From Reinekea blandensis MED297 (lineage in GTDB: Bacteria; Pseudomonadota; Gammaproteobacteria; Pseudomonadales; Natronospirillaceae): a DNA stretch of 49,913 bases. The DNA lies in the NCBI RefSeq assembly GCF_000153185.1, contig NZ_CH724152.1:427134-477046 (forward strand), written 5' to 3'. The position numbers were made by a program, and so were the translations under genes. The notes below the pieces were generated by a model. It saw only the letters and a program-made list of their open reading frames with translations. It was not told the DNA's origin and did no database searches. Within the stretch, counting starts at the first letter, position 1. Each line of letters opens with the position of its first letter. Positions 1 to 49,913 of this stretch are shown piece by piece.

Positions 1-209
1 AGCCAGGATTCATCCGTCATGGACAGCGCGTCAATGATCTTGCCTAGCAAGAGCGGGCCGACCAATCCAACACCAGTGGCGGCCATCAGCACCAGAGATG
101 CCCGGATCAGGGCGGCATAGCGATCTCGCGCGAGGGCGGGAATTGAGTCACGGACAGCCTTCATTGAGGCCAATGCAATGGTTTCGGATTCCGGATGTTG
201 ACGGCTCAT
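1..209 (-). CDS. ABC half-exporter, N-terminal fragment (runs off window)
   Basis: The reading frame starts at the ATG at 209-207 and continues to the window edge, giving about 69 residues. It begins MSRQHPESETIALASMKAV and then enters a membrane segment with the PLLLGKIIDAL motif typical of the first helices of type IV (exporter) ABC half-transporters. The start overlaps the stop of the next gene upstream by four bases (ATGA), so the two halves are translationally coupled and very likely form a heterodimer. This half should carry the intact ATPase site, because the partner lacks one, but the ATPase domain lies outside the window and cannot be checked. Substrate unknown. Confidence 0.75.
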   Translation of the reverse strand, partial: MSRQHPESETIALASMKAVRDSIPALARDRYAALIRASLVLMAATGVGLVGPLLLGKIIDALSMTDESW

Positions 210-1858
210 GAGTCGCTTAGCTCCGGTGACACAATTCGGCGATATTCACGGAGTCGTTCGGTAAGTTCCGCATGATGGCCAAGGTGGCGATTACCGTCGT
301 GGTCGATAAAGATCACCTGATCAAGCGCCTGCAGCAAGGTGTCACTGTGGCTGACAATCAGCGTGGTTTGACCGTGGAGTGCCTTGAAGAACCGGGAAAT
401 AAACAGGGACTCGGTGTAGGCGTCGAGCGCGCTGGTCGGTTCGGTCAGTATGAGAATGTCAGGATTGGCGACCAGACACCGTGCCAGGGCCACGCGTTGG
501 CGTTGCCCGCCGGACAGGGATTGTCCCCGCGTTCGGATGTGGCCATCGAGCCCGGGGCGTACGGCCAGCTCATCGGCAGCGACGGCCCATAGCGCTTCGG
601 TGAGCGCCGAATCTGTGCGAGGTTGCGGCTGACCGGCCTGAAGGTTGTCGCGTAATTGCCCATGAAACAGGAACGCCTGAGTTTCGCTCAATAAGCTCAG
701 ATCCGGTCGTTGATGGGCCAGGTTCGCTTTGATTCGAGTAAGTTCAGGTTCCACTAGCGACGGATCGGCAAACACCAGTCCGGTTTGCCGCCCCAGCCAG
801 TTAAGGTCGGACAAATGAGAATCGGAAGCTTGCGCCGGCTGCTTAGCCGGAGTGTTCAATGTGGTGCACAAGCGATTGGCGGCCGCCAGCGCCCGGGACC
901 ATTTATTGCCGACTTCGCCAAAGGTGGCCACCGGAACGACCAGAAAGCCTGCAAAACCAAAGGCTGTGATCAGTTCGCCGACGGACAAATGGCCGCTCAG
1001 AACCTGAAAACTGCCGACGGCGACAATAATGCTGACCAGAACACCGGGGATCAGTACGTTAAAGGCATCCCAGCCTGCGTCAAGCCGGGCCACATCGACT
1101 GCGGCATTGCGCACCACGCTGGCCTGTCGCCGATACCGGGCCAGGGCAATGGGTTCGGCGCCTAAGCCTTTGAGTATTCGAATGCCGCCGAGTAAATCGG
1201 CCGCCAGGGTAGTCAGGTGCGCCATCCGTCCCTGTTCATGCGTGGCTCGGGTTTCCAGCGGTTTCCACAACGGAACCATCAACAGGATCACGGGCGGTAA
1301 ACCCAACAGGATGATCAATCCCAATGGCACAGAAATCTGCAACAGCAGAATGGCGACCACGATAAAGGTTACTACCGAAGCACTGCCGCGCAGCATTACA
1401 TCCATGGCAACGCCAATCCGTTGCGCATCAAAGCTCAGATGGTTCATCAGCGTGCCGGGTGAAAACTGCTGTGTAATCTGACTGTTCGAACGCAGCACCC
1501 GGCTCATCAGTGTTTCGGTGATCAGGCGTTGGCTGTCGGCATAGAGCCGAACGGCCATCCAATGACGAAGCATACCGAACAGCGCCTCAGAAACGGCCAG
1601 ACATGCAAACGCAGCTAACCAGAAGATAAAGGCGGCAGGATTAACGACGGCAATGGCGTCATCAATCAGTTGCCCCAGCACCCAGGGAAACAGCGCTTGT
1701 GACATCATCCAACCAGAACCCGCCAACATGCCGATGGGCAGTACATAACGGTGGGTACTGATCAGCCAGCGCATCAGTTGCCAGCCGTGGCAGGGCGACG
1801 ATAAAGGCGCTGGGTAACGGGGAATGCGCTGTGAGGTGGGAGTAATGCCGGCGATCAT
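206..1858 (-). CDS. ABC exporter half-transporter with degenerate nucleotide-binding domain
   Basis: 550 residues: an N-terminal membrane domain of about six helices (roughly 38-315) fused to a C-terminal ABC domain. The ABC domain keeps a recognisable Q-loop region (SETQAFLFHG, 391-400), a perfect signature LSGGQRQR (448-455) and the H-loop His (504). However, the stretch between the domain start and the Q-loop is only about 45 residues and contains no Walker A GxxGxGKS. The Walker B reads ILILTEPT, with Thr472 where Asp is expected and Glu473 retained. The frame is open throughout, so this looks like an evolved non-catalytic half, not a frameshift. Heterodimeric exporters often have one weak site, but losing the whole P-loop is extreme. 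The gene overlaps the next half-transporter by ATGA. No clear Shine-Dalgarno precedes the 1858 start, so a start slightly further in is possible. Confidence 0.85.
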   Translation of the reverse strand: MIAGITPTSQRIPRYPAPLSSPCHGWQLMRWLISTHRYVLPIGMLAGSGWMMSQALFPWVLGQLIDDAIAVVNPAAFIFWLAAFACLAVSEALFGMLRHWMAVRLYADSQRLITETLMSRVLRSNSQITQQFSPGTLMNHLSFDAQRIGVAMDVMLRGSASVVTFIVVAILLLQISVPLGLIILLGLPPVILLMVPLWKPLETRATHEQGRMAHLTTLAADLLGGIRILKGLGAEPIALARYRRQASVVRNAAVDVARLDAGWDAFNVLIPGVLVSIIVAVGSFQVLSGHLSVGELITAFGFAGFLVVPVATFGEVGNKWSRALAAANRLCTTLNTPAKQPAQASDSHLSDLNWLGRQTGLVFADPSLVEPELTRIKANLAHQRPDLSLLSETQAFLFHGQLRDNLQAGQPQPRTDSALTEALWAVAADELAVRPGLDGHIRTRGQSLSGGQRQRVALARCLVANPDILILTEPTSALDAYTESLFISRFFKALHGQTTLIVSHSDTLLQALDQVIFIDHDGNRHLGHHAELTERLREYRRIVSPELSDS

Positions 1859-1923
1859 AGGGTGACCGAAAGGTTATCAAAGCGGCAAGGCTAGCAGGGC
1901 GCCGAGCGTTAATCTACCGAAGT

Positions 1924-3375
1924 TCAGTTTTCTTCGGATGCCTGAGAGGCCTCCTGCTCTGTGGACGGTTTACTCTTTCGGGTCGACTTCACCCGATACA
2001 TCGCGCGGTCTGCCTGCATCAATAACTGGTCGAGTGAGAGGGTGTCCGGTTCGGCCAGCGTCAGTCCGATACTGACACCGACATTGGCAACATGTTGTTC
2101 AACCTGTATGGGTCGTTTTACCGCCGACTCCAGACGGTCGCAAAGTTCATCGAGATCGGATGGGTGACCGGGTGCCGGGAAGACAATGACAAACTCATCG
2201 CCGCCAATGCGGGCAATGGCGTCGGTACTTTTCAGGCAGCCCTCAAAACGCTTGGCGATGATGTGCAGCACCAGATCGCCGATGGCGTGGCCGTACTGAT
2301 CGTTGACCAGTTTGAAACCGTCGAGATCCAGGAACAGGCAGGCAATGGGGTGCTGTTGGTGGCACAGGTGCTGATACCGTTCACTGAGACCGATGCGATT
2401 GAGCAGGCCGGTTAATGGATCGGTGGTGGACTGGTTTTTCAGGTTGACCTGTTCAGTAATGTCACTAAGGCTGATCATTCTCAGTTCTTTTGGTGACGTA
2501 GAAACCAACGCGGTGCAGACATCAAAATACCGACCGGTCAGTTGAATGTTAGTCAGGCCATTGATGGTGCCCAGCCAACGATGAATGGGCGTACCGATCA
2601 GGTCATTCTCCGATTCATCCAGTAACAGGCATGCGGTTTTGTTCGCAAAGACAATGGTTTGCTGAGCATCAATCAGAAAAACACCTTCACGCAGATGTCT
2701 GGTCAGTTCCATGAGTTGTTGCTGGGTATGTTTAGTCAGTCGGTTGATGGCGGTCATCCGATAGAGGATGGCGAAAAAATTGATCAGCACGAGGACAAAG
2801 ATGGATATCTGCGCGAGTCTCAGCCGGTTAATGTTGTTCAGTGAAATGTTTTGAGCATGAATGGTCAGGTCATTCATTAACTCGAGCAACTGGCGACTGC
2901 CGCTCGCCGCGAACTGCATCACTTTGTGGGAGTCAGGCACTTCACCCTTGGCAAAGCACTGTTCACAGTCGATGACCGGTTGCCAGATGGACCGGGCATC
3001 CGCAATCAGCTGTTGCGCATAATCGTCGGTCAGCGCGTCCAAAGTCACCGGTTTACCGGCGGCATCCAGTGTTTCTCCGCCGTTTTCAAAGGCGTCTAAG
3101 GTGTGTTCAAACAGATCAATGTTCGCAATGAGCTGTGTCCGGGAGGCATCGGTCAGCTCGGTATCGGCCATCGTGGTCAGAACGACGAGATCTTTCGCTA
3201 TACGCTGACTGAGCATGCGCTGGCGACCGGCGAGATTGATCAGTTCAGTGTTGCTTTCCAGTCGTTGACTGAGCGTCAGGTTGATGAACAGCAGCGAAAA
3301 GTCGAGCACCAAGAAGGCGGCCACTAAGACAATCAGTGGCAGCTGAAACAGATGGCGTCTGCTGTTAATAAACAT
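1924..3375 (-). CDS. Membrane PilJ-N/PAS/GGDEF protein (probable diguanylate cyclase)
   Basis: About 483 residues. A first membrane helix (10-35) is followed by a sensor region with the LESNTELINLAGRQRMLSQR pattern typical of type IV pili chemotransducer N-terminal (PilJ-N/NIT-like) domains. A second helix lies near 188-207, then a PAS-like segment (about 215-310) and a GGDEF domain. The active motif GGDEF (391-395) is intact, as is the metal/substrate segment FLDLDGFKLVNDQYGH. The inhibitory I-site, normally RxxD, reads KSTD, so product inhibition may be weak. It probably makes cyclic di-GMP in response to a periplasmic signal. I prefer the ATG at 3375 (AGGGA nine bases upstream) over the in-frame GTG at 3378. 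It is co-directional with the ABC genes (65-bp gap) and with the OmpA-like gene upstream (55-bp gap). Confidence 0.88.
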   Translation of the reverse strand: MFINSRRHLFQLPLIVLVAAFLVLDFSLLFINLTLSQRLESNTELINLAGRQRMLSQRIAKDLVVLTTMADTELTDASRTQLIANIDLFEHTLDAFENGGETLDAAGKPVTLDALTDDYAQQLIADARSIWQPVIDCEQCFAKGEVPDSHKVMQFAASGSRQLLELMNDLTIHAQNISLNNINRLRLAQISIFVLVLINFFAILYRMTAINRLTKHTQQQLMELTRHLREGVFLIDAQQTIVFANKTACLLLDESENDLIGTPIHRWLGTINGLTNIQLTGRYFDVCTALVSTSPKELRMISLSDITEQVNLKNQSTTDPLTGLLNRIGLSERYQHLCHQQHPIACLFLDLDGFKLVNDQYGHAIGDLVLHIIAKRFEGCLKSTDAIARIGGDEFVIVFPAPGHPSDLDELCDRLESAVKRPIQVEQHVANVGVSIGLTLAEPDTLSLDQLLMQADRAMYRVKSTRKSKPSTEQEASQASEEN

Positions 3376-3430
3376 CACGGTTATCCCTGTGTTGATGGTT
3401 ACGATCCGGTGGTGGCCGGCTAAGCCCTTG

Positions 3431-4498
3431 TTAGCCGGGGGTTTCCTCCAGTACCCGGGTAGTGAACTGATTGGGCAACAAAATCACTTCGATACGTCGG
3501 TTTTGTTGGCGTGTCTGAGCCGATGTTTCTTCCACCAAAGGTCTTGTATCGGCGTAACCTACCGCCTGCATTTGATCAGCCGGAATACCTTGCTTTAATA
3601 ATTCACGAACGGCTGATGCGGCTCTGGCCGCGGACAGCTCCCAGTTGGTTGGGTATTTTTCTGCCGTGGCGGGCGCAATGGTTTGGCTGTCGGTGTGCCC
3701 CTGAATGCTGATCAGGTGATTTGGGAAACTGCTCAGCGCTGTCGCTAAGTTAGCCAGGGATTGTCGACCTTCGGCGTTAATGTCGGCCCGACCGGAAGCA
3801 AACAGAATGCTCTCAGGAAGTTTGATGGCGGTCGTGCCGTCTTCCAGTTGCGTGACGAGCTTTTCTTTTTCCTGATTCAGCTGACTCAGCTGTGTCTGCA
3901 ACTGTGCCTCAAGGGCATTCATGGCCGCGGTCTCGGCCGCCATTTCCTGCCGCAGACGCTCGACGGTTTCACTGTAGGTTTCGTTTTCGGCCTGTTCCAA
4001 TGCCAGTTGTTGACGCGCAGCGAGAAAGCGTTCCTCCGTGGTGGCCGCTTCGTCGAGTGCGCCCTGTTGCTCGGCGATGAGTTGGTTAGCGACCTCGAGA
4101 TTGGTGTTGATTTCCTGAAGACGCGCTTCCGTTGCGGTCAAAGTGGCCTGAAGCTGTTCAACTTCCTGGTTTTTGGTACTGAGCTGCGCCTGGAGCTGAG
4201 ATTGTTGGGATTGCACACTGTTTTGGGCGCTGCGCAGCTGATCGAGTTCATTCGTCAGTTGGTTGCGCGCCTGAGTCAGCGTCTGACGTTGCTGTTCCGC
4301 AGATTGCAACTGCGATCGTGTTTGTTCCAGTTGCTGTTCCAGACGTGAGACCCGGCTCTGGAGCGCCTGGTTTTCATTTTGTGTGTCGGTCAATTGCTGA
4401 GTCTGAGTCCAGTAGAACCAGCTCACTGCGGATCCGGCCACCAGCAGGATGAGACTCAGTGACCAGGCGATCCAGCCGCGTTGCGACGCATACTGCAT
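3431..4498 (-). CDS. Inner-membrane-anchored coiled-coil protein with OmpA/MotB peptidoglycan-binding domain
   Basis: 355 residues. There is one N-terminal membrane anchor (about 10-30), then a long Gln/Glu/Leu-rich coiled coil (about 35-215), then an OmpA C-terminal-like domain (about 223-345). The latter has the SILFASGRADI strand and the peptidoglycan-binding helix TNWELSAARAASAVREL, the N-x2-LS-x2-RA-x2-V pattern that binds diaminopimelate in this family. The layout suits a periplasmic spacer linking the inner membrane to the cell wall. It lacks the MotB proton-channel Asp in its helix and has no MotA-type neighbour, so it is not a stator as seen here. It is transcribed toward the GGDEF gene with a 55-bp gap. 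Role otherwise unknown. Confidence 0.85.
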   Translation of the reverse strand: MQYASQRGWIAWSLSLILLVAGSAVSWFYWTQTQQLTDTQNENQALQSRVSRLEQQLEQTRSQLQSAEQQRQTLTQARNQLTNELDQLRSAQNSVQSQQSQLQAQLSTKNQEVEQLQATLTATEARLQEINTNLEVANQLIAEQQGALDEAATTEERFLAARQQLALEQAENETYSETVERLRQEMAAETAAMNALEAQLQTQLSQLNQEKEKLVTQLEDGTTAIKLPESILFASGRADINAEGRQSLANLATALSSFPNHLISIQGHTDSQTIAPATAEKYPTNWELSAARAASAVRELLKQGIPADQMQAVGYADTRPLVEETSAQTRQQNRRIEVILLPNQFTTRVLEETPG

Positions 4499-4582
4499 GA
4501 AACACCCCGGAAAATTGGACTGAGATTTCAGTATAGGGGGGATTGGTTAAAAATGCAGCGCCTGTGTCCGGACGTTCGCCGT

Positions 4583-4792
4583 CTATTCTTTGTCGCAGGT
4601 CAGTTGTTCAGCCTTGCTTAACGCCTCTGGCGTGACCTCAGCACACTGACGACACAGGCAGCGGGCGTTGAGGTCGGCCTCCGGGATTTTCTGCCGTTGT
4701 GTCTCAGAGATGGTGACAGACATACACCAGCATTGAGTATCGCCCGTGCACTCGTTGGGCTGTTCACAAAGCGGACATTGTTGTTGAGTCAT
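4583..4792 (-). CDS. Small cysteine-rich CWC-type protein
   Basis: 69 residues starting MTQQQCPLCEQPNEC. It has nine cysteines, including the CPLC, CWC and CLCRQC groups of the cysteine-rich CWC family (proteobacterial proteins of unknown function, probably metal-binding). An open frame extends upstream to 4882, but that would overlap the end of astB by 32 bases. The ATG at 4792 starts exactly where family similarity begins and leaves a 58-bp gap, so I use it. It is the last gene of the arginine-degradation run and is probably cotranscribed with it, although no functional link to arginine catabolism is known to me. Confidence 0.75.
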   Translation of the reverse strand: MTQQQCPLCEQPNECTGDTQCWCMSVTISETQRQKIPEADLNARCLCRQCAEVTPEALSKAEQLTCDKE

Positions 4793-4850
4793 GGTGGTGT
4801 TGCCAGTCAGGTAAAACGGCAGTCCGACACGGGGCCGGACTGCCGTTGGA

Positions 4851-8703
<3,853 letters not shown>

Positions 8704-8713
8704 GTCGCTCTCC

Positions 8714-9721
8714 TTACAGCGGTGAGTAGGCGATCTGATCGCCTTCACGGATGTTTAATGCTTGGCTGATGTCTAACGGCAAGCGGATGGTATCGCCGAT
8801 ACCGTCCACCAGCGTACCGATGACACAACGAAAATCGCTGGTCGATTGATTGCTGATCAGGTATTTCATGCCGCCAATCACCTCAGAAGGTTTGGCCTTT
8901 TTAAAGCGGATATTGCTGTAAGTATGGGTGTAGTTCAGCTGACCTTTGAGTACCGGCCCACCGTCAAACGGATCGATAAACTTGGACTTGTGGAAGCCTT
9001 CCCGATAGAGCAGCTGACAGATCCGGTTGGCGGCTTCGTGATTGCGTGCAATGTTGCCCGCCGCTTCAGCCGGCAACAGTGGTACGTACACCGGGTGCTG
9101 AGGAATCAGCTCGGACATAAAGGTTTTCGTTTTGACGGAGCAGTAGTAGTCCGCTGTCAGGAAATCGAGATCGAAAAACTTACGGCCGACCGCATCCCAA
9201 AATGGACAGACACCCTTGTCATCAAAAATGCCCTGAATTTCAACGATGAGTTCCTGATTGAACCGATCCGGGTCGGCGGCCATGTACATCAGCCGCGCAC
9301 GAGACAGCAGTTCAAACCCGTCCGTATCACGCCACTGTGGATCAATTGAAAAGGAACGTAACAGTGTCCGTCCGGTCAGTTCGTGCGACAGAAACAACAC
9401 CGGTACCTTGGATGAAATGTTCAGGTGATGCGACGCATGCACGACTTCATCGAGTCGGTAGTTGAAAAACGGATAGCCATTGCCCGCTGAGGCATCGATC
9501 CCCGAGGTGCCGACAACGGTGTTGCTGTCGGTATCTTCCAGCACAAAAAGAAAGGACGATGGGCCTTCGGCGCCACTGCGGAACGCGTCGTCAGACTCAC
9601 TGATTTTCTCGGACAGTTTGTCGCGATCTTTCGGCAGCGTGGTCACCCGTGCGTCGGTTTCGTCGAGCAGACGCTCTATACCGGCCAGATCAACAAAGGT
9701 TGAAGGTCGAACGACGAGCAT
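8714..9721 (-). CDS. aruF: Arginine/ornithine N-succinyltransferase, AruF-type subunit
   Basis: 335 residues, paralogous to the following gene. It starts MLVVRPSTFVDLAGIERLL with AGAAGGAA just upstream. The AstA-family landmarks (EIQGIFDDKGVCPFWDAVGRKFFDLDF, FIDPFDGGPVLKGQL) are present. Together with AruG it should form the heteromeric arginine/ornithine succinyltransferase; enterobacteria use one AstA subunit, so two subunits point to the Pseudomonas-type pathway. It is separated from astC upstream by 108 bp containing a strong stem-loop. Confidence 0.94.
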   Translation of the reverse strand: MLVVRPSTFVDLAGIERLLDETDARVTTLPKDRDKLSEKISESDDAFRSGAEGPSSFLFVLEDTDSNTVVGTSGIDASAGNGYPFFNYRLDEVVHASHHLNISSKVPVLFLSHELTGRTLLRSFSIDPQWRDTDGFELLSRARLMYMAADPDRFNQELIVEIQGIFDDKGVCPFWDAVGRKFFDLDFLTADYYCSVKTKTFMSELIPQHPVYVPLLPAEAAGNIARNHEAANRICQLLYREGFHKSKFIDPFDGGPVLKGQLNYTHTYSNIRFKKAKPSEVIGGMKYLISNQSTSDFRCVIGTLVDGIGDTIRLPLDISQALNIREGDQIAYSPL

Positions 9722-9747
9722 GTAATTTCCTTCTGATGATTAAAAGC

Positions 9748-9789
9748 CCCCGGCGTCAGTGCAGTCGACTGCATCGGACGTTGCCGGGG
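9748..9789 (-). other. Stem-loop between astC and aruF
   Basis: Outer arms CCCCGGC (9748-9754) and GCCGGGG (9783-9789) enclose a perfect 14-base palindrome, TGCAGTCGACTGCA (9760-9773). No T-run follows, so it is not a classical terminator. Within a polycistronic mRNA it could protect the astC 3' end or set relative expression of astC and the downstream genes; that is inference. Confidence 0.5.
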
Positions 9790-9829
9790 AAGTGTAGATG
9801 TCGTCAGGCAAGGTTGCGAAAGCGGATGC

Positions 9830-11038
9830 TTAGCGGCCCAGAACCTGAGCGATGGCGGCATCGAGCTTCGCCAGACCTTCGTCAATGTCCGCATCCGGAA
9901 TGATCAGGCTGGGTGCAAAACGAATCACGTTCGGTCCAGCGACCAGCATCATCAAACCCTGCTCCAGTGCAGCGCCCAGGAAATCTTTGGCTTTGCCTTG
10001 CCATTCGTCCGTCAGTTCTGCGCCAATCAGCAGGCCCAGACCACGGATGTCTTTGAAAATGCCGTACTTTTCATTCAGGGCAGCCAGTCCGGCTTTATAG
10101 CGTTCAGACTTCGCCTGGACGGCGTCCAGTACCCCAGGCTTAGTCAGCTCGTCCAATACAGCCAGAGAGACCGAGCAGGCCAGCGGATTGCCGCCATAAG
10201 TCGATCCGTGCGTTCCGATGGCCAGGCTTGGGGCAACCGCATCGGTACACAGCATCGCGCCGATCGGGAAACCGCCGCCCAACGCCTTAGCGGTCGACAG
10301 AATGTCGGGTGTTACGCCGTAGTGTTCGTAGGCATACAGATGACCGGTTCGGCCAACGCCAGATTGCACCTCATCGAAAATCAGCAGGGCATCGTGTTCG
10401 TCACACAGCTGGCGAACCCCTTCGAGGTACTCTTGAGTCGCCGGAGTGACACCGCCTTCCCCTTGAATCGGTTCGACAATCACAGCCGCCGTTTTATCAG
10501 AGATCTGGTCGCGCAGCGCAGCGAGGTCGTTGTACGGTACATGGCTGATACCACCGGGTGTGGGTTCAAAGCCTTCTTTGTACTTGGCCTGGCCGCCAAC
10601 GGAGACGGTAAACAGCGTACGCCCGTGGAACGAGCTGAGTGTGGAAATGATTTCGTGTTTGGCTTCGCCATGGTTGAGGAACGCGTGGCGACGCGCCAGT
10701 TTCAGTGCGGCTTCGTTCGCCTCGGCACCGGAGTTACAGAAGAAAACCTTGTCGGCAAACGTCAGGTCAGTCAGCTTTTTCGCCAGGGCAATGGCCGGTT
10801 CATTGGTCATGACATTCGACAGGTGCCAGAGCTTTTTGCCTTGTTCAGTGAGCGCATTGACCAGAGCCGGATGGGCATGGCCTAAGGCGTTGACTGCGAT
10901 GCCGCCCGCAAAGTCTATGTATTCGCGGCCGTCCTGATCCCAGACCCGAGAGCCTTCGCCTTTCACCGGAATGATTTTCCCAGGGGCATAGTTCGGCACC
11001 ATGACGTCATCGAATTGTTCGCGAGTATGTTCAGTCAT
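9830..11038 (-). CDS. astC: Succinylornithine transaminase (AstC/AruC)
   Basis: 402 residues from the ATG at 11038, where the family N-terminus ([20 protein letters not shown]) begins; an upstream in-frame start at 11080 has no support. It is a class III PLP aminotransferase that converts succinylornithine plus 2-oxoglutarate to succinylglutamate semialdehyde. Landmarks are the GHAHPAL motif, [18 protein letters not shown], the PLP-pocket [11 protein letters not shown] and [14 protein letters not shown], and the lysine in [15 protein letters not shown]. It is the first gene of the AST operon. Such enzymes often double as acetylornithine transaminase (ArgD). Confidence 0.93.
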
Positions 11039-11133
11039 CTGTAATTCTCTTTTCGAAAGTGGCTTTGCAGTCAAGGGCATCAGCGGACATTGACCGACTT
11101 GCCGTTATTCTAGGAAAAGGCGAATCGGAGTAC

Positions 11134-11183
11134 TTACGCTGACGCGACAATCGATTATAGGCTAACGCCGGTCGATCTGTCCT
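11134..11183 (-). promoter_or_regulatory. AST operon promoter with ArgR-type operator
   Basis: Reading the minus strand, a perfect TATAAT lies at 11159-11154 with AGGACA 18 bases upstream (11183-11178). Just downstream is TGTCGC-N8-AA (11149-11134), an exact match to the half-site consensus I know for Pseudomonas ArgR. Five bases before it is a second AA, with a degenerate half-site (CGGCGT at 11170-11165) in the expected direct-repeat register (AA-N5-TGTCGC). The operator overlaps the -10 hexamer, so either it acts at this promoter in an unusual position or another start is used. Confidence 0.55.
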
Positions 11184-11264
11184 GTGATCGTTTTTAGTGC
11201 AGTTCCCCGCCGGATTCCGGGCGATTGTGTCCGTTCGTGGTCATTAGTCAGAGGTTGAAGCCGC

Positions 11265-13124
11265 TCAGTTTGCGGAGGTTTGATCCTGAAGACAGGTTTT
11301 CAGGGCCGGAATGTCCAATGGCCGACTCCAGAAGTAGCCCTGGCCGTTGGCAATGTCGAGTTGGCGCAATGCTGCGAGCTCCGCCTGGGTTTCAACGCCC
11401 TCGACGACGACTTTCAAGCCGAGATCTTTGGCCAGGTTGGTGATGCCGCGCACCAGTGGTAACTGGTCCGGCCGTTCATGAATGTTCTGAATAAAGCTGC
11501 GATCGATTTTCAGCGTTTCGAACTGAAGCTTCTGCAGATGTCCGAGGTTGGAGTATCCGGTACCGAAATCATCCAGAAACAGGCCGAAACCGAGTTCGCG
11601 GATGGCCTCCACATTCTGGCGAAACGTGTCCATTGATTCGATGATCTGCGACTCCGTCACTTCCAGCTTGAGGTGCGGGGCAAGTTCGATGGCGCGCGGG
11701 GTCATGATTCGGCTGGTCAGTCCGGGAAAGCGCAGTTGCACCGGAGACAGGTTCACACTGATGTAGAAGTCAGGGTGAGCCGGCAGAATATCGGCCAGCA
11801 ACGAGCAGGCTTCTTCTAGGACAAAGCGGGACAGGTCGTTGATCAGGTCGGATTTTTCTGCCAATGAAATAAACTGGTAAGGGGCAATCAGCCCCTTTTG
11901 CGGATGTTGCCAGCGAATCAGCGCCTCAGCACCGATGATCTGCTCTTGGTCCATTGAAACAATGGGCTGAAACTGAACCCGGAGCTGACGCTCGACAAGT
12001 GCCTGCTGCATGTCGTTCTGGAAGTCGACGCGGTCCTGCAGATCCTGCTCCATGTCCGGATTGTAAAAATGAAAACAGTTTTTGCCGCTTTCTTTAGAGC
12101 GATACATGGCGATATCGGCTCGTTTGACCGCCTCCTGGTAACTGTCTGCATCGGTCGGTACGACGACCATACCTATGGATCCGGAACAGTTGATTAATCG
12201 CTCATCGACCGTAACCGGCAAGGAAAGGTTGGCGCGCAGTTTTTCGGCAATGGTCACTAAATCGTCAATCTGTTTGATGTTTTCAAGAAACAGCAGAAAC
12301 TCATCGCCGCCAATCCGGAAAATCTGATCGGTGGTACGCAGCGCTTCCTGCAGTCGGTCAGAGACCTGAACCAGGTACTGATCGCCAACATCGTGGCCTA
12401 AGGTATCGTTAACCTCTTTAAACTCATCCAGATCGATAAAAAAGACTGCGGCCAGTGTATCTTCCTGACGGCCCAGCCGTTTGGTCATGGCGTTGAACGC
12501 CATTTCAGCGCTCGTCCGATTCGGCAGTCCGGTCAACACATCGTGGTTGGCCAGATAGGTCATTTCCTGATGCGACTGTTCGACCTTGACAATCTCTGTC
12601 TGCAGGCCCTCCACCAGTCGGCTGTTGTCTCGAGACATGACATAGGTACCGAAGGCACACAGTAACAGGATGGCAATGATATCGAACGCCGATGATAAAC
12701 TGTGGCTCGACAGCGACGGATTGAACCACGCGAGTTCACTCAGCCAGCCCATCAGGAATACGTTAAACAAGACGATGGCCACCAGTGGAAAGTAGTATCG
12801 ATGCCCTCCGATCAGCGCGACAAAGACAAATAAACCCGGCAGGGCAACGACCGCATTATTCTTGATGCCACTGGATGTCCACATGATCAGAATGACCAAG
12901 AGGGTCAGTAGTATGGCGAAGACACCGGACGCTACTGTTTGGTGATTGTGACGGATCAGCACCGGAACCGCTGTGGCCAGCAGGCCGATAATGGTAATGA
13001 GAGCCATGTCCTGCGGGTCTTGTTCCAATATCCCTTTGCCCAGCATGACAACCAGCAGAAGCTCGGTGGCCCAGAACAGTTGAATAAGGCGGCGTCGCTG
13101 AATGTCTACAATGTGGAAAGTCAT
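11265..13124 (-). CDS. Membrane GGDEF-EAL protein (bifunctional-looking c-di-GMP enzyme)
   Basis: 619 residues. The N-terminal 165 residues hold about five membrane helices with no recognised sensor motif. The GGDEF domain has intact GGDEF (272-276) and an intact RxxD I-site (RTTD, 263-266). The EAL domain keeps EALIR (400-404), the metal and base residues in EVTESQI and DDFGTGYS (518-525), and the KIDRSF and VEGVET motifs. Both activities are therefore possible on sequence grounds; in such proteins the GGDEF half often serves as a GTP-responsive activator of the phosphodiesterase. It sits 226 bp upstream of astC on the same strand with the AST promoter between, so it is probably a separate unit. 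Confidence 0.93.
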   Translation of the reverse strand: MTFHIVDIQRRRLIQLFWATELLLVVMLGKGILEQDPQDMALITIIGLLATAVPVLIRHNHQTVASGVFAILLTLLVILIMWTSSGIKNNAVVALPGLFVFVALIGGHRYYFPLVAIVLFNVFLMGWLSELAWFNPSLSSHSLSSAFDIIAILLLCAFGTYVMSRDNSRLVEGLQTEIVKVEQSHQEMTYLANHDVLTGLPNRTSAEMAFNAMTKRLGRQEDTLAAVFFIDLDEFKEVNDTLGHDVGDQYLVQVSDRLQEALRTTDQIFRIGGDEFLLFLENIKQIDDLVTIAEKLRANLSLPVTVDERLINCSGSIGMVVVPTDADSYQEAVKRADIAMYRSKESGKNCFHFYNPDMEQDLQDRVDFQNDMQQALVERQLRVQFQPIVSMDQEQIIGAEALIRWQHPQKGLIAPYQFISLAEKSDLINDLSRFVLEEACSLLADILPAHPDFYISVNLSPVQLRFPGLTSRIMTPRAIELAPHLKLEVTESQIIESMDTFRQNVEAIRELGFGLFLDDFGTGYSNLGHLQKLQFETLKIDRSFIQNIHERPDQLPLVRGITNLAKDLGLKVVVEGVETQAELAALRQLDIANGQGYFWSRPLDIPALKTCLQDQTSAN

Positions 13125-13205
13125 GGGCGGAGCGTTGTCTTCATCAATGTCATCCGGGAAAGTCTAGCTGAGGCCGGTGAGTCGGCAATTTACAGCGACT
13201 TTCGT

Positions 13206-14165
13206 TTACTTTTCGAGCTGCATTTTCTGATTCAGGCTGCGATCTTCAGAGGGGGTTAGCCCATACTGGTTACGGTAGGCCGTGGAAAAGTGAGCGCCGG
13301 ATGAAAATCCGCAGCTCAGACCAATATCGGCGATGCTGTCATTGCCTTTAAACAGACGGCGTCGGGCTTCTTCTAAACGGATCTGCAGGTAATAGCGGCT
13401 CGGAACCGCATTCATGTGTTTTTTGAATAACCGTTCGAGTTGGCGACGGCTGATGGTGACATGAAACGCGATGTCGTCGGTCGTCAGTGGCTCTTCAATG
13501 TTGTTTTCCATCAGTTCGAGCGCTTCGGCCAGCTTTGGCTGTTCTGCCCGCGTTCGTTCACTGAGTTCACGCGGTACCGCCGAGTTCGGAACGCCGAGCC
13601 GTTCATTCACGAAATGTTTGGAAATGGCTTCTGCGGTGTCGGCGCCAACGGTTTTTGCGATCCACATCAGCATCAGATCCAAACTGGACGAACCACCGCG
13701 GCAGGTCAGGCGATCCCGGTCGATGCAGAACTGTTCACTCGCCAGTAAAATCGATTTGTGTTTTTGTAGCAGCTCATCATAAGACAGCCAGTGCACCACA
13801 CCGCGATAGCCGTTCAACAAGCCGAGATGGGCAAGCGTGTAGCTGCCGGAGGCTAACCCGCCAAGTGCAGCAGTGCCCTCGCGGGCGAGCAAAAAGGCGT
13901 CCAGCTCGGGTGCCGGTGGATGGCGAGCCGGTGTTGTGCCGGCAATGATCCAGACGTCAGCCTTCGGGGCATCATCGAGGGAGTAGTTGGTGTCAATGGC
14001 GTTGCCCAGGCTGGACACCGTTTTCCGACCCGCCAAGGCGACCGTGAAGGTCTGAAAAACCGGTTCACCCATCAGCTCGTTACACATAAGCAACGGTTCC
14101 ATGGCCGAGACATAGGTCATGGATGAATAGCCGGGCAACAGGATAAAACCAATAGACTGTGTCAC
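13206..14165 (-). CDS. GlxA-family AraC-type regulator, ArgR-like
   Basis: 319 residues from a GTG start with GAGGA ten bases upstream. Residues 1-185 form a DJ-1/PfpI-like (GATase1-like) sensing domain; the usual nucleophilic Cys at the elbow is Ser (GLASGSYTLAHLG), so it should bind rather than process a ligand. Residues about 210-315 are a double helix-turn-helix AraC domain (ISRRQLERLFKKHMN; GFSSGAHFSTAYRNQYGLTPSE). Pseudomonas ArgR, the arginine-responsive activator of the aru operon, has this architecture and size. Together with the TGTCGC-N8-AA site upstream of astC, this makes an ArgR role likely. Relatives such as GbdR or CdhR sense betaine or carnitine, so the ligand is inferred only. 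It lies 15 bp after the amidohydrolase gene and is cotranscribed. Confidence 0.85.
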   Translation of the reverse strand: MTQSIGFILLPGYSSMTYVSAMEPLLMCNELMGEPVFQTFTVALAGRKTVSSLGNAIDTNYSLDDAPKADVWIIAGTTPARHPPAPELDAFLLAREGTAALGGLASGSYTLAHLGLLNGYRGVVHWLSYDELLQKHKSILLASEQFCIDRDRLTCRGGSSSLDLMLMWIAKTVGADTAEAISKHFVNERLGVPNSAVPRELSERTRAEQPKLAEALELMENNIEEPLTTDDIAFHVTISRRQLERLFKKHMNAVPSRYYLQIRLEEARRRLFKGNDSIADIGLSCGFSSGAHFSTAYRNQYGLTPSEDRSLNQKMQLEK

Positions 14166-14180
14166 GTTACAACTTCCTCG

Positions 14181-15353
14181 TTATTCAAACGTCCCGACTT
14201 TGGTCAGGTTGCCATCTTGCATGAACCATTGCCCACCAGCCATCACGCTCTGCAGGGTTAAGTCATCCGGGTTCAAAACCAACAGGTCGGCATCGGCGTT
14301 TTCGGCAATCCGGCCTTTGCTATCCAGCTTGAGTATCCGCGCCGGATTGGCGGTCACCGCCTTCAGCACTTGCGACAGGGGCAGCTGTTCGATGAGAACG
14401 GCATCGCGCACCTCGTCCAGCAGTGAAGTCATGGAGCCGACCTTCAGACTTTCCAAAACGCCGTCACTGTTGAAATGAGGCAGGCTGGCGTGACCGTCGG
14501 TGCTGAAGGTAATTTGTTCGTCGCTGACTCCCTGCTCCAGAGCGAGTTTAAAGGCCTGCGCACATTTCAGCTCGCCGCTGGCCAGAATTTCCGGGGTGCT
14601 GCTTGCGGTGAGGTCGAAGCTGCCGCCAAGCGCCGCAAAACGAACGGCATCGTTGAGCAACGCTGGACTGCGGTTAATGTGCGTCGGATAAAACTGACTG
14701 AGCGGAATGTTGCTGTGTTCAGCCACGTCAAACAGGGTGCTGAGCCGGTCATCGCCATCACCGACATGGACGCTGACGATTCCGGCTTTGCCCGAACAAA
14801 GCCCGCCTACGCGCGCATCGGCCGCTACCCGCGCCAGTTCCCGCCAGCTCATCTGACTGCCACGGTGATCGGCAATGGCAATTTCACCGATGCCGATGCA
14901 TTCGTCGATGAGCATGATGTCTTGTTGCACCGAGCCGGTCAGCGTCTTCACCGGGTAATGATAGTTGCCGGTGTAGAAATAAGCCGATAAGCCTTCGTCC
15001 CGCAGAGCTTTGACTTTGGCGACCAGTTCCTGATGTGTGCGGCAGACCGCATCGGTACCCAAGGCGCCGGTGACGGTGGTCACGCCGCCTTTAACAGCGT
15101 CGCTGACCTGCATTTCCGGCGTACGGGTGGCAAAACCACCTTCACCACCACCACCGGTAATATGCGTCAGGGTGTCAACGAAACCGGGGCAGACGATGGC
15201 CTGCCGGCAGTCGGTTTCGGTAATCGGCAGGTTCTTTGGCGTTTGGATGTCAGGTGCAATGGCGAGAATGACGCCACCGCCGATCAGAATGTCCTGACAA
15301 CCCAGGTCATCGGGTGCATAGACGCGCGCATTACGCAGCACATGCATAGTCAT
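14181..15353 (-). CDS. IadA-like (isoaspartyl dipeptidase family) amidohydrolase with altered metal site
   Basis: 390 residues, the same length as E. coli IadA and alignable end to end (CPGFVD, GGGGEGG.TRTPE, GVTTVTGALGTD, TGNYHYP, PTHINRS, FSTDGHASLP, NADADLLVL). Three metal-site residues are kept: His196, His225 and Asp286. The first metal motif, HxH in IadA, reads LTH (Leu62, His64), and the carboxylated lysine position aligns with Glu157 (IGEIAIADHR). A Glu bridge occurs in some amidohydrolases such as NagA, but losing the first His suggests one metal or a different substrate. AGGA lies eight bases before the ATG. It is followed after 15 bp by the ArgR-like regulator, hinting that its substrate or product is that regulator's signal. 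Confidence 0.82.
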   Translation of the reverse strand: MTMHVLRNARVYAPDDLGCQDILIGGGVILAIAPDIQTPKNLPITETDCRQAIVCPGFVDTLTHITGGGGEGGFATRTPEMQVSDAVKGGVTTVTGALGTDAVCRTHQELVAKVKALRDEGLSAYFYTGNYHYPVKTLTGSVQQDIMLIDECIGIGEIAIADHRGSQMSWRELARVAADARVGGLCSGKAGIVSVHVGDGDDRLSTLFDVAEHSNIPLSQFYPTHINRSPALLNDAVRFAALGGSFDLTASSTPEILASGELKCAQAFKLALEQGVSDEQITFSTDGHASLPHFNSDGVLESLKVGSMTSLLDEVRDAVLIEQLPLSQVLKAVTANPARILKLDSKGRIAENADADLLVLNPDDLTLQSVMAGGQWFMQDGNLTKVGTFE

Positions 15354-15515
15354 GAATCGGTCCTAGAATCTCTCTATCGGGGGCGGGGTATGGCCCCTCG
15401 GTATTATTATCGGGAAACAGGCCGCAGATCATAACAGGCCGGAGACAATAACCAAGCCAAGTGAGGCGTAAGGGCGCATATTTGTAGATGGATGTCTGTC
15501 AGCTGGGCAACCCGT

Positions 15516-16277
15516 TCAGCGAACGGGTAAGCCGTGTTGATCGGCCAGTGCACGCATGTCATCGGCGTGGGCCCGATCACAAAAGACGCCACGGACTCCC
15601 CAGGTCAGCAATCGCTCAAAGGTCACCGTGTCGTTCACGGTATAGCAATAGAGCGGCCAGTGCCCGATGACGGCCTTGGCCTGTGTTTCGGTTAAGCGGG
15701 ACTGATCACAGTGGATGCTTTGCGGCTGAATGTCCTGCACGACGGTGGCGATATCGGCGGGTAAGTCTTCAAACAGAACGCCCAGCGATATCGCTGAATC
15801 GCACTGTCGCAGCAGAGCCAGAGCGCTCAGATCGAAGCTGGAAATCAGCAGACGGCTGTGTTTCAGGGGTTGATCGTTGAGGGTTCTCAGGACGGCATTG
15901 ACCTGGTCTTCCGTGTCCAGATCCGGATGAACTTTAATTTCCAGATTAACGTTTAACGCCAGCTCGTCAGCCAGCTTCAGAAAATCGGCGAACAGGAGCA
16001 GGGGCTCACCGGCGAACGCCTTCGAGTGCCAGGAGCCGGCATCCACTTGCATCAGCTCCGCTTTGGTGAGTTCGGTGAGTGCTCGATCGGATTGGCCGAA
16101 ACGAGACAGAGTGAGGTCGTGCATCATCACCAGCGTGCCATCACCGGCCATGGTGACATCGACTTCGATCCAGCTGATCCGGTGTTCTGCGGCACACCGT
16201 ACGCTGGCGGCGGTGTTTTCGGGCGCCAACAGAGGGAGTCCTCGGTGGCCAATCAGGGCTGGCATGGGTTGAGACAT
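15516..16277 (-). CDS. Cytoplasmic glycerophosphodiester phosphodiesterase (UgpQ-like)
   Basis: 253 residues from the ATG at 16277 (AAGGA seven bases upstream); the in-frame TTG at 16283 is less likely. A GDPD TIM barrel: IGHRGLPLLAPENTAAS carries the catalytic HR and the Glu of PENT, WIEVDVTMAGDGTLVMMHD carries the metal-binding ExD and second catalytic His, and NLEIKVHP has the conserved ExK. There is no signal peptide, so it acts in the cytoplasm like UgpQ, releasing glycerol-3-phosphate from deacylated phospholipids. It lies 162 bp upstream of the amidohydrolase gene with no obvious terminator between. Confidence 0.92.
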   Translation of the reverse strand: MSQPMPALIGHRGLPLLAPENTAASVRCAAEHRISWIEVDVTMAGDGTLVMMHDLTLSRFGQSDRALTELTKAELMQVDAGSWHSKAFAGEPLLLFADFLKLADELALNVNLEIKVHPDLDTEDQVNAVLRTLNDQPLKHSRLLISSFDLSALALLRQCDSAISLGVLFEDLPADIATVVQDIQPQSIHCDQSRLTETQAKAVIGHWPLYCYTVNDTVTFERLLTWGVRGVFCDRAHADDMRALADQHGLPVR

Positions 16278-16398
16278 CGGCAATCCTTTACGCTGTTAAA
16301 AATTGATACTAATGATGGTTTGTTAGTGGGAAAGTATAGTATCAATAGTCTCATTTTTCAGCCGTATCGAACGGCTTTGCATTCTGTTTGCACTTGCC

Positions 16399-16947
16399 TC
16401 AGTTTTCACGCCAGCTGGGGTTTGTCAGAGCCGTTAAGACGTGATCGGCCCATTCGCCGTCAACGCGCAGATAATCACGTGCCATGCCTTCGCGTACAAA
16501 GCCCAGTTTTTGCAAAACCCGCTCACTGGCGACATTGTCGGGGCGGTAGTTGGCCATCAACCGGTGCAGGTTGAGTGCGGAGAAGGCAAAGGCGACGATT
16601 TCTTCCAGGGCTTCGGTCATCAGCCCCTGTCCCTGACAATGCTCCGCCAGGTTGTAGCCAAGGTAGGCGGCCTGAAACGCACCACGAACGATGTTGCTGA
16701 TCCCGGCAACGCCAATCAGCTGTTCCTCCTGTAACAGAAAAAACCGGACTTCCCGGCCCTCCTGAACCTGGGTCAGCCAGTTATCCCGAACCGCGCGCAC
16801 TTCTTCCGGGGTTTCCGGTACGCGACCGCCGGCAAAACGCAGGTGTTCGCGGTTCAGGGTAAAATAGTCGATCAGGTCGCGGGTATTGATATCGCTGATA
16901 CCAACAATTGTCAGCCGAGATGTGTGCAGCAGCAGGGAGTGTGTCAT
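16399..16947 (-). CDS. GNAT N-acetyltransferase, RimJ/RimL type
   Basis: 182 residues. It has the RimJ-type layout: TSRLTI strand at the start, IGVAGISNIVRGAFQAAYLGYNL in the middle, the acetyl-CoA pyrophosphate loop in HCQGQGLMTEAL (Q/R-x-x-G-x-G/A), and the C-terminal NVASERVLQKLGFVREGMARDYLRVDGEWADHVL typical of ribosomal-protein alanine acetyltransferases. It probably acetylates an N-terminal amine, possibly on ribosomal protein S5, but the family is broad and the target is not readable. It stands alone, divergent from rraA with 43 bp between starts. Confidence 0.87.
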   Translation of the reverse strand: MTHSLLLHTSRLTIVGISDINTRDLIDYFTLNREHLRFAGGRVPETPEEVRAVRDNWLTQVQEGREVRFFLLQEEQLIGVAGISNIVRGAFQAAYLGYNLAEHCQGQGLMTEALEEIVAFAFSALNLHRLMANYRPDNVASERVLQKLGFVREGMARDYLRVDGEWADHVLTALTNPSWREN

Positions 16948-16990
16948 GATATTTTTAAAATATAGAGAAGATTGATGCGGAGAGAGTTTA

Positions 16991-17488
16991 ATGTGGAATA
17001 CACCCGATATCTGTGATGATTACCCGACTCAGGTGACCCCGTTGGCGCCACTTTACCAGAATTTTGGCGGCGTAAAAGCGTTCAGCGGCGAAGTTGAAAC
17101 CGTTAAATGCTTTGAAGACAACTCGCGGGTTAAAGAGTTGCTGTCCACACCGGGGCATGGACGGGTGCTGGTGGTCGACGGTGGCGCATCGCTGCGCTGT
17201 GCATTGATTGGCGATCTGATCGCCGCCAGTGCCATTGAAAACGGCTGGTCGGGTATCGTGATCCGCGGCTGTTGCCGTGACGTGCATGAGTTACAGACGA
17301 TGCCTTTTGGTGTTCGTGCACTGGCGTCGATTCCGCTGAAATCCACGCGTAAAGGCGCCGGAGAAAGTGGTGTGACGATCGATATGGATGGCGTCGAAGT
17401 GCGACCCGGCATGTGGTTGTATGCCGATGAAACCGGCATGCTGATCAGCGATGAATCGCTGCCGATCGAAACCGGTCACCGCGACTGA
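16991..17488 (+). CDS. rraA: RraA-like protein (RNase E inhibitor or HMG aldolase family)
   Basis: 165 residues with GGAGAGAG before the ATG. It aligns along its length with E. coli RraA: MWNTPDICDDY, PLYQNFGGVKAFSG, VKCFEDN, GRVLVVDGGASLRCALIGD, NGWSGIVIRGCCRDV and LYADETGMLIS. RraA binds RNase E and slows mRNA decay; proteins of this fold in other bacteria are 4-hydroxy-4-methyl-2-oxoglutarate aldolases. The DGGxSxRxAL and GxxRD motifs are shared by both, so the assignment to the regulator rests on overall similarity and length. It is convergent with the EamA gene, only nine bases apart. Confidence 0.87.
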   Translation: MWNTPDICDDYPTQVTPLAPLYQNFGGVKAFSGEVETVKCFEDNSRVKELLSTPGHGRVLVVDGGASLRCALIGDLIAASAIENGWSGIVIRGCCRDVHELQTMPFGVRALASIPLKSTRKGAGESGVTIDMDGVEVRPGMWLYADETGMLISDESLPIETGHRD

Positions 17489-17497
17489 TTTGGATGT

Positions 17498-18370
17498 TCA
17501 GGCCTTGCGCTTGGACAGCCAAACCCCTCCGATGATTAATCCGAGCCCTGCAAAGGTTTGCCATTGCAGAGGCTCTTTCAGTATCCAGCTGATCAGAAAC
17601 AGGCTGATCAAGGGCGACAGGAAAATCAGCGTCCCGATTTGGGCCGCTCGCTGAGTCAGCGACAGGGCCTGTTGCCACAGCATGAACGTAATGCCCATTT
17701 CAAATAACCCGACATAAACCAGACTGAGCAGAGACGGCACGGTCAGGCTGAGGCTTTGACCGGTGATGATGAGCAGTAAGGCCAGAAACGGGGTGGCCAA
17801 CAGAAAGTTGTGGAATAACTGAACCAGTGGTTCGACGGCACTGCGGGTGTTGAGAAGCCAGAACGCCGCCCAAAGCAGTGTGGAGATTAAGGCCAGCGTA
17901 AGACCAATACCATCGAGGGACCCGGTGATGTTTTTCCCGGCGATGGAAATCACCACAACCCCTGAGTAGCCCAACAGTAAGCCGGCCAGATCAAAGCGGG
18001 TTAACCGATGTTTTAGGATCGGTACGCTCAGTAACGCCAGTGTGATCGCCCAGGTGTAATTAACCGGCTGAGCGACTTGAGCCGGGAGTCGTCGGTAGGC
18101 TTCAAACAACACCAGATAATAGATCACCGGGTTGATGGCACCGAGCAGTGTCGTGGTTTTCAGATTGTGGCGCAGTTGGAACACGGCCGTTTTCAAACGA
18201 CCCTGACGATACAGCGTGGCCGCAAGCGCCAGCAGAGACGTCAGGCTGGCGCCAAACAGCAGTGCTGGCACGCTGTTGTACTGCAATGCCAGTTTGAACG
18301 CGGTGGCAACCGTTGACCATAGCAGGACCGCCGCCAACGCAAAGAACAACGCTTTTCGTTCAGGATGCAC
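17498..18370 (-). CDS. EamA/DMT-family transporter
   Basis: 290 residues with ten predicted membrane helices in two five-helix EamA repeats, starting with a GTG at 18370 preceded by GGAG. The first-helix pattern ALAAVLLWSTVATAFKLAL (W-S/G-T-x-A-x-x-K) and the repeat hinge (NPVIYYLVLFEAYRRLPAQVAQPVNYTWAI) are typical of drug/metabolite exporters of the RhaT/EamA superfamily. Substrate unknown. A C-terminal KRKA tail is probably cytoplasmic. No operon partner: convergent with rraA and 131 bp from the gene upstream. Confidence 0.9.
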   Translation of the reverse strand: MHPERKALFFALAAVLLWSTVATAFKLALQYNSVPALLFGASLTSLLALAATLYRQGRLKTAVFQLRHNLKTTTLLGAINPVIYYLVLFEAYRRLPAQVAQPVNYTWAITLALLSVPILKHRLTRFDLAGLLLGYSGVVVISIAGKNITGSLDGIGLTLALISTLLWAAFWLLNTRSAVEPLVQLFHNFLLATPFLALLLIITGQSLSLTVPSLLSLVYVGLFEMGITFMLWQQALSLTQRAAQIGTLIFLSPLISLFLISWILKEPLQWQTFAGLGLIIGGVWLSKRKA

Positions 18371-18501
18371 ACAAGACTCCGGCTGAGAAAATGACGTTCC
18401 GGCCCGGGGACCAGGCCGCAGAGCCCGACATCATAACGGGGTCAATGACAGCTGAACAGCCACCCCCGTTCGATGCAGGTGGCTGTTTATCTCAGCGGTT
18501 G

Positions 18502-19710
18502 TCAGAATTGAAGCTCGAGATAGAACCCACTCGAGAGTTTGTCAAAAGCACTGTCCGTTTCCAGGAACTTCCAGGTGAACATCCAGCCGATGTTCATGCC
18601 ATGTGAGTTGGTTTTCAGGTTAACGGTCGCCTGTGGGTAGTTTTGGGATTGAAAGCTGCGCGGCGTACAGCCATCACAATCGGGTGCGACAATGCCCTGA
18701 TAAGGACTGGCATCCACGTAATAAAGCATGTTCTCCACCGTGATGCCCCGATTTGCCCACAGCCGATACCCCATACCGATGCCCAGCGTTTCATAGGTTT
18801 GTTTGCTGTTGTGCACGTTATCGTGGTTGTCGCCGATGCCCAGTCGATCGATGCCCTGGAAGACACTGAATCCAACCCGGTTGTTGGCCCAAAGCCCGGC
18901 TCCCCAGCGCTTACTGCTGATAGCCAGCGCATCGGTGGCCGCTTCGTCGTTACCGTCCCAAGTGTAAAACAGGGTGACATCCATGACATCCGGATCCGAG
19001 CTGACTTTTTTATTGCTGTCTTCAGCGCGGTTTGATTCAAGCTCGTCCGCAGAGGTGGTGGACGTTTCTGGCTTGACCGGCGGTCGGTCCCAGCTGCGGT
19101 GCAGGGTAATGGACGCGTTATCAACGTCGTCATCGACCAGTTCAAAGTAAAATGTGCCATCGGCGGTCACATCTAGATAGCGGTCCTGGAAACGGTCGCG
19201 TTGCCATCCCTCAAAATCGACATAGCGAAAGGTCAATGTATCGATTGAACCATGCGTAGCGGAGAGCTTAACGCGAAGCTGATCGGCGGCTTGCCCGACA
19301 ATGTCGGACCAGCACAGGTCACTGCTCTTATTGTCCGGACAGCGTGCCTCAAAGACCCCTGAAATCGACTTTTCCTGACCGAGCAGTACATGTGCCTCAT
19401 GGATTGGTTGAGCGGTCCAGGTACCGGTGACCTCACAAATGGTCTGATTGTCGACGCCCGGACGCCGTTTCTGTTCACTGGACTCGAGCGTCAAGCGGAA
19501 CGCTTGGCGAAAATGCTCCCGGGCTTGCAAGTTTGCTTCGTCCTCGGCCCGGGTCATCGCATTGAGGCAGGCGTTGTCGGGGTTGGCGTGTTCGTCGCTG
19601 GCTTTAACCGTGGTACGGAATGGCGGTGTTTCCGTGGACTCTGTGGTCGCGCCCGCCGCGGCCGTGAAAACGCTGAAAGCAATGAAAATCGCAACAGTCA
19701 GCCGTGTCAT
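18502..19710 (-). CDS. Exported protein of unknown function, possible outer-membrane barrel
   Basis: 402 residues, not recognised. There is a clear signal peptide (cleavage near AAAGA, about residue 20) and GGGAGAA before the ATG. Residues about 45-150 are helix-prone and contain cysteines in NACLNA, TICEV, RCPDN and DLCWSD that could form disulfides. Residues about 150-205 look like beta strands; 210-245 is a charged Ser/Thr/Glu linker; and the last 155 residues alternate polar and aromatic residues and end in ...SSGFYLELQF, a C-terminal Phe as in outer-membrane beta-barrels. A periplasmic domain plus small barrel is a reasonable reading. It is divergent from adhE across a 503-bp gap. Confidence 0.7.
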   Translation of the reverse strand: MTRLTVAIFIAFSVFTAAAGATTESTETPPFRTTVKASDEHANPDNACLNAMTRAEDEANLQAREHFRQAFRLTLESSEQKRRPGVDNQTICEVTGTWTAQPIHEAHVLLGQEKSISGVFEARCPDNKSSDLCWSDIVGQAADQLRVKLSATHGSIDTLTFRYVDFEGWQRDRFQDRYLDVTADGTFYFELVDDDVDNASITLHRSWDRPPVKPETSTTSADELESNRAEDSNKKVSSDPDVMDVTLFYTWDGNDEAATDALAISSKRWGAGLWANNRVGFSVFQGIDRLGIGDNHDNVHNSKQTYETLGIGMGYRLWANRGITVENMLYYVDASPYQGIVAPDCDGCTPRSFQSQNYPQATVNLKTNSHGMNIGWMFTWKFLETDSAFDKLSSGFYLELQF

Positions 19711-19895
19711 GATGGTTCTCCCTGTTATCTGCGCAGACAGCTTACGTCTGCGAAGCTGAACCTATCGTGAACCGCGGGACCGGGACAGTGCCATCGGTCC
19801 TGAAATGGTGTCGGTTACCGAGTCGGAATCGTGCGGAAATGGGACCCATTCTCACGATGTTCGAGTCCGACGTTCAAGAAATTGAAAATGAATAA

Positions 19896-19919
19896 CAAAA
19901 AAGGCGCTCAGCGCTTTTG
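19896..19919 (-). terminator. GCGC hairpin with T-run on the minus strand
   Basis: GCGC (19904-19907) and GCGC (19911-19914) form a short hairpin flanked by A's on one side and T's on the other; read on the minus strand it ends in six T's. It could stop stray leftward transcription from the adhE regulatory region or attenuate the leftward gene starting at 19710. The rest of the 503-bp gap 19711-20213 holds the adhE promoter elements and no credible gene. Confidence 0.35.
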
Positions 19920-20021
19920 AAAAGATGGAAATGAGTGCTATTTTTGTTTTCGGGTGATCGGCTTGAAAGTGTTGATTTATAAGGCTTTACGATAATTAGC
20001 TAATGCTCATGTAGGTGCAAA

Positions 20022-20062
20022 GTGATTTGAGTCAATTTTTCATTTTGTAGTTTTCTTACACT
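20022..20062 (+). promoter_or_regulatory. FNR-like site and -10 element of adhE
   Basis: GTGAT-TTGA-GTCAA (20022-20035) matches the FNR consensus TTGAT-N4-ATCAA at 8 of 10 positions. A possible -10, TACACT, lies at 20057-20062; a start near 20069-20070 would put the FNR centre at about -41, the class II activator position. Anaerobic induction of adhE would fit. The 5' leader would be about 145 nt and includes a GCGGT-TTG-ACCGC hairpin (20095-20107). Confidence 0.4.
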
Positions 20063-20213
20063 TTCCTCGTACCCCGATTTTGGTACACCCCAGTGCGGTT
20101 TGACCGCTGCTCTAATCACAGAGTCTCGCTCAAAACACACCTCGGTCTGACAGGATCCAACACACTTTGTTCTGTCACCCGATAGCCCTTTTCAACTTAC
20201 TGGAGGTAACACC

Positions 20214-22904
20214 ATGACTAACCAAGCGAATCCCGTCCTTGTGGAACTGGACGCCTTAGTCGAACGCGTGAAAGCAGCGCAGAAAATCTACGCCAGCTTC
20301 ACTCAAGAACAAGTCGACGCGATCTTTCGCGCTGCAGCCCTGGCGGCTGCCGATGCCCGTATTCCTCTGGCCAAAATGGCTGCTGAAGAATCTGGCATGG
20401 GTGTCGTAGAAGATAAAGTGATTAAAAACCACTTTGCATCTGAGTACATCTACAACAAGTACAAAGATGAAAAAACCTGCGGCATTCTGGAAGTCGACGA
20501 CGAGTTCGGTACCATGACCATTGCGGAACCAACCGGTATCATCTGCGGTATCGTTCCGACCACCAACCCAACGTCAACCGCGATCTTCAAAGCGCTGATC
20601 TCTCTGAAGACCCGTAACGGCATCATCTTCTCGCCACACCCACGCGCCAAGAAAGCAACCTGCTATGCAGCGAAGCTGGTATTGGACGCGGCGGTTGCTG
20701 CGGGTGCACCGAAAGACATCATCGGTTACATCGAAGAGCCATCAGTCGAAGCGTCTAACGCCCTGATGAAGCACGAAGACATCAACCTGATTCTCGCCAC
20801 GGGTGGTCCGGGTATGGTGAAAGCGGCTTACTCTTCTGGTAAGCCAGCAATCGGTGTTGGTGCTGGTAACACCCCGGTTGTGATCGACGAAACTGCAGAC
20901 ATCAAACGTGCCGTTTCTTCTATCCTGATGTCGAAAACCTTCGACAACGGTGTGGTCTGTGCATCTGAGCAAGCCGTTATCGTTATGGACGAAGTTTACG
21001 ATGCCGTTAAAGAGCGTTTCGCAAACTACGGTGGTTACATTCTGTCTAAAGAAGAAGCCGACAAAGTACGTCGCGTCATTCTGATCAACGGCGCTCTGAA
21101 CGCGAAAATCGTTGGTCAGTCTGCAATCACCATCGCGGAAATGGCCGGTATCACTGTTCCTCCATACACCAAAGTTCTGATTGGTGAAGGTGCGGAACTG
21201 AACGAAGCTGAAGAATTTGCTCACGAGAAACTGTCCCCAACGCTGGGTATGTTCCGTGCCAGCAGCTTCGAAGACGCCGTTGAAAAAGCCGTTAAGATGG
21301 TTGAGATGGGCGGTATTGGTCACACCTCATGCCTGTACACAGACCAGGATGCTAACGACGACCGTATCCGTCTGTTCGGCGACAAGATGAAGACCGCGCG
21401 TATTCTGTTGAACACGCCAACCTCTCACGGTGGTATCGGTGACCTGTATAACTTCGCATTGGCACCGTCTCTGACGCTGGGTTGTGGTTCCTGGGGTGGT
21501 AACTCCATCTCTGAAAACGTTGGACCAAAACACCTCATCAACAAGAAAACCGTTGCGAAAAGGGCTGAAAACATGCTGTGGCACAAACTTCCGAAGTCAA
21601 TCTACTTCCGTCGTGGTGCAATGGCGGTTGCCATGGACGATCTGGCCGACAAAAAACGTGCCTGTATCGTTACCGACAAGTTCCTGTTCAACAACACGCC
21701 TTACATTGATGAGCTGACTCAGCTGCTGAAAGACAAAGGTATTGAAGTTGAAGTGTTCTACGAAGTAGAAGCCGATCCAACACTGAGCATCGTGCGCAAG
21801 GGTGCTGAAGTTCTGAAGAGCTTCCAGCCAGACGTTATCATCGCTGTTGGTGGTGGTTCACCAATGGACGCCGCGAAGATCATGTGGGTTATGTACGAAC
21901 ACCCAGAAGTCGCCTTCGAAGAACTGGCACTGCGCTTCATGGATATCCGTAAGCGTATCTACAAGTTCCCGAAAATGGGTGCCAAAGCCGACATGGTGGC
22001 GATTACCACCACTTCCGGTACCGGTTCTGAAGTGACACCATTTGCGGTTGTGACTGATGACGCGACTGGCATGAAGTACCCACTGGCGGACTACGAACTG
22101 ACACCAAACATGGCGATTGTTGATGCCAACCTGGTGATGGATATGCCGAAAGGTCTGACAGCCTTCGGTGGTTACGACGCCGTGACCCACGCGATGGAAG
22201 CTTACGTGTCTATCCTGGCGAACGAGTACTCAGACGGACAGGCGCTGCAAGCCCTGAAGATCCTGAAAGAGTATCTGCCGAGCTCATACAAGAACGGTTC
22301 TGCCGATCCGGTAGCGCGTGAGAAAGTCCACAACGCTGCGACCATCGCCGGCATCTCGTTTGCGAACGCGTTCTTGGGTATCTGTCACTCCATGGCGCAC
22401 AAACTGGGTGCGGAGTTCCACATCCCACACGGTCTGGCGAACGCTCTGTTGTTGACCAACACTATCCGCTTCAACGCGACGAACCTGCCAACAAAACAGG
22501 CAGCATTCTCGCAGTACGACCGTCCGAACGCTCTGCGTCGTTACGGTGAAGTGGCGGCACACCTGGGCTTCAATCAGGAGCACACCGTGGACCGAGTCGA
22601 AGCCATGCTGGTTTGGTTGGATGAACTGAAGAAAGATCTGGACATCCCGATGTCGATCCGCGACGCCGGTGTTAACGAAGCCGACTTCCTGGCGAAAGTT
22701 GACAAGCTTGCGGAAGAAGCATTCGACGATCAGTGTACTGGTGCGAACCCGCGCTACCCGCTGATCAGCGAGCTGAAGCAGATCCTGATCGACTCTTACT
22801 ACGGTCGTCCGTATGTTGAGAGCTACGAGCGTGATCAAATCGAAGGCGCGTTGAAAGAAGACGCACCTAAGAAAGCGACTAAAAAAGGTAAAGCGAAAGC
22901 CTGA
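20214..22904 (+). CDS. adhE: Bifunctional acetaldehyde-CoA / alcohol dehydrogenase AdhE
   Basis: 896 residues, the usual AdhE length. Residues 1-440 are the CoA-acylating aldehyde dehydrogenase domain with the catalytic Cys249 in DNGVVCASEQ. Residues about 455-870 are an iron-dependent alcohol dehydrogenase with GGGSPMDAAK, the metal ligands in AFGGYDAVTHAMEAY and CHSMAHKLGAEFHIPHGLANALL. It reduces acetyl-CoA to ethanol in two NADH-dependent steps and forms spirosome filaments in other bacteria. A Lys/Ala-rich tail (KKATKKGKAKA) ends the protein. A strong GGAGG lies eight bases before ATG, and codons are strongly biased (GGT, CGT, AAC, ATC), in line with high expression. Followed by a clear terminator. 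Confidence 0.98.
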   Translation: MTNQANPVLVELDALVERVKAAQKIYASFTQEQVDAIFRAAALAAADARIPLAKMAAEESGMGVVEDKVIKNHFASEYIYNKYKDEKTCGILEVDDEFGTMTIAEPTGIICGIVPTTNPTSTAIFKALISLKTRNGIIFSPHPRAKKATCYAAKLVLDAAVAAGAPKDIIGYIEEPSVEASNALMKHEDINLILATGGPGMVKAAYSSGKPAIGVGAGNTPVVIDETADIKRAVSSILMSKTFDNGVVCASEQAVIVMDEVYDAVKERFANYGGYILSKEEADKVRRVILINGALNAKIVGQSAITIAEMAGITVPPYTKVLIGEGAELNEAEEFAHEKLSPTLGMFRASSFEDAVEKAVKMVEMGGIGHTSCLYTDQDANDDRIRLFGDKMKTARILLNTPTSHGGIGDLYNFALAPSLTLGCGSWGGNSISENVGPKHLINKKTVAKRAENMLWHKLPKSIYFRRGAMAVAMDDLADKKRACIVTDKFLFNNTPYIDELTQLLKDKGIEVEVFYEVEADPTLSIVRKGAEVLKSFQPDVIIAVGGGSPMDAAKIMWVMYEHPEVAFEELALRFMDIRKRIYKFPKMGAKADMVAITTTSGTGSEVTPFAVVTDDATGMKYPLADYELTPNMAIVDANLVMDMPKGLTAFGGYDAVTHAMEAYVSILANEYSDGQALQALKILKEYLPSSYKNGSADPVAREKVHNAATIAGISFANAFLGICHSMAHKLGAEFHIPHGLANALLLTNTIRFNATNLPTKQAAFSQYDRPNALRRYGEVAAHLGFNQEHTVDRVEAMLVWLDELKKDLDIPMSIRDAGVNEADFLAKVDKLAEEAFDDQCTGANPRYPLISELKQILIDSYYGRPYVESYERDQIEGALKEDAPKKATKKGKAKA

Positions 22905-22920
22905 ACCTGAGTCGGTTAAA

Positions 22921-22986
22921 AGGTTACCGGAATAGTCGACGGTAACCTGACCCTGAAAGACCATCTAAGCAGATGGTCTTTTTTTT
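22921..22986 (+). terminator. Double stem-loop terminator after adhE
   Basis: A first hairpin has 9-bp perfect arms AGGTTACCG (22921-22929) and CGGTAACCT (22940-22948). A second, AAAGACCATCT (22956-22966) with loop AAGC and AGATGGTCTTT (22971-22981), runs into eight T's (22979-22986), a canonical intrinsic terminator. Confidence 0.9.
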
Positions 22987-23102
22987 GCCCGTAATTTTTT
23001 ACACCTGCTCATCTTTTAATTCTGGCGGTTGAGGTTTAATAACCAACATTCAGGCTATCAATAAACATGAGTGTCTACACCGCCTTCAGTTCATAACGAC
23101 CC

Positions 23103-23121
23103 GATATTGAGAATCATTGTT
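23103..23121 (+). promoter_or_regulatory. Fur-like box upstream of the porin gene
   Basis: GATATTGAGAATCATTGTT matches the 19-bp Fur consensus at 15 positions by eye. It is 131 bp before the porin ATG. No confident -35/-10 pair was found beside it. Apart from this and the adhE terminator, the 348-bp gap 22905-23252 contains no credible gene. Confidence 0.45.
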
Positions 23122-23252
23122 GAATAAACCGATTCAGTGCGTAGAAGAGTTTCGCTTTCCTGCGATTCACTGTTAGTGGTAGTGCCTTCGTTCTGCTGAG
23201 AGTCGGAACGAAAACCTGAATACAAACACAATAAAAAGCAAAAGGTTGTTCA

Positions 23253-24698
23253 ATGAAACTACGCACTTTGGCGAGCGCCGTCGCGCTTGCGTCTTTATCC
23301 GTCCCTGTGTTCGCCGCGGATGACCTGGCATCGTTCTGGGAAGAATCCACTCTGGATCTGACATTGCGATCCGCTTACGTGAAGCTGGATCCGAATGATG
23401 TCGAGATTGATACCGAATACGATCTGGCCACCGCCGCCGGACTGTTGGTTCAACTGAGCCCAGCTCAGGCGGCAGAGGTCATCACCAATGCTCAAAATGC
23501 CGGTTACGCTGGTGGAACGAATGCCTCCAATCCAGCCGATGTTGCGGCGGCTATTAATTACCTCGATACCAACTTTACCGGTGGCGCAACCCTGGCCAAT
23601 GTCAATGCCGGGATCAACAGCGGACTGGAAGACGCCGTTGAAGCCGGTGGCGCCCTCGATCAAGCCGGCAGTGCTGCCTGGCTGCAGTTTGAATCAGCGT
23701 ACCTTTTTGACGTGATCGGTTTTGATTTCGGACTGCAAGGCGCCGTCGCCCATTTCAAAGAAGACGAGTCAGAGAATCTGATCATCGCCAGTCAGGACGA
23801 TGACAGTTATCAGCGCATCAGTACGGCCCGGCTAAAATTGCGTTATGGCAGTGATGACCTCTATGCCAAAGGGTATTACGGCCGGTTCAGCGACGCGGAC
23901 GAAACTGACTATCTGATGGATACCACCGACATGGGCTATGGCGTCAGTGCACACGCCGGCGGTATCAGCCTGAGTTATGACGTCGTGACGGCCTCGGCCG
24001 GTAAAACCGAAAGTGATTTGACGGATTACGATACCAATGAGGAAACCATCGAGCTGGCTTATGACAGTGACGTGGGTAACGCCAGCTATACCTTTGATTT
24101 GGTGCGCGACGTCAGTCAGAAGCACAGTGTCACTGCCGCGTCCGGCGTGCCGTTATCAATGTTAGGTCTGCCGGTCTCAGCCGATAAAAACATGGACTAT
24201 CTGTTGCTGGCTCAGGTTGATTGGGCTCAGGAGACTCTGGAAAGTAACGAGGACTACACCGGGCAACAGTACGAGCTGACGCTGGCCGCGAAGCTTGATG
24301 GCATCGTTCTGGCGTTCTCGTATAACCAGGCGGGTGAAGACGGTGGCGCTGATGTTGAGAATCTGGTCGATAATGCCTTAATCAACGATTACGACCTGCC
24401 GTCTCAGCGGACGCTGACATACGTGGCACGGTTAGACAGTGCAATGCTCGGACTGAATGGCCTGACCATCAGTGCGGTGCATCTGAACAGTTCCAATATC
24501 GACATGGATGCAACGGAAACGAACTATCAGCTGACCGGTGATGACAGCTTTACCGAGACCTTGGTCGATGCGCGATACACCTTTGGCGGCGACACCCTGC
24601 TCAATGGTCTGTCGATCCGCGGGATTTATGGCATGGAAACCAACCAGGCCAATGTGTCTGGCTTCGGAGCCTATCTGGACTACAAACGCTCGTTTTGA
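23253..24698 (+). CDS. Outer-membrane porin, OprD-like
   Basis: 481 residues. A signal peptide ending in VFAA (about residue 22) is followed by DDLASFWEESTLDLTLRSAYVK, resembling the first strand of OprD-family porins (typically FxEDSxxxLxLRNxY). The rest alternates amphipathic beta strands with Asp/Gly-rich loops and ends in YLDYKRSF, a C-terminal Phe as expected of a trimeric or monomeric barrel. An Ala/Asn-rich insertion at about 70-130 (AEVITNAQNAGYAGGTNASN...) is unusual and may be a long plug or loop. Substrate unknown. The upstream Fur-like box suggests iron-linked control. Weak Shine-Dalgarno (AAGG). No partner gene. Confidence 0.8.
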   Translation: MKLRTLASAVALASLSVPVFAADDLASFWEESTLDLTLRSAYVKLDPNDVEIDTEYDLATAAGLLVQLSPAQAAEVITNAQNAGYAGGTNASNPADVAAAINYLDTNFTGGATLANVNAGINSGLEDAVEAGGALDQAGSAAWLQFESAYLFDVIGFDFGLQGAVAHFKEDESENLIIASQDDDSYQRISTARLKLRYGSDDLYAKGYYGRFSDADETDYLMDTTDMGYGVSAHAGGISLSYDVVTASAGKTESDLTDYDTNEETIELAYDSDVGNASYTFDLVRDVSQKHSVTAASGVPLSMLGLPVSADKNMDYLLLAQVDWAQETLESNEDYTGQQYELTLAAKLDGIVLAFSYNQAGEDGGADVENLVDNALINDYDLPSQRTLTYVARLDSAMLGLNGLTISAVHLNSSNIDMDATETNYQLTGDDSFTETLVDARYTFGGDTLLNGLSIRGIYGMETNQANVSGFGAYLDYKRSF

Positions 24699-24727
24699 TG
24701 GTTAAGTAATAACCTTCTTATCCTGAA

Positions 24728-24752
24728 CAGGGCGGTCGTATTGGCCGCCCTG
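24728..24752 (+). terminator. Stem-loop after the porin gene
   Basis: CAGGGCGG (24728-24735) and CCGCCCTG (24745-24752) form an 8-bp GC-rich hairpin 30 bases after the stop. The T-run is poor, so it may be a weak or processed terminator. Confidence 0.6.
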
Positions 24753-24753
24753 A

Positions 24754-24782
24754 TTGGCATTCGCCCGGAGTCGGGGTAAACT
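24754..24782 (+). promoter_or_regulatory. Candidate sigma-70 promoter of the ABC-F leader
   Basis: TTGGCA (24754-24759), 17-base spacer, TAAACT (24777-24782). It lies between the porin hairpin and the small upstream ORF and would give a leader of about 185 nt before the ABC-F start codon. Confidence 0.5.
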
Positions 24783-24815
24783 TCGCTCACCACTCACCAA
24801 TAAAAGGAGCTCCAC

Positions 24816-24896
24816 ATGCAGTCCGCTGCAGTTATGTGTGTATTAAGTTACGCATACCATCTTGGAGACCCACGCTCAGCAATTCTGGCCGCTTAA
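24816..24896 (+). CDS. Possible 26-residue leader peptide upstream of ABC-F gene
   Basis: A short frame, beginning MQSAAVMCVLSYAYHL and ending SAILAA, sits in the leader of the ABC-F gene. It has AGGAG six bases from its ATG, a better ribosome-binding site than that of the main gene. The stop is 77 bases before the ABC-F ATG and immediately precedes sequence able to form alternative hairpins. Resistance-type ABC-F genes are often controlled by ribosome stalling or attenuation at such peptides, so a sensor role is plausible. No known stalling motif is recognised. It could be a chance ORF. Confidence 0.5.
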   Translation: MQSAAVMCVLSYAYHLGDPRSAILAA

Positions 24897-24897
24897 C

Positions 24898-24963
24898 GCA
24901 CAGAGTTCGCTGAATCTCATATCACTTCTCAGTGTTCATCTGTGCTTCGTATCGAATTGCACA
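24898..24963 (+). promoter_or_regulatory. Mutually exclusive hairpins in the ABC-F leader
   Basis: GCACAGA (24898-24904, right after the small ORF stop) can pair with TCTGTGC (24939-24945). The same TGTGC (24941-24945) can instead start a local hairpin TGTGC-TTCG / CGAA-TT-GCACA (ending 24963) that abuts the AGG of the main ribosome-binding site (24965-24967). The two folds exclude each other, the layout expected of translational attenuation. Which state is ON cannot be told from sequence. Confidence 0.45.
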
Positions 24964-24973
24964 CAGGTGAGTT

Positions 24974-26713
24974 ATGTCTTTAATTTCTTTGTTTGACGTG
25001 TCCTATCAGGCGGGCACTAAAGCACTTTTTTCTCAGTTATCCGTTTCAATTGAACCCGGTGACCGTATTGGTCTGGTGGGGCATAACGGTTCTGGTAAAT
25101 CGACGTTGCTGGCATTGATGGCCGGTGACATCGCGCCCGATGATGGTCGGGTACAGCGCCAACGCGGGCTGGTGATTGGTCGGGTCGAGCAGTTTCTACC
25201 CGATGCCTTACTTGAGTTCCGGCTGTTGGATGCGGTGACAGAGGTGTTGCCGCCTTCCCGGCGTTTGAGTGAGCAGTTTCGGGTTGAAAGTCTGCTTTCA
25301 GAGTTGGGGTTTACCGAAGCACAATGGTGCTTGCCGATGCAGAGTCTCAGTGGCGGGCAGAAAAACCTCGCCCTCTTTGCCCGTGCCGTGCTGCTGGAAC
25401 CGGAGTTGTTGCTCTTGGATGAGCCCGGTAACCACATGGACAGTTCTGCCATGTGGGCACTGAAAACCTACTTACAGAAACCGGATGTCCCGGGGTTTAT
25501 TATGATTTCGCACGACCGGGATCTGCTCGACAGCGTGACCGATCGGACCTTGTGGCTGCGGGATGAGCGTATTTACAGTTTTAACCGCCCCTACAGTGAC
25601 GCCAAAATCCGCTTGGCGGAACAGGACGAGGCGGCAGCCCGAACACGAAAAGCGGAAGAGCAGCAGATCGATAAACTGCAACGCAGTGCCAAGCGTCTGG
25701 CGCACTGGGGAAAGGTCTATGACAACGAAGACCTGGCCCGTAAAGCCAAGACGATGGAAAAACGCATTGATCGTCTGGAAGCGGAAAAAACCTTTGTTTC
25801 GCAGGGTTCCGGACTGTCCCTGACGGTCGATGCCGAACTGCTGAAAGCCCGGCAGATGTTTATTCTGGAAAATGAATGGGTGACGGCGCCCGACGGTTCT
25901 GAGTTGTTTCGTATTGATGAGCTGCTGTTGAAACCCGGGGATCGGGTGGCCTTACTCGGGGTGAATGGTGCCGGTAAATCGAGCGCGATCCGTAAGTTGA
26001 TTCACGCGCATCAGACGCCACAGGATCAGCAAACCACGACGCGGTTTAATCCGAATGTGCGGCTTGGCTACTTTGATCAGGAGTTGGAGCGGTTCGAGAC
26101 CGATCAGTCGATACAGGACTGGGTGCGGGAGCAAACCGCAGCCGGTGACGACGATATTCGTCAGTCGCTGATTCACTGGGGGTTCCCGTACCTTGACCAT
26201 GGTCGGTCGGTGCGGGTCCTCAGCGGTGGGGAAAAAGCGCGACTGTTGTTGCTGACCTTTCAGTTGGATCAGCCGAACCTGCTGATTATGGATGAGCCGA
26301 CCAACCATATTGATTTGCAGGGCAAAGAAGAGTTGGAAGCGGATCTGACCCAGTCTGGATTGACGCTGTTGTTCACCTCTCACGACCGTCGCTTTATCGA
26401 GCGGGTCGCGACCCGGTTATGGTGGATTCATCAGGGGCAGCTGTTGGAAATCCATGATTTGAGTCGTTACGATGACGCCTTTGCCGCGTCAGCCAATGCT
26501 TCAATGTCGCAGCCTTCAACCGGGCAGCCAGTGGTCAACGGAGGTGAAGCGGCGTTGTCGGAGGACCACCCCGATCGCCTCTTAGAACGGATCGTTGAAC
26601 TGGAGCAGTTGCTGGCAGACGATCAGGCCCGTAAGCCGAAGTTTCAGAAACCTCAGCGGCAGGCGCAATGGCAGGCCGAAATTGATCAGCTGATGCGTCA
26701 ACTTGATCACTAA
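24974..26713 (+). CDS. ABC-F family ATPase (ribosome-associated, possible antibiotic protection)
   Basis: 579 residues, two ABC domains and no membrane segments. Domain 1: GHNGSGKST (36-44), LSGGQ (125-129) and a non-standard DEPGNHMD (149-156) in place of DEPTNHLD. A charged linker (about 215-275) contains the arm-like helices that reach the peptidyl-transferase centre in this family. Domain 2: GVNGAGKSS (330-338), LSGGEKAR and DEPTNHID (441-448). Both catalytic Glu are kept. The C-terminus has a linker and a short coiled coil (about 540-579). ABC-F proteins rescue or protect stalled ribosomes; it does not look like EttA, Uup or YheS in its first Walker B region. The leader-peptide-type 5' region favours an inducible protection factor, but that is inference. 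Confidence 0.9.
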   Translation: MSLISLFDVSYQAGTKALFSQLSVSIEPGDRIGLVGHNGSGKSTLLALMAGDIAPDDGRVQRQRGLVIGRVEQFLPDALLEFRLLDAVTEVLPPSRRLSEQFRVESLLSELGFTEAQWCLPMQSLSGGQKNLALFARAVLLEPELLLLDEPGNHMDSSAMWALKTYLQKPDVPGFIMISHDRDLLDSVTDRTLWLRDERIYSFNRPYSDAKIRLAEQDEAAARTRKAEEQQIDKLQRSAKRLAHWGKVYDNEDLARKAKTMEKRIDRLEAEKTFVSQGSGLSLTVDAELLKARQMFILENEWVTAPDGSELFRIDELLLKPGDRVALLGVNGAGKSSAIRKLIHAHQTPQDQQTTTRFNPNVRLGYFDQELERFETDQSIQDWVREQTAAGDDDIRQSLIHWGFPYLDHGRSVRVLSGGEKARLLLLTFQLDQPNLLIMDEPTNHIDLQGKEELEADLTQSGLTLLFTSHDRRFIERVATRLWWIHQGQLLEIHDLSRYDDAFAASANASMSQPSTGQPVVNGGEAALSEDHPDRLLERIVELEQLLADDQARKPKFQKPQRQAQWQAEIDQLMRQLDH

Positions 26714-26718
26714 CCCTC

Positions 26719-26744
26719 GTGGGCCGATCTCAGGGTCGGCCCAC
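26719..26744 (+). terminator. Stem-loop after the ABC-F gene
   Basis: Perfect 9-bp arms GTGGGCCGA (26719-26727) and TCGGCCCAC (26736-26744) with an 8-base loop, six bases after the stop. It lacks a T-run and so may be a Rho-assisted terminator or mRNA end-protector. Confidence 0.55.
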
Positions 26745-26768
26745 CAGTGACCGACTTTGGGAGATATT

Positions 26769-27212
26769 ATGATTTGGACGGTTTATTTATCCGGTGAAAT
26801 ACACACGGATTGGCGCGAACAGATTATTCAGCAGTGTGCCGAACGGGAGTTGCCGGTGGAGTTCACCTCCGCGGTGACGAATCATGAGCGCAGCGATGCC
26901 GCGGGCGATTGTCTGGGACCGGAAGCGTTGCCGTTCTGGCGGGATCACAAGTCAGCAAAAGTGAATGGCATTCGCACGCAAACCTTACTGGAAACCTGTG
27001 ATATCGCTGTCGTGCGCTTCGGTGACAAGTACAAGCAATGGAACGCCGCCTTCGATGCCGGTTTCTGCGCGGCCATGGGCAAGCCTTATATTACCCTGCA
27101 CGATGAAGACCTTGTGCACCCGTTAAAAGAAGTCGACGCGGCCGCAATGGCCTGGGCCAAGAGTGTTGACCAGGTCGTTGATGTTCTGGCCTATGTGACG
27201 TCATCTCGTTGA
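26769..27212 (+). CDS. ytoQ: YtoQ-family protein
   Basis: 147 residues from the ATG at 26769 with GGGAG seven bases upstream; an in-frame TTG twelve bases earlier is not needed. The start MIWTVYLSGEIHTDWREQI, the central SDAAGDCLGPE and KVNGIRTQTLLETCDIAVVRFGDKYKQWNAAFDAGFCAAMGKPYI are characteristic of YtoQ, a small cytoplasmic family with a nucleoside-2-deoxyribosyltransferase-like fold and no established function. It follows the ABC-F gene by 55 bp, separated by the stem-loop. Confidence 0.88.
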   Translation: MIWTVYLSGEIHTDWREQIIQQCAERELPVEFTSAVTNHERSDAAGDCLGPEALPFWRDHKSAKVNGIRTQTLLETCDIAVVRFGDKYKQWNAAFDAGFCAAMGKPYITLHDEDLVHPLKEVDAAAMAWAKSVDQVVDVLAYVTSSR

Positions 27213-27264
27213 ACCCGCCCTACCGGTGACCTCCGGGTCACCGCCATCTCTCGCCCTTCCCCTG

Positions 27265-27291
27265 TTAAGTCTTGATGCTGCCGGCCGATAC
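27265..27291 (+). promoter_or_regulatory. FliA (sigma-28) promoter of the chemoreceptor gene
   Basis: TTAAGTCT (27265-27272), exactly 11 bases, then GCCGATAC (27284-27291). This matches the flagellar consensus TAAAGTTT-N11-GCCGATAA at 6/8 and 7/8 with ideal spacing, 66 bp before the gene. Confidence 0.7.
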
Positions 27292-27356
27292 CTGAGAAAC
27301 CAGTCTAAACTTTTCTGTTGAAAGTATGACGACGGGTTCTGCTCGGAGGGAAGCAA

Positions 27357-28922
27357 ATGAAAATCAAAACTCAGGTGTCAGCCAGTCTGACGGGAATCGT
27401 ATTGTTGCTCGTTATTGTGGCCGGCGGTGGCTACCTGGCCACATCCGTGGTGAACCAGGCCGGGTCGGTATTGGGTACCGCTCTGGTACCCGGTGTGCAG
27501 GGGTATAACAACCTGCGCTATGAGACGCTGGAAATCGCACTTCAGGCGTTTCGGGGCGACATTGACGGAGTTCAGTCTCAGGCCGCACCGCTGATTCCGA
27601 GAATCGAAGCTTTCATGGTCACCCAGCCAGACAGCCCGTTTTATGGTGATCAGGTGCTTCAGGAAGGACTGACGTACATCGGTGATACGTTGCTCGCCGT
27701 GGTCAGAACAGCATCGTTGCAACAGGCGGGTCAACCGCCAACGCCGGAGTTTGTGGAAGCGCTGAGAGCGCTCGAGGCCATGGAAGTCCGTGCCGCCGAG
27801 GTGATTCAGTATTTGGTGGATTCAACGATGGCGAGAGTGAATGGGGTCATCGCCACCAGTGTCCGGATTCTGATCATTGTCAGCCTGATTGCCGTTTTGA
27901 TTGCCATCGTCGTGGGAACGTTGCTGACCCGTAAACTGAATCGTGGTTTGGTCAGTTTGAATGCCTCATTCCGGCAAATCAGTGATGGCGATCTGACCGT
28001 GCAGGCCGATGATTCTTCAAAAGATGAGTTTGGGGAGATTGCTTCCTACTTTAACGGGTTGGCGTCCAACCTGAAAAATACGGTCGGTGAACTCGGTCAA
28101 ATGATGTCGACTCTCTCAGAGCTGAGTACCCGTTTCCGCGACAGCGGCGTTCGGTTCCAGGAGCGCGCGACGCAGACCTCCGATGAAACCCAGCAGGTGG
28201 CCACTGCCATGACGGAAATGGCGGCAACCATTCGGGAAGTGGCTCAGAATGCCGAAGCGACCTCAGGTCAGGCGCAAAACGCCTCGACGCAGGCGCGCGA
28301 TGCCCGCGGACTCGTGGCAACCAGCGTGACTAACTCGCAGACTCTGCAAACGCAGATGACCGACATTTCCGGACAAGTCTTGCAGTTAAAAGACAAAACT
28401 GAATCCATCTCATCGGTGATTGACGTCATACAGGGCATTGCAGAACAGACCAACTTGCTGGCGCTGAACGCGGCCATCGAAGCGGCGCGTGCCGGCGAAC
28501 AGGGTCGGGGCTTTGCCGTTGTTGCCGATGAGGTTCGAACCCTGGCAACGCGAACCGCCCAGTCTACGCAGGAGATCATCGATGTGATTCAGGCATTGCA
28601 GAGCATGTCGGAAAGTACGTCTCAGCAGATCACCAAAGGCCGGGAAAGTGTCGAAGCCAACGCTGAAGCCATTGCCGCCATCGAGAGCAGCCTGACCACG
28701 ATACTGGACAATATTTCCTCGATATCGGACATGAACCATCAGATTGCGACGAACTCGCAGGAGCAGTCTCATGTCGCGGAAGAGATGAACACCAACGTCG
28801 TCCGCATCAGCGATCTGTCTGAAGACAATGCAGCCCAGACTCGACAGATTAATGAAGACATCGGCACCATTGATGAGCTGGTTACGTCCGTTCGGGAACT
28901 GATTTCCCACTTCCGTTATTAA
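27357..28922 (+). CDS. Methyl-accepting chemotaxis protein
   Basis: 521 residues with GGAGGGAA before the ATG. Helix 1 (about 8-32), a compact helical periplasmic sensor (about 33-165), helix 2 (about 168-190), a HAMP domain (about 190-245), then the cytoplasmic signalling hairpin with its tip [32 protein letters not shown] split here as [20 protein letters not shown] and [15 protein letters not shown]. No C-terminal CheR/CheB tether pentapeptide is present. The ligand cannot be read. The FliA-type promoter ties it to flagellar motility. It is convergent with the siderophore operon, 19 bp from its last stop. Confidence 0.95.
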
Positions 28923-28941
28923 TGCGGTTGGCTGCTGGCCA

Positions 28942-29952
28942 TCAGCGACGCTGTCTGGCCAGCAGAAAAATAAAGAACGGTCCACCGATGGCCGACACGA
29001 AGATACCGGCCGGCAGATCTCGGGGCAAAAACAGGGTTCGTCCGGCAAGGTCAGCCAATAGCAACAGATTGGCGCCGATCAGAGCACAACCGATCAGTTG
29101 ACCGGGTAAGTGCTTCGGCAGCAGTTGACGGGTCAGATGCGGGGCCAGTAAGCCGACAAACCCGATGGCGCCGGCAAAAGAGACCGCCAGCGCCGCCATC
29201 GCGGCACTCAGGCATAGAATCAGCAACCGGATGGGCAGTGTGGACAGGCCCAGGCCGACCTGTTGTTCATCGGACAGTGCCAGCACCGCCAACTCGCGTT
29301 TCAGCAACAGACACCCCAGTAGTGCCACCACCGTGGCCGGTATCAGCCAGTGATTGACGGCGCTGTTGGCGCCATAAAGCGTTCCGGTCAGCCAGGTGTA
29401 AGCCATCGCCGAGGTTGTGGACTCGGACATGACCAGCAGTAAGGTCGTGATGGCGGCAAAACCGCTGTTCAGGCAGATGCCGACGAGGACCACTCGCGTG
29501 ACGGACAACCGTTGTTTCCAGGTCAGACCCAACAATGCAGCGGCTGCCGTCAGGGCGCCAATAAATGCCCAGATCGGCTGCCAAAAGGGTGCTGCGCCTG
29601 CGGCCACGACAATAAACAGGACGGCACCGACCGAGGCACCGGAGGTAATGCCGACAATGTCCGGCGACGCCAGCGGGTTACGCAGCAATCGCTGCAGCAG
29701 GAATCCGGACAGTCCCAACAATGCGCCCACAGAACAGGCAAGCAGGCTTCTGGGCAGGCGCAGAGTTTGGACAATAAAGTCCTCGTTGAGGCCCAGCATT
29801 GCCGGTATGACTCTGTCCAGCGGCAGCCGGGAGTGGCCGATGGCGACGGACATGACCAGAATCGCCAGGCTGATGATCATCAGCAGGGCTAAGCGCAGAT
29901 GAGAGGGCCATTTAGTTGATGGCATGGGAGCATTGGTGGAGGCTTGTGTCAT
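28942..29952 (-). CDS. FecCD-family ferric-siderophore permease (pair B, second)
   Basis: 336 residues, about nine to ten membrane helices. Landmarks are LRLPRSLLACSVGALLGLSGFLLQRLLRNPLASPDIVGITSGAS, and the ATPase-contact region SFAGAIGFVGLLAPHLTRQLLPKH. It is the last gene of the eight-gene operon and overlaps the permease gene upstream by ATGA, forming a heterodimeric BtuC-like channel with it. It has no ATPase gene beside it, so it must share the one at the operon start or use one elsewhere. Confidence 0.93.
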   Translation of the reverse strand: MTQASTNAPMPSTKWPSHLRLALLMIISLAILVMSVAIGHSRLPLDRVIPAMLGLNEDFIVQTLRLPRSLLACSVGALLGLSGFLLQRLLRNPLASPDIVGITSGASVGAVLFIVVAAGAAPFWQPIWAFIGALTAAAALLGLTWKQRLSVTRVVLVGICLNSGFAAITTLLLVMSESTTSAMAYTWLTGTLYGANSAVNHWLIPATVVALLGCLLLKRELAVLALSDEQQVGLGLSTLPIRLLILCLSAAMAALAVSFAGAIGFVGLLAPHLTRQLLPKHLPGQLIGCALIGANLLLLADLAGRTLFLPRDLPAGIFVSAIGGPFFIFLLARQRR

Positions 29953-30938
29953 AGCGCCACCTGTCGTCGGGTAACCAGAACAAGGAACACCGGAATGCCA
30001 ATGGCGGCTGTCATCACGCCGATCGGCATTTCCTGAGGTGGGATGATAAAGCGCGACAAGGTATCGGCCAGTAACAACAAGAGCCCGCCGATCAGCGCGG
30101 AAACCGGAACGAGCCGGCGATGGTCGGTGCCAACCAGGCGTCGGGCGGCATGGGGCACAATCAAGCCGATAAAGCCGATCAGTCCGGCAACGGCGACCGA
30201 GCCGCCGGCGAGCACAATGACCGCCAAGCCAGCCATCGGGCGCACGCGATTGACGGACTGACCCAGGCCAGCGGCCGTTTCGTCATCCAGCAACAGCAGG
30301 TTCAATAACCGACTGCTGAGCCAGACCAGTATGGTGACCACCAGAACCCAGGGCGCAAAGGCACCCACTGCTTCCAGCGATCGTCCGGCCACCGACCCAC
30401 CGAGCCAGTAGACCAGCCCGGACAGGGTGGCCTGATCGGCGATCAGAATGCCCTGGGTAAGCGCCGTAAACATCGCCCCGCAGGCGGCACCGGCCAGAAT
30501 GATGCGCAGTGGTGACAGCAGCCCGCGTTGCCAGGCCAGCAGGTACACCAGCGCTGTTGCCACGGTCGCACCGAGAAAGCCGAGCAGCATGTAACCAAGC
30601 AGGCTGGACAAGTTCAGCCAGGTGAAGCCAATGGCAATGAACATCAGGGCGCCAGCATTAATCCCCAATAGACCGGGTGAGGCCAGGGCATTGCGGGTCA
30701 GGGTCTGGCTTAATACTCCGGCGACGGCCAGTGCCGCCCCAATGACCAGCGCTGTGGCCGCACGGCTCAATCGGTTGATGCGCACCACGGTGTGTTCGAC
30801 CGAGGTGGCATCAAAAGCCGTGAACGCCTGCCACAGGTCCTGTTGCGAAATGCGTGTCTGGCCGAAGCTGAGGCTCATCCAAAAGGCTGAAAACACCAGC
30901 AGAATGAGCCCCAGCAACAGCGGTTTAGTCGAGACCAT
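29949..30938 (-). CDS. FecCD-family ferric-siderophore permease (pair B, first)
   Basis: 329 residues from the ATG at 30938, which overlaps the end of the binding-protein gene by 14 bases; a longer frame to 31136 would run through that gene and its N-terminal 66 residues are not transporter-like. Landmarks are INRLSRAATALVIGAALAVAGVLSQTLTRNALASPGLLGINAGA and VAGLIGFIGLIVPHAARRLVGTDHR. It forms the membrane channel with the following gene. Confidence 0.92.
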   Translation of the reverse strand: MVSTKPLLLGLILLVFSAFWMSLSFGQTRISQQDLWQAFTAFDATSVEHTVVRINRLSRAATALVIGAALAVAGVLSQTLTRNALASPGLLGINAGALMFIAIGFTWLNLSSLLGYMLLGFLGATVATALVYLLAWQRGLLSPLRIILAGAACGAMFTALTQGILIADQATLSGLVYWLGGSVAGRSLEAVGAFAPWVLVVTILVWLSSRLLNLLLLDDETAAGLGQSVNRVRPMAGLAVIVLAGGSVAVAGLIGFIGLIVPHAARRLVGTDHRRLVPVSALIGGLLLLLADTLSRFIIPPQEMPIGVMTAAIGIPVFLVLVTRRQVAL

Positions 30939-31836
30939 AGTGGCTTCGGATGTCCTGCAGCATCTGGCGGGCCGCCAGCGGGCCGCCGGCCATGTTCCAG
31001 GCGACCTGATCGACCCGGTAAACCGCATCGTTCTGCACGGCATCAAGGGTTTGCCACAGCGGGTGTGCGGTCCATTGCTGATAAGTCTGTTGTACCGCGT
31101 CGTCGTCTTCCATGAAGACAAAGGCAACGTCGGCATTCATCGACGGAATCGATTCTTTGCTCGTCAGTTTCATGCCCCAGGTGTCTTTCAGATGGTCAGC
31201 CGGGCGTTCAAAGCCAAGATCCGCCAGCACCTGACCGGAGAAACCCTGAAAGTAAATACGGGCATGGTCAGCGCGGAAGTTCAGCATGGTCACCTGTTGT
31301 GGCCAGTCGTCCTGCAGTTGTTCAGCAATGTCGGCCTGGAATGCGTCGGCGTCCGCCTGCCATTGTGCCAGCCAGGCGTCAGCAGCATCGGCTTTGCCGG
31401 TGACTTCAGCCACGAGTTCGAGCGTTTCATCGAACATAAAGACGGTTTCGTGGGCCACGGTCGGGGCAATTTGACTGAGCTGGTCGTAGACTTTTGCATG
31501 ACGAACTTCGGATGCGATGATCACGTCCGGCTGCAGTGCCGCGATGGCTTCCAGATTGGGTTGGGTTTCCAGACCGACCAGGGTGGTGTAATCCAGCTCA
31601 CCGCGCAGGTATTGGTAAATCGGTTTTTCGACCCACGACTCAACCGCGCCAACCGGTTCAATGCCCAGCGCAATGGCGGCGTCGGTGGCACCTTGATAAA
31701 GGGTCACAATCCGAACGGCCGGCTCTGGCAGCGTGGTGGTGCCGAGGGCGTGGTTGATGGTCAGTTCGGCATACGCCGAGGGCAACATCAGGGACATCGC
31801 CGTGACGGCGAGTAAGCGGGAAAACTTAGGCAGCAT
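30925..31836 (-). CDS. Periplasmic iron-siderophore-binding protein (FecB-like, set B)
   Basis: 303 residues with a signal peptide (cleavage after SAYA, about residue 23). A class III (BtuF/FhuD-type) binding fold is indicated by INHALGTTTLPEPAVRIVTLYQGATDAAIALGIEPVGAV, LEAIAALQPDVIIAS and the long connecting helix around 140-165. It delivers ferric siderophore to the following permease pair. Both it and the second binding protein keep the xxHxxGTTxx N-terminal motif, so they are ancient paralogues. Confidence 0.9.
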   Translation of the reverse strand: MLPKFSRLLAVTAMSLMLPSAYAELTINHALGTTTLPEPAVRIVTLYQGATDAAIALGIEPVGAVESWVEKPIYQYLRGELDYTTLVGLETQPNLEAIAALQPDVIIASEVRHAKVYDQLSQIAPTVAHETVFMFDETLELVAEVTGKADAADAWLAQWQADADAFQADIAEQLQDDWPQQVTMLNFRADHARIYFQGFSGQVLADLGFERPADHLKDTWGMKLTSKESIPSMNADVAFVFMEDDDAVQQTYQQWTAHPLWQTLDAVQNDAVYRVDQVAWNMAGGPLAARQMLQDIRSHYGLD

Positions 31837-31887
31837 AAAGGTGTCCTTGTACTTCGTTTTGTGTGGATGATCGTTGAGGGACAGGGC

Positions 31888-32661
31888 TCAGGCAGAGAGC
31901 GACTGTCGCAGAGACTGTTGTAATCGTTGCTGTTGTTCTTCGGGCTTCAGCAGCACACAGGTGGCGCAGTAATCGCGATCGTCGGCGGTGTAAAGTCGAC
32001 AACACCCACCGCGAATCCGGTAGCTTTGTTCGACCTGCACTGGAGCCTGATCTTTTCCCGGCACCCAGACCGAGACCCGGGTGAACCCGGTTTGTTTGTT
32101 ACGCAACGGCGAGGGTTCTGCCGCGAGGATGTCCATCGCGCGAGCTTCCGCCTCGGCTTCGTTGTTGAGGGTGCGACCGACCATCTGCCAGGCGACGGCG
32201 ACTGAGTCAGAGATCAGCCGCCATTGCGCCGCGGCATTCAGCCGGCTGGTGGTCTTTACCGGGCCGATAAACGCCGACATCAGGTTGATCAGCATTTCCC
32301 GAAGTGTCGCGCTCGAGACGGCTGCCAGATCGACCGACGTCAGCCGGAGCCTTAGTTGCTCGTCTTCTTCCCTGAGCCATAGGTTGGTTGAGGTTAACGG
32401 CGGTACCTGACCCAGGCTCAGATCACACGCCGCCAGAATGGTGGCGAAGATGTAAGAGACACGGCCAACGGCAAAGGCGCCCTGGCCGCGTTGGTCCAAT
32501 CCCGGATAGTCAGTTGCGAAGCGCTGATATTTCTGCGCTAACCAATCACTTTGCAGGGCTTCATCCAGGCGATGCCAGGAAGGATCAACCGGTCCGATAT
32601 CGATATGAAACAGCCGGTTGGCATTCAGTTCAGCAAAGATGGCATCCAGGGCATGACTCAT
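31888..32661 (-). CDS. fhuF: Siderophore-iron reductase FhuF
   Basis: 257 residues from the ATG at 32661 (GGAG nine bases upstream, 22 bp after the previous stop); an upstream in-frame start at 32736 would overlap that gene. The C-terminal GGCCRLYTADDRDYCATC gives Cys220, Cys221, Cys232 and Cys235, the CC-x10-C-x2-C cluster site unique to FhuF [2Fe-2S] reductases. It is a cytoplasmic protein that reduces ferric siderophore so that iron is released after uptake. It lies between the two binding-protein genes, so it may serve both uptake routes. Confidence 0.94.
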   Translation of the reverse strand: MSHALDAIFAELNANRLFHIDIGPVDPSWHRLDEALQSDWLAQKYQRFATDYPGLDQRGQGAFAVGRVSYIFATILAACDLSLGQVPPLTSTNLWLREEDEQLRLRLTSVDLAAVSSATLREMLINLMSAFIGPVKTTSRLNAAAQWRLISDSVAVAWQMVGRTLNNEAEAEARAMDILAAEPSPLRNKQTGFTRVSVWVPGKDQAPVQVEQSYRIRGGCCRLYTADDRDYCATCVLLKPEEQQQRLQQSLRQSLSA

Positions 32662-32683
32662 CGGGCAACTCCGTGGGTTGGCT

Positions 32684-33634
32684 TCAGCGACGCGCGTCTG
32701 CGATGGTGTCCGGGTCGCCGTCGAGTGCGGCTTCAATCATCGGCACCATTTTGTCAAAGGCGTAAGACAGGCTCAGCAGTGAGGCAAACGAAAACGCGCC
32801 GGTCACTTCGGTGCCGAGGAACACTTCGCGGTTTTCTTTCACCACATCAAGATAAGGCCGCGCTGGCACATCCATGATGTTGCTGAAGTCATCGGTCGAG
32901 GTCACCCACATCAGCAGATCGGTATCGATGGCGGAGAGGTCTTCCATCGAGAAGGTGACCCAGAACTCGTTGGTGTCAATGGCGTCGTCAATCACCTGTG
33001 GCGTCACGAAGCCCAGCTCGGACATCAGCAGCGGCCGGATATCATTTGAGGTGTAAGCGCCCACCGCATCCTGCCAGCGATTGGCAATGGCAATGGTTTT
33101 ACCGTCCCAGGACGGGTGCGCGTCAGCAATTCCGGCCAGTTGCTTTCGGATGGCGTCGACACGAGCCTGTGCTTCGGCTTCTTTGCCCAGTACACGTCCG
33201 GCGGTCAGAGCCTGTTCGTCCCAGCTCATGGCATAGTCGCCTGTGCCTTCGGGGACCGCGACGACCGGGGCGATTTTGCTGAGTTTGTCATAATCTTCCT
33301 GCGTGATGCCGGACCAGATGGCAATAATCACATCGGGGTTCGCGGACGCAATCTGCTCGAAGTTCAGGTCGCCCTTAAGTACTTCCGGCTCGGTCGTCAG
33401 GGCCTCTTGCGCCCATGGCCAGACCACTTCCGGGTAGTCGCCATACCAATAGCGGATGACCACCGGTTGCACACCCAGTGCAAGCAGGTTGTCTGCGCCA
33501 TTAAAGTCAACCGTCGCCACCCGTTCCGGGGCGCTTTCGATGACGGTGGTGCCGAACTTGTGATCAATGGTCAGCGGGAAGGCCTGAGTCAGGCCCGCGA
33601 CGAACAGAGTCGCCAGAGCTAGCAGTTTTCGCAT
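32684..33634 (-). CDS. Periplasmic iron-siderophore-binding protein (FepB/FhuD-like, set A)
   Basis: 316 residues with a signal peptide (cleavage after TQAF/FPL, about residue 18). Landmarks are TIDHKFGTTVIESAPERVATVDFNGADNLLALGVQPVVI, FEQIASANPDVIIAIWSGI and a mid-protein connecting helix. It is one of two binding proteins in the operon, following the set A permeases by 69 bp. It contains several Trp/Tyr in the putative cleft (IRYWYGDYPEVVWPW), typical of catecholate-type binding proteins, but the ligand is not certain. Confidence 0.9.
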   Translation of the reverse strand: MRKLLALATLFVAGLTQAFPLTIDHKFGTTVIESAPERVATVDFNGADNLLALGVQPVVIRYWYGDYPEVVWPWAQEALTTEPEVLKGDLNFEQIASANPDVIIAIWSGITQEDYDKLSKIAPVVAVPEGTGDYAMSWDEQALTAGRVLGKEAEAQARVDAIRKQLAGIADAHPSWDGKTIAIANRWQDAVGAYTSNDIRPLLMSELGFVTPQVIDDAIDTNEFWVTFSMEDLSAIDTDLLMWVTSTDDFSNIMDVPARPYLDVVKENREVFLGTEVTGAFSFASLLSLSYAFDKMVPMIEAALDGDPDTIADARR

Positions 33635-33703
33635 GTTATCTCCTGAAGGTCAGTAAAGCGGTGTCCGCAACGGCTGTTGTGGACATGAGGTTAAGAAATC
33701 CAA

Positions 33704-34732
33704 TCACAGTGACGGCCTCGGTCTGAGCATCAACCAGATAAAGACCGGCGCGCCGATTAATGAGGTGACCAGTCCGGCCGGTAGTTGTATCGGGTCGAAC
33801 AGCACGCGCCCGGCCAGATCGGCGATCATGACCAGCAGGCCGCCGACCAGAGCCGTCAACAGTAAGAAAGTGGCCGGGCCGGTGCGCAGAATCTGGCGGG
33901 TCAGATGCGGTGCCAGCAGCCCGACAAAGCCCAGCGGTCCGACGACCGCCGTGGCCAAGGCCGCGGCCATGACCGCACTGAGTAACTGAACCCGACCGAC
34001 GCGTCGCAGCGGAACGCCGAGCCCGGTGGCCGTTTCATGGCCCAGCGCCATCGGTGACAGGGCCCGTGATTGCAGCAGATACAGGACGATCAGTACGCTG
34101 CAGGCTATCGCAAGTATGCGTACGTCTGACCAGTTGGCGCTGTTAACACTACCGGCCAGCCAGGCCAGTGCCGACATGGCTTCTTCGATGTCGCCATAGG
34201 TCAACATGGCCGACGTTAACGCCGTGATGAAGGCGGCGACGCCGATCCCCATCAGTATGAACTTCAACGAATGGCCTTCACCCGAGACCAGGCGAATCAG
34301 AGCGGCCACGCCGAGCGAGCCGGAAAATGCCGCGACTTCGCGCCATTCGTTACCAAACTCAGGAAAGACCACAATCAACGCCACCACCGCCAGGGCCGCG
34401 CCCTGTGAAATACCAATCAGACTCGGGTCGGCCAGCGCATTGCGCGTCAGGTTCTGCAGCATGGCTCCGGACAAGGCAAACAGCGCCCCGCTGAACACGG
34501 CGACCAGCGTGCGGGGTAAGCGGAACTCCCAGACCACCAGTCGATGTTGCGCATCGGCCAGCGGGTTTTGCAGCGCCTGCCAGACATCCTGTGGCGAGAG
34601 CTCAAAACTGCCGCTGAGCAGACTGATGACCAGCGTCAGCAGGACCAGAGCGACGGCCATGCCCAGCGCCAGCAGGCCGGAGGGTTGCAGCCGGAACGAA
34701 ATCTGATCCTGAAACAAACGGACGACAGTCAT
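33704..34732 (-). CDS. FecCD-family ferric-siderophore permease (pair A, second)
   Basis: 342 residues from the ATG at 34732, eight bases after the previous stop; a longer frame to 35011 lies inside the upstream gene and is a shadow. Landmarks are FRLPRTLVAVFSGALFALSGAMLQNLTRNALADPSLIGISQGA and VVGPLGFVGLLAPHLTRQILRTG. It partners the upstream permease in the FepDG-like channel. Confidence 0.92.
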   Translation of the reverse strand: MTVVRLFQDQISFRLQPSGLLALGMAVALVLLTLVISLLSGSFELSPQDVWQALQNPLADAQHRLVVWEFRLPRTLVAVFSGALFALSGAMLQNLTRNALADPSLIGISQGAALAVVALIVVFPEFGNEWREVAAFSGSLGVAALIRLVSGEGHSLKFILMGIGVAAFITALTSAMLTYGDIEEAMSALAWLAGSVNSANWSDVRILAIACSVLIVLYLLQSRALSPMALGHETATGLGVPLRRVGRVQLLSAVMAAALATAVVGPLGFVGLLAPHLTRQILRTGPATFLLLTALVGGLLVMIADLAGRVLFDPIQLPAGLVTSLIGAPVFIWLMLRPRPSL

Positions 34733-34740
34733 GATGAGCC

Positions 34741-35739
34741 TCAGTTCAGCCGCGAGCGGACGAGATAAATCAGCAGCGGTGCGCCGAGCATGGCCGTGAT
34801 CAGCCCGGTTGCGATTTCCTGCGGACGAACCACCAGGCGGGCGATGACATCGACACCCAGCAGATAGGCCGCCCCGAACAGCGCCGAATATGGAATAATC
34901 CAGCGATAGTCTGACCCGATGAACAGGCGAACCAGGTGGGGAATCACCAAACCGATAAAGCCCAACGGGCCGGCCATGGCGACCGATGATGCGGTCAATA
35001 CCACCACACACAGCAGCAACTGAGCCTTGCGCCGGGTTATTGGGATGCCCAGGCCGGCCGCCTGTTCATCGCCCATCGACAAGGCCGTAACTGAGGGCGC
35101 CAGAACGATGGCCGCAGCCAAACCGATGAGCATCCAGGGCAGGGACCAGATCAGCTCAGAGAGATCGCGACCGGCAACTGAGCCGACCAGCCATCCGCGC
35201 AGCGCATCGAAGGTTTGTTGATCGAGTAAATGCAGTACGGAAATGATGGCGGCAAAAAAGGCCGACAGGGCCGCACCGGACAAGGTTAACGACAAGGGCG
35301 TGGCACCGCCGGGTGCCCGGCTGGCAACGGTCCAGACCAGAATGGCCGCAAGTAAAGCACCGACAGCCGCAATAACCGGCAGTAACGTCTGAGATTGCAG
35401 ATCGAAAACCGAAAGTGCCAGTACGGCGGCCAGTGAAGCACCGGCCATTAAGCCCAACAGGGCTGGATCGGCCAGCGGGTTCCGGGTGACACCCTGCATC
35501 AGCGCCCCGGCCACGGCCAGCGAGGCGCCAACCAGAGCCGCAATGAGGGCCCGGGGCAGACGCAGGTCACGCACAATGATGTGATTAAACTGCCCTTCAT
35601 CGAAGTGCAGGAAGGCCTCAAGTACGGTACCGAACGGCAGGCTTTTCGCGCCGACGCTGAGGTGCCAGACCATTGCCACGAGGACAATGCCGAGCCCCAT
35701 CAACAGTCCGCTGGCTGAATACGCCTGAGTGCGATTCAC
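34741..35739 (-). CDS. FecCD-family ferric-siderophore permease (pair A, first)
   Basis: 332 residues from a GTG at 35739 that overlaps the ATPase stop as GTGA, with GGAGG ten bases upstream; the frame is open further but the protein similarity starts here. Landmarks are LRLPRALIAALVGASLAVAGALMQGVTRNPLADPALLGLMAGAS and MAGPLGFIGLVIPHLVRLFIGSD. Confidence 0.92.
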   Translation of the reverse strand: MNRTQAYSASGLLMGLGIVLVAMVWHLSVGAKSLPFGTVLEAFLHFDEGQFNHIIVRDLRLPRALIAALVGASLAVAGALMQGVTRNPLADPALLGLMAGASLAAVLALSVFDLQSQTLLPVIAAVGALLAAILVWTVASRAPGGATPLSLTLSGAALSAFFAAIISVLHLLDQQTFDALRGWLVGSVAGRDLSELIWSLPWMLIGLAAAIVLAPSVTALSMGDEQAAGLGIPITRRKAQLLLCVVVLTASSVAMAGPLGFIGLVIPHLVRLFIGSDYRWIIPYSALFGAAYLLGVDVIARLVVRPQEIATGLITAMLGAPLLIYLVRSRLN

Positions 35740-36581
35740 GGTTGCACGACCTCCGCCAGAGCAATATCGGCCGCTGGGGTTGTGTGGTGAGGCACCTGAG
35801 TGGGCACGCACATCAGGCGGCCGCTGTAAGGGTCGCGGAGAATCTGCGCATCCAGATTGAATACCGACTTCAGATTGTCGCGGGTGAAAATCTCATCCGG
35901 ATGCCCCTGCGCCTGCAAACGACCGTCTTTCATCATGATCAGATGATCGGCAAAGGCGGCGGCCATGTTCAGCTCATGCAGCACTACGACCAGTGTGCGT
36001 CCGTGATCGTGCGCCAGAGACGTGAGCAGATTGAGCAGATCGACCTGGACCCGCATGTCGAGAAAGGTGGTCGGCTCATCCAGCAGAATGACCGGGGTCT
36101 GTTGCGCCAGAACCATGGCGATCCAGCAACGCTGACGTTGACCGCCTGACAGAGCCGATACCGGCCGGTCGGCCAGCTCAACAGTGTCCGTCATGCTCAA
36201 CGCTTCCTGAACCGCAGCTTCGTCTTCTCGGCTCCACTGCTGGAAGAGAGACTGGTGTGGGTAGCGCCCCTGAGCGACCAGTTCACGAACCGTCAGACCT
36301 TCGGGTGCAATCGGGCCCTGCGGTAGCAGCGCCAGTTGTCGGGCAACATGACGGGTTGGCTGGTCGTGCAGGTTGGCGTTGTTCAGAATAACCTGACCCT
36401 GATGAGGTTTGAGAATACGGGCCATGCATTTCAACAGCGTCGACTTGCCGCAACCGTTCGGTCCGATCAGGGCCGTCAGTTTGCCGGAACCGATATGAAA
36501 GTTGGCGTCGAAGACGACAGGATCCTGGTAACCGGTGGTCAGTTGGTCGACCCGCAGCAGAGTTTCAGGCAGGTGGGTCAT
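35736..36581 (-). CDS. ATP-binding protein of ferric-siderophore ABC importer (FecE/FepC-like)
   Basis: 281 residues. Walker A GPNGCGKST, Q-loop LLPQGPIAPEGLTVRELVAQGRYPHQ (with the GRxPH motif of iron-siderophore ATPases), signature LSGGQRQRCWIAM, Walker B VILLDEPTTFLD and H-loop VVLHELNMA are all intact. It is the first gene of the operon and the only ATPase gene in it, directly behind the Fur-like boxes. It presumably energises permease pair A and, by sharing, pair B. Confidence 0.95.
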   Translation of the reverse strand: MTHLPETLLRVDQLTTGYQDPVVFDANFHIGSGKLTALIGPNGCGKSTLLKCMARILKPHQGQVILNNANLHDQPTRHVARQLALLPQGPIAPEGLTVRELVAQGRYPHQSLFQQWSREDEAAVQEALSMTDTVELADRPVSALSGGQRQRCWIAMVLAQQTPVILLDEPTTFLDMRVQVDLLNLLTSLAHDHGRTLVVVLHELNMAAAFADHLIMMKDGRLQAQGHPDEIFTRDNLKSVFNLDAQILRDPYSGRLMCVPTQVPHHTTPAADIALAEVVQP

Positions 36582-36606
36582 AGACAGTTCTTCAGAGAAT
36601 TTTAAC

Positions 36607-36660
36607 CTGAATGATAATCGTTGTTATTTGCAAGTCAATACACAATTAAGAATCATTATT
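36607..36660 (-). promoter_or_regulatory. Fur-like boxes and promoter of the siderophore uptake operon
   Basis: Two Fur-like sites: 36607-36625 (core AATGATAATC, 13/19) and 36642-36660 (core AATCATTAT, 12/19). On the minus strand TTGACT (36638-36633), 16 bases, TATCAT (36616-36611) forms a promoter whose -10 lies inside the first box. Iron-replete repression by Fur is the expected control. Confidence 0.65.
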
Positions 36661-36744
36661 GATTTGGCGCAAGAGATGCGCAGATTTGAGCAGGCGTGAA
36701 GTCTTGACACAGGTGCTTGAACGTAGGAGCTCGGGCGGGTGAGG

Positions 36745-36785
36745 CAGGGTCAGCGGTGACCAAAAACTGATCACCGGTGACCCTG
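36745..36785 (-). terminator. Stem-loop after the Aer-like gene
   Basis: Arms of 15 bp with one mismatch (36745-36759 and 36771-36785; inner parts CGGTGA and TCACCG) just after the stop at 36796. No clear T-run on either strand; probable transcription end or mRNA stabiliser. Confidence 0.5.
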
Positions 36786-36795
36786 TGTGCAGATG

Positions 36796-38352
36796 TCAGC
36801 GGAAGCGTTGGATCAAAACGGATTGTTTCTCAGCCTGGTCGGTTAACCGATCACTGAACTGCAAAGTGTGTTCTGCACTGTCCGACAGCTCTTCGGTGAG
36901 GCCCAGTACGGCTTCAGAGTTTTTCGAGATTTCATCGCTGGCGACCGCTTGTTGATTGGACAGATCGGCAATGGTTTCAATGTTCTGCGTCACACGATCA
37001 ATGGCGTCCGCGAGATCATGGATGTACTGCTGGACCGTATCGATTCGTTTCTGTGTCCGGCTTGTCATCTGATGCCCTTCATCAATTGACGCCACCGTTT
37101 TTTCAGTCGCTGCCACCAGGGTGTTGATGATATCGGAGATGGTCTCGGTGGAATCCTGCGTTTTACTGGCCAGAGAGCGGACTTCATCCGCCACCACGGC
37201 AAAGCCCCGCCCCTGTTCACCGGCTCGGGCCGCTTCAATGGCGGCGTTCAGTGCCAGCAGATTGGTTTGTTCGGCAATCCCGCTGATGACGGAAATCACC
37301 GAACGAATCTGTTCGCTGTCTTTCGCTAATTGATTGACTACATCAACCGTTTGGCTCATGGAGTTCACCAGCTGCTGAATCTGTTCACTGGCTGCCTTAA
37401 GCTCACTGAGCCCCTGCTGCGCCTGCTCATTAGCCTGTTGTGCGGCGCTGGAGGAGTCGGCGGAGTTGCCGGCGATTTCCTGCACGGAATGGCTCATTTC
37501 CTGAACCGCCGAGGCGACACCATTCAGCTGATCTTTGGCCTGCGCAATGGCGCCAAACTGTTGCTGGGAACGATCATGGTTATCGGCGGACAGAGAGGTC
37601 AGTAAGTCGCCCTGTTGATTCATTCGTTCCAGCACCGTGTGCAGATGCCGTTCGTGAAAAGACTGCAGCATCTGCAGCCGGCTTCGCGGCGTCAGATGGC
37701 CGGTGAAAATGTATTGGGTGATGGCATCATCGTTGAACTTGCCCAGATATTGATTGATTTGCGGTTGCAGATCGGTCATCCGTTGCAGCAGCCAGGTCAG
37801 CACAAACAGCAAGACACCGACCAGCCAGCCCCATTGTGGCGTGACCCATGAGGCTGCGACTAATCCGATGACGGCAACGACGGCCGGACGCAGCCAGTGC
37901 AGATTGCTCTCAATCAGTCGGGGATACCAGGGTAAGGGTGGTTTGCCGGCATTCAGGTTGGCGTAAACCTGTTCCGCTCGCTCGACCCAGGCTCTTTCTG
38001 GTTTTTGACGGACCGACTCGTGGGAGACGATGGTGTTGTTTTCGTAAGACGGGGTGACATAGGCGTCCACCCAGTAGTGATCGCCGTTTTTGCAGCGGTT
38101 CTTCACGATGCCGCGCCAGGGGCGGCCGGCGTCGATGTTGTCCCACAGCAGTTGAAACGCGGCTTGCGGCATGTCCTGATGACGAACGATGTTGTGAGCC
38201 TGACCAATCAGCTCATCACGGGTGAAACCGGCAATGCGGCAGAACGTCTCGTTCGCTTCGGTAATGACACCTTTTGGCGTCGTCGCACTGACAAGCTGAT
38301 CATCATCGGTCAACGGTACTTCTACCTGAGTGACCGGTCCTGTTTTCCGCAT
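36796..38352 (-). CDS. Aer-like PAS-containing chemoreceptor
   Basis: 518 residues. An N-terminal PAS domain (about 15-125) with the Aer-type features [43 protein letters not shown] and [18 protein letters not shown], where FAD binds in Aer. A membrane hairpin (about 158-200), then the signalling domain with tip [20 protein letters not shown] and [12 protein letters not shown]. There is no periplasmic domain, as expected for a redox/aerotaxis receptor. Its 179-bp upstream region has a TCCGATAA element resembling a FliA -10. It has no periplasmic ligand site. Confidence 0.92.
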
Positions 38353-38427
38353 AATATGAAACCCTTACTCGACTGCTTTACTTCAGAGGTATCGTCGGCT
38401 CTGGATGAATCCGTGGTATTGATCTTG

Positions 38428-38458
38428 TTATCGGATGTTTGAGCGACAAGTCTGTCAA
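38428..38458 (-). promoter_or_regulatory. Candidate promoter of the Aer-like gene
   Basis: Minus-strand TCCGATAA (38435-38428) matches the FliA -10 GCCGATAA at 7/8, but its -35 is poor. Overlapping it is a sigma-70-like pair, TTGACA (38458-38453), 17 bases, TCCGAT. Either could serve; the position is about 75 bp before the gene. Confidence 0.35.
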
Positions 38459-38510
38459 TATAGATGGCTATCGGCAATTGTACAGCAAGCTTGAGGGCAG
38501 GCAGGGACAA

Positions 38511-38526
38511 GGGGCCCACAGGCCCC
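38511..38526 (-). terminator. GC hairpin after the flavoprotein gene
   Basis: GGGGCC (38511-38516) and GGCCCC (38521-38526) with a four-base loop, five bases after the stop codon at 38532. No T-run. Confidence 0.4.
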
Positions 38527-38531
38527 GGACA

Positions 38532-39947
38532 TCAGGCGTCTTTGGTTTCGGCTGAAGCCGTAGAGGATCGGCGGAACAGTTTGACCACAGGATGGTTCAT
38601 CAGCCCATCGAGGAAAACCTGCTGCGCCATTTGTCGCAACGCATCGGCGTAGGTCGGGTAGGGATGAATGACGCCCTGCAGTTTGCTGAACTTCATGCCC
38701 AGAGATTTCATGACCTGCACTTCGGCGATCAGCTCGCCGGCCCGTTCGGCCAGAATGTGGGCACCCAGCACGCGACCTTTGAGGGTAATCAGTTTAATGT
38801 GCCCGATATCCCCGGCCTTGGTCTTGGCCCGATCCAGTTTGTCCGCCATGTCATATTCAAAAACGCGGATACGGTCACCATATTGTTCGCGCGCTTCGGC
38901 TTCGGTCATCCCGGCGCGAGCAAACTCCGGATCGGTAAAGGTGGTCCAGGCCACATGTTCGTAATTGGCTTTGCGGTTGATCGGCAGAATGGCGTTCATT
39001 GCCGCAATTTTAGCCTGAAAGTTGGCCATATGGCTGAGCTGATAAGGTCCGGCGACGTCACCGCAGGCATAGACGCCCTTCGCTGTCGTCTGTAAATGCG
39101 CGTCGACCACAATGCCTCGATCGGCTTTAATGCCGGCCGCGTCGAGGTTCAGTGAACCGATGTTGGCTTTACGACCGAGTGCCAGTAACAGGGTTTGCGC
39201 TTCGATCTGCCCGGATTCGCCGTCTTTTTCAGTGCTCAGGCGTATCCCGGTTTCAGTTTTCTCAACGCCAACGGCCTTGGTGCCGAGCTGAAATCTGACG
39301 CCTTCTTTCACTAACCGCTCACGCAGGATGGCTGCATAGGCGGGCTCCTCGCGGAACATGATCTCGGGCATCATTTCCACGACCGTCACCTCGACGCCAA
39401 GTCGGTTCATGGCTTGTGACAGTTCCATGCCGATGGCACCGGCCCCCAGCACGATGATCGATTTCGGCAGGGTTTCCTGCTCGAAAAAGCTTTCGTTGGT
39501 CAGGAACGGCACCTCATCCAAACCGGGAATCGGTGGCACCAGCGGACTTGAACCGGTGGCAATGATGATGCGTTTGCCACGATAGGTTTCCTGGCCCACT
39601 TTGAGAGTTTTTGCATCGACAAACGCGGCCTCACCCTGAACAAAAACTGCGCCGGCTTTTTCAAGCACTTCCGGCGTTTCGTGTTCGTAAATGGCCTCAC
39701 TGACACCGCGAACCTCTTGCAGCAACGTGCGCGTGTCGATGTCAAAGTCGGCAAACTTACGGGCGGTGTGAACGTCCTTGGCGCGATTGATCAGCCCCTT
39801 GCTGGGGACACAACCCGACCAGGTGCATTCGCCGCCGGGACGGTCTTTTTCAATGATCAGGACTTTTTTGCCAAAGCCGAGTGCGGTGAAGGCTGCTGTG
39901 AGCCCGGCCGCGCCGGAGCCGATGACGATCAAATCGTATTGGTTCAT
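38532..39947 (-). CDS. Pyridine nucleotide-disulfide oxidoreductase (MerA/Lpd-like flavoprotein)
   Basis: 471 residues. FAD-binding GSGAAGLTAAF, redox pair Cys41/Cys46 in GGECTWSGCVPSK, NAD(P)-binding GAGAIGMELSQAMNRLG, second FAD motif GVYACGDVAG, and a dimerisation domain ending in HPYPTYADALRQM with the active-site His (HP[YH]PT). It lacks the N-terminal metal domain and the C-terminal vicinal Cys pair of MerA, and no 2-oxoacid dehydrogenase genes are near, so it is an uncertain dihydrolipoamide-dehydrogenase-like reductase. It follows the DUF1499 gene by 37 bp and may share its OhrR-linked promoter, which would fit a thiol-stress role. Confidence 0.9.
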   Translation of the reverse strand: MNQYDLIVIGSGAAGLTAAFTALGFGKKVLIIEKDRPGGECTWSGCVPSKGLINRAKDVHTARKFADFDIDTRTLLQEVRGVSEAIYEHETPEVLEKAGAVFVQGEAAFVDAKTLKVGQETYRGKRIIIATGSSPLVPPIPGLDEVPFLTNESFFEQETLPKSIIVLGAGAIGMELSQAMNRLGVEVTVVEMMPEIMFREEPAYAAILRERLVKEGVRFQLGTKAVGVEKTETGIRLSTEKDGESGQIEAQTLLLALGRKANIGSLNLDAAGIKADRGIVVDAHLQTTAKGVYACGDVAGPYQLSHMANFQAKIAAMNAILPINRKANYEHVAWTTFTDPEFARAGMTEAEAREQYGDRIRVFEYDMADKLDRAKTKAGDIGHIKLITLKGRVLGAHILAERAGELIAEVQVMKSLGMKFSKLQGVIHPYPTYADALRQMAQQVFLDGLMNHPVVKLFRRSSTASAETKDA

Positions 39948-39984
39948 ACCATTCTCTGCTGTTCAGGTGAGTGAGAAGTCAGAC

Positions 39985-40434
39985 CTATTGCTGCTTATAA
40001 AGTTCAGTCAGGGTTTCGTATCGCGTTCGGTTCAGCCCGAGGTCGGAGCGACCGGCACGGCTGGCCGAGCGGAAGTGAACGACCTGATTGTCTGTGTCGA
40101 GCCAGAATTCCGCGTCATCGTGGTATTTCATCAACGATGTGGTGAACACAACATACAAATAGGTGTCCGTTTCTTCTTTAATCTCGCCGCCACCGTATGC
40201 TTCAACCGCACGTTTGATGGCAAACATCGTATTTTCGGTCGTGTCTTTGAACGGCAGTGGTTCGACTTTTTTCTCCGCCACATCGGTTTGCGTTGAAACG
40301 TTATTGGGTTTGCTGCTCAATGGGGCGAGTTTGCCATCTCTGACACCCAGGTTAGGGACCTGAGCGTTCTGCCAGTAAATCGCCGCGAAGGCGAGGACAA
40401 TCAGGACGGCAATAATGATCAGTAGCGTCGACAT
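39985..40434 (-). CDS. DUF1499 membrane-anchored protein
   Basis: 149 residues from the ATG at 40434 (AGGAAA upstream, first hydrophobic segment immediately after); the longer frame to 40596 crosses the promoter and operators and is rejected. One N-terminal membrane helix (about 3-22), then a DUF1499 domain: APLSSKPNNVSTQT, NTMFAIKRAVEAYGG, DTYLYVVFTTSLMKYHDDAEFWLD, VHFRSASRAGRSDLGLNRTRYETL. The function of DUF1499 is unknown. It is divergent from ohrR with twin operators between, so it is probably peroxide- or thiol-regulated. Confidence 0.85.
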   Translation of the reverse strand: MSTLLIIIAVLIVLAFAAIYWQNAQVPNLGVRDGKLAPLSSKPNNVSTQTDVAEKKVEPLPFKDTTENTMFAIKRAVEAYGGGEIKEETDTYLYVVFTTSLMKYHDDAEFWLDTDNQVVHFRSASRAGRSDLGLNRTRYETLTELYKQQ

Positions 40435-40464
40435 AATAGATTTCCTGTTCTGGTTGGTATTTAG

Positions 40465-40520
40465 TTTGTGCGCAAAATAATGCAGCATTGCATTTGACCT
40501 GTCAATGGTTTGTGCGCAAA
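40465..40520. promoter_or_regulatory. Twin OhrR-type operators and divergent promoter
   Basis: Two copies of TTTGTGCGCAAA lie at 40465-40476 and 40509-40520, 44 bp apart (about four helical turns). Each is a near-perfect palindrome around TGCGCA. On the minus strand TTGACA (40505-40500), 17 bases, CATTAT (40482-40477) drives the DUF1499 gene and is bracketed by them; the second copy lies 35 bp before the ohrR ATG. Confidence 0.7.
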
Positions 40521-40554
40521 CTATAGCAGTTTTTCGAGACCCGAGTGTGAGCCC

Positions 40555-40983
40555 ATGTCCAACCCCAAACTGAAACTGGAAAACCAGATCTGCCATTCAC
40601 TGTATTCGGCGACCAACGCCCTGGTTCGGGCTTACCGTCCGTTGTTGGAAAAACTGGATCTGACCTACCCGCAATATCTGGTGATGTTGGCGCTGTGGGA
40701 AACCGATCATGTGGCCATCAAGGATCTCGTTCGTCGCACCCGATTCGATGCTGGTACGCTGACGCCGATTCTGAAGCGCCTCGAAGCCAAGGGAATTATT
40801 CAGTTGGTTAAAGATGATGGGGACTCGCGTCAGAAATCGGTGGTGGTCACCGAGGCCGGGCGGGACATGGCCGTTATTGCTGAAGCGGTGCCGGATGAGT
40901 TGACCTGTCAGATCGATATGACGGCCGAAGATGCCATACAGTTAAAACTCCTGGCGGAGAAGCTTTATTCCCGGTTGTCGTAA
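40555..40983 (+). CDS. ohrR: OhrR-type MarR regulator (two-Cys organic hydroperoxide sensor)
   Basis: 142 residues from the ATG at 40555. The N-terminus LENQICHSLYSATNALVRAYRPLLEKLDLTYPQYLVMLALWE is diagnostic of OhrR, with the peroxidatic Cys13. A second Cys118 lies 105 residues later, the same spacing as the resolving Cys of the two-Cys Xanthomonas OhrR. The winged helix (LVRRTRFDAGTLTPILKRLEAKG) reads DNA. On oxidation it should release the operators upstream. No ohr peroxidase gene is adjacent, which is unusual; the divergent target is DUF1499. Confidence 0.9.
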   Translation: MSNPKLKLENQICHSLYSATNALVRAYRPLLEKLDLTYPQYLVMLALWETDHVAIKDLVRRTRFDAGTLTPILKRLEAKGIIQLVKDDGDSRQKSVVVTEAGRDMAVIAEAVPDELTCQIDMTAEDAIQLKLLAEKLYSRLS

Positions 40984-41015
40984 GTCGGAACCGGTGGTGG
41001 GATAAAAACGTCAGG

Positions 41016-41046
41016 CACAAAAAAGGCAAGCCGTTGGCTTGCCTTT
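41016..41046 (-). terminator. Intrinsic terminator of the cold-shock gene (bidirectional)
   Basis: Perfect 11-bp arms AAAGGCAAGCC (41022-41032) and GGCTTGCCTTT (41036-41046), loop GTT, with a run of T's on the minus strand after the stem. It also lies after ohrR on the plus strand. Confidence 0.85.
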
Positions 41047-41072
41047 CTGTTTGAGCGATTAAACGCCGGTGC

Positions 41073-41279
41073 TTAGATAGCAACGATGTTCTCAGCTTGT
41101 GGGCCTTTCTGGCCTTGAGTTACAGTGAACTCAACTTTCTGGCCTTCAGCCAGAGTTTTAAAGCCGCTGCCGGTGATGGCGCTGAAGTGAGCAAAAACGT
41201 CAGGGCCGTTCTGCTGTTCGATGAAACCAAAACCTTTCGCTTCGTTAAACCATTTAACGGTGCCGGTAACTGTAGACAT
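41073..41279 (-). CDS. CspA-family cold-shock protein
   Basis: 68 residues, a single cold-shock OB-fold with RNP1 KGFGFI and RNP2 DVFAHFSA, the nucleic-acid-binding aromatic patches. The ATG at 41279 follows AGGAT; the in-frame ATG at 41333 lies in the long leader. Single-stranded RNA/DNA chaperone. The C-terminal Gln-Gly-Pro-Gln-Ala-Glu-Asn motif is typical. Confidence 0.96.
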
Positions 41280-41470
41280 AATTTTATATCCTGTAGAGAT
41301 AAATAAGTTTGTGTTGTTCACCGTGGTGGACAACTGGATTTAGCATTGAAGAATAAACTGGTATTTAGAATCTACAGAACGAAGTACTACGGGTGCTACG
41401 ACTAAGACTTTAAACGAGAGCTATACTTTCTAGCTGCGTGCACAGTATAGAGCGCCTCACCCAGAGTCAA
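41280..41470 (-). promoter_or_regulatory. Long 5' leader and promoter of the cold-shock gene
   Basis: Minus-strand TTGACT (41470-41465) and TATACT (41449-41444), 15-base spacer, would give a leader of about 155 nt. Such leaders in cspA-type genes act as temperature-sensing RNA; I did not resolve its folds. Confidence 0.45.
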
Positions 41471-41505
41471 CGTTTATTTTCACTCGGGGCGCGCTTTTTC
41501 GGGAG

Positions 41506-42648
41506 TCATCTTGGCGAGAGCCATTCCAGCAACGCCTTTTCGATCTGTGGGTGCCCCAGCAGGTCCAGATGGCCGCAGTCCGGAATCCTCAGCTTATCGG
41601 AGTCGGCCAACGGCAGGCTTCTGTCCGGATCGCGATGTTCACCGAGCGCACTTTGCACCGGTACCAGCCCATCGCCGTTGTCGCCGGTCAGGGACGCGGC
41701 CACCGCGAGCATTCGGACACCCTCTGGCAGCTGACTCGGGTCTGGGTGGTAAGGGCGCGGCTCGGGCCCGACCAGACGCCCATGGCGAAGATCTTTTATG
41801 CCCTGACTGCGCAGTTTCGCCAATCGTGCAAACGGGGCGCTGTAAGGCGTTTTTTCCAGCAGACGTTCCAGCAGGGCTCCGGCTTGCGCCAGAGGTGCTC
41901 CAAAGTGCGGGGTGCCCAACGTGATGACGCTGTCGAGGTGGTGCACCCAGGGGTGCTGTGCTTTCTGAGCGGTATAACAGGCCCGGCGGGCCACTAAGCC
42001 GCCCATGGAATGGCCAATCAATATGAGCGGTGGCGTTTTGTCGGGTGATGCAAACAGTCTGTTGAGCTGCTGACTCAGTTCATCGCCATTGTCGAGAATG
42101 GATCGACCGGAGTTGTAGTGCAGGTACAGAACCCGAAGATTCAGGGTCTGAGTCAGTGCTTTTGGATAATTGCAGGCACGTGTAGACCAGTGTTCATCGT
42201 GCATACACAGGCCGTGGATAAACAGAACGACCGGTGTCGTCGAGTGCTGACCGAGGGGTGCCAGAGCCTCGTCGGTCACAACCTGTCCGTTTTGACGGAA
42301 GGTCATCGGGATCGCCAGTGGACTGCCTTGCTGTTCGAGGTAATCCCCGATGACACCGTTCAATGCCGCCCGCAGATGTCGCTGAACCGGGCTGGGGGTC
42401 TTGCTGTCAATCAGGTTATCCAGCTGCCCCAGTGCCTGTTCCGCGGAACGACCGCTAAGTGTGGCCACGCGCCGAACATTGCGATAAACCATCCCGGTTA
42501 TGCCCCGGGTTCGGTGGGGGGCGGAGGAAGACCCCGACACCGGCTGGGTAATCGTGGCGTGCAGACTTTCCACCAAATCCGTCATGGCCACGACGGCCTC
42601 GCGGGTTAAACGGCTGACGGCTTTCAGGGGCAGGCGATCGGCAGACAT
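41506..42648 (-). CDS. Alpha/beta hydrolase, lipase/PGAP1-like
   Basis: 380 residues from the ATG at 42648 (GGAG eight bases upstream; the GTG at 42660 overlaps that site). The nucleophile elbow GHSMGGLVAR, the oxyanion region VVLFIHGLCMHDEHWS and a C-terminal GHLDLLGHPQIEKALLEWL with the catalytic His identify a serine hydrolase of the lipase/PGAP1 type. The catalytic Asp is probably in the NGDGLVPVQSALG segment. The first 100 residues are a helical N-terminal extension, and there is no signal peptide. Substrate unknown; an esterase or lipase role is inferred. Confidence 0.85.
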   Translation of the reverse strand: MSADRLPLKAVSRLTREAVVAMTDLVESLHATITQPVSGSSSAPHRTRGITGMVYRNVRRVATLSGRSAEQALGQLDNLIDSKTPSPVQRHLRAALNGVIGDYLEQQGSPLAIPMTFRQNGQVVTDEALAPLGQHSTTPVVLFIHGLCMHDEHWSTRACNYPKALTQTLNLRVLYLHYNSGRSILDNGDELSQQLNRLFASPDKTPPLILIGHSMGGLVARRACYTAQKAQHPWVHHLDSVITLGTPHFGAPLAQAGALLERLLEKTPYSAPFARLAKLRSQGIKDLRHGRLVGPEPRPYHPDPSQLPEGVRMLAVAASLTGDNGDGLVPVQSALGEHRDPDRSLPLADSDKLRIPDCGHLDLLGHPQIEKALLEWLSPR

Positions 42649-42758
42649 AGTGAACTCCACCCGGGGGCTGGTCGGTATCCCGGAGAGGTGAGCAGGTGAC
42701 CAGTCGGTTTAGCTTGCGCCTGCCGGACAGCCGGCGCAAGTGAAATCGGCGATGCAGG

Positions 42759-43760
42759 TCAGTAACCGGTGTACGGCGCCTCGGCCTGAGCGATGGCGTC
42801 CTGCAGGGCTGCCCATTGTTCGCGCAACGCCAGTAAGTGCTCACTCCAATAGCGTGCGGAACCATACCAGGGAAACGCCTGAGGAAAGGCAGGATCTTCC
42901 CAGCGCCGTCCGATCCACAAGGCGTGACGGACCATGTGAGCCGTTCGCAGCGGTTCAATCAGTTTCAGTTCCCGTCGGGGAAAACTCCGGAACTGTTCAT
43001 AACCTTCTTCCAGCTCGTTTAACTGTAGCTGCTGATCCGCCGGCGATCCGGACAGCAGCTTCCAGATGTCCTGCATGGCCGGGCCGGTGACGGTGTCATC
43101 GAAATCCACAATCAGCATCCGGTCGTCGCGGGTCAGGATGTTGCCGGGATGAAAATCGCCGTGAATGCGGAACCGGGTGCAGTCCGCCAAGGTGTTTTCA
43201 AATGGGGTTAACAGGCTTTGCAGGTTGGTCAGCGTGTCCAGATAGTTGGCTCGGATGTCCTCCGGGATCAGATCGCTGTCAGCAAAAAACGCCAGCGCCT
43301 CGTTGACCGGTTGCAGTAGTGACAAGGATTGTCGGTGTTTGAACGTACCGGCTTCGCCAACATTGTGCAGCCGGGCCAGTTGCTGACCAATGCGATAGAG
43401 TTTATCGGGGTTGTCGAGTTCGAATGCGTGGCCGGCTTTCATCGGGAACCCGGCGAGCAGGAAGCCGTCGCGTTCGAACAGGCGCTCGCCATGAATGTCA
43501 GCCGCCGGGATGACGTCGAGATCGGCTTCGGCCAGTTCGTCAATAAAGTTCAGTTCTTCTTCGACCTGGGCACGGTTCCAGCGACCGGGGCGATACACCT
43601 TAAACACCATGGGCGCGGCGTCTTCAATGCCGACCCGATACACCCGGTTTTCAAAACTGTTCAGGGGGTAGATCCGGTAGTCGGTATCCAGTCCCAGAGA
43701 TTCCAGCCAGTCAATCAGGGTGTCCTGAGTCAGGCGGGCATAGGGATGTGTCACGCTCAT
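42759..43760 (-). CDS. srkA: Stress response kinase A (SrkA/YihE)
   Basis: 333 residues from the ATG at 43760 (MSVTHPYARLTQD); an upstream in-frame start at 43805 lies in the arsR promoter region and is rejected. Aminoglycoside-phosphotransferase-fold Ser/Thr kinase: FENRVYRVGIEDAAPMVFKVYRPGRW with the ATP Lys, catalytic loop RIHGDFHPGNIL and metal-binding VDFDD. SrkA counters MazEF-linked death and envelope stress in E. coli. It is divergent from arsR with 124 bp between starts. Confidence 0.93.
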   Translation of the reverse strand: MSVTHPYARLTQDTLIDWLESLGLDTDYRIYPLNSFENRVYRVGIEDAAPMVFKVYRPGRWNRAQVEEELNFIDELAEADLDVIPAADIHGERLFERDGFLLAGFPMKAGHAFELDNPDKLYRIGQQLARLHNVGEAGTFKHRQSLSLLQPVNEALAFFADSDLIPEDIRANYLDTLTNLQSLLTPFENTLADCTRFRIHGDFHPGNILTRDDRMLIVDFDDTVTGPAMQDIWKLLSGSPADQQLQLNELEEGYEQFRSFPRRELKLIEPLRTAHMVRHALWIGRRWEDPAFPQAFPWYGSARYWSEHLLALREQWAALQDAIAQAEAPYTGY

Positions 43761-43808
43761 AAAGATGTTCACTTCGACAGTCGGATTCGGGCGGGAGTAT
43801 ACCAAGGG

Positions 43809-43855
43809 TTGTCATGAAAAATTCGTTTTAATATATATGAATATTCATATATATT
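43809..43855 (+). promoter_or_regulatory. arsR promoter with 26-bp perfect palindromic operator
   Basis: TTGTCA (43809-43814), 17 bases, TATATA (43832-43837). The -10 lies inside a perfect palindrome spanning 43830-43855, centred on GAATATTC with AT repeats on both arms. This is the form and position expected of an ArsR/SmtB operator, giving autorepression relieved by arsenite. Confidence 0.75.
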
Positions 43856-43884
43856 GCGCAGCGTATATGAAGAGGAACGGCACG

Positions 43885-44232
43885 ATGACGCCAGAACAGT
43901 TTTTTAAATGCCTTGCAGACGAAACCCGCTGCCGGTGCCTGTTGCTGATTCAACAGGAGCTCGAGCTCTGTGTGTGTGAGTTGATGGCCGCGCTGGACGA
44001 GAGTCAGCCGAAAATCTCCCGCCATTTGGCGCAATTGCGCAAATGCGGGTTGCTGGAAGATCGCCGGCAGGGGCAGTGGGTGTTTTACCGTGTGTCGCCG
44101 GAGTTGCCGGCCTGGATGGTGTCTGTGCTGCAGCAAACGCTGACCAGTAATGCCGACTATCTGCAAACAAATCTGACGCGTTTGCAGGCCATGGGCGATC
44201 GCCCGGAACGGGTGAATGCCTGCTGTGCATAA
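43885..44232 (+). CDS. arsR: ArsR-family arsenical repressor
   Basis: 115 residues from the ATG at 43885 (GAGGAA upstream); earlier in-frame ATGs lie within or next to the operator. The winged-helix motif ALDESQPKISRHLAQLRKCGLLEDRRQGQWVFYRVSPELPAW closely follows plasmid-type ArsR. The metal site keeps Cys29 and Cys31 (ELCVCEL); the third Cys of E. coli ArsR (CVCDLC) is Met34, with another Cys54 in the recognition region and a CC pair near the C-terminus. Arsenite should release it from the upstream palindrome. First gene of the ars operon. Confidence 0.92.
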   Translation: MTPEQFFKCLADETRCRCLLLIQQELELCVCELMAALDESQPKISRHLAQLRKCGLLEDRRQGQWVFYRVSPELPAWMVSVLQQTLTSNADYLQTNLTRLQAMGDRPERVNACCA

Positions 44233-44274
44233 GTAATAAAAAACTAAGTAAGGCTTCGACAATGAGGCCTGAGC

Positions 44275-44364
44275 CAGAGAAGGTTCTGGAAACCCGCGAT
44301 AAACACATCCCTGTGCGCTCGCCAACAACGTCCTGTTGTTGGACGGTTTCCAGAACCTTCTCTG
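44275..44364 (+). other. 20-bp inverted repeat enclosing two hairpins (three-way junction) in the ars operon
   Basis: Perfect 20-bp arms: 44275-44294 (starts CAGAGAAGGTTC, ends AAACC) and 44345-44364. The 50-base interior folds into two local hairpins: GCG-[ATAAA]-CACA/TGTG-CGC (44296-44318) and CCAACAAC/GTTGTTGG (44322-44342). No T-run follows the outer stem and no target-site duplication or attC core flanks it, so it is neither a simple terminator nor an obvious insertion. It lies 42 bp after arsR and 71 bp before the GAPDH gene; a structured leader, riboregulator or processing site are possible. No known family recognised. Confidence 0.7.
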
Positions 44365-44435
44365 ACCCAGTCTTTGCAGCCAACTTTAATATTGGAACTT
44401 TTTAAACTTAAACGACGTTAACGAGGGGTCTTTCG

Positions 44436-45446
44436 ATGACAATTCGAGTGGGTATTAATGGTTTTGGCCGAATGGGGCGTCTGTCTTTCCGTGCCGCCTA
44501 CGACTGGCCTGAGGTTGAGTTCGTACAGATTAACGATCCGGCGGGTGATGCGGCGACGCTCGCGCATCTGGTGACCTTCGATTCCGTTCATGGTCGTTGG
44601 CACCACGAGGCGAACGCTGTGGAGAATCAAATGGTGATTGGCGAGCACAAGATTGCCGTCACCCAAAACAAAACCATCGGTGAAACGGACTGGTCGGGTT
44701 GCGATGTCGTCATAGACGCCAGCGGCAAGATGAAGAGCAAGGCGGTGCTGCAGGCGTACCTCGATCAGGGTGTTAAGCGCGTTGTGGTCACTGCGCCGGT
44801 TAAAGAAGAGGGCGTGTTGAACGTCGTAATGGGCGTGAATGATCATCTGTACAATCCGGCCGAGTATCCCATTGTGACGGCCGCGTCCTGCACCACAAAC
44901 TGCCTGGCGCCGGTGGTGAAGGTCATCCACGAAACCTTTGGCATTGAGCACGGCTCGATGACCACGATCCACGACATTACTAACACCCAAACCATCATTG
45001 ACGCACCCCATTCAGACCTGCGTCGCGCGCGGGCCTGTGGCAGCAGTCTGATCCCGACGACAACCGGCTCGGCGACCGCAATTACTCATATTTTCCCGGA
45101 ACTGAAAGGGCGTCTGAACGGGCACGCCGTACGTGTTCCGTTAACCAACGCCTCGCTCACGGACTGTGTCTTTGAACTGAAACGGGCGGTCACAGAAGAT
45201 GAAGTCAACACGGCCTTAAAAGCCGCGGCCGACGGCGCACTGAAAGGGATTCTGGGGTATGAAGAACGACCGCTGGTGTCGATTGATTACCGCACCGATC
45301 CACGCTCCAGCGTGATTGATGCGCTGTCGACGATGGTTATCAATGGCACCCAGTTGAAGCTCTATGCCTGGTACGACAACGAATGGGGCTACGCCAACCG
45401 AACCGCCGAACTGATGCGTAAAGTCGGTCTGGCGGATCAAGCCTGA
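44436..45446 (+). CDS. Arsenate-resistance glyceraldehyde-3-phosphate dehydrogenase (ArsJ partner)
   Basis: 336 residues, a full-length GAPDH: NAD-binding [15 protein letters not shown], catalytic Cys152 in [11 protein letters not shown], His179 in [10 protein letters not shown], and [11 protein letters not shown]. Being between arsR and arsJ, it is the arsenate-type enzyme that turns arsenate plus glyceraldehyde-3-phosphate into 1-arseno-3-phosphoglycerate for export. Asp34 (QINDPAG) points to NAD preference. GAGGGG lies eight bases before ATG. Its stop overlaps the arsJ ATG by one base. Confidence 0.93.
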
Positions 45447-46675
45447 TGATCGAGCGGTTGTCGCGATTGCCGGCGCCTGTCCGGCAGTATCTGATCGTCA
45501 CCGGGAACTACTGGGCTTTTACCCTAACCGATGGCGCGCTACGGATGCTGGTCGTCCTGCACTTCCATCAGCTGGGGTATAGCCCGTTGCAGGTGGCGAT
45601 GTTATTCCTCTTTTATGAGATTTTCGGGGTCATCACCAATCTGGTCGGCGGCTGGTTGGGCGCGCGTATTGGCCTGAACCGGACGATGAACATCGGTCTG
45701 TTCCTGCAGATTGCCGCATTGTCCATGCTGTTGGTGCCGCCGTCGGCGTTAAGTGTTGTTTGGGTCATGGCGGCACAGGCCATCTCCGGCATCGCCAAAG
45801 ACCTCAACAAAATGAGTGCGAAAAGTGCGATTAAAACGTTGATTCCAGCCGATGCACAGGGGCAGCTGTATCGCTGGGTGGCGCTGTTGACCGGATCGAA
45901 AAACGCATTGAAAGGCGCCGGTTTTTTCCTGGGTGGCCTGTTGTTAACGCTGTTCGGGTTCCGGTTGGCCATGTTGATCATGGCGGTGGCGCTGTTTTGG
46001 GTTTGGTTGCTCAGTCTCCGGTTCCTTAAAAAAGATCTGGGCGTCGCAAAGAACAAGCCCAAGTTTCAGGACATTTTTTCTAAAAGCCGTGCCGTGAACA
46101 TTCTTTCGGCGGCCCGGATGTTCCTGTTCGGGTCGCGTGATGTCTGGTTTGTAGTTGCCTTGCCGGTCTACCTGTCCGTCGCGCTGGATTGGCACCATTG
46201 GACCATCGGCAGTTTTATGGCGCTGTGGGTCATTGGCTACGGCATCGTACAGGCCAACGCGCCCAAACTTACACAGCGCGGAGCGCAGTCACCGGACGGC
46301 CGCCATGCTCTGGTGTGGGCTTTGGCGTTGTTCCTGTTACCCGTGCTGATCGCACTGGCCATCACCTTGGATTGGTACCCGACAGAAATACTGCTAGGCG
46401 GTTTGCTCGTGTTTGGCGCCTTGTTTGCGCTCAACTCATCACTGCACAGCTATCTTATTGTCAGTTATGCCGGCGAGGATGGTGTATCACTGGATGTCGG
46501 CTTTTACTATATGGCCAATGCCATGGGCCGGCTGATCGGCACGGTTCTTTCGGGATGGATCTTTCAGCGTTGGGGGCTGGCCGCCTGTCTGTGGGTGTCG
46601 GCCGCGTTTATTGGCCTGACGGCACTGATTTCGGTTGCGTTACCGAGAGGCCACTCCCAAGAAAGCGCCTCCTGA
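45446..46675 (+). CDS. arsJ: ArsJ organoarsenical efflux permease (MFS)
   Basis: 409 residues with about 12 membrane helices. The N-terminus RQYLIVTGNYWAFTLTDGALRMLVVLHFHQLGYSPLQVAMLFLFYE matches the ArsJ signature I recall from Pseudomonas. It exports 1-arseno-3-phosphoglycerate, which then decays to arsenate outside the cell. It is translationally coupled to the GAPDH gene. No arsenate reductase (ArsC) or arsenite pump (ArsB/Acr3) is in the window, so resistance here acts directly on arsenate. Confidence 0.93.
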   Translation: MIERLSRLPAPVRQYLIVTGNYWAFTLTDGALRMLVVLHFHQLGYSPLQVAMLFLFYEIFGVITNLVGGWLGARIGLNRTMNIGLFLQIAALSMLLVPPSALSVVWVMAAQAISGIAKDLNKMSAKSAIKTLIPADAQGQLYRWVALLTGSKNALKGAGFFLGGLLLTLFGFRLAMLIMAVALFWVWLLSLRFLKKDLGVAKNKPKFQDIFSKSRAVNILSAARMFLFGSRDVWFVVALPVYLSVALDWHHWTIGSFMALWVIGYGIVQANAPKLTQRGAQSPDGRHALVWALALFLLPVLIALAITLDWYPTEILLGGLLVFGALFALNSSLHSYLIVSYAGEDGVSLDVGFYYMANAMGRLIGTVLSGWIFQRWGLAACLWVSAAFIGLTALISVALPRGHSQESAS

Positions 46676-46779
46676 CGACCGCCATTAGCCCAGTCGGGTT
46701 AACAGGTCGGCTCGTCGGATTCTGGCGTTAGGCTAAACAATGGATGGGTATCACCGGACCATTGATGACGTCAGTTCAT

Positions 46780-46795
46780 TTGAAAACGATTTCAA
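46780..46795 (+). promoter_or_regulatory. LacI-type operator upstream of the sugar symporter
   Basis: TTGAAAACGATTTCAA: perfect six-base arms around a central CG, the form of LacI-family operators. It lies 58 bp before the symporter ATG in a 177-bp gap following arsJ that has no other gene. No LacI-family gene is in the window. Confidence 0.5.
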
Positions 46796-46852
46796 TTGCC
46801 TGGAATGGGGGTTTCGCTCTATGTTTTTCTAAAAACAACAATCGAGTGAATC

Positions 46853-48220
46853 ATGTCGTCCCCCGTGCTGAAAACCTCTACCCGTGCCGCCTATGGTCTA
46901 TCCGATCTGGGGGTCAACATCCTTGTTATTGCTTCTATCCTGATCACCTTTACCTACCTGACCACGGTTCTGGGCGTCGCGCCGGGAATCGCCGGGTCGC
47001 TGTTGCTTGGTGCAAAGGTGTGGGACGTCATTTCCGATCCGCTGATCGGCCGCTTCAGTGATCGTACCCGCAGTCGTTTCGGGCGTCGGCTCCCGTGGAT
47101 GGCCGTCGGTGCGGTTATCATGGGGCTGGGTTTTGCCGGGATGTTTGCCGCGCCGCTGACATCGGCATCGCCAACACTGCAAGGTGTGTATTTTGTCGTG
47201 GCTTTAATGGTCACCTACACCGCCTTTACCATGGTCGGAGTTCCTTATGGCGCCATGACACCGGAACTGACCGAGGATTACGATGAGCGGTCCAGCCTGA
47301 CGGCCTGGCGAATGGGGTTTGGCTCGATTGGTCTGTTGTTAGGAGGTGCCGGGGCACCGGCTCTGATTTCGCTGTTTGGCGGTGGCATTGAAGGGCACCG
47401 TATCATGGGATTGATTTTCATACCGCTGGTGGCACTGCCCACCCTGATGACGGTCTGGGCGCTGCGACGACAGCCGTTGCAATCCACCGAGGTTGTCGAC
47501 ATTGATCTCAACCAACAGTGGCAACTGGTGAAACAGAATCGGCCGTTCGTCCGGCTTGCTCTGCTTTACATGGTGCAGGCAGGCATGATGGCGCAGGTGA
47601 CGGCGGGTCTGCTCTTGGCCTGTGCTTATCTGTTTGATTCGGCCGACCCGAATGCGCTGCTGACCCAGATGTACCCCTTGTTTGTGCTGACCACCATTGT
47701 GTCGTTGCCGATCTGGCTGAAGCTTTCCGCTCGCACATCCAAGCATCAGGCGTTTGTTCTGGGTGGTCTGGTGTTTACCATCGGCAGTTCTCTCATGGTG
47801 CTGATGGGACCGGATACCGTGCCCGCCGGTTTTGCTTTGATGGTCATCATCGGGCTCGGTTATGGGGCTTACATGATTTTCCCGTGGGCGATGATGGCGG
47901 ATGCCATCACCCATGCTCGGACCTATACCGACATCTCGTTGGAAGGCGTTTTTAATGGTTGGTGGACGGCGCTGCAGAAAGTCGGCATCGCGCTGGGACC
48001 CTTTGTCATTGGCTGGATGCTGCAATTGGCCGGCTTTCAGTCGTCGACCGATGGCTCCTTTCCCGAGCAATCGGAATCCGCTTTGCTAGCCCTTCGGTTA
48101 GGCGTCTCCGTGGTGCCGGCCGTGATCTTCGCACTGACGCTGATCGGCATCCATCGCTGGCCATTGGGGCGTTCGTCAACCGAAGTGTCGATTGAGTCAA
48201 TGGATCTGGTTGCCAAGTAG
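46853..48220 (+). CDS. GPH-family (MelB-like) sugar:cation symporter
   Basis: 455 residues, about 12 membrane helices. The signature WDVISDPLIGRFSDRTRSRFGRRLPWM (D-P-x-x-G-x-x-S-D-R-T) and GVPYGAMTPELTEDYDERSSLTAWRM identify the glycoside-pentoside-hexuronide family. It imports an oligosaccharide or glycoside with Na+ or H+. Next to a secreted beta-glucanase it could import cello- or laminari-oligosaccharides, but that is inferred from context. Its end overlaps the convergent protease gene by 24 bases. Confidence 0.9.
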   Translation: MSSPVLKTSTRAAYGLSDLGVNILVIASILITFTYLTTVLGVAPGIAGSLLLGAKVWDVISDPLIGRFSDRTRSRFGRRLPWMAVGAVIMGLGFAGMFAAPLTSASPTLQGVYFVVALMVTYTAFTMVGVPYGAMTPELTEDYDERSSLTAWRMGFGSIGLLLGGAGAPALISLFGGGIEGHRIMGLIFIPLVALPTLMTVWALRRQPLQSTEVVDIDLNQQWQLVKQNRPFVRLALLYMVQAGMMAQVTAGLLLACAYLFDSADPNALLTQMYPLFVLTTIVSLPIWLKLSARTSKHQAFVLGGLVFTIGSSLMVLMGPDTVPAGFALMVIIGLGYGAYMIFPWAMMADAITHARTYTDISLEGVFNGWWTALQKVGIALGPFVIGWMLQLAGFQSSTDGSFPEQSESALLALRLGVSVVPAVIFALTLIGIHRWPLGRSSTEVSIESMDLVAK

Positions 48221-48637
48221 GGCGAGATTGAGCCAGAAGCAAAGGTTCATGGTTGCATGCAATCCGGTACAGATCAGTATCGACCTCGTGTGCTGCCAAA
48301 CCTGGCCGAGAATCAACGATGGGAAAAAGACCAGCCATCCGACTGGCCCCTGATGAAATCCGTGCAGCCACGCAAATAACAGGGAAGCACTCAGGTTCGC
48401 CACCAAAGCCCCCTGGTTGATCGCCAGTTTGCGGGTCAAAGACTGCTGGATGAGCCCCCGAAACACAGTCTCTTCCAGCAGAGGGATCAGCATCAGAAAC
48501 CAGACCCAGTCGGCACCGCTGGGTTTGGGTAAAGTGCCGTAGAGTGACTGTAGCGGCAAGAACAGACCTGACAGCGGCGACAGATACAGCAGGGTTTGCC
48601 GTACCTGAAGCCGTTCAACCTGCCGACTGAACATCAT
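48197..48637 (-). CDS. Small CPBP (CAAX/Abi-type) intramembrane protease, probable sorting protease
   Basis: 146 residues, about four membrane helices. The glutamic-type CPBP catalytic motifs are complete: Glu55-Glu56-x3-Arg60 (LLEETVFRG), Phe88-x3-His92 (FAWLH), and His127-x3-Asn131 (HATMN). It is far shorter than Rce1-like proteins, resembling the compact proteases paired with C-terminal sorting signals (MrtJ/MrtX type). Its ATG overlaps the stop of the glucanase gene by four bases, so the two are translationally coupled, and that glucanase ends in a suitable tripartite tail. I infer it processes that tail. Confidence 0.85.
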   Translation of the reverse strand: MMFSRQVERLQVRQTLLYLSPLSGLFLPLQSLYGTLPKPSGADWVWFLMLIPLLEETVFRGLIQQSLTRKLAINQGALVANLSASLLFAWLHGFHQGPVGWLVFFPSLILGQVWQHTRSILICTGLHATMNLCFWLNLALLGNQIH

Positions 48638-49845
48638 CCGTGACGAAACAGTTTCCGCAAGCCATACAAACCGCTCAACGCCAGCAGCACGATCAACGAT
48701 AAATCACCGCCGCCGCCCGGACCGGCATAGGTACAGCCTCCAGCAGCCGGTGCGGTACGCTTTTTGAGCTCGGTGACGGTTGTTTGTTGGTTGTCTGGTT
48801 CCCGATCATCGTGAAAGTAGAGGGTGATTTCATTGGTATCTGACAGTGCGGAGGTTGGCACCTGATACTGATCGTTGGCGTCGGCCGCGACCTCTTCATC
48901 ATTGACCAGAAGTTTGTCGATGATGACAGTGTCCCCGTTGCCGTCTAACAGCTCGGGCAAGATAGTAATGGCCGTTCCGTCGGGGTCAAATTCCGTAATG
49001 AACTCGCCGTCCTGCAGAAACTGGAGATTCGCGATCGGGGCGATGTTGACCTGCGCGCGGTAATGGTCTTGATCGATGCCTTTGTCACCGGCCGTCAGGG
49101 CCAGCACCAGATGATCATCAATGACATCCATGTTTTCCGGAGCAAAGGTCACCAGGTTGGTGTCGAACGTCCAGTCGCCTTTGCCCCAGCGGGTGTTGTC
49201 CATGGTGCTGAAATCGTCGCGCCAGCTGAACTCATACTCACCGTCCTGCCATTCGTGATACTCAATCCAGTCAAACACCTGATACAACGGCAGGGTACTC
49301 TCATCAAACACCCCGACCCAATCGACGACTTCGGATACCCAGACATTCGCCCGATAGGTTTGCGGTGTGTCACGTAAGTCGACGATCTGTTGAGAATCAG
49401 TGGCAAAATCTTCCCGGACCGTCACGCCATCAACCTGCCAGCGCACGACATCCGGTGTCCACTCCAACGTGTAGGTGTGAAACCAGTTGATGTGTTCAAT
49501 GGTCGAGTGATCCTCTGACATCACCTTGTCTTCGGAATGACCGGTAATGATATTGGTCTGCATCAGGTCGGGTTCGGACCCGATGACCTCAATATCAATT
49601 TCGCGCCAGGGGATCTCATTGCCCGCCCAGGATTGGTTGTCGTAGGTAAAGAACGATGACACGACCCCCGGTGCGGAGAGCAGTCGGGCGCGGAAAACAA
49701 ACTTTCCGTATTGCACTGTCTCAAAGCTGAAGAGTTCTGCGCCATAGAGAGGCTCTGAGGCGGTGTTGGTGGTTGGATCATCTGCGATCGCGTGAGCCGT
49801 CAGACCGATGGTCATCAAGCTCATCAAGGCTAAGTTTTTGGTCAT
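48634..49845 (-). CDS. Secreted circularly permuted GH16 beta-1,3-1,4-glucanase (lichenase) with C-terminal sorting tail
   Basis: 403 residues from the ATG at 49845; in-frame ATGs at 49863 and 49890 would only lengthen the signal peptide (cleavage near residue 21). Residues 34-200 contain GH16 strands with the catalytic EIDIE (Glu82, Asp84, Glu86) and the C-terminal WIEYHEW end of the usual fold. The segment that normally begins the enzyme (WRDDFSTMDNTRWGKGDWTF ... VIDDHLVLALT) comes after it, at 208-252. This is the strand order of the naturally permuted Fibrobacter lichenase. Residues about 260-365 are an unassigned beta-rich region. The tail has Gly369-Gly370-Cys371, a GGGG linker, a membrane segment and RKLFRHG. 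It should cut mixed-linkage glucans at the cell surface. Confidence 0.9.
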   Translation of the reverse strand: MTKNLALMSLMTIGLTAHAIADDPTTNTASEPLYGAELFSFETVQYGKFVFRARLLSAPGVVSSFFTYDNQSWAGNEIPWREIDIEVIGSEPDLMQTNIITGHSEDKVMSEDHSTIEHINWFHTYTLEWTPDVVRWQVDGVTVREDFATDSQQIVDLRDTPQTYRANVWVSEVVDWVGVFDESTLPLYQVFDWIEYHEWQDGEYEFSWRDDFSTMDNTRWGKGDWTFDTNLVTFAPENMDVIDDHLVLALTAGDKGIDQDHYRAQVNIAPIANLQFLQDGEFITEFDPDGTAITILPELLDGNGDTVIIDKLLVNDEEVAADANDQYQVPTSALSDTNEITLYFHDDREPDNQQTTVTELKKRTAPAAGGCTYAGPGGGGDLSLIVLLALSGLYGLRKLFRHG

Positions 49846-49873
49846 GTGGAGATACCTGTTCATGTAATTGTTG

Positions 49874-49891
49874 TTTGGAACCGGTTCCAAA
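49874..49891 (-). promoter_or_regulatory. 18-bp perfect palindrome upstream of the glucanase gene
   Basis: TTTGGAACCGGTTCCAAA, symmetrical about a CCGG centre, 29 bases before the ATG. The form fits a LacI-family operator that would repress the glucanase-protease operon when no glucan is present. It differs from the site before the symporter. The promoter itself lies beyond the window. Confidence 0.6.
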
Positions 49892-49913
49892 AAGATGGAA
49901 AATTTTTTGGAAT

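Follow-up and report, generated by a model that had tools for sequence, protein, structure and literature searches.

The closest described relative of the locus studied here is the JDVT-CTERM/MrtJ system, in which a short CPBP protease adjoins the gene of one Cys-tailed target and which occurs sporadically in beta- and gammaproteobacteria. MrtJ with one JDVT-CTERM protein has already been described as a two-gene neighbourhood (Haft 2024, via PMC11980579). This description is computational; our literature search, covering few subscription papers, found no experiment on the pair. In the MYXO-CTERM/MrtX (myxosortase) system of Myxococcus xanthus, the targets carry a Cys signature, a helix and a basic end, and the protease is a related CPBP protein. 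MrtX was shown experimentally to cut the Cys tail, with surface sorting, and the published model places lipidation before cleavage (PMC11980579). Dozens of targets per genome are served there (35 in M. xanthus), as compared to one at the present locus. The GlyGly-CTERM/rhombosortase system also has a Gly-rich motif, a helix and a basic end, and its proteins reach the surface by type II secretion, as we propose below. It differs in using a serine rhomboid protease, in lacking the cysteine and in having many targets per protease. The VesB tail placed on HapA led to partial, RssP-dependent cell retention (PMC13393428).

We analysed a 49,913-nucleotide stretch of the Reinekea blandensis MED297 genome (the window). 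Two minus-strand genes near its end encode a GH16 enzyme precursor and a CPBP protease (Table 1). An earlier sequence-only reading had proposed a surface-display module of one substrate and two genes, overlapping by ATGA, in a gammaproteobacterium. Both frames were found open at their minus-strand positions and share these four bases, and the host, a marine bacterium, is of the same genus as Reinekea marinisedimentorum. Whole-genome searches used the 4.5 Mb host genome, which is 96.8% complete.

Table 1. Positions, in the window, of the GH16 and CPBP genes and of their parts
Feature	Positions	Strand	Basis
GH16 precursor, 403 aa: signal peptide, permuted lichenase domain, orphan spacer, Cys tail	48634..49845	-	
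Probable Sec signal peptide, residues 1-21	49783..49845	-	Hydrophobic stretch at 5-21
Circularly permuted GH16 lichenase domain, residues 31-258	49072..49755	-	Domain and PDB matches
GH16 catalytic motif EIDIE (ExDxE type), residues 82-86	49588..49602	-	
Segment N-terminal in ordinary GH16 enzymes, residues 208-252	49090..49224	-	Sequence alignments
Spacer or domain without detectable relatives, residues 259-365	48751..49071	-	
JDVT-CTERM-like tail, residues 369-403: GGC, Gly-rich linker, membrane helix, basic end	48637..48741	-	
Cys371, proposed lipidation site	48733..48735	-	
ATGA stop/start overlap of the GH16 and CPBP genes	48634..48637	-	
MrtJ-like CPBP intramembrane protease, 146 aa	48197..48637	-	Profile matches, tree
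CPBP motif 1 EETVFR (EExxxR), residues 55-60	48458..48475	-	
CPBP motif 2 FAWLH (FxxxH), residues 88-92	48362..48376	-	
CPBP motif 3 HATMN (HxxxN), residues 127-131	48245..48259	-	
Perfect palindrome TTGGAACCGGTTCCAA, possible LacI-type operator upstream of the operon	49875..49890	.	

The precursor matched PF00722 with 70.8 bits (cut-off 22), and E82, D84 and E86 of the catalytic motif were invariant in alignments of 10 and of 77 rows. The enzyme is thereby classed by its sequence as a GH16 polysaccharidase of the lichenase family, with predicted beta-1,3-1,4-glucanase activity. According to the alignments, its domain is naturally circularly permuted, the ordinary N-terminal segment following the C-terminal strand. 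Residues 32-252 were collinear, in one piece, with the 1,3-1,4-beta-D-glucanase of Fibrobacter succinogenes (1mve, E 6.7e-57), which carries the same natural permutation, and residues 33-252 aligned with 1zm1 (E 1e-56). Searched alone, residues 200-258 matched 1zm1 178-227 and 1mve 181-230. As a 15-row family profile (A6), this segment matched the N-terminus of a canonical glucanase (3wvj 12-54, E 6.8e-5) and, weakly, that of another (3i4i 27-71, E 0.41). The part preceding the segment matched 3wvj 60-214. Since the two parts match 3wvj in swapped order, a canonical GH16 order was rejected, and the Fibrobacter-type permutation that had been read from the letters holds. As compared to the F. 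succinogenes enzyme, the window enzyme adds a C-terminal extension of 145 residues that includes the Cys tail.

Within this extension, no PDB entry matched the spacer credibly (best E 1.1), and among the 390 order genomes spacer plus tail matched in one, the host's own. With no domain, PDB or other genome relative detected, a known domain was rejected for the extension. All elements previously noticed in the tail, Gly-Gly-Cys371, Gly-rich linker, helix and basic cluster, are present, and C371 is the sole cysteine of the whole precursor. The tail thus has the Cys signature, membrane helix and basic C-terminus of JDVT-CTERM, together with the single target gene adjoining the protease (ATGA overlap; one above-noise tail in the genome). 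JDVT-CTERM (NF033191) was the sole sorting model matched, so that the supposed likeness to such models stood in kind but fell short in score: 20 bits on the tail and 24.7 bits in the genome search, both below the curated cut-off of 27. The tail was nevertheless the best JDVT-CTERM match of the host genome (E 1.4e-4; next 0.084), to be read against the sub-cut-off matches (E up to 10) that the model gives in 12 of 14 control genomes. With the window excluded from its construction, a tail profile still ranked the tail top among 611 frames, with only 11.2 bits (E 0.008). Neither MYXO-CTERM (TIGR03901) nor GlyGly-CTERM (TIGR03501) was among the matches listed for the precursor at a maximum E of 10, where, for the latter, filters drop most matches above 0.1; both were rejected as the tail class.

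The protease carries all three CPBP motifs, as first read. Its best model was MrtJ (NF033192), with 71.2 bits, and 71.9 bits in the genome search, under the curated cut-off of 75 in both cases. It scored 73.5 bits with a domain profile made from 20 other MrtJ rows, as compared to 28.7 with one made from eight other CPBP proteases, and in the tree it fell on the MrtJ side of a branch with 100/99 support. Its row forms a long end branch (1.75) and its exact sister is unsure. Its size is similar to the 121-197 aa of 20 other MrtJ frames. No relative was found in viral contigs, or in the PDB at E up to 1. By sequence, the protease is assigned to the MrtJ branch of the CPBP family, though under the NCBI cut-off; the anticipated kinship with such sorting proteases thus held for closeness and grouping and failed at the threshold. 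It was the only NF033192 match in the host genome at E 1e-12. Because this sole match overlaps the gene with the genome's best JDVT-CTERM tail, the pair is more than chance, and one MrtJ-like gene with one above-noise tail agrees with a two-gene, one-target module.

We interpret the pair, with a probability of about 0.7, as a surface-sorting operon for a single cargo. The precursor would be exported by Sec and kept in the inner membrane by its C-terminal helix; during this time the permuted lichenase would fold in the periplasm. C371 would then receive a lipid, probably from a general acyltransferase, and the MrtJ-like protease would remove the helix by cutting C-terminally of C371. Lipidation, cleavage site and surface display are modelled here on MrtX/MYXO-CTERM; the sequence-only reading had put cleavage before lipid attachment, the reverse of the MrtX order. 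Type II secretion would finally carry the enzyme to the surface; the host genome encodes a type II secretin GspD (496 bits, cut-off 351).

MrtJ and tail genes were then considered in other genomes. MrtJ exceeded its cut-off in 21 of the 390 order genomes and in none of 14 control genomes. A tail gene stood beside it at 14 of the 21 order loci, including one (G369) about 1.2 kb off with another open frame between; this count is not blind, because the pattern from which the profile was seeded also served, in part, to find the order tails. One order locus (L055, genome G004) shows the same four-base gene overlap. In a phylum-wide draw, a tail lay within 1.5 kb of MrtJ at 10 of 29 loci, a weak one (L163, 11.8 bits) among them. 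Adjacency is not universal, since seven order loci and 19 phylum loci lacked a tail gene within the stretch read. Among ten scanned tails beside MrtJ, seven passed the 27-bit cut-off, two were just short and one had no JDVT match; at our locus tail and protease are both under their NCBIfam cut-offs. Of the 15 tail genes observed at the 14 order loci, 10 were scanned for domains; they proved to encode peptidases, a VWA protein and choice-of-anchor or repeat proteins, and none matched a glycosidase, whereas the cargo here is a GH16 polysaccharidase.

These data bear on the strongest alternative, in which the tail is a permanent C-terminal inner-membrane anchor, the enzyme stays periplasmic, and the protease encoded beside it either has no connection with it or degrades it. 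Indeed, a single C-terminal helix with a basic end would anchor a protein too, and the tail scores are low. However, the genome-best JDVT-CTERM match overlaps the genome's only MrtJ-type gene, in a layout of MrtJ with a single target that is published (PMC11980579) and recurs at those 14 order loci. We consider this alternative improbable.

To place the enzyme among its relatives, a scan of genomes for permuted lichenases gave 206 pattern stretches and 98 relatives, of which the best 80, representing 77 loci, were used. The alignment omits L087 and L102 (open frames) and L129 (short) and additionally includes the window, L034 and L035, L035 and L068 being the same gene. None of the 77 other loci had a CPBP gene in the flanks read (up to 4 kb, often less), with a filter that recovered 21 of 22 MrtJ loci as a positive control, the miss presumably being L018, which has a stop within its frame. 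The expectation that enzyme and protease would co-occur in homologues of the enzyme was thus not borne out, and the view that the pair is conserved along with the lichenase was rejected. It is MrtJ, rather than the lichenase, that the tail accompanies. The eight nearest lichenase rows (seven genes) end directly after the catalytic domain, and no tail was present on the lichenases of four Vibrio species and of two other enzyme-bearing species of the same genus. Since the nearest lichenases lack extension, tail and protease, all three were apparently gained on this branch.

Tails were labelled by eye and with model scans. The 77 rows comprised one JDVT, 11 GlyGly, 10 MYXO and 19 T9SS tails, 26 others and 10 without a tail. 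Model support at E 0.01 was obtained for 15 T9SS type A, two T9SS type C, five MYXO, one GlyGly and one JDVT. When 20 of the 21 GlyGly- and MYXO-labelled tails (all except L124) were scanned singly, 1 of 10 exceeded the GlyGly cut-off and 3 of 10 the MYXO cut-off. T9SS tails occurred in Bacteroidota and Fibrobacterota, MYXO-like tails in Myxococcota and GlyGly-like tails in Cellvibrionaceae.

The GlyGly-like tails on related Cellvibrio lichenases lend some weight to another explanation, namely that the host rhombosortase reads the window tail as a GlyGly-CTERM variant and that the CPBP gene has another role. In the host genome, a rhombosortase does exceed its threshold (96.3 bits against 84), one to three frames have a GlyGly-CTERM, and the tail contains Gly-Gly and a Gly-rich linker. 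Yet GlyGly-CTERM was absent from the precursor's listed matches, a cysteine occupies the JDVT position and the overlapping protease groups with MrtJ, which makes this explanation unlikely, and slightly more so than the permanent anchor. That the system is degenerate, tail and protease having drifted below the models under relaxed function, would fit the long protease branch and the two sub-cut-off scores, but the three CPBP motifs, the cysteine, the overlap and both open frames are intact, and we give it very little credence.

Under the preferred reading of a one-cargo sorting operon, the module belongs to a known kind, because the neighbourhood of MrtJ with one JDVT-CTERM protein has been described (PMC11980579). 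New here are the polysaccharidase as cargo and the history of this cargo: a lichenase appears to have acquired a membrane-anchor tail along with a small membrane protease of its own. More broadly, the tail labels suggest that, across phyla, a single catalytic domain has been equipped with several unrelated signals for surface anchoring, and these lichenases offer a natural series for how secreted enzymes become cell-bound. It is conceivable, though we would stop a little short of an even bet, that the permuted lichenase is a mobile cargo refitted with C-terminal signals that each host can read, tail and operon protease forming here a self-contained, transferable display cassette. If true, such a cassette turns a secreted enzyme cell-bound in a single step. 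The myxosortase-group question of whether the cysteine is lipidated, by what, and where the tail is cut becomes directly testable at this locus, since the cargo family is assayable, the cysteine is the only one, one protease seemingly serves one target, and tailless homologues exist.

Finally, the GH16 precursor has an alternative start at the ATG at 49863, six codons upstream. A LacI-family gene, the putative neighbour, lies upstream across a 69-N gap, and the palindrome (Table 1) may be a LacI-type operator.

The two open frames lie where the sequence-only reading had put them and have the ATGA in common. The GH16 precursor scored 70.8 bits with Pfam Glyco_hydro_16 (cut-off 22) and the CPBP protease 57.8 bits with Pfam Rce1-like (cut-off 22.4). 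The best NCBIfam match of the protease is MrtJ, the CPBP protease known to accompany JDVT-CTERM sorting tails, although its 71.2 bits remain under the cut-off of 75. The window protease scored 73.5 bits with a domain profile built from 20 further MrtJ proteins and 28.7 bits with one built from eight other CPBP proteins. In a 29-row tree, it falls on the MrtJ side of a branch supported at 100/99, at the tip of a long end branch.

Features of the GH16-protease pair and its surroundings (window coordinates unless a locus is named)
Feature	Position	Strand or direction	Remarks
MFS_2 sugar transporter gene	46853-48220	convergent with the pair	overlaps the protease gene 3' end by 24 bases
CPBP protease, 146 residues	48197-48637	-	open frame
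GH16 precursor, 403 residues	48634-49845	-	open frame
Perfect 16-base palindrome TTGGAACCGGTTCCAA	49875-49890		upstream of operon
Assembly gap, 69 N	L003:3048-3116		beyond window edge (49913), where the window stops; directly upstream of GH16 promoter region
LacI-family regulator gene	L003:3158-4189	same direction as operon	upstream, across the 69-N gap

Inspection of the precursor agreed with the tail anatomy first proposed: C371, its sole cysteine, leads into a glycine-rich run, after which come a hydrophobic helix and a basic C-terminus. The kinship with known sorting signals stood in part, JDVT-CTERM being the only sorting model of NCBIfam to match, but at 20 bits for a cut-off of 27. Missing this cut-off is not rare, since among ten scanned tails adjoining MrtJ genes seven passed, two narrowly missed (25.5 and 25.6) and one had no JDVT match. 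A profile of 11 other loci, with the window left out, ranked the window tail first of 611 frames, though weakly (11.2 bits, E 0.008). It is also the best JDVT-CTERM match in its own genome (E 1.4e-4; runner-up 0.084, in a 28-residue frame). The evidence is firmer for the protease than for the tail. Overall, the pair is genuine and well formed, belongs with the MrtJ/JDVT-CTERM modules, and has diverged so far that neither part reaches its curated cut-off; it is not a new kind of system. In one M4 metallopeptidase adjoining MrtJ (L060:6089-7714), the tail exceeds the MYXO-CTERM cut-off (22.4 bits) without any JDVT-CTERM match, showing that tail classes grade into one another.

Among 390 genomes of the order, 21 had a MrtJ gene over the cut-off; so did 28 of 398 drawn phylum-wide, and none of 14 control genomes. 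A Cys-tail gene adjoins or lies near MrtJ at 14 of the 21 order loci. At G369 the two genes are separated by about 1.2 kb that holds another frame, G223 has two such genes, and at G004 the genes overlap by four bases, just as the window pair does. None was seen near MrtJ at the other seven: G298 and G262, near contig ends, four of one genus, and G352. In genus g61 (L063-L066), a nearby tail gene was not recognisable beside four over-cut-off MrtJ-type genes. In the phylum draw, 10 of 29 loci had a Cys-tail gene within 1.5 kb; in family f78 (among L160-L183) only 4 of 21 did, and the target may be encoded elsewhere in the genome. The tail-pattern search found no Cys-tail gene at eight loci of other CPBP types (L026-L033). 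Domain scans covered 10 of the 15 tail genes seen. They gave a subtilase, an M4 and an M12-type metallopeptidase, a VWA protein, and proteins of choice-of-anchor or repeat type; none of these ten matched a glycosidase. What is new here is the GH16 cargo type, unmet among the ten; the module is of value for a cargo that is tractable and for the anchor changes in the history of the lichenase family. A two-target version occurs at L048, where two consecutive Cys-tailed choice-of-anchor F proteins (2143-4452 and 4671-6173) precede a single MrtJ.

The enzyme had also been described as circularly permuted, like the Fibrobacter succinogenes lichenase, a natural permutant published by Tsai et al. 2003 (as cited in the available text of PMC2213659 and PMC2395249), and the structural matches bear this out. 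The six highest-ranking chains all belong to the 1mve/1zm1 group of beta-glucanases, and each aligns as a single collinear piece that starts at residue 32 or 33 and ends at 252 (best E 6.7e-57). Taken alone, residues 200-258 fall on 178-230, in the C-terminal portion of those chains. When 15 permuted rows are made into a profile of this segment, it matches canonical glucanases at their N-terminus: 3wvj at 12-54 (E 6.8e-5) and, weakly, 3i4i at 27-71 (E 0.41). Positions 2-166 of the whole-domain profile match 3wvj 60-214; the profile also spans 1cpm, an engineered permutant, over 3-209. Since the segment corresponds to the canonical N-terminus and the rest of the domain to 3wvj 60-214, sequence comparison indicates a permuted GH16 order. 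A GH16 enzyme of a same-genus species (G355, L046:631-2058) has, by eye, the ordinary order.

A profile of the permuted domain, run against 84,980 species genomes, gave 98 relatives, the best 80 of which were kept, yielding 77 loci. No CPBP gene was found by motif filter and profile in the flanks (4 kb at most and in some cases far less) of these 77; as a positive control, the filter recovered 21 of 22 MrtJ loci. In the 77-row domain tree (best 80 of 98), the window belongs to a nine-row clade (support 100/100) with two other same-genus species, Psychromonas marina and four Vibrio species. In the other eight rows (seven genes, L035 being L068), the protein stops 0-9 residues past the domain, without a tail. 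The 145-residue extension has a match in one of the 390 order genomes, its own, and was not found in same-genus G303 and G355, both among those searched, which carry tailless lichenase copies. G303 matches Reinekea marinisedimentorum DSM 15388 at 772 of 772 bases, so that the window, too, belongs to Reinekea. The nearest relatives are tailless and, of the 390 genomes, only this one has the extension; since losses in the others would have to be multiple, the simplest account is a gain of extension, Cys tail and protease on the window's branch.

Across the 77 rows (best 80 of 98), tail types, labelled by eye and with models, differ between host groups. Bacteroidota and Fibrobacterota have T9SS type A domains (19 rows by eye, 15 by model). 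MYXO-CTERM-like tails are mainly from Myxococcota, with one host labelled Proteobacteria (10 and 5), and GlyGly-like tails from Cellvibrionaceae and unplaced gammaproteobacteria (11 and 1). There are 26 other ends and 10 proteins without a tail; the window alone is JDVT-like. On the tree of these rows, the labels need 13 changes, against a possible minimum of five. In Vibrio cholerae, a GlyGly-CTERM tail grafted onto another enzyme gave partial, rhombosortase-dependent retention (available text of PMC13393428), so that natural refitting of enzymes with sorting tails is, by analogy, plausible. At L037, tandem permuted lichenases (177-1361 and 1474-2499) carry, one a further end domain, the other a GlyGly-type tail.

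In its own genome (10 contigs, 96.8% complete), this protease gene is the only MrtJ-model match at a threshold of E 1e-12, beside one further CPBP protease, and it seems to serve a single target. Type II secretin and rhombosortase genes are present, as are one to three GlyGly-CTERM frames; therefore, both sorting systems seem to be present in this genome. The precursor, by analogy with MrtX and TraA as treated in the available text of PMC11980579, would be exported by Sec and anchored in the membrane by its C-terminal helix. C371 would be lipidated, the CPBP protease would cut directly behind that residue, and the enzyme would reach the surface by type II secretion. That text presents lipidation itself as a hypothesis, with no named enzyme for the acyltransferase.

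The MFS_2 transporter may serve in oligosaccharide uptake. The palindrome was absent from the eight loci of tailless relatives where it was sought; together with the upstream gene, it suggests that the LacI-family regulator may control expression of the operon.
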